Source: Deltaproteobacteria bacterium (GTDB taxonomy: Bacteria; Desulfobacterota; Desulfobaccia; Desulfobaccales; 0-14-0-80-60-11). From it: a DNA stretch of 40,784 nucleotides. The position numbers and the translations under genes are program-made. Positions 1 to 40,784 of this stretch are shown piece after piece. Where the stretch lies: the NCBI GenBank assembly GCA_021813445.1, contig JAKAKP010000064.1, positions 1-40,784 on the forward strand, given 5' to 3'. How positions within the stretch are numbered: the first letter of the stretch is position 1; each line of letters starts with the position of its first letter. A model generated the notes under the pieces. It saw nothing but the letters and a program-made list of their open reading frames with translations, was not told the DNA's origin and made no database searches.

Positions 1-1
1 C

Positions 2-505
2 CTGGTGGCCCGCATGAACCTGGCCCTGGCCTATTATGAGCCCCTGCTGACCCAGCGCTACGACGACGCGCCCAAGCGCCTCCGGGACCTGGAACACCTC
101 CTGACCATCACCGCCCGTTACAAGGAACTGCGGAGCTTCCTGAACGACCTTTCGCTGGACCCGCCCGCCAGCCTGGCGGACGTGACCGCACCCACCCACG
201 ATTACCTGACGCTGTCCACCATCCATTCCGCCAAGGGCCTGGAATGGGACGCGGTCTTCATCATCTGGGCCGCGGAAGGCCGCTTCCCGGCCTTTTATTC
301 CCTGGAGAAGGAAGAGGAGATGGAGGAGGAGCGGCGCCTGATGTACGTGGCCGCCACCCGGGCCCGGCGCTATTTGGCTATCCTTTTCCCGGCGGTGGGC
401 TATAATCGGCAATTGGGAATAACCTACAACAGCCCCTCCCGCTTCATCTCCGACCTGTCTCCCGGGCTCCTGGAACCCTGGCGGGGACAGGTGGAGGAGT
501 GGTGA
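2..505 (+). CDS. UvrD/PcrA-family superfamily 1 helicase, C-terminal part (5' end outside the window)
   Basis: The reading frame is open from the left edge, so the start lies outside the window. About 167 C-terminal residues remain. They carry helicase motif V (LSTIHSAKGLEWDAVFI) and motif VI (EERRLMYVAATRAR), the signature of ATP-dependent 3'-5' SF1A DNA helicases of the UvrD/PcrA/Rep group. Motif VI holds the arginine finger that contacts ATP. The family acts in repair, replication restart and recombination; which role applies here cannot be told from the fragment. The 3' tail is short and no PcrA-type Tudor-like tail is obvious. The radical SAM gene follows after 10 bases, so the two are probably cotranscribed. 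Confidence 0.88.
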   Translation: MVARMNLALAYYEPLLTQRYDDAPKRLRDLEHLLTITARYKELRSFLNDLSLDPPASLADVTAPTHDYLTLSTIHSAKGLEWDAVFIIWAAEGRFPAFYSLEKEEEMEEERRLMYVAATRARRYLAILFPAVGYNRQLGITYNSPSRFISDLSPGLLEPWRGQVEEW

Positions 506-515
506 GGAAAACGCC

Positions 516-1451
516 ATGGGCAAGTGGGAACCCTCTTACCTGGAGACACACCGTCAGGGGTTGCTGCAGGAAAAGATTCAAGCCGCATACGACATCCTGA
601 GCCAGTGCCATCTCTGCCCCCACAGATGCCTGGTGGACCGCCACCACGGGGAGCGGGGCCTGTGCCGCACCGGGGATCAGCCCATAGTCTCTTCTTATGG
701 GCCCCATTTCGGGGAAGAAGACCCCCTGGTGGGCCAGCACGGTTCGGGCACCATCTTTTTCACCCACTGCAATCTCTACTGCATCTTTTGCCAGAACTAT
801 GAAATCAGCCACGGCGGGGAAGGGGAGGAAATCTCCATCCCCGACCTCGCGGCGATGATGCTCCTGTTGCAGAAGAAGGGCTGCCATAATATCAATTTCG
901 TCACCCCTTCCCATCAGGTGGCCCAGATCTTGGAAGCGCTGCCCCCGGCCATCGAAGGCGGTCTGAAGGTGCCCCTGGTTTATAACACCGGCGGTTACGA
1001 CGCGGTGGAGACCCTGGGACTCCTGGACGGGGTGATTGATATTTACATGCCGGACTTCAAGTTCTGGGACCCCGAGGTGGCGGTGGAACTCTGCGAGGGG
1101 CCGGACTACCCCGAGGTCGCCCGCCAGGCCCTGAAAGAGATGCACCGCCAGGTGGGGGATTTGGAGCTGGATGATGCGGGGGTGGCGCGACGGGGCCTGC
1201 TGGTGCGCCATCTGGTGCTCCCCGACGGCCTGGCCGGCACCAGGGAAGTCATGGAATTCCTGGCCCGGGAAATCTCACCCAATACCTATGTCAACGTCAT
1301 GGGTCAATACCGCCCCTGCGGCCGGGCCAATGAACACCCATCCCTGCGCAAATTCCTCACCGGCCAGAAACATGAGGAAGCCCTAAAACTGGCCAGAGAC
1401 GCGGGCCTCACCCGCCTGGACGTGCGCGAGAAGCTGTTCAGATGGCTCTAG
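516..1451 (+). CDS. Radical SAM protein, PflA/PflX-like (COG1313 type)
   Basis: This 311-residue protein has the radical SAM signature CNLYCIFC (CxxxCxxC) near residues 85-92, which binds the [4Fe-4S] cluster that cleaves S-adenosylmethionine. An N-terminal cysteine group (CHLCPHRCLVDR, then GLCRTG, residues about 31-53) is typical of the COG1313 family related to pyruvate formate-lyase activating enzymes. YNTGGYD and the later MGQYRPC also fit that family. The substrate is unknown; related proteins are annotated as glycyl-radical-enzyme activators, but no glycyl radical enzyme is encoded in the window. The ATG lies 10 bases after the helicase stop. Confidence 0.88.
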   Translation: MGKWEPSYLETHRQGLLQEKIQAAYDILSQCHLCPHRCLVDRHHGERGLCRTGDQPIVSSYGPHFGEEDPLVGQHGSGTIFFTHCNLYCIFCQNYEISHGGEGEEISIPDLAAMMLLLQKKGCHNINFVTPSHQVAQILEALPPAIEGGLKVPLVYNTGGYDAVETLGLLDGVIDIYMPDFKFWDPEVAVELCEGPDYPEVARQALKEMHRQVGDLELDDAGVARRGLLVRHLVLPDGLAGTREVMEFLAREISPNTYVNVMGQYRPCGRANEHPSLRKFLTGQKHEEALKLARDAGLTRLDVREKLFRWL

Positions 1452-1509
1452 AGATTTGCCGCAGAGTTAAGAGAGGCAGGGGATACAGTAATCAATAAGC
1501 AGTTTTTTT

Positions 1510-1537
1510 CTGGCCACTGGCTACTGATTACTGGTCA
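1510..1537. repeat. Heptamer tandem array (CTGGCCA-like, 4 units)
   Basis: Four degenerate 7-base units follow one another: ctggcca, ctggcta, ctgatta, ctggtca. The array lies between the radical SAM gene and the phosphatase gene, 28 bases before the latter's ATG. It is one of about ten arrays with a 7-bp period in this window. Confidence 0.7.
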
Positions 1538-1565
1538 CTCCTTATTCCTCCACTCAAGGGCAATT

Positions 1566-2228
1566 ATGGACATTTACGCAGTGGGCGACATTCACGGCTG
1601 TCTGGACCAGCTGGAGATGCTGCTGGATGAGGTGCAGCCCGATCTGGAGCAGGGCGTCTTGCTCTTTGTGGGGGACTATATCGATCGGGGTCCGGATTCC
1701 CGGGGGGTGGTGGAATACGTGTTGCGGTTGCAACAGCAGTATCCCCGGGACCACGTGATCTGTCTCAAAGGCAATCATGAAGCCATGTTTCTGGATTTTC
1801 TCCAGGGCTTAGAAAGGGAGCTGTTTCTTTTCAATGGGGGTCTGGGCACCTTGCGGCAATATTGGGGGGATAATTGGGATAGTAAAAAGGAATTGATATT
1901 GCCCCCGGAGCATGAAAGTTTCTTCCAGGAACTGCGGCCTTATTATGAGACCCCGGATTATATCTTTGTGCACGGCGGCCTGAAGCCCGGGGTGCCGCTC
2001 GTGGAGCAGGAGGAAAAGGACCTGTTATGGATCCGGGGGGAGTTCATCACCTCCATGGAGGATTTCGGGCGGCTGGTGATCTTCGGGCATACCCCCTTCC
2101 GGAGCCCCCTGGTGATGCCCAACAAGATCGGCATAGACACCGGCGCGGTCTACGGCAATTTTCTCACCTGTCTGAAATTACCCAAAAAAGAATTTTTTAT
2201 TAAGGGATATGTGGTTGACGCGGGGTAA
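1566..2228 (+). CDS. Metallophosphoesterase, serine/threonine phosphatase family (PrpE/ApaH-like)
   Basis: The 220-residue product shows the ordered metal-binding motifs of calcineurin-like phosphoesterases: GDIHG (7-11), GDYIDRG (36-42), GNHE (69-72), a VHGG motif near 137 and a GHT motif near 174. Asp, His and Asn of these motifs coordinate two metal ions. The size and motif set match the bacterial PPP phosphatase / diadenosine tetraphosphatase group; substrate choice cannot be decided from sequence. The ATG has an upstream AAGGG about 6 bases away. The protein lacks a signal peptide and is probably cytoplasmic. Confidence 0.88.
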   Translation: MDIYAVGDIHGCLDQLEMLLDEVQPDLEQGVLLFVGDYIDRGPDSRGVVEYVLRLQQQYPRDHVICLKGNHEAMFLDFLQGLERELFLFNGGLGTLRQYWGDNWDSKKELILPPEHESFFQELRPYYETPDYIFVHGGLKPGVPLVEQEEKDLLWIRGEFITSMEDFGRLVIFGHTPFRSPLVMPNKIGIDTGAVYGNFLTCLKLPKKEFFIKGYVVDAG

Positions 2229-2316
2229 TCCCATTTTTACCTTAAAATCTATCGAGCTACAGCCTTAGGGGCGGACCCCTGAGCCTGCCCTCCTTATATA
2301 AAATTCATATTGCCAT

Positions 2317-2408
2317 GCAACAAACCGGCAGAATCAGCCGCGTGCATCTGGGTTTAACGACGGTTAAATATAAGCCGCCGATGCACGCCGGTTTTTAGGA
2401 TTTGTTGC
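2317..2408. other. Long imperfect palindrome (possible structured RNA or degenerate mobile repeat)
   Basis: Nested inverted segments share one centre: GCAACAAA (2317-2324) with TTTGTTGC (2401-2408), CCGGC with GCCGG, CGTGCATC (2341-2348) with GATGCACG (2380-2387), and TTTAAC (2353-2358) with GTTAAA (2363-2368) around a GACG tetraloop. The 357-base gap 2229-2585 holds no gene; this palindrome and the repeat at 2459-2534 fill much of it. It could be a small RNA, a DNA cruciform or a relic of a palindromic element. Confidence 0.5.
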
Positions 2409-2458
2409 GTGCAGAAGCCAACTTGGCATGAGGCGCCCGCACGGAAGCGCCCCCTTCT

Positions 2459-2534
2459 GTCATTCTGAACGGAGCGCCGCGGAATCTCACTGGACCTCGA
2501 GATTCTTCGGTCGCTTCGCTTCCTCAGAATGACA
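2459..2534. repeat. Dispersed palindromic repeat, TGTCATTCTGA family, copy A
   Basis: The ends are exact inverted copies: TGTCATTCTGA at the left and TCAGAATGACA at the right. The interior carries GGAGCG, a GAATCTC..GAGATTC inverted pair and TCGGTCGCTTCGCT. Related copies are at 20512-20573 and 38429-38522. No target duplication or transposase is visible, so this is a non-autonomous or REP-like unit. Confidence 0.8.
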
Positions 2535-2585
2535 AGATAAGGATTTAATCTAAGGGTCTAAAAGAATATCAGTGGAGTTTTTATC

Positions 2586-3209
2586 GTGAAAAAAAAGCCG
2601 CCTGAGCCCGATGACGCTCATACCCCTGACATTGCCGATGATGATATTTTTGCGGCCATGAAGGAGATTTCCGGATATCTGGACATCACTCCCGGGGATT
2701 TCAAGGAAGTCTATCAACTGGCCTGGCGCCATGCCCGGGAGCGCCTGCTGCGCACCGCCAAGGCCCGGGAGATCATGACCCGGGACGTGGCCTCCGTCAA
2801 GGTGGATACGCCCCTCAAAGAGGTGGCGGCGCTCATGGCCGGGCGGGGCGTCTCCGGGGTGCCGGTGGTGGACGCCGGAGACCGGGTGGTGGGGGTCATC
2901 TCCGAGAAAGATTTCTTAAGAAGCATGAGTGCCGGGGGGATCACCAGTTTCATGGGGGTGGTGGCCCAATGCCTCCAGGAGAAAGGCTGCAAGGCCCTGG
3001 GCATCCGCCGGGGCCAGGCCGCAGACCTGATGAGCGAGCCCGCGGTGACGGTGGAGGAAGAGACCACGGTACTGGAGATTATTAAATTATTTAAGGAAAA
3101 AGGCATCAACCGGGTGCCGGTGCTGGACTCTCAAGGCTGCCTGACCGGCATCGTGTCCCGGGGGGATCTCCTGAACCTGGAGCCGTTTAAGGGCGGGAGA
3201 AGTCTATGA
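2586..3209 (+). CDS. CBS-domain pair protein
   Basis: The 207-residue protein has a short acidic N-terminus and two CBS motifs, about residues 63-120 (AREIMTRDVASVKVDTPLKE .. GVPVVD .. GVISEKD) and 145-203 (ADLMSEPAVTVEEET .. NRVPVLD .. GIVSRGD). CBS pairs bind adenine nucleotides and act as energy or ligand sensors. The start is GTG with GGAG about 8 bases upstream. Its stop overlaps the start of the HPP gene by 4 bases (ATGA), indicating translational coupling. HPP membrane domains are often fused to CBS pairs, so this pair probably regulates the HPP protein; that is inference. Confidence 0.88.
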   Translation: MKKKPPEPDDAHTPDIADDDIFAAMKEISGYLDITPGDFKEVYQLAWRHARERLLRTAKAREIMTRDVASVKVDTPLKEVAALMAGRGVSGVPVVDAGDRVVGVISEKDFLRSMSAGGITSFMGVVAQCLQEKGCKALGIRRGQAADLMSEPAVTVEEETTVLEIIKLFKEKGINRVPVLDSQGCLTGIVSRGDLLNLEPFKGGRSL

Positions 3210-3742
3210 AATACTTTCAAAAAATGCGGGGCACCACCAAAAGCCCGCCCCGGGTGAGCCTCTCGGAGATTGCCTGGTCCTGGCTGGGGGCCTTTCTGGG
3301 AATTCTGGCGGTGGCCTGGATCAACTATAAATGCCTGGAGGGCACGGCGCTGGTCCTGTTGATCGGTTCTTTCGGGGCGTCCGCGGTGCTCATCTACGGG
3401 GCCCTCAAGAGCCCCCTGGCCCAGCCCCGCAATCTCCTGGGCGGCCATGTCCTCTCCGCCCTGGTCGGGGTGTCCGCGTATCAATTATTCCCGAACGCTC
3501 TCTGGCTGGCGGCCCCTCTGGCCGTGGCCACGGCCATTGCATTGATGCACGCCACCCGCACCCTGCACCCACCGGGAGGCGCCACGGCCCTGATCGCGGT
3601 CATCGGCGGGGCGCCGGTCCATGCCCTGGGATACTTTTATGCCTTGGTGCCGGTGGGCCTTGGCGCGGTGATGATGTTGGTGGTGGCCCTGCTGGTCAAT
3701 AATATCCCCAAAAATAGAACTTACCCGGAATATTGGTTCTGA
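3206..3742 (+). CDS. HPP family integral membrane protein
   Basis: The 178-residue product contains the family-defining HPP motif in HATRTLHPPGGATALIAVIGG (about 113-133) and roughly four hydrophobic segments (about 28-45, 50-68, 82-112, 140-165). HPP proteins are small membrane proteins of poorly known function; a plant chloroplast member has been linked to nitrite transport. The ATG overlaps the CBS gene stop, and GGGAG lies just upstream. The ClC gene follows 127 bases later on the same strand. Confidence 0.85.
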   Translation: MKYFQKMRGTTKSPPRVSLSEIAWSWLGAFLGILAVAWINYKCLEGTALVLLIGSFGASAVLIYGALKSPLAQPRNLLGGHVLSALVGVSAYQLFPNALWLAAPLAVATAIALMHATRTLHPPGGATALIAVIGGAPVHALGYFYALVPVGLGAVMMLVVALLVNNIPKNRTYPEYWF

Positions 3743-3869
3743 TTTAGTGCAGACGCGCCCAAGCATTGGAGGGGGCCGGGCCATGAGTATTGCTTCTTTC
3801 TCTAAAGCCTGCTTAGTTTTTGTTAATCGATCATCCAGAGAAGCCAACCCCGCTTAGGATAAAGCCTGC

Positions 3870-5645
3870 ATGAGCCTCCTGACTGCCAAGCTGTCTTCCC
3901 GATTTTCCCAATGGTTTCCTCACTTCCGCAGCCCCCTGCTCGGGGTAGCCGTAGGGGTGGTGGCCGGCTTCGGTGCCATCCTGTTTGATGAGCTGCTCCA
4001 CCTGGCCTTGCATTATTTCATCCAGCTGCCGGTGGGCTATGTGGAGCCCAGCCAGGGGGCCGCGGCCGCATCATTGTCAGGATTGCTCCATGCCCATAAC
4101 TGGTTGTTGATCCTGATCCCCGCTTTGGGAGGTCTTGCTTCCGGATTGCTGGTCTTTCTCATTGCCCCCGAAGCCGAAGGCCACGGCACGGATGCCATGA
4201 TCGAGGCCTTTCATGTGCACGGGGGGTATATTCGCAAGCGGGTGCCATTCGTGAAGATCGTGGCCTCGGCGATCACCATTGGCAGTGGCGGCTCCGCCGG
4301 CAAAGAGGGGCCGATTGCCCAGATCGGCGCGGGATTTGGGTCATTCTTAGGGTCAGTCCTGAAATTAAAGCCGAAGGAGCGGCGCCTCCTGGTCCTGGCA
4401 GGGGCCGCCGCAGGCATCGGGGCCATTTTCCGGGCGCCTTTGGGCGCCGCGCTCTTTGCGCCGGAGGTCCTTTACCGGGAGATGGAATTCGAATCCGAAG
4501 CCATCCTGCCCTGCGTGGTTTCCTCCATCGTCGCCTATGCCATCTTTTCCCAATTCTACGCACAAGGGGCGTTGTTCTTTCCCGGACCGGTCAATTTTAC
4601 TTTACCTACGGAGTTGCTCCCCTACGCCCTATTCGGGGTGGTGTGTGCAGCCGCGGGCTATCTTTATATCCGCATCTTTTATGGAGCCAGAGACTATTTT
4701 TTCAAAAAACTCCCCATTCCTCGGATCTTATGGCCGTCCCTCGGGGGGGTGTTACTAGGCCTGATCATCTTTTTCTATCCCCAGGTGATGGCCACCGGCT
4801 ATGGCTGGGTGCAGATGGCCATGGAAGGCAAAATCTTCTGGCAGACCATGCTGATTCTGGCTTTGCTTAAAATCCTGGCCACTTCCTGCACCATCAGCTC
4901 CGGCGGCAGCGGCGGCGTCTTCGGCCCCTCGGTGTTCATCGGCGCCATGTTGGGCGGGGCCTTTGGTTTTCTGGGCCAAAAGCTGGCGCCGGGCTGGGTG
5001 ATTAATCCCTCCTCCTTCGTGTTGGTGGGTATGGGCGGATTTTTCGCCGGAGTGGCCAAGGTGCCGGTGGCCTCCATTATTATGGCCTGTGAGATGAGCG
5101 CCAGCTATACCCTGCTGGTGCCGTTAATGCTGGTGTCCACTATCTCTTATCTGCTGTTGGGCAAGGTTAGCCTGTATGAGAAGCAGGTAGTGACCCGGAT
5201 TGCGTCCCCGGCCCATATGGGGGAGTTTGCCCGGAGCTTGCTGGAGGAAATGTCTGTCCAGGAAGCCGTCACTGTGCGTCCTGTCACTCTCATTCCGGAA
5301 AATATGCGTCTGGGAAAAGTGGTAAAAACGGTGGTGGATTCGCCGGATCGATATTTCCCGGTGGTGAATGACCAGGGGAAAATGACCGGCATTATCTCTA
5401 TCAATGATATTCGGGAGGTTTTATTTGATCAAACCGTCTCCAACTTGATTGTGGCTGCGGATGTGGCTACTCCCAATGCCGTGCGGGTTTTCCTCCATGA
5501 TTCTTTGCAGGAAGCCCTGGAAAAAATGGCCGTGCTGCAGGTGGAAGAACTGCCGGTGGTCAAGGAGGAATCACCGGACGTCATCCTGGCCATGATCTCC
5601 AAGCGGGACATCATCAGTTATTACTATAGCCGGACCAAGCCTTGA
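3870..5645 (+). CDS. ClC-type chloride channel/antiporter with C-terminal CBS domains
   Basis: The 591-residue protein has about ten to twelve membrane segments in residues 22-440 and the ClC selectivity signatures GSGGSAGKEGP (near 138-148) and GGSGGVFGPS (near 349-358). Glu146 in GKEGP matches the gating glutamate of ClC proteins. The tail (about 450-590) holds two CBS modules. The family moves chloride or other anions, as channel or as proton-coupled exchanger; the mode here is not decided by sequence. It is the third gene of a probable CBS-HPP-ClC anion-handling unit. Confidence 0.9.
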   Translation: MSLLTAKLSSRFSQWFPHFRSPLLGVAVGVVAGFGAILFDELLHLALHYFIQLPVGYVEPSQGAAAASLSGLLHAHNWLLILIPALGGLASGLLVFLIAPEAEGHGTDAMIEAFHVHGGYIRKRVPFVKIVASAITIGSGGSAGKEGPIAQIGAGFGSFLGSVLKLKPKERRLLVLAGAAAGIGAIFRAPLGAALFAPEVLYREMEFESEAILPCVVSSIVAYAIFSQFYAQGALFFPGPVNFTLPTELLPYALFGVVCAAAGYLYIRIFYGARDYFFKKLPIPRILWPSLGGVLLGLIIFFYPQVMATGYGWVQMAMEGKIFWQTMLILALLKILATSCTISSGGSGGVFGPSVFIGAMLGGAFGFLGQKLAPGWVINPSSFVLVGMGGFFAGVAKVPVASIIMACEMSASYTLLVPLMLVSTISYLLLGKVSLYEKQVVTRIASPAHMGEFARSLLEEMSVQEAVTVRPVTLIPENMRLGKVVKTVVDSPDRYFPVVNDQGKMTGIISINDIREVLFDQTVSNLIVAADVATPNAVRVFLHDSLQEALEKMAVLQVEELPVVKEESPDVILAMISKRDIISYYYSRTKP

Positions 5646-5821
5646 TCAAGCCGCGCGGCAGCCCCCATCATCCCGCTGACCTTCGCCGGCCGTGCCTCAC
5701 CCATTAACCTTGACACTATGCCGGCTCTAAGATAATCTCAAAAGATTGAACTCCGGACCCGGCAATCACTTCTCTTGAATCAGACATTGAGTCCGGGCCG
5801 TCTATTATATTGACTTAATAC

Positions 5822-5839
5822 GCATCCTTTACAGGATGC
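5822..5839 (+). promoter_or_regulatory. Perfect hairpin just upstream of the secDF ribosome binding site
   Basis: GCATCCT (5822-5828) and AGGATGC (5833-5839) form a perfect 7-bp stem around TTAC. It ends two bases before GGGAG (5841-5845), the probable ribosome binding site of secDF. It could affect mRNA stability or translation; no U-tract follows, so it is not a terminator. Confidence 0.45.
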
Positions 5840-5854
5840 CCGGGAGATAGGTGT

Positions 5855-8527
5855 ATGTTGCGAGCAGTACGCTGGAAGTTTTTCTTTCTTTTTATCCTCA
5901 CCGTGATTGCCATCCTTTTTGTCCTGCCATCTTTTCCCGTGCCCTTACCGCAGTGGTGGCAAAAGCACGTGAGCAAAGGCCTGAACCTGGGTCTGGACCT
6001 GAAGGGCGGCATGCACCTAGTCCTGGAAGTGGATATGGATTCGGCCGTGGCCAACGCCTTGAACCGGGCCGCGCCGGAACTCAAGGATCTGGCGGAAAAG
6101 AAGGGCCTGTCCGTCAAGGTGGGCGAAGTCGCCAAAGAGTCGATTCCCCTCACCCTGCTTAATGCTGACGAGCAGTCCCCTCTGCAACATCTGTTAAAGG
6201 AAGAATTCCCCCATTTGCAGGTCGAGGGTCCCCGCCGGCAGGATGGGTCTTTGGTCTATACCCTGAGCCTAAAGCCCGAAGAGCTCAAGCGCCTCAAGGA
6301 ACAGACCCTGAACCAGAGCCTGGAGGTCATGCGCAACCGCATCGACCAGTTCGGGGTCACCGAACCGGTCATCGTCCGCCAGGGCTCCGATCAGATTGTG
6401 GTGCAGCTGCCGGGCATCAAGGACCCCCAGCGGGCCATGGACTTGATCGGCAGAACCGCCCAGCTGGAGTTCAAACTGGTGGACGACCAGACCAAGATCA
6501 ACCTGCCGGAGCTGATCGACCAGGCCCTGAAGGATGGCAAGCTGAAACCCGGTTATACCAGGGAGCAGCTCAATCAGGCCCTGGCCGACAAGATCCCCTC
6601 CGACGACGAGATCTATATTGAAAAGAGTATTGACCGGGAAAACGGCCGCCTGGCGAGCAAACCCCTGCTCCTGAAAAAAAAGGTCCTCCTCACCGGTGAC
6701 GCGGTCAAGGATGCGGCGGTGCGCATCGGCAATTATAACGAGCCGTACGTCTCCCTGGGCTTCAACCGCCGGGGAGGCCAGGAGTTTGCGCGCATCACTG
6801 GGGAAAATGTCAAGCGCCGCCTGGCCATCATCCTGGACGGCGTGGTGCGCTCCGCGCCGGTGATCCAGGAGCGCATCGGCGGCGGCCAGGCCCAGATCAC
6901 CGGCTCCTATACCCCGGATGAGGCCCATGACCTGGCCATCGTGCTCCGGGCCGGGGCCCTGCCGGCCACGGTCAAGATCGTCCAGAACATCACCGTGGGA
7001 CCCACCCTGGGCGCGGACTCCATCCATAAAGGCTGGATTTCCGGCCTCCTGGGCACCCTCCTGGTGATGGCCTTCATGCTCTTCTACTACCGCTTCTCCG
7101 GGGTGGTGGCCAACTATGCCCTGGTTTTGAACGTCATCATGCTTCTGGGGGCTCTGTCGCTCCTGAACGCTACCCTGACTTTGCCGGGTATCGCCGGTAT
7201 CATCCTCTCCATCGGCATGGCCGTGGATTCCAACGTCCTGATATATGAACGCATGCGGGAGGAATTCCACGCCGGCAAGCCCCTCAAGGCCGGGGTGGAC
7301 GGGGGCTATGACAAGGCCTTCTGGACCATCATCGACTCCCACGTCACCACCCTGATCACCGCCTGCGCCCTCTTCCTTTTCGGCACCGGCCCCATCAAGG
7401 GCTTCGCGGTGACCTTGAGCCTGGGCGTCGTCCTCAACCTCTTCACCGCCCTCTTCGGCACCCGGGTGGTCTACGACTGGGTGATACTGAAGCGCTGGCT
7501 GAAGAAGCTCAGCTTCTTCGAATTCTTCAAACAACCCAATATCGATTTTATCAGCTTCCGGCGCTACGCCTTCATCTTCTCCGGGATTCTCTGCATCCTG
7601 GGGCTGGTGGCCTTTGTGCAACTGAGCCGGGGCTACGGCAACCTGGGCGTGGAGTTCTCCAGCGGCGCCATGGTGCAGTTCAGCGCCAAACAGGCCTTCA
7701 CCGTGGGCCAGGTGCGCCAGGCCCTGGAAAAGGAAGGCTGGGGCCACGCCGAGATTCAACCCGTGGAAAGCGGCCACGGCTTGATGATCAAGGTCAAAAA
7801 GTCCCAGGAGACCGTGGGGCAGATGGCGGACAAACTGGCCGCCATTCTCAACCAGAGCCTGCCCGCCAATCACTTCACCGTGGCCTCCACCGCGGAGATC
7901 GGCGCGTCCATCAGCCAGGACCTCCGCAACAAGGCGATCATCGCCATCGCCATCTCCATGCTGGGGATTATCGTCTACCTGGCCTGGCGCTTTGAGTTGA
8001 TCTTCGGCATCGGCGCGGCCGCGGCCACCTTCCATGACGTCCTGGCGGTGCTGGGCATCTTCTGGCTGCTGCATAAGGAGATCACCCTGCTGGTGGTCAC
8101 CGCACTCCTCACCCTGGCGGGCTATTCCCTCACCGATACGGTGGTGGTCTTCGACCGCATCCGGGAGAACCTCGCCCGGAAACGGGGCAAGCTGGGAGAC
8201 ATCATCAACTTAAGCGTCAACGAAGTGCTGTCCCGAACCATCGTCACCAGCAGCACCGTCTTCCTGGTGGTGCTGGCCCTGTACTTCTTCGGCGGCGTGG
8301 TTTTACAGGACTTCGCCCTGGCCATGATCATGGGGGTGCTGGTGGGCACCTATTCTTCGGTCTTCGTGGCCAGCCCCATTGTCTACGCCTTCCGCAAGGA
8401 ATCGAAAAGAGTGGTGGTGAAACGGGAAAAAGTGGTGGAAATGTCCGAAGCCAAACAGCGGCGGGAAGAGAAGAAGGAAAAGAAAGCCCCCAAGGCCGCG
8501 GGCAAGAAGAGGGGCGGGAAGAAGTAA
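5855..8527 (+). CDS. secDF: Fused protein translocase subunit SecDF
   Basis: One 890-residue frame contains both halves of the SecD/SecF translocase. Residues 1-560 are SecD: first membrane helix, GLDLKGGMHLVLEVD, a periplasmic P1-type region, then a helix cluster with SIGMAVDSNVLIYERMREE. From about 565 (NIDFISFRRYAFIFSGILC) SecF begins, with its own LTDTVVVFDRIREN motif and a Lys/Glu-rich cytoplasmic tail. The complex uses the proton or sodium gradient to pull exported proteins through SecYEG. Most proteobacteria encode two separate proteins, so the fusion is notable. The ATG has GGGAG about 9 bases upstream. No yajC is visible beside it. Confidence 0.94.
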   Translation: MLRAVRWKFFFLFILTVIAILFVLPSFPVPLPQWWQKHVSKGLNLGLDLKGGMHLVLEVDMDSAVANALNRAAPELKDLAEKKGLSVKVGEVAKESIPLTLLNADEQSPLQHLLKEEFPHLQVEGPRRQDGSLVYTLSLKPEELKRLKEQTLNQSLEVMRNRIDQFGVTEPVIVRQGSDQIVVQLPGIKDPQRAMDLIGRTAQLEFKLVDDQTKINLPELIDQALKDGKLKPGYTREQLNQALADKIPSDDEIYIEKSIDRENGRLASKPLLLKKKVLLTGDAVKDAAVRIGNYNEPYVSLGFNRRGGQEFARITGENVKRRLAIILDGVVRSAPVIQERIGGGQAQITGSYTPDEAHDLAIVLRAGALPATVKIVQNITVGPTLGADSIHKGWISGLLGTLLVMAFMLFYYRFSGVVANYALVLNVIMLLGALSLLNATLTLPGIAGIILSIGMAVDSNVLIYERMREEFHAGKPLKAGVDGGYDKAFWTIIDSHVTTLITACALFLFGTGPIKGFAVTLSLGVVLNLFTALFGTRVVYDWVILKRWLKKLSFFEFFKQPNIDFISFRRYAFIFSGILCILGLVAFVQLSRGYGNLGVEFSSGAMVQFSAKQAFTVGQVRQALEKEGWGHAEIQPVESGHGLMIKVKKSQETVGQMADKLAAILNQSLPANHFTVASTAEIGASISQDLRNKAIIAIAISMLGIIVYLAWRFELIFGIGAAAATFHDVLAVLGIFWLLHKEITLLVVTALLTLAGYSLTDTVVVFDRIRENLARKRGKLGDIINLSVNEVLSRTIVTSSTVFLVVLALYFFGGVVLQDFALAMIMGVLVGTYSSVFVASPIVYAFRKESKRVVVKREKVVEMSEAKQRREEKKEKKAPKAAGKKRGGKK

Positions 8528-8532
8528 AAAGC

Positions 8533-8553
8533 AGGGGCCAGGGGTCAGGGGCC
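8533..8553. repeat. Heptamer tandem array (AGGGGCC, 3 units)
   Basis: The units AGGGGCC, AGGGGTC and AGGGGCC start 6 bases after the secDF stop codon. The same heptamer recurs at 21660-21687, just after the GAPDH gene. Confidence 0.7.
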
Positions 8554-8565
8554 AGTTGTAGTAGT

Positions 8566-8590
8566 TGTAGGGTGGGCACTGCCCACCAAT
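8566..8590. repeat. 25-bp dispersed repeat with a GGTGGGCA/TGCCCACC palindrome, copy 1
   Basis: This 25-base segment is identical to 28360-28384 in the nifK-nifD gap. Its core is an inverted repeat, GTGGGCA and TGCCCAC. Both copies sit close to heptamer arrays. Confidence 0.75.
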
Positions 8591-8645
8591 AAACGGGACT
8601 GGCAAAAAAACTGCCAATCCCTGGTGGCACCGGCGTCCCGCCGGT

Positions 8646-8673
8646 GCGGAGCAGGCTGGAAAGCCTGCTCCGC
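8646..8673. repeat. AGGCTGGAAAGCCT-type palindromic repeat
   Basis: GCGGAGCAGGCT and AGCCTGCTCCGC form a perfect stem around GGAA. Variants lie at 16731-16756, 21820-21905, 30091-30140 and 35292-35384. It directly precedes the BrnA-like gene and may also form a hairpin in its leader. Confidence 0.75.
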
Positions 8674-8686
8674 CAAAAAAAGGCGT

Positions 8687-8941
8687 ATGAAGAAAAAATA
8701 TTATTCGGATATGAAGCGTCTCCGGAGCCTCAAGGATGAGGAGATCGACACCTCCGACATTCCTGAATTAGATGCCTCTTTTTTTGAGAAAGCGGTAATT
8801 TCATTGCCCAAACCCAAGACCACCGTCTGTATCCGCCTGGACCAGGACGTGCTCGAGTGGTTCAAATCCCAGGGCAAAGGCTACCAGACCCGGATAAACG
8901 CCTTGCTCCGGGCCTATATGGAGGCCCAGGGGAATAATTAA
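8687..8941 (+). CDS. BrnA-like antitoxin (DUF4415 type), without a toxin partner
   Basis: I start this at ATG 8687, giving 84 residues; an in-frame upstream GTG or ATG would translate the palindromic repeat and is unlikely. The protein has a basic N-terminus, a DTSDIPELD stretch, then a C-terminal ribbon-helix-helix-like segment (KTTVCIRLDQDVLEWFKSQG, then GYQTRINALLRAYM), the hallmark of BrnA antitoxins. BrnA normally follows the RNase toxin gene brnT. No brnT frame is present in 8528-8686 or after the gene, so it is an orphan DNA-binding antitoxin or solitary regulator. Confidence 0.78.
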   Translation: MKKKYYSDMKRLRSLKDEEIDTSDIPELDASFFEKAVISLPKPKTTVCIRLDQDVLEWFKSQGKGYQTRINALLRAYMEAQGNN

Positions 8942-9008
8942 GAAGAACGTGTTGGTCATAACCCACCAATAATAAGGTGTCCAAGCAGAGCTTGGACTAA
9001 AAACCGCC

Positions 9009-9031
9009 GTTCCCAAGCCCAGCTTGGGAAC
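9009..9031. repeat. GTTCCCAAGC..GCTTGGGAAC palindromic repeat
   Basis: Perfect 10-bp arms surround a 3-base centre. A related half unit (caagcagagcttgg) lies just upstream at 8981-8994, and relatives occur at 30193-30215 and 30253-30275. Confidence 0.75.
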
Positions 9032-9057
9032 GAGTGAGTAACCAAATAACTCCGCCA

Positions 9058-9948
<891 letters not shown>

Positions 9949-10018
9949 GACCGCGTCCCTTTCCCTGGGCTAGATTGGGAGTACCGTTCTTTTCCGAGGC
10001 AGCCCAAATCCCCCTAAA

Positions 10019-10039
10019 TCCCCCTTTTTTAAAGGGGGA
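10019..10039. repeat. TCCCCCTTT..AAAGGGGGA palindromic repeat
   Basis: Perfect 9-bp arms surround a 3-base centre, between purQ and the Cache-domain gene. Related elements occur at 24993-25079 and 30288-30370. Confidence 0.7.
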
Positions 10040-10103
10040 CTTTGACCCATCTTGGGACAAGGGTAGAGGGGATTTCGTTCATGACATGAGAAGGGAGGAA
10101 GCG

Positions 10104-10559
10104 GTGAAAAAACTATCTGCCCTGATAGCTATTTTCGTTCTGGCCGTGGGTGTGCACGCAGCCCTGGCCGCGGAGAAAGGCACCAAAGAGGAGGCCGTGG
10201 CCATGGTGAAAAAGGCGGTGGCTTACCTCAAGGCCAACGGCCGGGAAAAGGCCTTTAAGGAGTTTGACAATCCCCACGGCCAATTCGTGGACCGGGACCT
10301 CTATGTCTTTGTGGGCGATATGGCGGGCCGGTGCCTGGCTCACGCCACCATGCCCCAGTTGGTGGGCAAGAACATGATGGAAGTCCAGGACCCGGAAGGC
10401 CGCTTCATCACCAAGGAACGCCTGAAAATGCTGCAGACAAAAAATTCGGGCTGGCAGACTTATAAATACCTGAATCCGAAAACCAAGAAGGTGGAAACCA
10501 AATCCACCTATATGGAACGGGTGGGGGACCTCTATATCGGCGTGGGGGTTTATCAGTAA
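10104..10559 (+). CDS. Exported single Cache domain protein
   Basis: I choose GTG 10104, which has GGGAGGA just upstream; this gives 151 residues starting with a clean signal peptide (MKKLSALIAIFVLAVGVHAALA). The mature part matches a single Cache domain: KAVAYLKANGREKAFKEFD, DRDLYVFVGDMAGRCLAHA, QLVGKN, SGWQTYKY, then KSTYMERVGDLYIGVGVY. Cache domains are extracytoplasmic small-ligand binders, usually part of chemoreceptors or histidine kinases. Here there is no membrane anchor or output domain, so it is probably a free periplasmic binding protein. Confidence 0.82.
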   Translation: MKKLSALIAIFVLAVGVHAALAAEKGTKEEAVAMVKKAVAYLKANGREKAFKEFDNPHGQFVDRDLYVFVGDMAGRCLAHATMPQLVGKNMMEVQDPEGRFITKERLKMLQTKNSGWQTYKYLNPKTKKVETKSTYMERVGDLYIGVGVYQ

Positions 10560-10703
10560 GACATTGGTGGAAATTGGGGGAAGGGGGCATAGATCCACTG
10601 CCCCTGCCCCCAAACCCGTAAGTTAAGATCAATTAAAGAATCCAAGGGATCGCCCCCAGAAAGGGCGGCAAAACCACTTTCCTTCCCTCCCATAACTTTT
10701 CCC

Positions 10704-10738
10704 CCAAAAAACAGGGGGCTGGAATAAATCCAGCCCCA
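10704..10738 (-). terminator. Rho-independent terminator for the acetate permease gene
   Basis: On the minus strand a GGGGCTGGA/TCCAGCCCC hairpin (10715-10737) is followed by CTG and a T-run. It lies 50 bases beyond the stop of the permease gene, between convergent genes. Confidence 0.75.
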
Positions 10739-10787
10739 GAGCATCACCTCTCTTTCAGTTTAGGCAGATTAGATCCAATTGGGGGGA

Positions 10788-11390
10788 TTAGATCCAAGGC
10801 TTGCCCAAAGGCAGGTTTATGCCCGATTCGGCGCAGACAACGTGCCACATCAGATACCAGGCCAGCAGGGCGCAGACGATGAGATCCCAGGCAGCCAGTG
10901 TGCCGATGCCGGCCATGCCGAAAAATTCCTTTAAATCCAAACCTATGAAGCCCAACAGCAAGGTGAGGAAGATCAGGGCCAGCACCGTATGATGCTTCAT
11001 GGACGGAATGAAGAGCAGAAAAGTGAAGAAGGTCCATCCCAGGAGGAACCAGGGCAGGCCATTTTTCAGGGCCAGGACGGGATAGACTTTGACCAGGTCG
11101 GCGTTAGTACCGAAAATCACCAGAAAGCACAGCGAAATCCAGAAGGCTCCGTAACCGCTGAAGGCGCAAAAACCAAAATTATTGCCGGTGCGGAATTCCA
11201 GGAGGCCCGCGATCAATTGGGCCGTCCCACCAAAGATAAGGCCGAGCCAGAGTATCGGGCTGATGGCGACCCAGCCCAGATTGTGGAACTGCAAGAGCAA
11301 GGTGGTCATGCCGAAGCCTCCCAACCCCACTACGGCCGGATTCCCGATTTTTACTGCGGTACCCAATTTTTCTTCTTTTGCATCAGCCAT
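10788..11390 (-). CDS. GPR1/FUN34/YaaH family acetate (succinate-acetate) permease
   Basis: The 200-residue protein has six predicted membrane helices and the family signature near the N-terminus (KIGNPAVVGLGGFGMTT), related to the NPAPLGL motif, plus the GNNFGFCAFSGYGAFW segment. Members such as E. coli SatP move acetate and succinate with protons. In an anaerobe this would serve acetate uptake or release. A terminator follows at 10704-10738. Upstream the long AT-rich region 11391-11749 carries two inverted repeats that could be operators. The ATG has AGGAGG a few bases upstream on the minus strand. Confidence 0.9.
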   Translation of the reverse strand: MADAKEEKLGTAVKIGNPAVVGLGGFGMTTLLLQFHNLGWVAISPILWLGLIFGGTAQLIAGLLEFRTGNNFGFCAFSGYGAFWISLCFLVIFGTNADLVKVYPVLALKNGLPWFLLGWTFFTFLLFIPSMKHHTVLALIFLTLLLGFIGLDLKEFFGMAGIGTLAAWDLIVCALLAWYLMWHVVCAESGINLPLGKPWI

Positions 11391-11749
11391 CTCAGATAAC
11401 CTCCTAAGTTACTTGACCAAAGTTCCCATGAATAGAACCATAAGACCTCTGATCTATCCTGTTATTATTTTATGAATAAAGCCGTATTCTTTATATATCC
11501 ATTTCCCTTTATTAGGGTGGATGCTTGGATCTCAACACATAATCGTCAATAGATCGCATAAAGTATTATCCCCCCCTGGGGTAATACGATACTAATGTTA
11601 GATATAAAGATATCCCTCTGCGGAGTAATAAATAATTATTACTCTGACCAACAGCCCATCATGACGTGGTCAATTACCTCGCGTTGAGGATGAAACGTTT
11701 TAAATTCAGTTAGTTAATTGAAAGGAAAGGAAAAAGTGGAAAGGAAAGA
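11391..11749. promoter_or_regulatory. AT-rich leader of the acetate permease gene with two inverted repeats
   Basis: No gene is seen in these 359 bases, which are much richer in A+T than the surroundings. Two palindromes stand out: GTATTAtCCCC / GGGGTAATAC (11563-11587) and the perfect GAGTAATAA / TTATTACTC with an ATAA centre (11623-11644). They lie 170-255 bases before the permease start and could be regulator sites or RNA hairpins. Confidence 0.45.
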
Positions 11750-12061
11750 TCAGGCAGGCAGGCCGCCGCATCCCAGCCCCCGGAAAAAGTATTCATCCAG
11801 GGGGGTATAACTTGGCTCATTAAAGCTGAAGAAGGTTTCCCCGGGGAAACCAAGGAAGGGGATAGAGCTGTCTGGCTGGGTGGCTTGCCCAACCACATCA
11901 GGCTTGCCGTTGCAGTCATCATTGGGAAGGAGGATGGAGAATTGCGGTCCATCTTGGCCGCCAGAGTAGGCTTTCGGCTTGGCATGGACTAGGCCGCCGG
12001 CGCCGCCGCAAATGGCGAGAAAAAACGCCGCGATGATGAGGAGAGAGGCAAGGCGTTTCAT
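11750..12061 (-). CDS. Small exported protein of unknown function
   Basis: The 103-residue product starts with a clear signal peptide (MKRLASLLIIAAFFLAICGG, cleavage probably after GLVHA at residue 27). The mature part is short, rich in Gly/Pro and has no motif I recognise; two cysteines (DDCNG, GLGCGG) could form a disulfide. The ribosome binding site is weak (GGTGA) and the surroundings are AT-rich. The signal peptide supports a real gene, but conservation is unknown. Confidence 0.55.
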   Translation of the reverse strand: MKRLASLLIIAAFFLAICGGAGGLVHAKPKAYSGGQDGPQFSILLPNDDCNGKPDVVGQATQPDSSIPFLGFPGETFFSFNEPSYTPLDEYFFRGLGCGGLPA

Positions 12062-12361
12062 TATAAAAGTGCCAATTTCACCGCCTTTGTCAAAGGGGGG
12101 TTAAAGATGACCAATAAATTTTTTCTTATTCTTTGGGACCGGTAAATATCAAGCCAGATTAATTGTCCTATCTGTCATTATCCAAGATATTCCGAAGCCC
12201 TGCGTTATCCTCCCTATAATCAAATTAATTGCCTCTAAATATATCGGCTAGGTTCCTTGATAAACCTTTTCCCCATAAATTGCAAGAGGCTCAACAAAAT
12301 TTTCTCCAGATTTGCTCAGGCGCCCATTTAGCGGGCCCTGGAATTTTCCCGAAAATCCTGC
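12062..12361. other. AT-rich intergenic region with no recognised gene
   Basis: Three hundred bases between the small exported protein gene and the phosphoglycerate-mutase-family gene. A weak GGATTTTC/GAAAATTCC hairpin near 12340-12360 may end the upstream transcript. I see nothing else. Confidence 0.4.
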
Positions 12362-13558
12362 TTACTTTTCCAGCAAACGGGGCAGCAAATCCGCGGCTTG
12401 CTCCAGGAGCAGCCCGGTTTCCCGGGCGTCGTTTTCGGTGTAGAACTGGAGCCGGTCGCCTTTGGCCCGGGAGTCATAGAGGATGAAGGGCACCGGCTCC
12501 GGGGTATGGGTGCGCTTGACCAGGGGCGTCAGGTGGTCGCACAGGAGCAGGACCCGATGGTCCCCCAAGGCCTGCAGGCCCGTCATCAGGGGCCCCACCA
12601 CCTTGGCGTCGAAGTCCTCGATGGCCTGGAGCTTTAATTTTAACTCGCCGCTATGGCCCGCTTCGTCCGGGGCCTCCACATGGATGAAGACCAGGTCCAT
12701 CTCTTTAAGCGCGTCCAGGGCCGCAGCCACTTTGCCCGCGTAGTTGGTGTCCAGATAGCCGGTGGCCCCGGGCACCATAATGGGTTTCAGGCCCGCATAG
12801 AGGCCGATGCCCCGGATCAGGTCCACCGCGGAGATCACCGCGCCGGTGAGGCCGAAGCGCTCTTTTAAGGTGGGCAGTTGCGGGGGCCGCCCCTGGCCCC
12901 AGAGCCAGATGGAGGTGGCGGGTCTTTGCCACTGGGCCACCCGGCGGCGGTTGACTTCCTGGTCCTGGAGCACGGCCCAGGATTCCCGGATGAGCTCCCA
13001 CAGGGGGCGCTCCGGCCCGTCCCATTCCATGAGCTTGCTGACATCGTGGCCGGTCCAATCGTGGGGCGGATAGGTGCGCCAATCAGAGCGTCCTTCCCGC
13101 CACACCAGGAGGTGGCGGTAGCTAACCCCCGGGAAGAAGCGGCGGCCGTCTTGGCCCAGGGCCGCGTCCAGGGCGAGGATGATTTCTTTGGCCTCTTCAC
13201 TGCTGATGTGCCCCGCGGCGTAATCCTCCATGACCAGGCCCACTTCATCCTGGCGCAGGGTCACGAGGTTGCAGCGGAAGGCCACTTCATCCGGCTGCAG
13301 GGCCACGCCCAGGGCCGCGGCCTCCAAAGGCGCCCGGCCCGTGTGGTAGCGGGCCGGGTCATAGCCCATGATGGCCAGGTTGGCGATGTCGCTGCCCGGG
13401 TCCATGCCCGGGGGGATGGTGCGGGCGCGGCCCAGCTCCCCTTGCCGGGCCAGTTCGTCCAGATTTGGGGTGGCCGCGGCTTCCAGGGGGGTGCGCCGGT
13501 CCAGCTCGGCCACAGGGTAATCCCCCATGCCGTCGCCCACGAGAATGATATATTTCAT
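12362..13558 (-). CDS. apgM: Cofactor-independent phosphoglycerate mutase family protein (proposed homoserine kinase)
   Basis: The 398-residue protein begins MKYIILVGDGMGDYP and contains TPLEAAATPNLDELARQG, PGSDIANLAIMGYDP and YHTGRAPLEAAALG, then HVEAPDEAGHSG and LLCDHLTP near the C-terminus. These are metal-binding and substrate motifs of the alkaline-phosphatase-superfamily apgM group. Proteins of about 400 residues beginning this way match a subfamily proposed to act as homoserine kinase (TIGR02535) in genomes without ThrB. Homoserine dehydrogenase lies 3.3 kb upstream on the same strand, which supports that reading. Phosphoglycerate mutase activity is the alternative. The ribosome binding site is weak. 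Confidence 0.85.
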   Translation of the reverse strand: MKYIILVGDGMGDYPVAELDRRTPLEAAATPNLDELARQGELGRARTIPPGMDPGSDIANLAIMGYDPARYHTGRAPLEAAALGVALQPDEVAFRCNLVTLRQDEVGLVMEDYAAGHISSEEAKEIILALDAALGQDGRRFFPGVSYRHLLVWREGRSDWRTYPPHDWTGHDVSKLMEWDGPERPLWELIRESWAVLQDQEVNRRRVAQWQRPATSIWLWGQGRPPQLPTLKERFGLTGAVISAVDLIRGIGLYAGLKPIMVPGATGYLDTNYAGKVAAALDALKEMDLVFIHVEAPDEAGHSGELKLKLQAIEDFDAKVVGPLMTGLQALGDHRVLLLCDHLTPLVKRTHTPEPVPFILYDSRAKGDRLQFYTENDARETGLLLEQAADLLPRLLEK

Positions 13559-13574
13559 CGATGGTACCTATATC

Positions 13575-14879
13575 TCAGGAAATTATCTCCGGCTGCAGGT
13601 CCTGGTTGTCTTTCCCCAGGGTTCCGGCCAGATAGCGGTCGTACTTCTCTTTTTTATCAGGAAAACGTCTCTTTAGCAAAATGGTATCGATATTCCAGGT
13701 GCGGGATCGGGACAGCCCGAAAAAAATGCGGCCGTCACTGGAGAAGCGGTACTCCCAAAAAGGCCCCTGGAAATATTCCAGCTCCTGGGTGGCGTAGCGG
13801 GCCACAGTCTTGGGGGGCAGGCTGCCTCCGGACTGCAGGGCTCCCAGGCTCGTGTCATTGAGATGGGCCAGGGCATCGGGCAAGGAAGGAAAGACGTCGG
13901 GCACGTCCTGGACTTCCATCAGATTTTGCAGGGCCCGGGGGGAAAAGGACAAATTTTTATAAAGGTAAGGCAGCCAGAAGGATTTAAGACGGAGACGGGC
14001 TTTGGCCTTCCTGGTTTTCTGCCGGTAGCGGTCTTCCTCCGGCACGTTTTCTGCGGCGGCCAGCCGGGAGGCGATATCCGTCCGCTCCGCGGCAATTTTT
14101 TGCCGGTCCTGCTCCAGGGAGCGCAGCCTGGTCAAGGCCCGGTGTTCCTCTCCCAGGGACTTTTGCAATTCCGCCTGCAATTCCTCATTCCGCTCCGCCT
14201 CGGACTGGAGTCTCTCTTCCAGATCCCTGATGTTTTCTTGGGCTTCCTGGGAAGCGGCCATGGCCCGCTCGTGCTCCTGGTCCAGTAATTTTAATTTCAG
14301 GTCCAGGGCGTCCCGGCTGGATTCCAGCATCTGAATCCGCAGATTGCGGGCTTCGATCTCCGTCTCAAATTGCTCTTCCTGGGCCCGGCGGAAGTGGTTC
14401 TGATAGATGGCGCTGATTAAACAGATGGCCCCAAAGCCCACCACGAATAGCAGGTAACTGAGAAGGGTTAAAATATGGCTGGTCCGGGCCGCGTGCTGCC
14501 AGGCCTGCGCCCAGTCGGGGTGCCGCCCCGGGATTTCCGGGAAAGAAGGAGGGCCCGGCCTCCCCCAAAGGAGTTCCAGCCCGCCCTGACCCCGCGTTTC
14601 CGGCTCCGGGAATAGAGAGATCGAGGGTCTGTATGCCGGCGGTGGCAAAGGTTGCCGCCAGGCGGGAGGAGATTGATAACGATCCAGGGGGGTGCGGGAG
14701 TATCCGAACCGTTTGGCAAACTCTCCATAGGGGTGATTATAATTTGAGAACCTGGCCACGGCCTTGCTGCTTTCCCAGTAGAGTCTATTATTTTCCAGGA
14801 TGAGAAAAGAGACCACCAGACAAATGAAAACCCAGATGCCGGACCAAATAATAAAGGGATTATAAAATTTATATTCCAT
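13575..14879 (-). CDS. Membrane-anchored coiled-coil protein of unknown function
   Basis: The 434-residue protein has a membrane helix at about residues 8-28, a Pro-rich soluble stretch (about 65-120), a second membrane helix at about 137-160 and a long Glu/Arg/Leu coiled coil at about 165-275. A C-terminal domain of some 130 residues (SFWLPYLYKNLSFSPRALQN onward) has an aromatic-rich end. The topology suggests the coiled coil faces the cytoplasm. I recognise no family. Its stop lies 16 bases from the start of the phosphoglycerate-mutase-family gene, so the two are likely cotranscribed. Confidence 0.7.
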   Translation of the reverse strand: MEYKFYNPFIIWSGIWVFICLVVSFLILENNRLYWESSKAVARFSNYNHPYGEFAKRFGYSRTPLDRYQSPPAWRQPLPPPAYRPSISLFPEPETRGQGGLELLWGRPGPPSFPEIPGRHPDWAQAWQHAARTSHILTLLSYLLFVVGFGAICLISAIYQNHFRRAQEEQFETEIEARNLRIQMLESSRDALDLKLKLLDQEHERAMAASQEAQENIRDLEERLQSEAERNEELQAELQKSLGEEHRALTRLRSLEQDRQKIAAERTDIASRLAAAENVPEEDRYRQKTRKAKARLRLKSFWLPYLYKNLSFSPRALQNLMEVQDVPDVFPSLPDALAHLNDTSLGALQSGGSLPPKTVARYATQELEYFQGPFWEYRFSSDGRIFFGLSRSRTWNIDTILLKRRFPDKKEKYDRYLAGTLGKDNQDLQPEIIS

Positions 14880-14921
14880 CAGATAAATCTTCTATTTCCA
14901 ATCTGACCCGACATGCCGGGG

Positions 14922-16130
14922 TTATGCCGCCGGCAGCTGTATTATCGCCCGCCCCAACCGTTTTATTCCTAATTGGATGGTTTCCTCATCGACACAGGAG
15001 AAGTTAAGCCTCAACGTGTTCACTTCCGTCTTATTGATGTAAAAAGGGTGCCCAGGGACAAAGGCCACCTTATCTTGGATAGCTATCTCAAATAGCTTCA
15101 TGGAAGACATTTGCGGGGGCAGCGTAACCCAAAGGAACATGCCTCCTTCCGGTTTAGTATATTTGATTTCCTGAGGGAAATAATGCCTGATGCTCTCGAT
15201 CATGGCATTTCTTTGGCTGCGGTAGACGGAGACAATTTTCTCAATGTGGGCATCGAAATTGTTGTCTTTAATATACCGGTAGATCACATGTTGGGCGAAA
15301 TTGTTCGTGTGCAGATCAGCCGCCTGCTTGGCAATGACCAATTTCTCCAGGATATGGTCCGGCGCTGCGAGCCAGCCGAGCCGGAACGAAGGCACCACAG
15401 TCTTGGAAAAGGAACCCAGCAGGATGGTATTTTCGGGAATCAACTTTTTAAACGACGTTTTTTTCTCGCCCTCAAACTGCAATTCTCCATAGGGGTCATC
15501 TTCTATTAAAAGAGTAGGGGTATTTCTGAGCAGGTCAGCCACCCCCAGCCGATTGGCTTCAGGGTAAGAGATACCGGCAGGGTTCTGAAAATTCGGCACG
15601 GTATAGATCAGTTTCGGGGCGCCCTGGGACATCACCGCCTTTAGACGCGCCAGCGCCATCCCTTCTTCGGAGACCGGCACCGGCCGAAACGAGGCGCGAT
15701 AGACCGAAAGGGCCTGGATTGCCCCTAAATACCCCGGCTCCTCGATAACCGCTTCATCCCCTTGGTTAAGCAAGATCTTCCCCAACAGATCCAGGCCCTG
15801 CTGCGATCCATTGGTAATTAAAATGTTGTCCACGGGGATATCCAGATTTTGCTTTTCCAGATATCTCTGGGCGATGTACTTTCTCAATTCCAGAAAGCCT
15901 TCAGTATTACTATACTGCAGGACATCGCGCCCATATTCTTCCAGAACGCGGTTGGTCGCCTCCTTGATCTCTTCAACGGGGAACAATTTTCTGTTCGGCA
16001 AGCCACCGGCAAAAGAGATCACCGACGGATCAATCGCCACCTTCAGTATTTCCCGGATAAAGGATTTCGGCACGTCAGAGATGCGGTCGGAAAAGATGCT
16101 CTTCGGGCTGAGATCACCGGATATCTGCAT
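14922..16130 (-). CDS. PLP-dependent class I/II aminotransferase (2-aminoadipate/aromatic aminotransferase-like)
   Basis: The 402-residue fold-type I enzyme carries the PLP Lys in SFSKTVVPSFRLGW (about 240), the NFQNPAG motif, EDDPYGEL for ring binding, and the C-terminal LRLNFS arginine segment. The N-terminal IRE..ISFAGGLPNRKLFP pattern and overall order resemble the LysN/ARO8 subgroup, related to MocR C-domains, which transaminates 2-aminoadipate, leucine or aromatic amino acids. I choose ATG 16130 with AAGGA 8 bases upstream rather than GTG 16136. Its sequence looks less GC-rich than the neighbouring hom gene. Confidence 0.88.
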   Translation of the reverse strand: MQISGDLSPKSIFSDRISDVPKSFIREILKVAIDPSVISFAGGLPNRKLFPVEEIKEATNRVLEEYGRDVLQYSNTEGFLELRKYIAQRYLEKQNLDIPVDNILITNGSQQGLDLLGKILLNQGDEAVIEEPGYLGAIQALSVYRASFRPVPVSEEGMALARLKAVMSQGAPKLIYTVPNFQNPAGISYPEANRLGVADLLRNTPTLLIEDDPYGELQFEGEKKTSFKKLIPENTILLGSFSKTVVPSFRLGWLAAPDHILEKLVIAKQAADLHTNNFAQHVIYRYIKDNNFDAHIEKIVSVYRSQRNAMIESIRHYFPQEIKYTKPEGGMFLWVTLPPQMSSMKLFEIAIQDKVAFVPGHPFYINKTEVNTLRLNFSCVDEETIQLGIKRLGRAIIQLPAA

Positions 16131-16287
16131 ATTCACGTCCTTTTTTCCGAATTATATTATTTCTGGCGGGAACTGATAATAGTCCGGGGAAGGATAATCC
16201 GCCGGCTTAATAAAGGCCGGCGGAGCAGGCGCAAGTCAAGCCTGACAGGATACTGAGCACTCCCATTCCCGGCCTCGCGCTCGCCAG

Positions 16288-16584
16288 CTAAAAGAGCTTC
16301 CCCTGCTTGGGAGTCTGCCGGTCCTCCAGGGCATGCTTGATCTCCGTGAGGGTCTCGTTGATCCGGAAGAAGATGATCAGGATTTCGCAATAAATCCTGA
16401 CGCCCACCGGCCCCAAGAACACCAGGAGAAACCCTTTCAAGACATTGGGGCCGCCGCCGTATTGCCCGACGCCGGAGAGGATGAACACCAGACCGACGAT
16501 GACGCAGAGCGCCGCGCCCACCCAGAAGATGACCTGAATGATGACCGGGGTCAGCATGGTGCGGAAGGCCAGAAAGTCTCTCAT
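16288..16584 (-). CDS. DUF4282-type small membrane protein
   Basis: The 98-residue protein begins MRDFLAFRTMLTPVIIQVIFW and contains two hydrophobic segments (about 13-35 and 47-70) separated by a Gly-rich loop. This matches the DUF4282 family of small inner-membrane proteins of unknown function. The end is charged and probably cytoplasmic. GGAGG lies upstream of the ATG. A CCGCCGGC/GCCGGCGG hairpin at 16199-16223 follows the gene, but no T-run accompanies it. Confidence 0.72.
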   Translation of the reverse strand: MRDFLAFRTMLTPVIIQVIFWVGAALCVIVGLVFILSGVGQYGGGPNVLKGFLLVFLGPVGVRIYCEILIIFFRINETLTEIKHALEDRQTPKQGKLF

Positions 16585-16601
16585 GGTTCCTCCTTGTTAA
16601 T

Positions 16602-16625
16602 AGCTATCAGCCATCAGCTTTCAGC
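16602..16625. repeat. Heptamer tandem array (AGCTATC-like, 3 units)
   Basis: The units agctatc, agccatc and agctttc are followed by a partial agc. The array begins 18 bases upstream of the DUF4282 start codon and is related to the arrays in the nifE-ferredoxin gap. Confidence 0.65.
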
Positions 16626-16730
16626 AAAAAGAAAATCTTTAAGCCCACCTTATTCATGAGGTTTTTTAAAAATAGGATAACTTATTGAAATACAAGAGAA
16701 TGTCAAAAATTCAAAAAGCAGAGTGTTTTT

Positions 16731-16756
16731 GCGCAGGCTGGAAAGCCTGCGCCACC
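16731..16756. repeat. AGGCTGGAAAGCCT-type palindromic repeat
   Basis: GCGCAGGCT and AGCCTGCGC are perfect arms around GGAA, followed by CACC. It lies between the hom and DUF4282 genes. Confidence 0.75.
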
Positions 16757-16837
16757 AAGTCCTTTGCCGCCTGGCGAATTATCCGGGCAAGGCATCCAGC
16801 TACCCCGGCCTCCGGCCTCTGGCCCCTGAACCCTGCT

Positions 16838-18157
16838 TCAAATCTGGGCCGCGTGGAGGTGGGGGTCCTCGATGCGGTAAAAGACCGTGGGCGGTGAGAC
16901 AATGGGCAGTTGGTCAATCTCCAGGAGGGCCTGCCGCATGTTGGCCTCCAGGGCCTCATGGGTGATCATGACGATGGGCACCGCGCCCTTGACCTCCCGG
17001 CCTTTTTGGATCACCGCGGCGATGCTGATCTGGTGTTTGCCCAGGATGCCGGAGATTTGGGACAGGACCCCGGGACGGTCCCAGGCCGCGAAGCGGATGT
17101 AATAATTGGTCACCACTTCATCCAGGGGTTTGATCTGCCGGGGCGACTCCAGGGCCGCATTGCAGCCCAGGGGAGGCACCCGGCATTTCACGCCCCGGGT
17201 CAGGTTCCGGCCCAGGTCCAGGATGTCGCTCACCACTGCGGAGGCCGTGGGCATCATGCCCGCGCCCTGGCCGTAGAGCAAAATGGGCCCAACCGCATCG
17301 CCGGTGAGGTAGACCGCGTTAAACGCACCGCTGACGTTGGCCAGCATGTGGTCCCGGGGAATGAGGGTGGGATGCACCCGGGCCTCGATGGTGCTGCCGT
17401 CATTTCTGGTAATGGCCAAAAGTTTCACGGCGTAGCCGAACTCCCCCGCGAATTGCAGGTCCAGGGGGTCCAGCTTGCTGATGCCGGAGACGGCGATGGG
17501 CTCCAGATTCAGGGGCGTGCAGTAGGCCAGGCTCACCAGAATGGCCAGCTTGTGGGCGGTGTCGATCCCTTCCACGTCTAGGGTGGGGTCGGCTTCGGCA
17601 TAACCCTGCTGTTGCGCTTCGGCCAATGCCTGACTATAGGACATGCCCTGCTGGGACATCTGGGTGAGGATATAGTTGCAGGTGCCGTTTAAGATGCCGA
17701 AAATCTCCTGGATGTGGTTGGCGGCCAGCCCCTGGCGCAGAGCCAGAATCAGGGGCACGCCGCCGCAGACCGCGGCCTCGAAGGCCACGTCCACCTCGTG
17801 CCGGGCCGCGGCCGCCAGGATGTCGTTGCCGTGGTGCGCCAGCAGGGCCTTGTTGGCGGTGACCACGTGGCGGCCCCGGGCGATGGCCTCCAAAACCAGT
17901 TCCCGGGCCACGTCGGTGCCGCCGATGAGCTCCACGATGATGTCGATCTCCGGGTCATCCAGGATGTCCCGGTCCCGGCTGGCGATCTGCTCCGGCTTTA
18001 AATTGGCCTGGGCCCGGCGCTCCGGGTTGATCTCGGCCACCTTCTTCAGGACCAGGTCCGTGCCCAGGCGCCGGGCCAGGAATTCCCGGCGCTCGGTTAA
18101 GAGCCGTGCCACCCCCTGGCCCACGGTGCCCAGGCCGATGAGTCCCACGTTGATCAA
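16838..18157 (-). CDS. hom: Homoserine dehydrogenase with C-terminal ACT domain
   Basis: The 439-residue enzyme reduces aspartate-4-semialdehyde to homoserine on the route to threonine and methionine. Visible features are the Rossmann GLIGLGTVGQGV (5-16), the catalytic-domain segments VTANKALLAHHG and GILNGTCNYILT, the EADPTLDVEGIDTAHKLAIL signature, and a C-terminal ACT domain (about 360-435, FAAWDRPGVLSQISGILGKH) that implies feedback control. The start is TTG 18157 with AAGGAA about 8 bases upstream; it lies 4 bases after the stop of the upstream aminotransferase gene, whose last codons hold the ribosome binding site. Translational coupling is likely. Confidence 0.95.
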   Translation of the reverse strand: MINVGLIGLGTVGQGVARLLTERREFLARRLGTDLVLKKVAEINPERRAQANLKPEQIASRDRDILDDPEIDIIVELIGGTDVARELVLEAIARGRHVVTANKALLAHHGNDILAAAARHEVDVAFEAAVCGGVPLILALRQGLAANHIQEIFGILNGTCNYILTQMSQQGMSYSQALAEAQQQGYAEADPTLDVEGIDTAHKLAILVSLAYCTPLNLEPIAVSGISKLDPLDLQFAGEFGYAVKLLAITRNDGSTIEARVHPTLIPRDHMLANVSGAFNAVYLTGDAVGPILLYGQGAGMMPTASAVVSDILDLGRNLTRGVKCRVPPLGCNAALESPRQIKPLDEVVTNYYIRFAAWDRPGVLSQISGILGKHQISIAAVIQKGREVKGAVPIVMITHEALEANMRQALLEIDQLPIVSPPTVFYRIEDPHLHAAQI

Positions 18158-18161
18158 CTGG

Positions 18162-19388
18162 CTATTCCTTCTTCTGATATTTCTCGGTGATGACGTCGAT
18201 CTCTTCAGGGCTCATGCGCATCACCTTTCTTAGACCCCGGATCGCCTGATTGGTGCGCTGCACGTTTTCCACCAGGGCGAAGCGCACGTATTCGTCGCCC
18301 CACTCTCCGAAACCCAGGCCCGGGGAGACCGCGGTTTTGGCCTCGTCAATGAGCATCAGGGAGAAATTGATGGAGAGCAGGTGGCGGAACTTTTTGGGGA
18401 TGCGGGCCCAGACGAACATGGTGCCCTTGGGGGGCTCCACCCGCCAGCCGATGTTGTGCAGACCCCGGCAGAGCGCGTCCCGGCGCTCCTTATAGACGGC
18501 CACGGTCTGCTCCACGCACTCATAGGGGCCGTTTAAGGCGATGATGGACGCGATCTGGATGGGCTGGAAGACGCCGTAGTCCAGGTAGCTCTTGATGCGG
18601 GTCAGGGCGTGCACCAGCCGCTGGTTGCCCACTACGAAGCCCATGCGCCAGCCCGGCATGTTGTAGCTCTTGCTGAGCGAAAAAAGTTCCACCCCCACTT
18701 CCTTGGCCCCCGGCACCTGCAAAAAGCTGGGGGCCTTATAACCGTCGAAGACCAGGTCCGCGTAGGCGAAATCGTGGATGATCAGGACGTTGTTCTTATT
18801 GGCGTACTCCACGATGCGCTTGAAGAAATCCAGGTCCACGCACCGGGTGGTGGGGTTGTGGGGAAAGGAGATGATGAGCATCTTGGGCCGGGGCCGGATC
18901 AGTTCGGTGATATTGTGCAGATCCTCGAAAAAATCCCGCTCCGGGGTCAGGGGGATGCTCACCAGCTGGCCCCCGGAAATCACCACCGACGCGGCGTGGA
19001 TGGGGTAGGTGGGGTTAGGCACCAACACCACGTCTCCGGCCTCCACCGTGGCCAGGACCAGGTGGGAGAGTCCTTCTTTGGCGCCGATGGTGGCGATGGC
19101 CTCGGTTTCCGGGTCGATGTCCACGTCGAAGCGGCGCTTGTACCAGTCCGAAATGGCCACCCGCAGCTTGGTGATCCCCCGGGACGCGGAGTAGCGGTGG
19201 TTGGCGCCTTTGCCTGCGGCTTCCACCAGTTTCTCCACGATGTGCGGGGGGGTGGGCAGATCGGGGTTGCCCATCCCCAGGTCGATAATGTCTTCGCCCC
19301 GCCGCCGGGCCATCATCTTCAGGGCGTTGACGGTGGCGAAGACATAAGGGGGCAAGCGCTTCATCCGGGGAAATTCTTCAATGGCCAT
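18162..19388 (-). CDS. PLP-dependent aminotransferase, AlaC/alanine-aspartate type
   Basis: The 408-residue enzyme shows [23 protein letters not shown], the [11 protein letters not shown] segment, [10 protein letters not shown], the [16 protein letters not shown] pocket and the PLP Lys in [15 protein letters not shown]. This order matches the AlaC/LL-diaminopimelate aminotransferase-like subgroup annotated as alanine or aspartate aminotransferase. I choose ATG 19388, with AAGGAG 6 bases upstream; the longer frame to 19589 has no support. It is directly followed by hom, so it probably supplies amino groups in the same aspartate-family pathway. Confidence 0.9.
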
Positions 19389-19776
19389 GTGCATCTCCTT
19401 AGGGCTAAACAAGCGATATTTCCAAAAAATTATTATCCCAAAAGAGCCGGTTTTGTCAAAGGATTTGGGGGCGGAGGAGGCAAAACTGGGGGGAGGGACT
19501 GCTCCGGCCTCCTCAGGGAAGGGCATCATTGGCGTCGGGATTCCCTTGTCCCGCCAATATTTTCTTGACGGATAATCCCCCGCGATCAAAGAATGAAACC
19601 GCTGTTACCTTAATGCCTAGACAATTTCCCCATTGAAGATATGGTTTCCTGTAGGGGTGAACCTTGTGTTCGCCCTGGGCCTCCGGGCGAACACAAGGTT
19701 CGCCCCTACATTTCAATACCTTTTTGGCTGCAAACCAGTATTATATGGCAACCAGCGGCAAGGAAAGGAGTAATCC
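19389..19776. other. Intergenic region between divergent genes
   Basis: About 390 bases separate the aminotransferase (-) and the SDR remnant (+). The left part is AT-rich and probably holds the aminotransferase promoter. The right part holds the palindromic repeat at 19650-19710. No gene is seen. Confidence 0.4.
19650..19710. repeat. TGTAGGGGCGAACCTTGTG-type inverted repeat, copy 1
   Basis: Arms of about 26 bases with one mismatch (TGTAGGGGTGAACCTTGTG.. and the complementary right arm ending CCCCTACA) flank a short centre. A near-identical copy is at 40680-40739. Shortened relatives with other interiors occur near 20345-20370 and 21746-21770. Confidence 0.85.
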
Positions 19777-20275
<499 letters not shown>

Positions 20276-20632
20276 CAACAGGTTGCCATCAAAGGAAAAT
20301 CTGGCTGTTATCAGAGCCCACCTACTTTTGCTTGTCCACCCGAGGGCGGACACGTGGGTCCGCCCCTACATTGATTAGTGATATTTCTTGTCTAAGCCGG
20401 TGGTAAAGGTATATAAAAGTGATTACCTATTTTTTAATCCACGGCTGCGCTGCGGGCGGCTGCAAGACGGCATAATTTAACCCATTCGGACGGCCCTGCA
20501 AAATCCTCTTTTGTCATTCTGAGCGAAGCGAAGAATCCGGGTTCTTCGGCGGCTTCGCTCCCTCAGAATGACAAATCGAGCCGCTTTTGCAGAGGCCTTA
20601 CTCAGGCCAGCAAACAGGAAAGGAGAGCAAAC
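20276..20632. other. Leader region of the GAPDH gene
   Basis: This 357-base gap holds a GGGCGGACACGTGGGTCCGCCC palindrome region near 20344-20366, an AT-rich stretch near 20370-20435 and the palindromic repeat at 20512-20573. I see no gene and cannot fix the promoter. Confidence 0.4.
20512..20573. repeat. TGTCATTCTGA palindromic repeat, copy B
   Basis: TGTCATTCTGA and TCAGAATGACA terminate a 62-base unit with AGCGAAGCGAAGAA and TTCTTCGGCGGCTTCGCT inside. It ends 59 bases before the GAPDH start codon. Confidence 0.8.
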
Positions 20633-21637
20633 ATGGCAAAGGTGGCGATTAACGGCATGGGGCGGATCGGCAGGGCCGCATTCAAGGTCATTCTGGAGAC
20701 CCCGGAGTTGGAACTGGTGGCAATCAATGACCTGATGGACCTGGATAACCTGGCCTATCTTCTCAAGTATGACACCGTCTACGGCAGGTACGGCAAAAAG
20801 GTGGAGGTGGGCGACGGCGCCCTGATCGTGGACGGCAAGAAATATCTGGCCCTCAAAGAAAAAGACCCGGCCCAGCTCCCCTGGGGCAAACTGGGGATAG
20901 ACGTGGTCTTTGAATGCACCGGCTTTTTCACCAGCAACGAAGGCCTGACCAAGCACGTGCAGGCCGGGGCCAAGATGGTCTATCTCTCCGCACCCCCTAA
21001 AGGGCCGGACGTCTGCACCATCGTCCATGGCGTCACCAAGCCGGAAGGCGGGGTCAATATCGTCTCCTGCGCCTCCTGCACCACCAACTGCATCACCCCG
21101 GTGGTGGAGGTGATGATGCGCCGCATCGGCATCAAAAAGGCCGTCATGACCACCATCCACGCCTATACCTCCAGCCAGGCCATCGTCGACAGCCCGGCCA
21201 AAAAATGGCGCCGGGGCCGGGCCGGGGCCGCCAATTTCGTGCCCACCTCCACGGGCGCGGCCAAGGCCACCACCAATTGCCTGCCGGAATTGAAGGGGAA
21301 ATTCGACGGCCTGGGGGTGCGGGGCCCGGTGCCCTCCGGTTCCTTGGCGGACCTGGTCTTTGTTACTTCCCGGCCCACCTCTGTGGAGGAAATAGCTAAA
21401 ATCTTTACGGAAGAAGCCGAGAGCCCCCGCTATAAGGGCATCCTGGGGGTGGCCGAGGCCCCCCTGGTCTCCTCCGACATCATCCAGGATTCCCGGGCCT
21501 CCATCGTGGATTTGGAGATGACCCAGGTGGTGGACGGCGACCTGGTGAAGATCTTGAGCTGGTACGACAACGAATGGGGTTATACCAACCAGATGATCAA
21601 AGAGGCGGTGCGGGCGATCAAGGCCGCAAAGATGTAA
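20633..21637 (+). CDS. gap: Glyceraldehyde-3-phosphate dehydrogenase, type I
   Basis: The 334-residue enzyme has the Rossmann motif NGMGRIGR (7-14), Asp33 in INDLMD favouring NAD, and the catalytic Cys149 in SCASCTTNC with its His partner later in TTIHAYTSSQ. PTSTGAAKATTNCLPELKG and the final SWYDNEWGYTNQM are classic GAPDH segments. It interconverts glyceraldehyde-3-phosphate and 1,3-bisphosphoglycerate in glycolysis and gluconeogenesis. GGAG sits 8 bases before the ATG. The segment SSQAIVDSPAKKWRRGRAG differs from the common DQ..D.PHKDLRRARAA pattern. Confidence 0.95.
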   Translation: MAKVAINGMGRIGRAAFKVILETPELELVAINDLMDLDNLAYLLKYDTVYGRYGKKVEVGDGALIVDGKKYLALKEKDPAQLPWGKLGIDVVFECTGFFTSNEGLTKHVQAGAKMVYLSAPPKGPDVCTIVHGVTKPEGGVNIVSCASCTTNCITPVVEVMMRRIGIKKAVMTTIHAYTSSQAIVDSPAKKWRRGRAGAANFVPTSTGAAKATTNCLPELKGKFDGLGVRGPVPSGSLADLVFVTSRPTSVEEIAKIFTEEAESPRYKGILGVAEAPLVSSDIIQDSRASIVDLEMTQVVDGDLVKILSWYDNEWGYTNQMIKEAVRAIKAAKM

Positions 21638-21659
21638 GGGCCAGGGCCCAGTTTTTTTA

Positions 21660-21687
21660 AGGGGCCAGGGATCAGGGGCCAGGGGCC
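21660..21687. repeat. Heptamer tandem array (AGGGGCC, 4 units)
   Basis: AGGGGCC, AGGGATC, AGGGGCC and AGGGGCC follow the GAPDH stop by 22 bases. It shares its heptamer with 8533-8553. Confidence 0.7.
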
Positions 21688-21819
21688 AGCAAACGATGGC
21701 AATTTCTCATGGACCATTGGCCCGCCTATAAAGCATGAAAAGGCGTAGGGGCGGGCGTCTCGCCCGCCCGGCTATTCCGCCTGAGATGCCCCCCCATCCC
21801 TTTCCCCCCGCTTGGGGCT

Positions 21820-21905
21820 TATCGTTATCCACAAGTCTTATAACCGTGGCGCAGCCTTTCCAGGCTGGGCCGGAAAACTGCGCAGGCTGGAAAGCCTGCG
21901 CCACC
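21820..21905. repeat. About 90-bp dispersed element, copy 1
   Basis: A leading stretch GGCTTATCGTTATCCACAAG is followed by two head-to-head AGGCTGG-type palindrome arms (CGCAGCCTTTCCAGGCTG and CGCAGGCTGGAAAGCCTGCG). The same arrangement with a few changes is found at 35292-35384. The 375-base gap 21638-22012 holds no gene. Confidence 0.75.
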
Positions 21906-22012
21906 AGGTCCTTCTCTATTTTTTTGCGTCTTACTTTGCGGTTTTGCGTCTTTGCGTGAGGCCTTTCTTACAGAACAAAATTACACTCTTCCCTGATCCC
22001 TGCCTCCTGCTT

Positions 22013-23287
22013 TTAAGCGTCACAGCCCCGGCGGCTGCCGGGGCCGGAACAGCCCCGGGCCAGGCCGCCGCGCCGGCCTTTCAGCGCTTCCAAAGAGCCG
22101 CCCTGATAGACCGCGTGCAGGCCTTGTTCGATAAAACCGCCCATCTCCAGCGGCTGAATCCCGCATTCTTCCAGGATGGTCCGGGGGGTGTCCCCCACCG
22201 CGCTCACCAGCACGGCCCGGCAATCCTTGAGGACCTCGGCCAGGTCCCACCACCTCTGGGCCCCGGCCCCCGGGGGCGGCGCCGGGCGCTCTGCCACCAG
22301 CTTATAGCCCTGCCCGTTCTGGCCCCAGACCTGGAAAGACTCGGCTTCCCCCAGATGCAGGTTCACCAGCACGCCTTCTTTAGTGGCCACAGCCACGTAG
22401 GGTTTGGCGTCGGAACCCGGCACCAGGCGGGCGCAGGCAGAGAGACAGCCCCGCATTTCTTCGGTCCGGTCCGCCCCCAGGAGGCCCACCGCGTCGGCGC
22501 GGCAGCGGGTGCAGTGGCGCATTTGCGGCAGAAACCGGGAGGCCTTATCCCGGAGAGCGGTCATCTGCGCCGGCGCCGGCTCCGCCACCTCGGCAAAGGT
22601 GGTGTCGGCATTGGGATAGACGGGCATGAGGTTCAGCACGTCCACCTTGAGGGAAGCCATACGCCGGGCCACCGCGGCCACGTGCAGGTCATTGACCCCG
22701 GGGATGACGATGGTGTTCACCTTCACCGTCATTCCCAAAGACTTCAGTTCGGTAATGGCTTCCAACTGGCGGCGGAGCAGCAGTTCCGCGGCCTCCAGAC
22801 CCCGGTGAATCACCTTGCCGTCCCGGACCCAGGCATAGATCTTTTGACCGATCTCCGGGTCCACAGCATTGACCGTAATGGTCACATGGGAGACCTGCAG
22901 TTCCGCCAGTTCCTCCAGGTGCGGCAGCAGGCCCAGGCCGTTGCTGGCCAGGCAGAGGAGGATTTCCGGAAAACGCTCCCGGACCAGGCGGATGGTCTTC
23001 ATGGTTTCCCGGGGATTGGCAAAGGGGTCCCCGGGACCGGCGATGCCCGCCACGGTGATGCGGGGCTCCTTGGCCAGCACCTGTTCCATATAAGAGACCG
23101 CCTGATGGGGGCTGAGCACGGCGCTGCTGACCCCGGGGCGGCTTTCGTTGACGCAGTCATACTTGCGGTTGCAGTAGTTGCAGAGAATATTGCACTTGGG
23201 CGCCACCGGCAGGTGCACCCGGCCACATTCGCCCTTGACCTCGGCATTGAAACAAGGATGACGGTTGATGTCCAGTTTGGTTTCCAT
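22013..23287 (-). CDS. nifB: Nitrogenase cofactor biosynthesis protein NifB
   Basis: The 424-residue protein makes NifB-co, the 8Fe-9S-C core of the nitrogenase cofactor, from [4Fe-4S] pairs and SAM. The radical SAM motif is CNILCNYC (about 33-40) within PVAPKCNILCNYCNRKYDC. AGPGDPFANP and MPVYPNADTTF follow, then CTRCRADAVGLLG with the C-terminal cysteine cluster. Residues from about 300 form a NifX/NafY-like carrier domain. I choose ATG 23287 with AAGGA upstream; an in-frame TTG lies 6 bases earlier. It is the last gene of the nif block, 239 bases after nifN, with a C/G-rich palindrome near 23470 in the gap. Confidence 0.96.
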   Translation of the reverse strand: METKLDINRHPCFNAEVKGECGRVHLPVAPKCNILCNYCNRKYDCVNESRPGVSSAVLSPHQAVSYMEQVLAKEPRITVAGIAGPGDPFANPRETMKTIRLVRERFPEILLCLASNGLGLLPHLEELAELQVSHVTITVNAVDPEIGQKIYAWVRDGKVIHRGLEAAELLLRRQLEAITELKSLGMTVKVNTIVIPGVNDLHVAAVARRMASLKVDVLNLMPVYPNADTTFAEVAEPAPAQMTALRDKASRFLPQMRHCTRCRADAVGLLGADRTEEMRGCLSACARLVPGSDAKPYVAVATKEGVLVNLHLGEAESFQVWGQNGQGYKLVAERPAPPPGAGAQRWWDLAEVLKDCRAVLVSAVGDTPRTILEECGIQPLEMGGFIEQGLHAVYQGGSLEALKGRRGGLARGCSGPGSRRGCDA

Positions 23288-23526
23288 GGCCAAATTCCTT
23301 TGGTTTTGTGGGGAAGGGGGCTAAGGGCCGCAGGCCCTTACCCCCTCCCCCACACCCCCTCCCCCAATCCCTTACATTATTTTTTCCCGGGGAAGTCGGG
23401 GACCTGGCCCCGCCTTTCCCGACAGCAATATGCGGGTTGGGAGGGGGGCTGGGGGGGAGGGCAGGACCTTGTAGGGCGGGCGTCCCCGCCCGCCTTTAGT
23501 CCCTGGCCCTCCCCCCCAAATAATCC

Positions 23527-24888
23527 TCACAAGTATCCGTAGCCCACCCGGGAGTCTTCTTGCTTCTTTTCCAGGATGGCGTTGACGATCCGATCCAACA
23601 GGCTCTGGGCCCCGCGATAGCCCAGGTGCAGAATCCTTTGCCCCCCGAAGCGGTCGTGGATGGGAAAGCCCACCCGGATCAGGGGAATGCCCCGTTTCCG
23701 GGCCAGATGGTAGCCTTTGCTGTGGCCGATGAGCAGATCCGGCTCCAGGGCCTCCAGCTCTTCGGAGATTTCATAGAAATCCATGCCTTCCCGGACCACC
23801 GGCGGTTCGGGCAACAGGCCCCCGGTCACCGCGGCGATGGCTGCCGCCAGGCGGCCGCTGCCGCCGCCGGAGGCGCAAAGCACAGGCCTGACCCCGATTT
23901 CCGCCAGGAACGCGGTGAGGCCCACCACCAGGTCCTCTTCGCCGTAAACCACGGCCTTTTGGCCGAAGATATACTTGTGGCCGTCCACATAGGCGTCCAG
24001 GAGGCGGCCCCGTTCGCCGGCGTGGGGCTCCGGCGCGGGCCGCCCGGAGATTTGCTCCAGTATCTGGAAAAAGGCGTCCGTCTCCCGGAGGCCGATGGGG
24101 GTGCCCAGCCGGTGCAGGGGCACGTCGAAACGCTCCACCAACACCTGGCCCGCGGTCTCCTGGGAGAAAAGCGTGCGCCCTAATTCGACGGTGGCCCGGG
24201 ATGCGCCCATTCTCTTAATGGCCTCCAGGGGCGTGCCCCCGGCCGGAATCTTTTCGTAATCGACCTGGGCCTGGCCGTCCAGGGTGTCGGCGAAATCCGG
24301 GAGAATAATCCCCGGGATCTCAAAATCCCGGAAAATTTCCCGCAGATAGCGGATATCCGCGGGCGACACGAATCCCGGCAGCAGATTGACGGCTTCCGTA
24401 GCCGCGCCCGCCCGGGCCAGTTGTTCCACCACGGCCTTGACCGCGGCATGGAAGCCCTCCATGTGGGTGCCGGCATAACTGGGGGTGGAAACGGTGACGA
24501 TCTCCGGCCCCCGCTCCCGCCCTTTCTTCTCCTGGCGGAATTTGCGGACGATCATGGGCACATCATCGCCGATGGTCTCGGTGAGGCAGGTGGTGGCCAC
24601 GCCGATGAGCCGGGCTCCATATTTGGTCATGACGTTATGGAGACCCTGCTTCAGGTTGGCCCCGCCCCCATAGACCGCGTTTTTTTCTCCCAGGGAGGAG
24701 GAGGCGATGTCCATGGGCTCCCGGAAATGGCTGATGATGTAGCGCCGCATATAGGTGGCACAACCCTGGGAGCCGTGCAGGAATGGCACCGCGCCCTCAA
24801 TGCCCCGGAACGCCAGGCAGGCCCCCAAGGGCTTGCAGAGCTTGCAGGCGTTGGTGGTGGAGACATATGGTTCGGATTTGCGTTTCAT
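23527..24888 (-). CDS. nifN: Nitrogenase cofactor scaffold subunit NifN
   Basis: This 453-residue NifK paralogue carries NACKLCKPLGACLAFRGIEG, FLHGSQGCATYMRRY, TTCLTETIGDD and TPSYAGTHMEGF. With NifE it forms the scaffold on which NifB-co matures to FeMo-co. It resembles NifK in the HGSQGC segment but keeps the extra N-terminal cysteines CKLCK typical of NifN. I start at ATG 24888 (MKRKSEPYVSTTNAC). An array of TTCAARG heptamers lies 14 bases upstream. Confidence 0.94.
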   Translation of the reverse strand: MKRKSEPYVSTTNACKLCKPLGACLAFRGIEGAVPFLHGSQGCATYMRRYIISHFREPMDIASSSLGEKNAVYGGGANLKQGLHNVMTKYGARLIGVATTCLTETIGDDVPMIVRKFRQEKKGRERGPEIVTVSTPSYAGTHMEGFHAAVKAVVEQLARAGAATEAVNLLPGFVSPADIRYLREIFRDFEIPGIILPDFADTLDGQAQVDYEKIPAGGTPLEAIKRMGASRATVELGRTLFSQETAGQVLVERFDVPLHRLGTPIGLRETDAFFQILEQISGRPAPEPHAGERGRLLDAYVDGHKYIFGQKAVVYGEEDLVVGLTAFLAEIGVRPVLCASGGGSGRLAAAIAAVTGGLLPEPPVVREGMDFYEISEELEALEPDLLIGHSKGYHLARKRGIPLIRVGFPIHDRFGGQRILHLGYRGAQSLLDRIVNAILEKKQEDSRVGYGYL

Positions 24889-24901
24889 GGCTAAACCTGA
24901 G

Positions 24902-24929
24902 TTCAAGGTTCAAAGTTCAAAGTTCAAGG
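24902..24929. repeat. Heptamer tandem array (TTCAAAG/TTCAAGG, 4 units)
   Basis: Four units (ttcaagg, ttcaaag, ttcaaag, ttcaagg) lie 14 bases before the nifN start codon. The same heptamer forms a five-unit array before nifK. Confidence 0.8.
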
Positions 24930-24992
24930 TCTTGTCTTTCTCTCCATCAGGCTGTTGCAAAATAATTTGTGAGCCTGATTAGATAAACTTCT

Positions 24993-25079
24993 TATCCCCC
25001 CCTTTGTAAAAGAAGGGGGGATGGGGGATTTGGGAGCGCCTGAAATCCCCCTTAGTTCCCCTGCTTCAAAGGGGGGACG
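24993..25079. repeat. CCCCCTTT/AAAGGGGG repeat cluster in the nifE-nifN gap
   Basis: TCCCCCCCTTT, AGAAGGGGGGATGGGGGATT, AATCCCCCTTAGTTCCCC and CAAAGGGGGGA are alternating inverted units directly behind the nifE stop. They belong to the same family as 10019-10039 and 30288-30370. Confidence 0.65.
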
Positions 25080-26453
25080 TTAACCCGATACCCCCTTGCT
25101 TATGCTCTTCCCGCGGCGCCGGGGCATGAATTGCCAGATCGGGCTCATCACTGTGTTATGGACTTCCCGGGCGAAATTGAGCATGCCGATGAAGCCTTCC
25201 AGGGCTTCCTTGCGTTCATGGTTGTGGTCGCAGAAGCCCACTCCCAGCTTGTAGGCAATGGGGCGTTCCTTGACGCCGCCCACGAAGATGTCCACGTCCT
25301 GTTCCTTAAGAAATGCGGACAATTCCAGGGGGTTGGAGTCATCCACGATGATGGTGCCCTCATCCGTAATGTCGTGCAGTTCCTGGTAGTCTTCCGGGGT
25401 GCCGGTCTGGGAGCCCACCAGCACCACCTTCATGCCCAGCAAACGGAAAGCCTTGACCAGGGAAAAGGCCTTAAAAGCACCCCCCACGTAGATGGCGGCC
25501 TTCTTGCCGCTGAGGACCCGCTGGTATACCTGCAGCTGTGGTTGGAGCAGAGATAATTCCTCACGCACCAGTTCCCGGGTGCGGTGCAGCATCTCAGGGT
25601 CATTAAAGAAGCGGGCCACGCTGTACAGGGATTCCGCCATATCCTCCACCCCGAAATAAGAGACCCGGATATAGGGGGTGCCGTATATCTCTTTCATCAT
25701 GATGGCCAGGTCCATGGTGGCCCCGGAGCATTGCACCACGTTCAAGGCCGCGCCGTGGGCCCGGCGCAGGTCATCCACCCGGCCGTCGCCGGTGATGTTG
25801 GCCACCACCTCCAGGCCCATACGCTGGAAATAGTCCCGGATGATCCAGATCTCCCCGGCCAGGTTGAAATCGCCCAGGATATTCAAGCTCTTGGGCGAGA
25901 TGCCCGCGGTGTCCCCGGTGCCCACCAGGCGGAACATGGCCTGGCAGGCGGCGTTATAGCCGGCCCGTTTATTGCCCTTAAAACCCTCGGACTGCACCGG
26001 CAGGACCGGAATTCCCTTTTCCCGGCTCACCTTGCGGCACACGCCCTCCAGGTCGTCGCCGATGATGCCGACGATGCAGGTGGAATAGACGAACGCCGCC
26101 TGGGGATGGTGCCGGTCGATGAGCTCCGTCAAGGCCTGGTACAGTTTGGTTTCCCCGCCGAAGATCACGTCCTTTTCCTGGAGGTCCGTGGAGAAGCTGA
26201 GGCGATGGAGTTCCGGGCCGGAAGACAGCGCCCCGCGGATATCCCAGGTGTAGGCGGCGCAGCCGATGGGGCCGTGCACCAGGTGCAAAGCGTCGGCGAT
26301 GGGATAGAGCACCACCCGGGAGCCGCAAAAGACGCAGGCCCGCTGGCTGACGGCCCCGGCCAGGCTCTCCTTGTTGCACGCCATCTCAAAGGGTTGCTGT
26401 CCCTTGCGGTGTATCTGTTCCTGTCTTTCCTCGAAGATTGCGGGTTCCATCAT
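25080..26453 (-). CDS. nifE: Nitrogenase cofactor scaffold subunit NifE
   Basis: The 457-residue NifD paralogue shows RACVFCGSR, HLVHGPIGCAAYTWDIRG, STDLQEKDVIFGGE, STCIVGIIGDD and QSEGFKGNKRAGY, the ordered cysteine motifs of the NifEN scaffold. It receives NifB-co and hosts its maturation with Mo and homocitrate. ATG 26453 has AGGAG 5 bases upstream; ATG 26450 is an equal alternative. It follows the ferredoxin gene by 139 bases filled with repeats and precedes nifN. Confidence 0.95.
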   Translation of the reverse strand: MMEPAIFEERQEQIHRKGQQPFEMACNKESLAGAVSQRACVFCGSRVVLYPIADALHLVHGPIGCAAYTWDIRGALSSGPELHRLSFSTDLQEKDVIFGGETKLYQALTELIDRHHPQAAFVYSTCIVGIIGDDLEGVCRKVSREKGIPVLPVQSEGFKGNKRAGYNAACQAMFRLVGTGDTAGISPKSLNILGDFNLAGEIWIIRDYFQRMGLEVVANITGDGRVDDLRRAHGAALNVVQCSGATMDLAIMMKEIYGTPYIRVSYFGVEDMAESLYSVARFFNDPEMLHRTRELVREELSLLQPQLQVYQRVLSGKKAAIYVGGAFKAFSLVKAFRLLGMKVVLVGSQTGTPEDYQELHDITDEGTIIVDDSNPLELSAFLKEQDVDIFVGGVKERPIAYKLGVGFCDHNHERKEALEGFIGMLNFAREVHNTVMSPIWQFMPRRRGKSISKGVSG

Positions 26454-26465
26454 CGGGCTCCTTTT

Positions 26466-26587
26466 AGCTGTCAGCTTTCAGCGGTCAGCTATCAGCTTTT
26501 TAAATGAAAACGATCTTGCCGGTCGCTGAAAGGATACAGTTTTCATCTTTTTTTTTAGCTGATAGCTGACAGCTGATGGCTGACAGC
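26466..26587. repeat. Two inverted heptamer arrays forming a large palindrome in the ferredoxin-nifE gap
   Basis: Left array: agctgtc, agctttc, agcggtc, agctatc, agctttt (26466-26500). Right array: agctgat, agctgac, agctgat, ggctgac (26557-26584) plus agc. The arrays are roughly reverse complements. TGAAAAC (26505-26511) and GTTTTCA (26539-26545) extend the symmetry. The left array begins 13 bases before the nifE start, and the right one ends near the ferredoxin stop. Confidence 0.75.
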
Positions 26588-26592
26588 TTCAT

Positions 26593-26898
26593 TCAGCTCA
26601 CCAAATAATCCTTGGCGGGGCCGCCGTTTTCCAAGGCGTCCAGGATGGCGTCCACGGCTTCCTCGCCCTCCACCCCGGCGTACCAGTAACCCTGGGGATA
26701 GACCACCATCACCGGTCCCTGGTCGCAGAGCTTCAGGCAGCCGGTAGTGGAGACCATGACGTTTTCCAGGCCCCGGTCGGCCAGTTCCACCTCCAGGTAG
26801 CCCAGTAGGTCGGGGGCGTTTTTCTTGATGCACTTGCCTTTGGGCTCCAGGCCCCGGAAACTCATACACACGAAGATATGGTGTTCAGGTTTTTCCAT
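26593..26898 (-). CDS. Thioredoxin-like [2Fe-2S] ferredoxin of the nif cluster
   Basis: The 101-residue protein has cysteines at 11, 23, 54 and 58 (VCMSFRG, GKCIKK, TTGCLKLC), the spacing of thioredoxin-fold [2Fe-2S] ferredoxins. The final YWYAGVEGEEAVDAILDA helix also fits. Such ferredoxins are common next to nifK/nifE in nifI-type clusters and probably carry electrons for nitrogenase or cofactor assembly. The ATG has GGAG upstream and lies 12 bases after the nifK stop, so it belongs to the same transcript. Confidence 0.88.
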   Translation of the reverse strand: MEKPEHHIFVCMSFRGLEPKGKCIKKNAPDLLGYLEVELADRGLENVMVSTTGCLKLCDQGPVMVVYPQGYWYAGVEGEEAVDAILDALENGGPAKDYLVS

Positions 26899-26910
26899 GA
26901 TTTTTCTCCT

Positions 26911-28287
26911 TTACATTACCAATTCAAAGCTTTCCTCCGGCGCGTCCCGGTCCTTGCGGTCCAGCAACGCATCCAGGATTTTCTCCAGCAACCTCAAGCC
27001 CCCCCGGTAGCCCACGGTGGGGAAATAGCTGTGGCCGATGCGGTCCAGGATGGGAAAGCCGTAGCGCACCAGGGGGATGTCTTCGTCCCGGGCGATGTAC
27101 TTCATATACGTATTGCCCAGCATCAGGTCCACCCGCTCGTTCCTGATCCATTGATGCAGCAGGAACATGTCGCCGCCGGCCCGCACGTTCACCGGATAGG
27201 GCGACTCTCTGGTGATCTCCTTGATCCGGGTTTCAAACTTCTTTCCCGGGGTGCCGGTGACGATGTGGATGGGCCACATGTCCAGGTCCACCAGGAACTG
27301 GGTGAGCGATATGAGTTGATCCGGGTCCCCCGCCAGGGCCACCTTGCGGCCGTAGAAATACTGGTGCATGTCGGTGATCACGTCCAGGAGCCGGCCCCGC
27401 TCGAGGTTGATGGCATCGGGCACGGTCACCCCGGCGATCTGCCGCAGGGTGTCGATGAAGATGTCCGTGGCCTTCAGGCCGATGGGCAGGTCCAGGATCT
27501 CGCAGGGTACCTTGCACTTGGTGTCCAGGGCCCGGGCCGCAGGCCCGGAGGCCAGGCGGCCCAGGGCCACGGTGCCCACCGCCGCGCCGGTGCGCATCAG
27601 GTCGGCGGTGGTCACCCCACCCGCGGGAAACATATGGAACTTGCCGGTTTGGGGGCCGTTGAGCACCTCGGAGGTGTCCGGAAACATGATGCTGGGCACG
27701 CCCAATTCTTTGGTGAGGCGCTTGATCTCCTCCATGTCGCAGGGCTCCACGTAGCCGGGGATGATGTTGATCCACTGCTCCTTGTGGCCGTTGGCCTCGG
27801 CGAAATAGTCCACCATGCCTTTGACCATGTTGGCGAAGCCGGTGACATGGGTCCCCACGTAGCTGGGGGTGTTGGCATGGATGACGTATTTACCCGCGGG
27901 GATTTTACCTTCATCCCTGGCCTTGGCGATGATCTGGGGAATGTCGTCGCCGATGGTCTCCGACAAGCAGGTGGTGTGCACCGCGATCACGTCCGGCTCG
28001 TACACGCTGAAGATATTATTGATGGATTGCAGCAGATTGGCCTGCCCCCCGAAGACCGAGGCCCCTTCGGTGAAGGCGCTGGTGGCGGCCATCACCGGCT
28101 CCTTGTAGTGCCGGGTCAGGGTGCTGCGGTGATAGGCGTAGCACCCTTGGGAGCCGTGGCTGTGGGGCAGGCATTTATGAATCCCTAAGGCCGCGTACAT
28201 GGCCCCGATGGGCTGACAGGTCTTGGCCGGGTTGATGGTCAAGGCCGAGCGTTCTTTAATTTCATTGGGAGTGTGTCTTAGTAACAT
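26911..28287 (-). CDS. nifK: Nitrogenase molybdenum-iron protein beta chain NifK
   Basis: The 458-residue subunit carries the three P-cluster cysteines, C24 (KTCQPIGA), C49 (HGSQGCYAYH) and C107 (HTTCLSETIGDD). The FGGQANLLQSI and NTPSYVGTHVTGF segments are typical. It pairs with NifD to reduce N2 with electrons from NifH. The N-terminus is short and lacks the roughly 50-residue extension of Azotobacter-type NifK, as expected for group II/III nitrogenases. AAGGAT lies upstream of the ATG. A five-unit TTCAAAG array starts 18 bases upstream. Confidence 0.96.
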   Translation of the reverse strand: MLLRHTPNEIKERSALTINPAKTCQPIGAMYAALGIHKCLPHSHGSQGCYAYHRSTLTRHYKEPVMAATSAFTEGASVFGGQANLLQSINNIFSVYEPDVIAVHTTCLSETIGDDIPQIIAKARDEGKIPAGKYVIHANTPSYVGTHVTGFANMVKGMVDYFAEANGHKEQWINIIPGYVEPCDMEEIKRLTKELGVPSIMFPDTSEVLNGPQTGKFHMFPAGGVTTADLMRTGAAVGTVALGRLASGPAARALDTKCKVPCEILDLPIGLKATDIFIDTLRQIAGVTVPDAINLERGRLLDVITDMHQYFYGRKVALAGDPDQLISLTQFLVDLDMWPIHIVTGTPGKKFETRIKEITRESPYPVNVRAGGDMFLLHQWIRNERVDLMLGNTYMKYIARDEDIPLVRYGFPILDRIGHSYFPTVGYRGGLRLLEKILDALLDRKDRDAPEESFELVM

Positions 28288-28304
28288 AGCGTTATCCTTG
28301 ATAG

Positions 28305-28339
28305 TTCAAAGTTCAAGGTTCAAAGTTCAAAGTTCAAAG
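28305..28339. repeat. Heptamer tandem array (TTCAAAG, 5 units)
   Basis: Five units (ttcaaag, ttcaagg, ttcaaag, ttcaaag, ttcaaag) lie 18 bases before the nifK start codon. Confidence 0.8.
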
Positions 28340-28359
28340 TTAAGGGCGTCCCGATCAGG

Positions 28360-28384
28360 TGTAGGGTGGGCACTGCCCACCAAT
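28360..28384. repeat. 25-bp dispersed repeat, copy 2
   Basis: Identical over 25 bases to 8566-8590. It stands between two heptamer arrays in the nifD-nifK gap. Confidence 0.75.
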
Positions 28385-28386
28385 CC

Positions 28387-28414
28387 GAAGACCGGAGACT
28401 GAAGACCGAAGACC
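28387..28414. repeat. Heptamer tandem array (GAAGACC, 4 units)
   Basis: The units gaagacc, ggagact, gaagacc and gaagacc end 4 bases from the nifD stop codon. Confidence 0.75.
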
Positions 28415-28417
28415 GTC

Positions 28418-30076
28418 CTATTCCCAGACATACTTGGCGGCCAGCTCCGGATGCTCCTGCCAGGGGGCCTTCAGGTATTTCCACACCTTGCTGTTGACCA
28501 TGCGGTCGATCTCCCGGTAGAAGTTGATGGCGCCTTTGAAGCCCGCATAGGGCCCGCTGTAGTCGTAGCTGTGGAGCTGCTTCAGGGGCACGCCGCTCTT
28601 TTGGATGACGTACTTTTCTTTAATGCCGGCGCCGATGATGTCCGGCCGGAAGATTTCAATGAGCTTCTCCGTTTCAAACTGGGAGATATCGTCGATCACC
28701 AGGGAACCGCTCTTCATCTCCGGCATCATCCCCTGGTATTCACTGAGCTTGAGGTCTCCCTGCTCCAGCCGGGCGATCTGGTCCGGGCTCAACCGGGGAC
28801 GGAAGCGCCCGGGGTCCGGCTCCACGTGCAGCTCTTCGATGTTGCGGCTGTCCGCGTCCACTTTCAGGCCCGGCAAGACCCGGCGGCCTTCATAGTCATC
28901 CCGGTGGGCGAATTCGTAGCCCGCGGCGATGGTCTCCATGCCGATCTCCCGGAAAAGCTCCTGGTAGTGGTGCGCCCGGGAGCCGCCCACAAAGAGCATG
29001 GCCACCTTGCCCCGGCACCTGGCTTTTACTTCTTCTCTGACCTTCTCCACTGCCGGCATTTCCCGGGCGATGACTTCTTCCACCTTCTCGGTCAGCTCCG
29101 GGTCTTCGAAGTAAGCAGCGATCTTCCGCAAGGACTTGGCCGTGGCCTCGGCGCCGATGAAGTTCACCTTGATCCAGGGGATGCCGAATTTCGTTTCCAT
29201 CATCTCCGCCACGTAGTTGATGGAGCGGTGGCACATGATGAGGTTCAAGTCCGCGGTGTGGGAGTTGGCAAAGTTATCGTAGCTGGAGTTGCCGCTGAAG
29301 GTGGAAATCAGGGTGATGCCGCAATCCTCGAAGAGGCGCTCGATCTCGAAGGCGTCACCGCCGATGTTGTATTCCCCCAGCATGTTGATCTTATATTTGC
29401 CTTCCCTGACCTTGTCGTCCAGACCCACGATGTGGGTGAAGACGCCGTTGTTGGCAATGTGGTGCCCCGCGGATTGGCTCACTCCTTTATAGCCTTCGCA
29501 ACTGAAGCCGAAGACGTTGCAGTCGCCCAGTTTTTCCTTCATCTCCCGGGCCACCGCGTGCACGTCGTCGCCGATGAGACCCACGGGACAGGTGGCGAAA
29601 ATGCCGATGGCCTTGGGCTGAAAGAGGTCATAGGCCTCCTGGATCGCTTGCTTCAGCTTTTTCTCGCCGCCGAAGACGATCTGCTCCTCCTGCATGTCCG
29701 TGGAAAAGCAGTACATCATGAAGTTGTGGTCTTCCGGGCCCTTGGGTTTGGTTTGATTGCGCCGGGTGAGCCAGGAATAAAAACCGCAGCCGATGGGGCC
29801 GTGGGTGATGTTGACGATGTCCCGGGTGGGCCCCAACACCACGCCCTTGCAGCCCGCATAAGTGCAGCCTCGCTGGCCGATGAGGCCGGGAGTGGTGCGG
29901 ACGTTGGATTGGATCTCCGGCACCACCCCTTCCAGGTCAATGGCATTGACCACGATCTGCTTGGCGCGTTTGCGCGCCACCTTAGTGGGATATTTCTCCA
30001 GCAGCTCCTGTTTCACTTCTTCCGCATTAATATCGATAACCGGAGAACTCAGTTCTTCTGGGTTTAAAGTATCCAT
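28418..30076 (-). CDS. nifD: Nitrogenase molybdenum-iron protein alpha chain NifD
   Basis: The 552-residue subunit holds the FeMo-cofactor. P-cluster cysteines are C71 (RGCTYAGCKG), C97 (HGPIGCGFYS) and C163 (FATCPVGLIGDD). The cofactor ligands are C282 (IMCHRSINY) and H502 (LHSYDYSGPYAGF), and Q201 in GVSQSAGHHIAN matches the conserved glutamine. The length exceeds Azotobacter NifD because of an extra stretch at about 390-465, as in group II/III enzymes linked to nifI genes. ATG 30076 has CAGGAG about 8 bases upstream. The 298-base gap to nifI2 is filled by dispersed palindromes. VnfD/AnfD identity is unlikely, since no vnfG/anfG gene is present. Confidence 0.96.
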   Translation of the reverse strand: MDTLNPEELSSPVIDINAEEVKQELLEKYPTKVARKRAKQIVVNAIDLEGVVPEIQSNVRTTPGLIGQRGCTYAGCKGVVLGPTRDIVNITHGPIGCGFYSWLTRRNQTKPKGPEDHNFMMYCFSTDMQEEQIVFGGEKKLKQAIQEAYDLFQPKAIGIFATCPVGLIGDDVHAVAREMKEKLGDCNVFGFSCEGYKGVSQSAGHHIANNGVFTHIVGLDDKVREGKYKINMLGEYNIGGDAFEIERLFEDCGITLISTFSGNSSYDNFANSHTADLNLIMCHRSINYVAEMMETKFGIPWIKVNFIGAEATAKSLRKIAAYFEDPELTEKVEEVIAREMPAVEKVREEVKARCRGKVAMLFVGGSRAHHYQELFREIGMETIAAGYEFAHRDDYEGRRVLPGLKVDADSRNIEELHVEPDPGRFRPRLSPDQIARLEQGDLKLSEYQGMMPEMKSGSLVIDDISQFETEKLIEIFRPDIIGAGIKEKYVIQKSGVPLKQLHSYDYSGPYAGFKGAINFYREIDRMVNSKVWKYLKAPWQEHPELAAKYVWE

Positions 30077-30090
30077 GTTTCCATCTCCTG

Positions 30091-30370
30091 GTAGCACAGG
30101 CTTTCCAGCCTGTGCTGGCGCAGGCTAAAGCCTGCGGAAACCAAAATGTCTTAAAGGCTTGGTGCGCAGGGCGCACCCTACATTTTCTACTCGTTCCCAA
30201 GCTTGGCTTGGAAACGCAATTGTCCGCCAAGTTGAACTTGGCGTCCATGCGGGTTCCCAAGCTCAGCTTGGGAACCAGAATTTAAAGTCCCCCTTTTCTA
30301 AAGGGGGATTTAGGGGGATTATGCAAGGGTTTGTTAATCCCCCCTGCCCCCCCTTTAGAAAAGGGGGGGA
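30091..30370. repeat. Cluster of several dispersed palindromes in the nifI2-nifD gap
   Basis: From left to right: AGGCTTTCCAGCCT-type arms (30091-30140), two GTTCCCAAGC..GCTTGGGAAC units (30193-30215, 30253-30275) around a GCCAAGTTGAACTTGGC unit, and CCCCCTTT/AAAGGGGG units (30288-30370). The gap holds no gene. All three families recur elsewhere in the window. Confidence 0.75.
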
Positions 30371-30374
30371 ACTC

Positions 30375-30755
30375 TCAGGCTTCATCCAAAACCGCGTCCC
30401 CGGCCTCCCCGGTGCGCACCCGGATGGCATCCGCCACCGGCGTGACGAAGATCTTGCCGTCCCCGGATTTGCCGGTATGATTCACCTGCATGATGGTTTT
30501 CACCGTCTTGGACACCAGTTTGTCCGGGACCACCACGAAGAAGATCCGCTTGGGAATGAGGCGCTGGCTCTGGCCCAACTGGGCCACGGCCTCCTCATAG
30601 CCCTTTTCCGCGCCTTCCAGCAGAGTCAGATCCACCAGGCCCTTACCCCGGCCCAGGCCGTCCCGGGCCGTAACCGAGGTGATGCCGGCGTCGGCCAGGG
30701 CCTTCTTGGTCTTATTCATCATGTTGATGCGCACGACCGCCATGATCTCTTTCAT
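30375..30755 (-). CDS. nifI2: PII-like nitrogenase regulator NifI2
   Basis: The 126-residue protein is a PII-family trimer subunit: KEIMAVVRINMMNKTKKAL at the N-terminus, a T-loop region around GLGRGKGL, and KSGDGKIFVTPVADAIRVRTGE at the C-terminus. In diazotrophic archaea NifI1 and NifI2 together inhibit nitrogenase and are released by 2-oxoglutarate. Its ATG overlaps the nifI1 stop by four bases, implying coupled synthesis in equal amounts. Confidence 0.93.
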   Translation of the reverse strand: MKEIMAVVRINMMNKTKKALADAGITSVTARDGLGRGKGLVDLTLLEGAEKGYEEAVAQLGQSQRLIPKRIFFVVVPDKLVSKTVKTIMQVNHTGKSGDGKIFVTPVADAIRVRTGEAGDAVLDEA

Positions 30756-31108
30756 AGCTTGACCTCTTCCATCTCGCCCGCGGCGTTTTCCTTGATGCCG
30801 GAGCTGATGGTGTAGACTTCCTCCACGGGTGAGACAAAGATTTTGCCGTCACCGTAGGCGCCCTTGTCGCCGCTGCGGGCCGCTTTGAGCACCGTCTTCA
30901 CCACAAAATCCTTATCCTGGTCCTTGACCACCATGAGGAGCAGCTCCTTGGGGATTTCGTCGTAGGTGATTTCCCCGATCTTGATGCCCCGCTGCTTACC
31001 CCGGCCCACCACGCTCATCTTGGTGACCGCGGGAAACCCCGCTTCCATTAACGCCGCCAGGACCGCGTCCACCTTTTCCGGCCGTACCACCGATTTGATC
31101 ATGATCAT
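30752..31108 (-). CDS. nifI1: PII-like nitrogenase regulator NifI1
   Basis: The 118-residue PII-family protein begins MIMIKSVVRPEKVDAVLAAL and has GRGKQRGIKIG in the T-loop region and GDGKIFVSPVEEVYTISSG near the end. It lies directly behind nifH (14 bases) and overlaps nifI2. With NifI2 it senses 2-oxoglutarate and ATP/ADP and blocks NifDK when nitrogen is plentiful. AGGAG stands 7 bases before ATG 31108; ATG 31102 is the alternative. Confidence 0.93.
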   Translation of the reverse strand: MIMIKSVVRPEKVDAVLAALMEAGFPAVTKMSVVGRGKQRGIKIGEITYDEIPKELLLMVVKDQDKDFVVKTVLKAARSGDKGAYGDGKIFVSPVEEVYTISSGIKENAAGEMEEVKL

Positions 31109-31122
31109 GATTCCGCTCCTTC

Positions 31123-31962
<840 letters not shown>

Positions 31963-31983
31963 TCAAATTTTTCCTAATATAGA

Positions 31984-31999
31984 AGCATCAATTATGCCA
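31984..31999 (-). promoter_or_regulatory. Sigma-54 (-24/-12) promoter of nifH
   Basis: Read on the minus strand, TGGCATAATTGATGCT fits the TGGCAC-N5-TTGCW consensus. The invariant GG and GC stand at the exact spacing. Transcription would start near 31974, about 27 bases before the ATG. The A+T-rich stretch 32000-32160 beyond it could hold activator or IHF sites. A TGT-N9-ACA at 32067-32081 is one base short of a canonical NifA site. Confidence 0.75.
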
Positions 32000-32156
32000 A
32001 AGACTACACTAAATATATAAGTATATGATATAATTAATTATACAATTATTCCTCCTAATGCCCCGATGTCCCAAAATAACAAAAAAGTATTTTTACAAAT
32101 TAATTAAATTACATATTCGTGTCTTTTATTAAATTATATATTACTATTTTGTTATC

Positions 32157-32175
32157 TTTTTTTTGGGGGGGGGGG
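32157..32175. repeat. T8-G11 homopolymer junction
   Basis: Eight T residues are followed by eleven G residues between nifH and tRNA-Lys. Such a tract is prone to slippage in the cell and in sequencing. The surrounding 32176-32290 is GC-rich and without a recognised gene. Confidence 0.8.
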
Positions 32176-32290
32176 AATGGGCAGGGCAACCCGGGGGCAA
32201 CGGCCGGGGATAAATTTACTGGGGAGCCGCGCCTTTAGCGGTCTGGAGGGCCATCTGGGGCCGGGGTGGCTCCCAGGGGGCGAAACTAAT

Positions 32291-32329
32291 CCCGAAAATA
32301 AAAGGGTCAGCCTGGATAGCTGACCCTTT
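32291..32329 (-). terminator. Rho-independent terminator behind tRNA-Lys
   Basis: AAAGGGTCAGC (32301-32311) and GCTGACCCTTT (32319-32329) form an 11-bp stem with a 7-base loop. On the minus strand the stem is followed by TATTTTCGGG after its T-rich edge. It lies 13 bases after the tRNA 3' end. Confidence 0.8.
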
Positions 32330-32341
32330 AATGTCCGCTGG

Positions 32342-32414
32342 TGGGCCGTCGGGGGCTCGAACCCCAAACCTAGTGATTAAGAGTCACTTGCTCTACCAAT
32401 TGAGCTAACGGCCC
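32342..32414 (-). tRNA. tRNA-Lys (anticodon CUU)
   Basis: On the minus strand the 73-base sequence begins GGGCCGTTAGCTCAATTGG and folds as a cloverleaf. The acceptor GGGCCGT pairs with ACGGCCC, the D-loop contains TTGGTAGAGC, the anticodon stem AGTGA/TCACT encloses CTCTTAA with anticodon CTT, and the T-arm holds GGTTCGAGCCCC. The discriminator is A and CCA is not encoded. A terminator follows. Confidence 0.97.
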
Positions 32415-32427
32415 GGTTGCGCTTGTG

Positions 32428-32456
32428 TATCTACCAGATTGTTCTCGAAATGGCAA
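32428..32456 (-). promoter_or_regulatory. Possible sigma-70 promoter of tRNA-Lys
   Basis: On the minus strand TTGCCA (-35, five of six matches) is followed after 17 bases by TAGATA (-10, weak). The start point would lie a few bases before the tRNA 5' end. Confidence 0.4.
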
Positions 32457-32557
32457 GTGGTTTAAAGTATGGCTTTTTATGATTAAATATAAATTTTGCC
32501 AAATGAGTGCACCAAATTCTCTATTTAATCAGTCACATAATTTATTAGGAAAATGAT

Positions 32558-33388
32558 CTATGTTTGGGAAGATAATTTTCGGAAAATCAAGAGAGGGGTA
32601 ACTCCAAGGTGATTGTCCGGTCTCCCGAACATGGATCGAATAGTGTTGGCGGCATCGATCATGCCCTGAATTTGAGGAGTAAGATTTGCTGGTAATTCCT
32701 GTTCAGGAGGGCCAACCACGTCGACAATTCCCAAAAGATACCAATTCCCAGTCAATGTTGGTCCCATCTTCAAAGTAATATTACCTGGTAGCTCCCGTAG
32801 ATTTTCAGTTCGCAAGGCTCCCCATGCTGTCAACGATGAGGTTTGCATGATAATCTGAAGACCCCAAGGAACTAATTCTGAAATTAGTTTAATGATATTA
32901 GAAGTAAATTCGTGAACCTTTCGCTCTTCCTTTTCCTGCTGTTTTCGGTGTTTCTTTTCAGTATGTGTCATTCCTCCTACAGTAGGCATAGGGAAATTAG
33001 GTATTATATTAATAATATGACGATAAGCCTCAAAATTTAAAATGCTGATGCGCCCATTTAAAAGAACTAAATTGCCCGGATGAGCCTGAGAAACATCAGT
33101 TTGGATGAAATTATTTTGTACCAGCCCTTGCAAAACGTCAGAAAGAATTAAGTCATGAGGATTTAAGCGGTCGACTCTTGACTCAGATTCTTTTTGTTCG
33201 GAGCGTCTTGTGGTACCAAATGAAGAAGGACCAAGCCTGAGATCAGTGCCAGAGGTAATAGTTTCTGAAGCGACCTGCTCGATAACGCTTAGAAGGCCGG
33301 AAAAAAGCTGGGAATAAAGAGAGTTTACTCGGTCAAAATCAATATATAGGAAATCAAACAGGGTCGCCTTGCGTTCTTCTGATTCCAC
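32558..33388 (-). CDS. Protein of unknown function, possibly DUF6414-like
   Basis: The 276-residue protein begins MESEERKATLFDFLYIDFDR and continues VNSLYSQLFSGL. The early FLY-D-DR-SLYSQ pattern, a central LLNGRISIL strand and a late LTGNWYLLGIVDVV strand resemble the uncharacterised DUF6414 family; I give this only as a resemblance. A charged helix (about 145-165) lies in the middle. There is no signal peptide or catalytic motif that I recognise. The gene is visibly AT-richer than its neighbours and stands beside a tRNA, suggesting acquired DNA. It overlaps the upstream small gene by 35 bases. Confidence 0.68.
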   Translation of the reverse strand: MESEERKATLFDFLYIDFDRVNSLYSQLFSGLLSVIEQVASETITSGTDLRLGPSSFGTTRRSEQKESESRVDRLNPHDLILSDVLQGLVQNNFIQTDVSQAHPGNLVLLNGRISILNFEAYRHIINIIPNFPMPTVGGMTHTEKKHRKQQEKEERKVHEFTSNIIKLISELVPWGLQIIMQTSSLTAWGALRTENLRELPGNITLKMGPTLTGNWYLLGIVDVVGPPEQELPANLTPQIQGMIDAANTIRSMFGRPDNHLGVTPLLIFRKLSSQT

Positions 33389-33572
33389 TATCGACTTTAC
33401 CTCTCACTTTTGATTCCATTTCACGGAATTTTTTTTGATGGGCCTTGATATCTTCAAAGAGAGATTGAGAAGCCTTCATTACCCCTTGGAGATGAGGCGC
33501 GGCTTTCTCAGTGCCAGCTTCGATAGACCGGTCAAGATCATCAAGAATTTCTAATAATTGATCTTTTGCCAT
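33354..33572 (-). CDS. Small coiled-coil protein, partner of the downstream unknown gene
   Basis: I start at ATG 33572 with GGAG about 6 bases upstream, giving 72 residues (MAKDQLLEILDDLDRSIEAG...). It is almost entirely helical and charged, with heptad-like spacing, and has no known domain. Its last 35 bases overlap the start of the 276-residue gene in another frame, so the pair is translationally coupled and probably forms a complex. Base composition is AT-rich like its partner. Confidence 0.62.
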   Translation of the reverse strand: MAKDQLLEILDDLDRSIEAGTEKAAPHLQGVMKASQSLFEDIKAHQKKFREMESKVRGKVDSGIRRTQGDPV

Positions 33573-33755
33573 AATTTCTCCAAATCTTGTTATAAATATA
33601 ATCGTCATATTCCAGGTTTTCAAGAATATTTTCTAAAAAGCCCAGGTTCGCAGCGTTAGAGCGTTTTCCCACTGAGAACCGGAACTACACCAGCTTAAAT
33701 GACTTGGTCTTGACCCCGAGGGATGCGCGGGTAAAATGTTGCGCAAGAGCTTCTT

Positions 33756-35231
33756 ATGAATGAAAAAGAAGACATTGGCGTAATTCCCGGCGAGGGTATA
33801 AAAATTCCTGGCGGCGCCGAGACCGCGGGCAAATGGACCGTCATGGCCATGGTGGATATCGGCGCGTTTATGGCCACCCTGGACGCCAGCATCGTCAACA
33901 TCTCCCTGCCCAAAATCAGCCTGTATTTCAATGTTCCCCTCAGCGGCCTGGTGGAATGGGTGATCATCGCTTACCTCATCGTTATTGTCAGCCTCCTGCT
34001 GATCCTGGGGCGGCTGTCGGACATGCTGGGGCAAAAGCTCCTGTGGGTGTCGGGGCTGGCCGTCTTTACCCTCGGCTCGGCGCTGTGCGGCGCGGCTCCG
34101 TCCCTTTTGTCCCTGGTGCTTTTTCGGGCTCTGCAAGGAATCGGCGGGGCGATGCTCATGGCCATCGGCCCGGCCATGATCACCCGGGCCTTCCCGGTGG
34201 GCGAACGCGGCCGGGCCCTGGGCCTGCTGGGGGTGGTGGTGGCCGCGGGCACGAGCGCCGGCCCGGCCCTGGGGGGCATCATCACCCAGGTCTTTAGCTG
34301 GCGCTGGATCTTTTATCTCAATATACCCATCGGCCTCATCGGCGTGATCGCCACCCTGCGTCTGCTTACCGAAAGGATGCGGCCCAGCTGGGGCGGGCAG
34401 CGCTTTGACCTGTGGGGCGCCATCTTGCTGGCCGCGGGCCTCTGCTCGCTGATGCTGGGTCTGAGCTTCGGCCAGGAATGGGGGTGGCATTCCTACCCGA
34501 TCCTGGGGCTGTTTGCCGGGTCTTTGGGGCTGCTGGCGGCCTTCTGCATCAATGAGAGGTATGTGGCCCAGCCCCTGGTCGACCTTTCCCTTTTCCGCAG
34601 CCGTCTCTTCTCCGCGGCCATTGCCAGCAGCTTTCTCTGTTTTCTCGCCCTGTTCGCGGTGATGTTTCTGATGCCCTTCTACCTGGAGGAACTGCTGGCC
34701 CTTGCCCCCCATGAGGCGGGTCTGCTGATGACTGTGGTCCCCCTCACCCTGTCGGTGGTGGCTCCCATCAGCGGCTGGCTCTCCGACCGCTTTGGCTCCC
34801 AGGTTCTCAGTTCCCTGGGGCTGGCCATCAGTTGCGTGGGCCTCTGGTTTCTCAGCCAGCTGCCGGCCCGGGTTTCCAACTTTGACATCGTCTGGCCGCT
34901 GGTTATCACCGGCCTGGGGCAAGGCCTGTTCCAGGCCCCGAACAGCAACGCCATCATGAGTGCGGTGCCGCCGCTGCGGTTGGGCATTGCCTCCAGTTTT
35001 ATGGCCACGGTGCGCGTCTTGGGCCAGGCCTCCAGCGTGGCCCTCTCCGGCGCCATTTTTACCATGTTGGGCGGCGCCCGGGCCGGCGCGGCCCTGGTCC
35101 AGAAATTGGACCTGCCCCTGGCGGCCCTGGAAGCCACTTTCCTGAACGCCTTTCGCCTGGCCATGCTCACCTGCATGGCCATCGCCGCGGTGGGGGTGTT
35201 TACCTCGCTGTTGCGCGGTAAAAAAAGCTGA
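33756..35231 (+). CDS. MFS drug exporter, DHA2 family (EmrB/QacA type)
   Basis: The 491-residue protein has about 14 membrane helices. DHA2 motifs are visible: LDASIVNISLPKI in helix 1 (motif D1), LGRLSDMLGQK (motif A) after helix 2, RALQGIGGAMLMAIGPAMI (motif B region) and GPALGGIITQVFSWRWIFYLNIPIG (motif C and following). Such pumps export drugs or other amphipathic compounds with protons. It lacks the neighbouring EmrA-type adaptor or TetR regulator often seen. It is divergent from the AT-rich gene pair with a 183-base gap. Confidence 0.92.
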   Translation: MNEKEDIGVIPGEGIKIPGGAETAGKWTVMAMVDIGAFMATLDASIVNISLPKISLYFNVPLSGLVEWVIIAYLIVIVSLLLILGRLSDMLGQKLLWVSGLAVFTLGSALCGAAPSLLSLVLFRALQGIGGAMLMAIGPAMITRAFPVGERGRALGLLGVVVAAGTSAGPALGGIITQVFSWRWIFYLNIPIGLIGVIATLRLLTERMRPSWGGQRFDLWGAILLAAGLCSLMLGLSFGQEWGWHSYPILGLFAGSLGLLAAFCINERYVAQPLVDLSLFRSRLFSAAIASSFLCFLALFAVMFLMPFYLEELLALAPHEAGLLMTVVPLTLSVVAPISGWLSDRFGSQVLSSLGLAISCVGLWFLSQLPARVSNFDIVWPLVITGLGQGLFQAPNSNAIMSAVPPLRLGIASSFMATVRVLGQASSVALSGAIFTMLGGARAGAALVQKLDLPLAALEATFLNAFRLAMLTCMAIAAVGVFTSLLRGKKS

Positions 35232-35291
35232 GGGCTGTCGGCAGGTGTCGGAGAATGCCATACCAGGAATTTTTTTGTTCTCCCTCCCACC

Positions 35292-35384
35292 GTGGCTTAT
35301 CATTACCCACAAGTTTTTTATTCGGTGGCGCAGCCTTTCCAGGCTGCGCCGAAAAATTGCGCAGGCTGGAAAGCCTGCGCCACC
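35292..35384. repeat. About 90-bp dispersed element, copy 2
   Basis: GGCTTATCATTACCCACAAG is followed by the paired palindrome arms, with GGTGGCGCAGCCT at the left and AGGCTGGAAAGCCTGCGCCACC at the right. It parallels 21820-21905 over its whole length. The 319-base gap 35232-35550 holds no gene. Confidence 0.78.
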
Positions 35385-35550
35385 AAGACTCCCCTAAATC
35401 AATTACTTCCTAACTTGGGGGTAATGCCTAGCACCGTGGGGAGGGGGAGATTCAATCTGACTTTATCTTGTGGTTCAGACCAAGGAACCTTTTCTAACGC
35501 TTGCTTGCAAGCCGGAATCAAATAAACTGGAGAAAAGTTTGGAGAGAGAA

Positions 35551-36729
35551 ATGCAGATGGCCATCCGGAAAAAGCGCGGGCGCGGCAGTCTCACGATTCT
35601 ACTTTGCCTTGCCCTCTGGTTTCTGCCTTTGCCGGGGATGAGCGAGGAGCCGCTGCCGCCAGGCAGCGCCGGCCCCCGCCCCCAGGCGGAAAATAACGAG
35701 AGCCACCCCCCGGCGCCAAATGATTACGCCCGCTTCCTGGCAGGGCTGCCCGATCCCGGAGGCCCTCTCGCGGCCTTGGAGAGCAAGCCTGCCTGGATTA
35801 GGTATGCCGCTTCCTGCAAGCGCAACTGGGGGAATTTTGCCAAGACGCAACAGGGCCCCATGCGCCAATGGGCCTCCCAGGAACTGGCCGCGGCCCAGAC
35901 CGCCGCGGTCTTTTATCCTTTCAGCGGCCCGGATTTTCTCAACGTCTTCACCCTCTTCCCCCAGGCCCGCACCTATGTCCTGGTGGCCCTGGAACCGGTG
36001 GGTACGCTGCCGGATTTTAAGGACGTGGATTTAGGGAAATTTTTGGCCCGGATGCAAAATTCTCTGCAACAGTACCTTTATACTGATTATTTTGTGACCG
36101 CCAAAATGGCCGCCCAAATCAGCCACACCGAATTGGCGGGGGTGCTGCCGGTGCTTCTGTTCTTTCTGGCCCGGGAAGAGGCCCGGATTTTGGAGATGCA
36201 GCCCGTGATTTTAAAAGGGGATGGGACCATGGCCGAGCCCAGCGCCGCGGCAAGCGGCCCCGGCATTCCCGGAATGCGCCTCGTTTTTACGGGGCCCGGC
36301 GCGGCCGAGAAACAGACGCTCTATTACTTCCGAGTCAATCTCCAAGATCACTCATTGAAGAAGAACCCGCAGTTCGTTGCCTTTATAAAAAGCCTGGGAC
36401 CGCTGACGACCTTCACCAAGTCCGCGTCTTTCCTCTTAGCCAGCCCTTTCAGCGCCGCCATCAGGCAGCTCATCCTGGAGCAGAGCAGCTTTGTGCTGCA
36501 AGATGATTCAGGCATCCCGCTTAAGGATTTCGCGCCGGAGACCTGGAGTCTCAAATTTTTCGGGACTTATAAAGGCCCCATCGCCTATTTCAAAAACCGG
36601 TACCAGAAAGACCTGGCCGAGGTATATAATAAAGGCCAAGACGTCTATCCACTGCCTTTTGGAATTGGCTACCATTTCCAGGCCGGCACTTCAAACCTGT
36701 TGTTCGCAGCGAAGAAACCGGAAAAATAA
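35551..36729 (+). CDS. Exported protein of unknown function
   Basis: I choose ATG 35551 with GGAG upstream, giving 392 residues. A basic N-region and hydrophobic core (RGSLTILLCLALWFLPLPG) form a signal peptide ending near MSEE. The mature protein has a Pro-rich linker, then a globular region with FYPFSGPDFLNVFTLFPQAR, SHTELAGVLPVLLFFLAREE and FFGTYKGPIAYFKNRYQ. I recognise no family or catalytic motif. It is the first of three closely spaced genes for exported proteins; the beta-lactamase-like gene follows after 22 bases. Confidence 0.75.
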   Translation: MQMAIRKKRGRGSLTILLCLALWFLPLPGMSEEPLPPGSAGPRPQAENNESHPPAPNDYARFLAGLPDPGGPLAALESKPAWIRYAASCKRNWGNFAKTQQGPMRQWASQELAAAQTAAVFYPFSGPDFLNVFTLFPQARTYVLVALEPVGTLPDFKDVDLGKFLARMQNSLQQYLYTDYFVTAKMAAQISHTELAGVLPVLLFFLAREEARILEMQPVILKGDGTMAEPSAAASGPGIPGMRLVFTGPGAAEKQTLYYFRVNLQDHSLKKNPQFVAFIKSLGPLTTFTKSASFLLASPFSAAIRQLILEQSSFVLQDDSGIPLKDFAPETWSLKFFGTYKGPIAYFKNRYQKDLAEVYNKGQDVYPLPFGIGYHFQAGTSNLLFAAKKPEK

Positions 36730-36751
36730 TGCAGGCGATTTAGGGAGTCCC

Positions 36752-37717
36752 ATGAAGCTGGTGGCGGCGATTTCTTTCGGCATCCTGGCATTTCTGGCGG
36801 TCGGGTCCGAACCCGTCAGGGCGGCTGCTGCGCCGCCCTTGCCGTTAAGCGTCTCCAGCCGCCAGTGGCGTCCCCTTAATCAGACCTGGAACCGGGGGTT
36901 GCAGGCGCAACTGGACCGGGCGTTGCAGCGGCGGGCACTTTGGCGGTCTCTAATCGAGTCGGAGAAGATGGCGGTGGCGGTGGTGGACCTGGCGGACCCG
37001 AAAGCCCCCCGTTTCGCCCAGGTGAACGGCGGGGTCATGATGTACGGCGCCAGTCTGCCCAAGCTCGCCATCCTCCTGGCCGCGTGCCGGAGTTTTGACG
37101 ACGGCAGCCTGAGAGAGACGCCCCAGGTCATGGCAGACCTGAAGGACATGATCCGCCTGTCGGATAATGCCGCAGCCAGCCGCGTGACCGCCCGCCTTGG
37201 CCTGGAAAAGATTGAGGCGCTGCTCCTGAATCCCCGTTACCAGTTCTATGATCCGTTTAAGGGCGGAGGCATCTGGCTGGGAAGCGGCTACGCCCCGGGG
37301 GGCGAACGCCAGCCCGAACCGCTACAGGGCCTGCTCCACGCGGTCACGGCCAACCAGGTCTGCCGGTTCTATTATTTGCTGGCCTACGGCCGCCTGCTCC
37401 GCCCGGCCCGTTCCCGGCAGATGCTGGAGATTCTCTCCTGTCCCCAGCTCCATGACAAGTTCGTCCAGGTCCTGGAACCGGCGATGCCGGGGACCCGGCT
37501 CTTCCGGAAGTCCGGAGAGTGGCGGAGGTTTCACCTGGATTCCATCCTGGTGTGGGGCGAGCCCTGGCGCCGCTATATCCTGGTCTGCCTGGTGGAACAC
37601 GAGCAGGGGGAAAAGATCCTCCAAGAGATAGTCCCGGTGGTGGAGGACCTCCTCAGAGTGAGGCCGCTGAAGTCGCAGCCATGGTCCCGGGGGACTGCTC
37701 TCCCCCCCGAAAAATAG
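36752..37717 (+). CDS. Class A beta-lactamase/penicillin-binding-like serine hydrolase, exported
   Basis: The 321-residue protein starts with a signal peptide (MKLVAAISFGILAFLAVG, cleavage after about 25). All three active-site boxes of the penicillin-recognising serine enzymes are present: S101-L-P-K104, S137-D-N139 and K253-S-G255. No clear class A Glu166 in an ExxLN omega loop is seen. A peptidoglycan D-Ala-D-Ala peptidase or binding role is therefore as likely as antibiotic hydrolysis. I choose ATG 36752 with AGGGAG upstream; the frame extends upstream but without support. Confidence 0.82.
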   Translation: MKLVAAISFGILAFLAVGSEPVRAAAAPPLPLSVSSRQWRPLNQTWNRGLQAQLDRALQRRALWRSLIESEKMAVAVVDLADPKAPRFAQVNGGVMMYGASLPKLAILLAACRSFDDGSLRETPQVMADLKDMIRLSDNAAASRVTARLGLEKIEALLLNPRYQFYDPFKGGGIWLGSGYAPGGERQPEPLQGLLHAVTANQVCRFYYLLAYGRLLRPARSRQMLEILSCPQLHDKFVQVLEPAMPGTRLFRKSGEWRRFHLDSILVWGEPWRRYILVCLVEHEQGEKILQEIVPVVEDLLRVRPLKSQPWSRGTALPPEK

Positions 37718-37754
37718 CCATGCAACCGCCTTGCATCTATGAGATACTAAACAA

Positions 37755-38303
37755 ATGCGGAGACTGAAACCGATCGCCTTCTGGATCATCACCTGCCTGG
37801 GGTTGGGGGCCTTCCCCCTGGCAGCCTGGGGTTTCGGCCTGCCCCTGGGGAAACCGGCTCCGGACTTTCAGGTGGAATCAGGGGACAACAAAAAACTCTC
37901 CCTGGATATGCTCCGGGGCAAGGTGATTGTTCTCTTCTACGAATCCCGGCATGTCATCAGGAAAAACATCGAATTTAAGAATGAATTAAAACGCCTCTAC
38001 CGGGAGCAGCCCCCCTACATCCAAAAAGATATCTTCCGGCTGGTGGTGATCGACTGTTCGGAAGCCCTCTGGCCCACCCTGCCCATCTGGAAAAGCAAGC
38101 TCAAGGAGCATTCCCGGAAGGAAGGATTCCCGATTTACGGTGATTGGGACAGGCGGATGGGCGGGGATTACCGCATGGTCCCGGGAGACAGCAATTTCCT
38201 GGTGATTGATAAACAAGGGGTGATCCGCTATGAGACTGTGGGCAAGATAGATAAAAGCAAATCTGAAAAAATCATCGGCCTCTTAGAAAATCTGGTGCAT
38301 TAA
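37755..38303 (+). CDS. Exported thioredoxin-fold (redoxin/YtfJ-like) protein without the CxxC site
   Basis: The 182-residue protein has a signal peptide (to about AAWG, 26) followed by GKPAPDFQVESGDNKKLSLD, GKVIVLFYE and the C-terminal SNFLVIDKQGVIRYETVGKID, the frame of AhpC/TlpA/YtfJ-like redoxins. Where TlpA has WCxxC it reads ESRHVIRKN, so the usual redox cysteines are missing; VIDCSEALW holds the only mature cysteine. It is probably a binding or chaperone-like protein, not a disulfide reductase. It ends the three-gene exported set, 37 bases after the beta-lactamase-like gene. Confidence 0.78.
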   Translation: MRRLKPIAFWIITCLGLGAFPLAAWGFGLPLGKPAPDFQVESGDNKKLSLDMLRGKVIVLFYESRHVIRKNIEFKNELKRLYREQPPYIQKDIFRLVVIDCSEALWPTLPIWKSKLKEHSRKEGFPIYGDWDRRMGGDYRMVPGDSNFLVIDKQGVIRYETVGKIDKSKSEKIIGLLENLVH

Positions 38304-38428
38304 GGATAAGATAAGTCTGGCGGCAACAAATGCCGTCCTCCCCTCCCCCGCCAACCCCGTTAGTCCTGCTCCAAACTTTTTCCGCGATTCTGATTCCGAG
38401 CTGAGACCTTTAGAAAAGTCTTTCTCTC

Positions 38429-38522
38429 TGTCATTCTGAACGGAGCGCAGCGGAGTGAAGAATCTCGTATTTTCTTGGAAATACGTGAGATTCTTCGGTC
38501 GCTCCGCTCCCTCAGAATGACC
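38429..38522. repeat. TGTCATTCTGA palindromic repeat, copy C
   Basis: TGTCATTCTGA and TCAGAATGAC flank a 94-base unit. The interior holds GAGCGCAGCGGAGTGAAGAATCTCGT and, reversed, ACGTGAGATTCTTCGGTCGC, so nearly the whole unit folds back. It lies in the 344-base gap 38304-38647 between convergent genes, where no gene is seen. Confidence 0.82.
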
Positions 38523-38647
38523 AATTGGGAGACTTTCGCAGAGGTCCCAACTCGGTATGAGGTTAGCGCCTGTCTTCTCTATTCCTTCGGGAAAGAGAGA
38601 AGCTGCACTCCCCTGCGCGCCTTTCATGAAGGACGGCTATCCTCAGT

Positions 38648-40570
38648 TTAACCCTGCGCCGCCGCGGGCAAGGCCGCGGCGCCTTTCTGATAGCTCCCCA
38701 GGTATTTGAAATACTCGGTCTTGGCCTGCAGCTCTGCCAGCAGCTGGCGGTGCTCCGCTGCGGCCAAGTCCACTTCCACATCCACGTAGAAAAGGTACTC
38801 CCAGGGCCGGTCGTGGATGGGCCGGGATTCCAGTTTCACCAGGTTGAGGCGATGGTCGGCGAAGACCCGCAGCGTCTCAAAGAGAGACCCAGGCTGGTCG
38901 CTCACCGAGTAGATGAGGGAGGCCTTGTTCTTCAGGCCCGGCAGCGCGCCCTGCTTGGAGATCACCACAAAGCGGGTGAAATTGCGGGGGTTCATCTCCA
39001 CCCCTTCCTTGAGCACCGCCATGTGGTGCAGCCTGGCGGCCTCTTCCCCGGCGATGGCCGCGTCCTGGGGGTCGTTGTTCTCCTTCACCCGGGCCACCGC
39101 GGTGGCCGTGTCCCGGCAGGCGATCAAATCCCAGCCCGGATGCTGCTCCAGGAACTCTTTGCATTGCCGGAAGATTTGGGGATGGGAATAAACCCTCTGG
39201 ATGCCCGCCAAGGCCGCGTTCTCCGTGCCGATGAGGTTGTGTTTGATCCTGAGGGTCACCTCCCCCACGATTTTTAGGTCATATTCCAGGAGCAGGTCAT
39301 AGTTCTCGTGGATGCTGCCGGTGAGGCTGTTTTCCAGGGGCAGGACCCCGAAGTTGACTTCTTCCCGGTCCACCAGGTCGAAGAGTTCCCGGAAGGAGGC
39401 GCAGGTCTGCAAAGGCACTTCCGCACCGAAAAAGTTGAGGCAGGCCTTGTGGCTGTTGGAGCCGGGCACGCCGCTGTAGGCCACGGGCGCGGTCGCGGCC
39501 GGAGCGGCGCCCGGTTCCCGGAGCCGCTGGAACATCCGGCCCTTATCCAGGTAAGTGTAATCTACCTGCTTCCCCACCACCGGGGCGATGACGTAGAGGT
39601 CCCGCATGAGCTGCTCGAACTGGTGGGGGTAGAGGCTCTGGGGGCCGTCGGAGAGGGCCTGGTCGGGGTGGGTGTGCACTTCGATGATCAGGCCGTCCGC
39701 GCCTGCGGCGATGGCGGCCCGGGCCATGGGGCTCACCTTGTCCCTTAAGCCCGTGGCGTGGCTGGGATCGACGATAATGGGCAGATGGGTCAGCTTCTTG
39801 ACCACGGGCACTGCGGTGAGGTCCAGGGTGTTGCGGGTGTAAGGCTCGAAGGTGCGGATGCCCCGCTCGCAGAGGATCACCTGGTCATTGCCCTCGGAGA
39901 GGATGTATTCCGCGGACATGAGCCACTCCTCGATGGTGGCCGACAGCCCCCGTTTCAGCAGCACCGGCTTGCCCATGCGGCCGGCGCACTTGAGGAGTTC
40001 GAAGTTTTGCATGTTCCGGGCCCCGATCTGCACTGCATCCACATACTTCACCATCAGATCGGCCTGGCTGGGCGCGGTCATCTCGGTGACCACCCCCAGG
40101 CCGGTCTCCTCCCGCACCTCCCGGAGGATTTTCAGGCCCTCCTCCCCCAAGCCCTGGAAGGAGTAGGGGGAGGTGCGGGGTTTGAACGCCCCGCCCCGGA
40201 ATAGGACCGCGCCGCTGCTGCGCACCGCCCGGGCGATCTCCAGGGTCCGTTCCCGGCCCTCCACTCCGCAGGGCCCGGCAATCACCACCAGGCGGTCGCC
40301 GCCGATGGCCACGTCGCCGATCTTAATGATAGAGGCCAGGGGATGGAGCTCCCGGCTCACCAGTTTGTAGGGCTTGGAGATGGGGATGGCCTTGGCCACC
40401 CCGGGCAGGCCCTCATAATAGCCGATATCCCGGCGGATCTTGCCCACCACCCCCAGAATGGTCTCCTCCACCCCTTTGATTTCCTTGACCAGGCAAACTT
40501 CGGAGTTAAGGGTTTTCATCAGCTTTTCTTTTTCTTCCTGGGTGATTCCCTGGCTCAGTACCAGAATCAT
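38648..40570 (-). CDS. Fused DAHP synthase / prephenate dehydratase with ACT domain
   Basis: The 640-residue protein joins the first enzyme of the shikimate pathway to the phenylalanine-branch enzyme. Residues 1-72 form a ferredoxin-like regulatory domain. Residues 86-335 are type I DAHP synthase ([44 protein letters not shown]). Residues about 363-545 are prephenate dehydratase ([31 protein letters not shown], the NFTRF threonine motif). Residues about 550-630 are an ACT domain with the phenylalanine-binding ESRP motif. I choose ATG 40570 with GGGAG upstream. No chorismate mutase domain is present. Confidence 0.93.
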
Positions 40571-40679
40571 GGTCTTTTCTCCCGGTGTGGTATCCCAGGC
40601 TTTCCAGCCCGGGCGCATTCACGAGGCGGGCGAGACGCCCGCCGCTACGAACGAGTTGCAATCAAACAGATATTAGAAT

Positions 40680-40739
40680 GTAGGGGCGAACCTTGTGTTC
40701 GCCCGACTGTTCCAGGGCGAACACAAGGTTCGCCCCTAC
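40680..40739. repeat. TGTAGGGGCGAACCTTGTG-type inverted repeat, copy 2
   Basis: The two arms (GTAGGGGCGAACCTTGTGTT and its complement) face each other around GACTGTTCCA. It is near-identical to 19650-19710. A GGCGGGCGAGACGCCCGCC palindrome lies just before it at 40625-40643. Nothing else is seen between 40571 and the window end. Confidence 0.85.
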
Positions 40740-40784
40740 GGAAAAAATACCTTTGATGGCGAATTGGAATAAGACTTATTAATG

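Follow-up and report, generated by a model that had tools for sequence, protein, structure and literature searches.

A coupled DUF6414 gene pair of phage origin, probably an exclusion cassette, stands alone on a bacterial chromosome

Two overlapping genes in a contig of a nitrogen-fixing Deltaproteobacteria bacterium, within the 40,784-nucleotide stretch of DNA that we analyzed (hereafter, the window), are of phage origin and are foreign to the lineage of their host. They encode a small helical protein and a larger protein of the family DUF6414, and nearly all of the 74 related loci that we gathered outside the window were in phages or prophages. We propose that the pair is a phage accessory cassette (a 'moron', or lysogenic-conversion cassette) that now stands alone on a bacterial chromosome and that would act in the lysogen to exclude other phages, a reading to which, the defence role included, we assign a probability of about 0.6. 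What is new is a prophage accessory cassette built from uncharacterized families, which is probably an exclusion system. The locus contains the following features:

33595 to 33623, minus strand: sigma-70-like promoter (TTGAAA-17-TATATT) ahead of the pair, a consensus match only
33354 to 33572, minus strand: small partner gene, an ORF of 72 amino acids from ATG (89 if an upstream TTG is used)
33400 to 33405, minus strand: Shine-Dalgarno-like GAGAGG, within the small gene and ahead of the GTG start of the DUF6414 gene
33354 to 33388, minus strand: dual-coded overlap of 35 nucleotides, 30 of them the same as in the phage sister locus L035
32558 to 33388, minus strand: DUF6414 / phrog_9699 gene, an ORF of 276 amino acids from GTG, with matches to PF19952 and phrog_9699
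32339 to 32414, minus strand: neighboring tRNA-Lys(CTT), the sole match to this tRNA stretch in the genome
32301 to 32329, minus strand: terminator-like hairpin, 3′ of the tRNA-Lys gene

An earlier note on this DNA had described a 72-residue coiled-coil gene that overlaps a 276-residue DUF6414 gene by 35 nucleotides, and the ORFs, the Pfam match and the predicted helix agreed with it in every detail. Its remark that the composition of the pair differs from that of its surroundings also held: GC content was 0.41–0.44 in 1-kb windows around the pair versus 0.58 for the whole window, and at third codon positions it was 0.36 in the DUF6414 gene versus 0.53–0.86 in the other window ORFs listed. A glycine that is nearly invariant in the small protein (Gly63 in the window) coincides with the position of the DUF6414 start codon, and purine-rich AG or GGAG stretches were found at the equivalent place, within the small gene, in the phage loci that we inspected. 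Judging from this layout, translation of the DUF6414 gene is very likely coupled to that of the small gene through the overlap and the Shine-Dalgarno-like stretch. The promoter call is weak, because the region contained seven sigma-70-like sites when 4.0 were expected.

On one side, the pair is flanked by a nif cluster that includes nifH and PII genes; on the other, by genes that encode an MFS transporter, a protein with a beta-lactamase fold and a DAHP synthase/prephenate dehydratase. In these flanks, which we read as nif cluster, MFS transporter and housekeeping genes, we recognized none of the genes for phage structure or integration, and because the window copy is thus not carried by a phage or prophage we call it an orphan copy. 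Nor did the flanks resemble the defence island that the earlier note had proposed to look for: the ten flanking genes look like housekeeping or nif genes, and PADLOC returned no meaningful match to their proteins, the sole match being to residues 3–38 of nifH, its nucleotide-binding start. The MFS transporter gene beside the pair (33756–35231) may have been acquired too, its best counterpart in nine related genomes having 38% identity. Positions 35279–35470 of the window are a dispersed repeat, pieces of which match dozens of sites (~75–100% identity) in genomes of the genus and family, and at 32160–32177, between the AT-rich region upstream of nifH and the tRNA gene, about eleven G follow a run of T, a spot that is possibly assembly-sensitive.

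The 276-residue protein matched PF19952 (DUF6414) with an E value of 1.9e-13 and 51.2 bits, which passes the gathering cut-off of 25, and matched phrog_9699 more strongly still (E 2.1e-42 over residues 2–273); Pfam contained no other domain for it up to an E value of 10. The 72-residue protein matched no family significantly, including phrog_15141 and phrog_29688, the PHROGs of the phage partners. No toxin family, whether nuclease, kinase or other, was recognized in the window proteins, and the defence databases yielded no meaningful match to them, with no PADLOC family for the DUF6414 protein up to an E value of 10. The best value from the defence databases was a match of the small protein to AbiEi over 31 residues (E 0.0043), which we discarded as most likely a chance match between helices. 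Our literature search for DUF6414 and PF19952 found no paper, and there neither protein had a described function.

AlphaFold modeled the small protein as one long, charged helix spanning residues 2–67 (mean pLDDT 75.9). Its C-terminal end reads SGIRRTQGDPV, versus SGVRRTQGDPV in L035, and contains the family motif G.R.T. The model of the DUF6414 protein had a mean pLDDT of 71.6 and a pTM of 0.65, with very low confidence at residues 32–75. For residues ~86–275, nearly all of the 50 VIA rows were OB-fold proteins (Ten1, RPA, MCM, AsnRS and PriB), with an rmsd of ~2.4–4 over 70–97 residues for most and Z scores of 5.0–6.5, values that are weak (being under 8) and that can arise from a common arrangement alone. 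Foldseek returned no significant match to the model (E ~0.05 at best), nor did a viral structure library, and a search of the PDB by sequence gave nothing convincing. From the predicted fold, it is a reasonable guess that the DUF6414 protein binds nucleic acid through its OB-like region.

Relatives found by tblastn were in phages of Moraxella, Nitratiruptor, Bordetella and Acinetobacter and in one Klebsiella prophage. Scans that used single sequences returned nothing from either collection, and a scan with a six-sequence alignment succeeded, recovering 64 IMG/VR loci and three bacterial contigs; E. coli prophages also carry the pair. Nothing was found on plasmids when the two other DUF6414 branches served as queries. 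We examined 46 loci, the window included, and wherever the frame was intact and upstream DNA was available (44 loci) a small ORF preceded the DUF6414 gene, although these 44 include many close kin and fall into 22 distinct groups rather than representing independent events. The small ORFs had 58–93 codons, were helical, ended inside the DUF6414 gene and shared a C-terminal motif of the type NGAR.TKHRFTI; the overlap was 35–38 nucleotides in most, and the few shorter overlaps (8–14 nucleotides) stemmed mainly from the choice of start codon. In the Bordetella phages the small ORF was present but unannotated. The DUF6414 gene of the Klebsiella prophage (L034, 11513–12348) is annotated as two overlapping ORFs and appears frame-broken. 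Because the overlapping pair was found in 43 other phage or prophage loci, the overlap is more than a chance coincidence of two reading frames; the check on homology thus confirmed a two-gene unit that is kept throughout the phage branch.

In the DUF6414 tree (midpoint-rooted for drawing only), the window pair was nested inside the phage branch, its sister being L035 (UViG 3300022554_000219) with support of 100/99. Identity between the two was 56% for the DUF6414 protein and 50% for the partner, and DNA similarity was limited to the pair. The L035 contig also carries genes for a DNA clamp, ParB-like proteins and terminase, and there the pair is antiparallel to its neighbors. Its terminase large subunit seems to be split into pieces more than 2 kb apart with other ORFs between them, one at 9421–10317 (N-terminal-like by inspection, with no family) and one at 12569–13042 (matching terminase families). 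For DUF6414, the comparison of window and L035 gave a dN of 0.35 and a dS of 2.2, which is near saturation, for a dN/dS of ~0.16, indicating that the protein was kept under constraint in both lines. L005 and L006, bacterial DUF6414 proteins of the same phylum that are ~70 residues longer than that of the window, branched outside the phage group, and DUF6414 genes outside the phage branch (L005, L006 and L008) seemed to have no small partner.

The vertical inheritance in a fixed position that the earlier note had set against its reading does not describe this pair, which is linked to phages and absent from the relatives of its host. The PF19952 profile found nothing in 58 of these relatives, six of them in the same genus, and the absence marks the window pair as an acquired, phage-derived orphan. 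An evenly drawn sample of 395 genomes from the phylum contained only three others that the profile matched. The region around nifH was matched well in five of eight close genomes, none of which had the pair. We sought the exact empty site in the genus, but it could not be defined because nifH, the tRNA gene and the genes that flank the tRNA in G001 are on separate contigs of the window genome, and because the MFS gene lacks a close counterpart. Within the host genome, PF19952 matched the window locus and a second, split copy on contig C142. A frame change splits this second gene (L008; G000:C142, 8576–9476), which lacks a small partner and sits beside what appear by inspection to be three type II toxin-antitoxin pairs; it is downstream of a gene for a TIR-domain protein (PADLOC TIR-TM, E 2e-73), with 5 kb of N between them.

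The places in which phages carry the pair bear most directly on its function. A CI-like repressor gene was directly upstream on the same strand in 26 of the 64 loci with enough upstream sequence, or, counting distinct groups, in 8 of the 20 that could be judged out of 22 in all (~40%). Other sites were among tail genes (Moraxella and Acinetobacter) and beside an integrase gene (L082), and the many copies among tail or late genes, away from a repressor, count against exclusion. In the E. coli prophages L128 (strain TUM9868, pair at 5934–6915) and L129 (strain EC7, pair at 6001–7003) the order is cI, small gene, DUF6414 gene, kil, gam, bet, exo, integrase and tRNA-Thr, so that the pair occupies the slot between cI and kil, the place held by rexAB in lambda. 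A query running from cI to gam matched 3181 E. coli genomes in part and 7 over at least 80% of its length. Prophages with 90–97% identical flanks had breakpoints that coincided with, or came within a few nucleotides of, the same two positions of L129 (~5850 and exactly 7036), and between them (L132, L133, L134 and L135) carried in place of the pair either nothing or an operon that matched a PADLOC PDC family, PDC families being candidate defence systems only: PDC-M66 (a HipA-like kinase with DUF3037), PDC-M11 (a two-gene operon with an ASCH protein) or PDC-M63 (a DUF6932 operon). Similarly, Moraxella phage Mcat17 carries the pair (L029:6241–7865), and Mcat14 (L131) lacks exactly that segment, the flanking bases being adjacent. 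The pair was AT-richer than its surroundings in nine of nine loci tested. The swapped or empty slot, the clean presence and absence, and the AT-richness together indicate a swappable accessory cassette. The interval between cI and N is a known hotspot of mosaic diversity, in which both bstA, a defence gene, and rexAB, which act in abortive infection, are found (PMC8585504). The E. coli EC7 prophage that carries the pair also has, downstream of its replication gene P, a SIR2-domain gene (L129:446–2377) with PADLOC matches to the Argonaute-associated SIR2 and PDC-S65 families. The earlier note's idea of a mobile defence module stands as far as the pair is a co-inherited unit, sporadic and linked to phages, with phage relatives often placed where candidate defence operons are otherwise found; the defence itself we infer.

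If the pair is an exclusion cassette, a lysogen would express it with little else of the phage, as it does rexAB and bstA, and the pair would then protect both host and prophage from other phages. The DUF6414 protein, in which an OB-fold-like barrel and a long hairpin of helices are predicted, would conjecturally bind nucleic acid or the replication or recombination complex of an infecting phage. The partner, a small helical protein translated immediately ahead of DUF6414 and coupled to it, might hold DUF6414 as an oligomer or, alternatively, might keep it inactive until infection. Because the window copy looks intact and constrained, it probably still acts in its host as a stand-alone exclusion module. 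A broader version of this idea, which we offer tentatively and rate at somewhat below even odds, is that DUF6414 and its translationally coupled helical partner represent a widespread, undescribed class of prophage exclusion systems, found across phages of Gammaproteobacteria, Betaproteobacteria, Campylobacterota and the host's phylum. These systems would use an OB-fold-like protein to recognize the nucleic acid or replication complexes of phages, and the window pair would be a captured copy that serves a bacterium as a free-standing immunity cassette.

The same position beside the repressor could instead mean that the pair tunes the phage's own switch between lysogeny and lytic growth, for example as an antirepressor or a CI stability factor, the copy on the chromosome being a mere vestige. 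It is common for phage regulators to be small and helical, and a repressor adjoins the pair in the 8 of 20 groups noted above. However, other groups carry the pair away from the immunity region, within tail genes or next to an integrase gene, and a switch factor would not be expected there; nor would the content of the E. coli slot be expected to be swapped or lost while cI and kil/gam remain 90–97% identical; and a dN/dS of ~0.16, even with dS near saturation, is unlike that of a useless remnant. We consider this explanation unlikely. The overlap of two genes with the small one first, and the fixed coupling between them, would also suit a toxin-antitoxin-like addiction pair, in which the small helical protein neutralizes the DUF6414 protein and the pair stabilizes the element that carries it, and the frame-split copy on C142 does sit among apparent type II toxin-antitoxin genes. 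But no toxin family, nuclease and kinase families among them, was recognized, and the partnerless DUF6414 genes outside the phage branch are not what such a pair would predict. This reading too strikes us as improbable, and it does not exclude ours, being compatible with defence by abortive infection. An ordinary cellular stress gene pair, spread by horizontal transfer and unrelated to phage defence, seems less plausible again: DUF6414 does occur outside phages (in the Haloferax volcanii control as well as in L005 and L006), but the window pair branches within phage sequences rather than beside L005 and L006, and its partner gene is known here from the phage branch only. Finally, the adjoining tRNA-Lys gene and the foreign composition of the pair had suggested to the earlier note a genomic island inserted into the tRNA's 3′ end, an explanation that we regard as extremely improbable because the geometry contradicts it: the tRNA gene is ~143 nucleotides past the end of the DUF6414 gene on the same strand, which places the pair on its 5′ side, the 3′ end recurs nowhere in the window (a search allowing up to 3 mismatches found a single match), a search for flanking repeats found none, no integrase was recognized among the flanking genes, ~50 bp upstream of the tRNA are still common to a relative, and the relatives' tRNA genes have other surroundings.

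The cassette is a recurrent occupant of the post-repressor slot of rexAB and bstA that has no convincing match in the defence databases and for which we found no paper. Its presence in E. coli prophages makes it easy to test in the laboratory. Should it prove protective, two families, the phage branch of DUF6414 and the small partner, would gain a function, and the window copy would exemplify a prophage defence cassette that stands alone on a chromosome. Comparison of the E. coli prophages also reveals one slot, with nearly fixed breakpoints, in which candidate defence operons are swapped, and a systematic survey of this slot should yield more candidate defence systems.

Among known systems, RexA–RexB of lambda resembles the phage relatives of the window pair in its two genes, which come immediately downstream of cI, on the strand of cI and before the early genes. 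It differs in that the DUF6414 pair has its small gene first, overlapping the large one. RexB is a membrane ion-channel partner, and the DUF6414 partner is predicted to be one long charged helix. We also considered and rejected homology to RexA (hhalign probability 0.2%, E 0.35). BstA, which has a KilA-N domain architecture, occupies the same slot downstream of cI as do the phage relatives of the pair, but it is a single gene with a DNA self-immunity element inside bstA, whereas the DUF6414 cassette has two genes, and its domain architecture is absent from the large window protein, for which Pfam lists only DUF6414 up to an E value of 10. About a fifth of BstA homologs are putatively prophage-independent (PMC8585504). 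The PDC-M66, PDC-M11 and PDC-M63 systems share with the pair both the two-gene operon and the cI–kil slot of E. coli prophages, but their protein families are unrelated to it. The Dodola system contains DolA, which we take to be a DUF6414-containing protein. The DolA profile weakly matched the broken copy on C142 (E 0.026) and not the window protein, and no gene for a ClpB-like DolB adjoins the window pair, whose neighbors are nifH and the tRNA gene on one side and the MFS transporter gene on the other; at an E value of 0.001 the profile matched nothing in the host genome. Dodola was likewise missing from the matches in 297 genomes of the phylum, but the profile picked up none of the controls either, so the system may be present there all the same. 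With respect to Pfam DUF6414 as a whole, the window protein scores above the gathering threshold, and L005 and L006 are longer, partnerless and on a separate branch. The phage cassette of phrog_9699 and its partner is the system that the window pair matches, in gene order, in overlap and in the similarity of its large protein to phrog_9699 (E 2.1e-42), with its partner resembling the phage partners (phrog_15141 and phrog_29688) in C-terminal motif, helical nature and position only; the phage cassette sits in a phage or prophage, whereas the window copy is on a bacterial chromosome.
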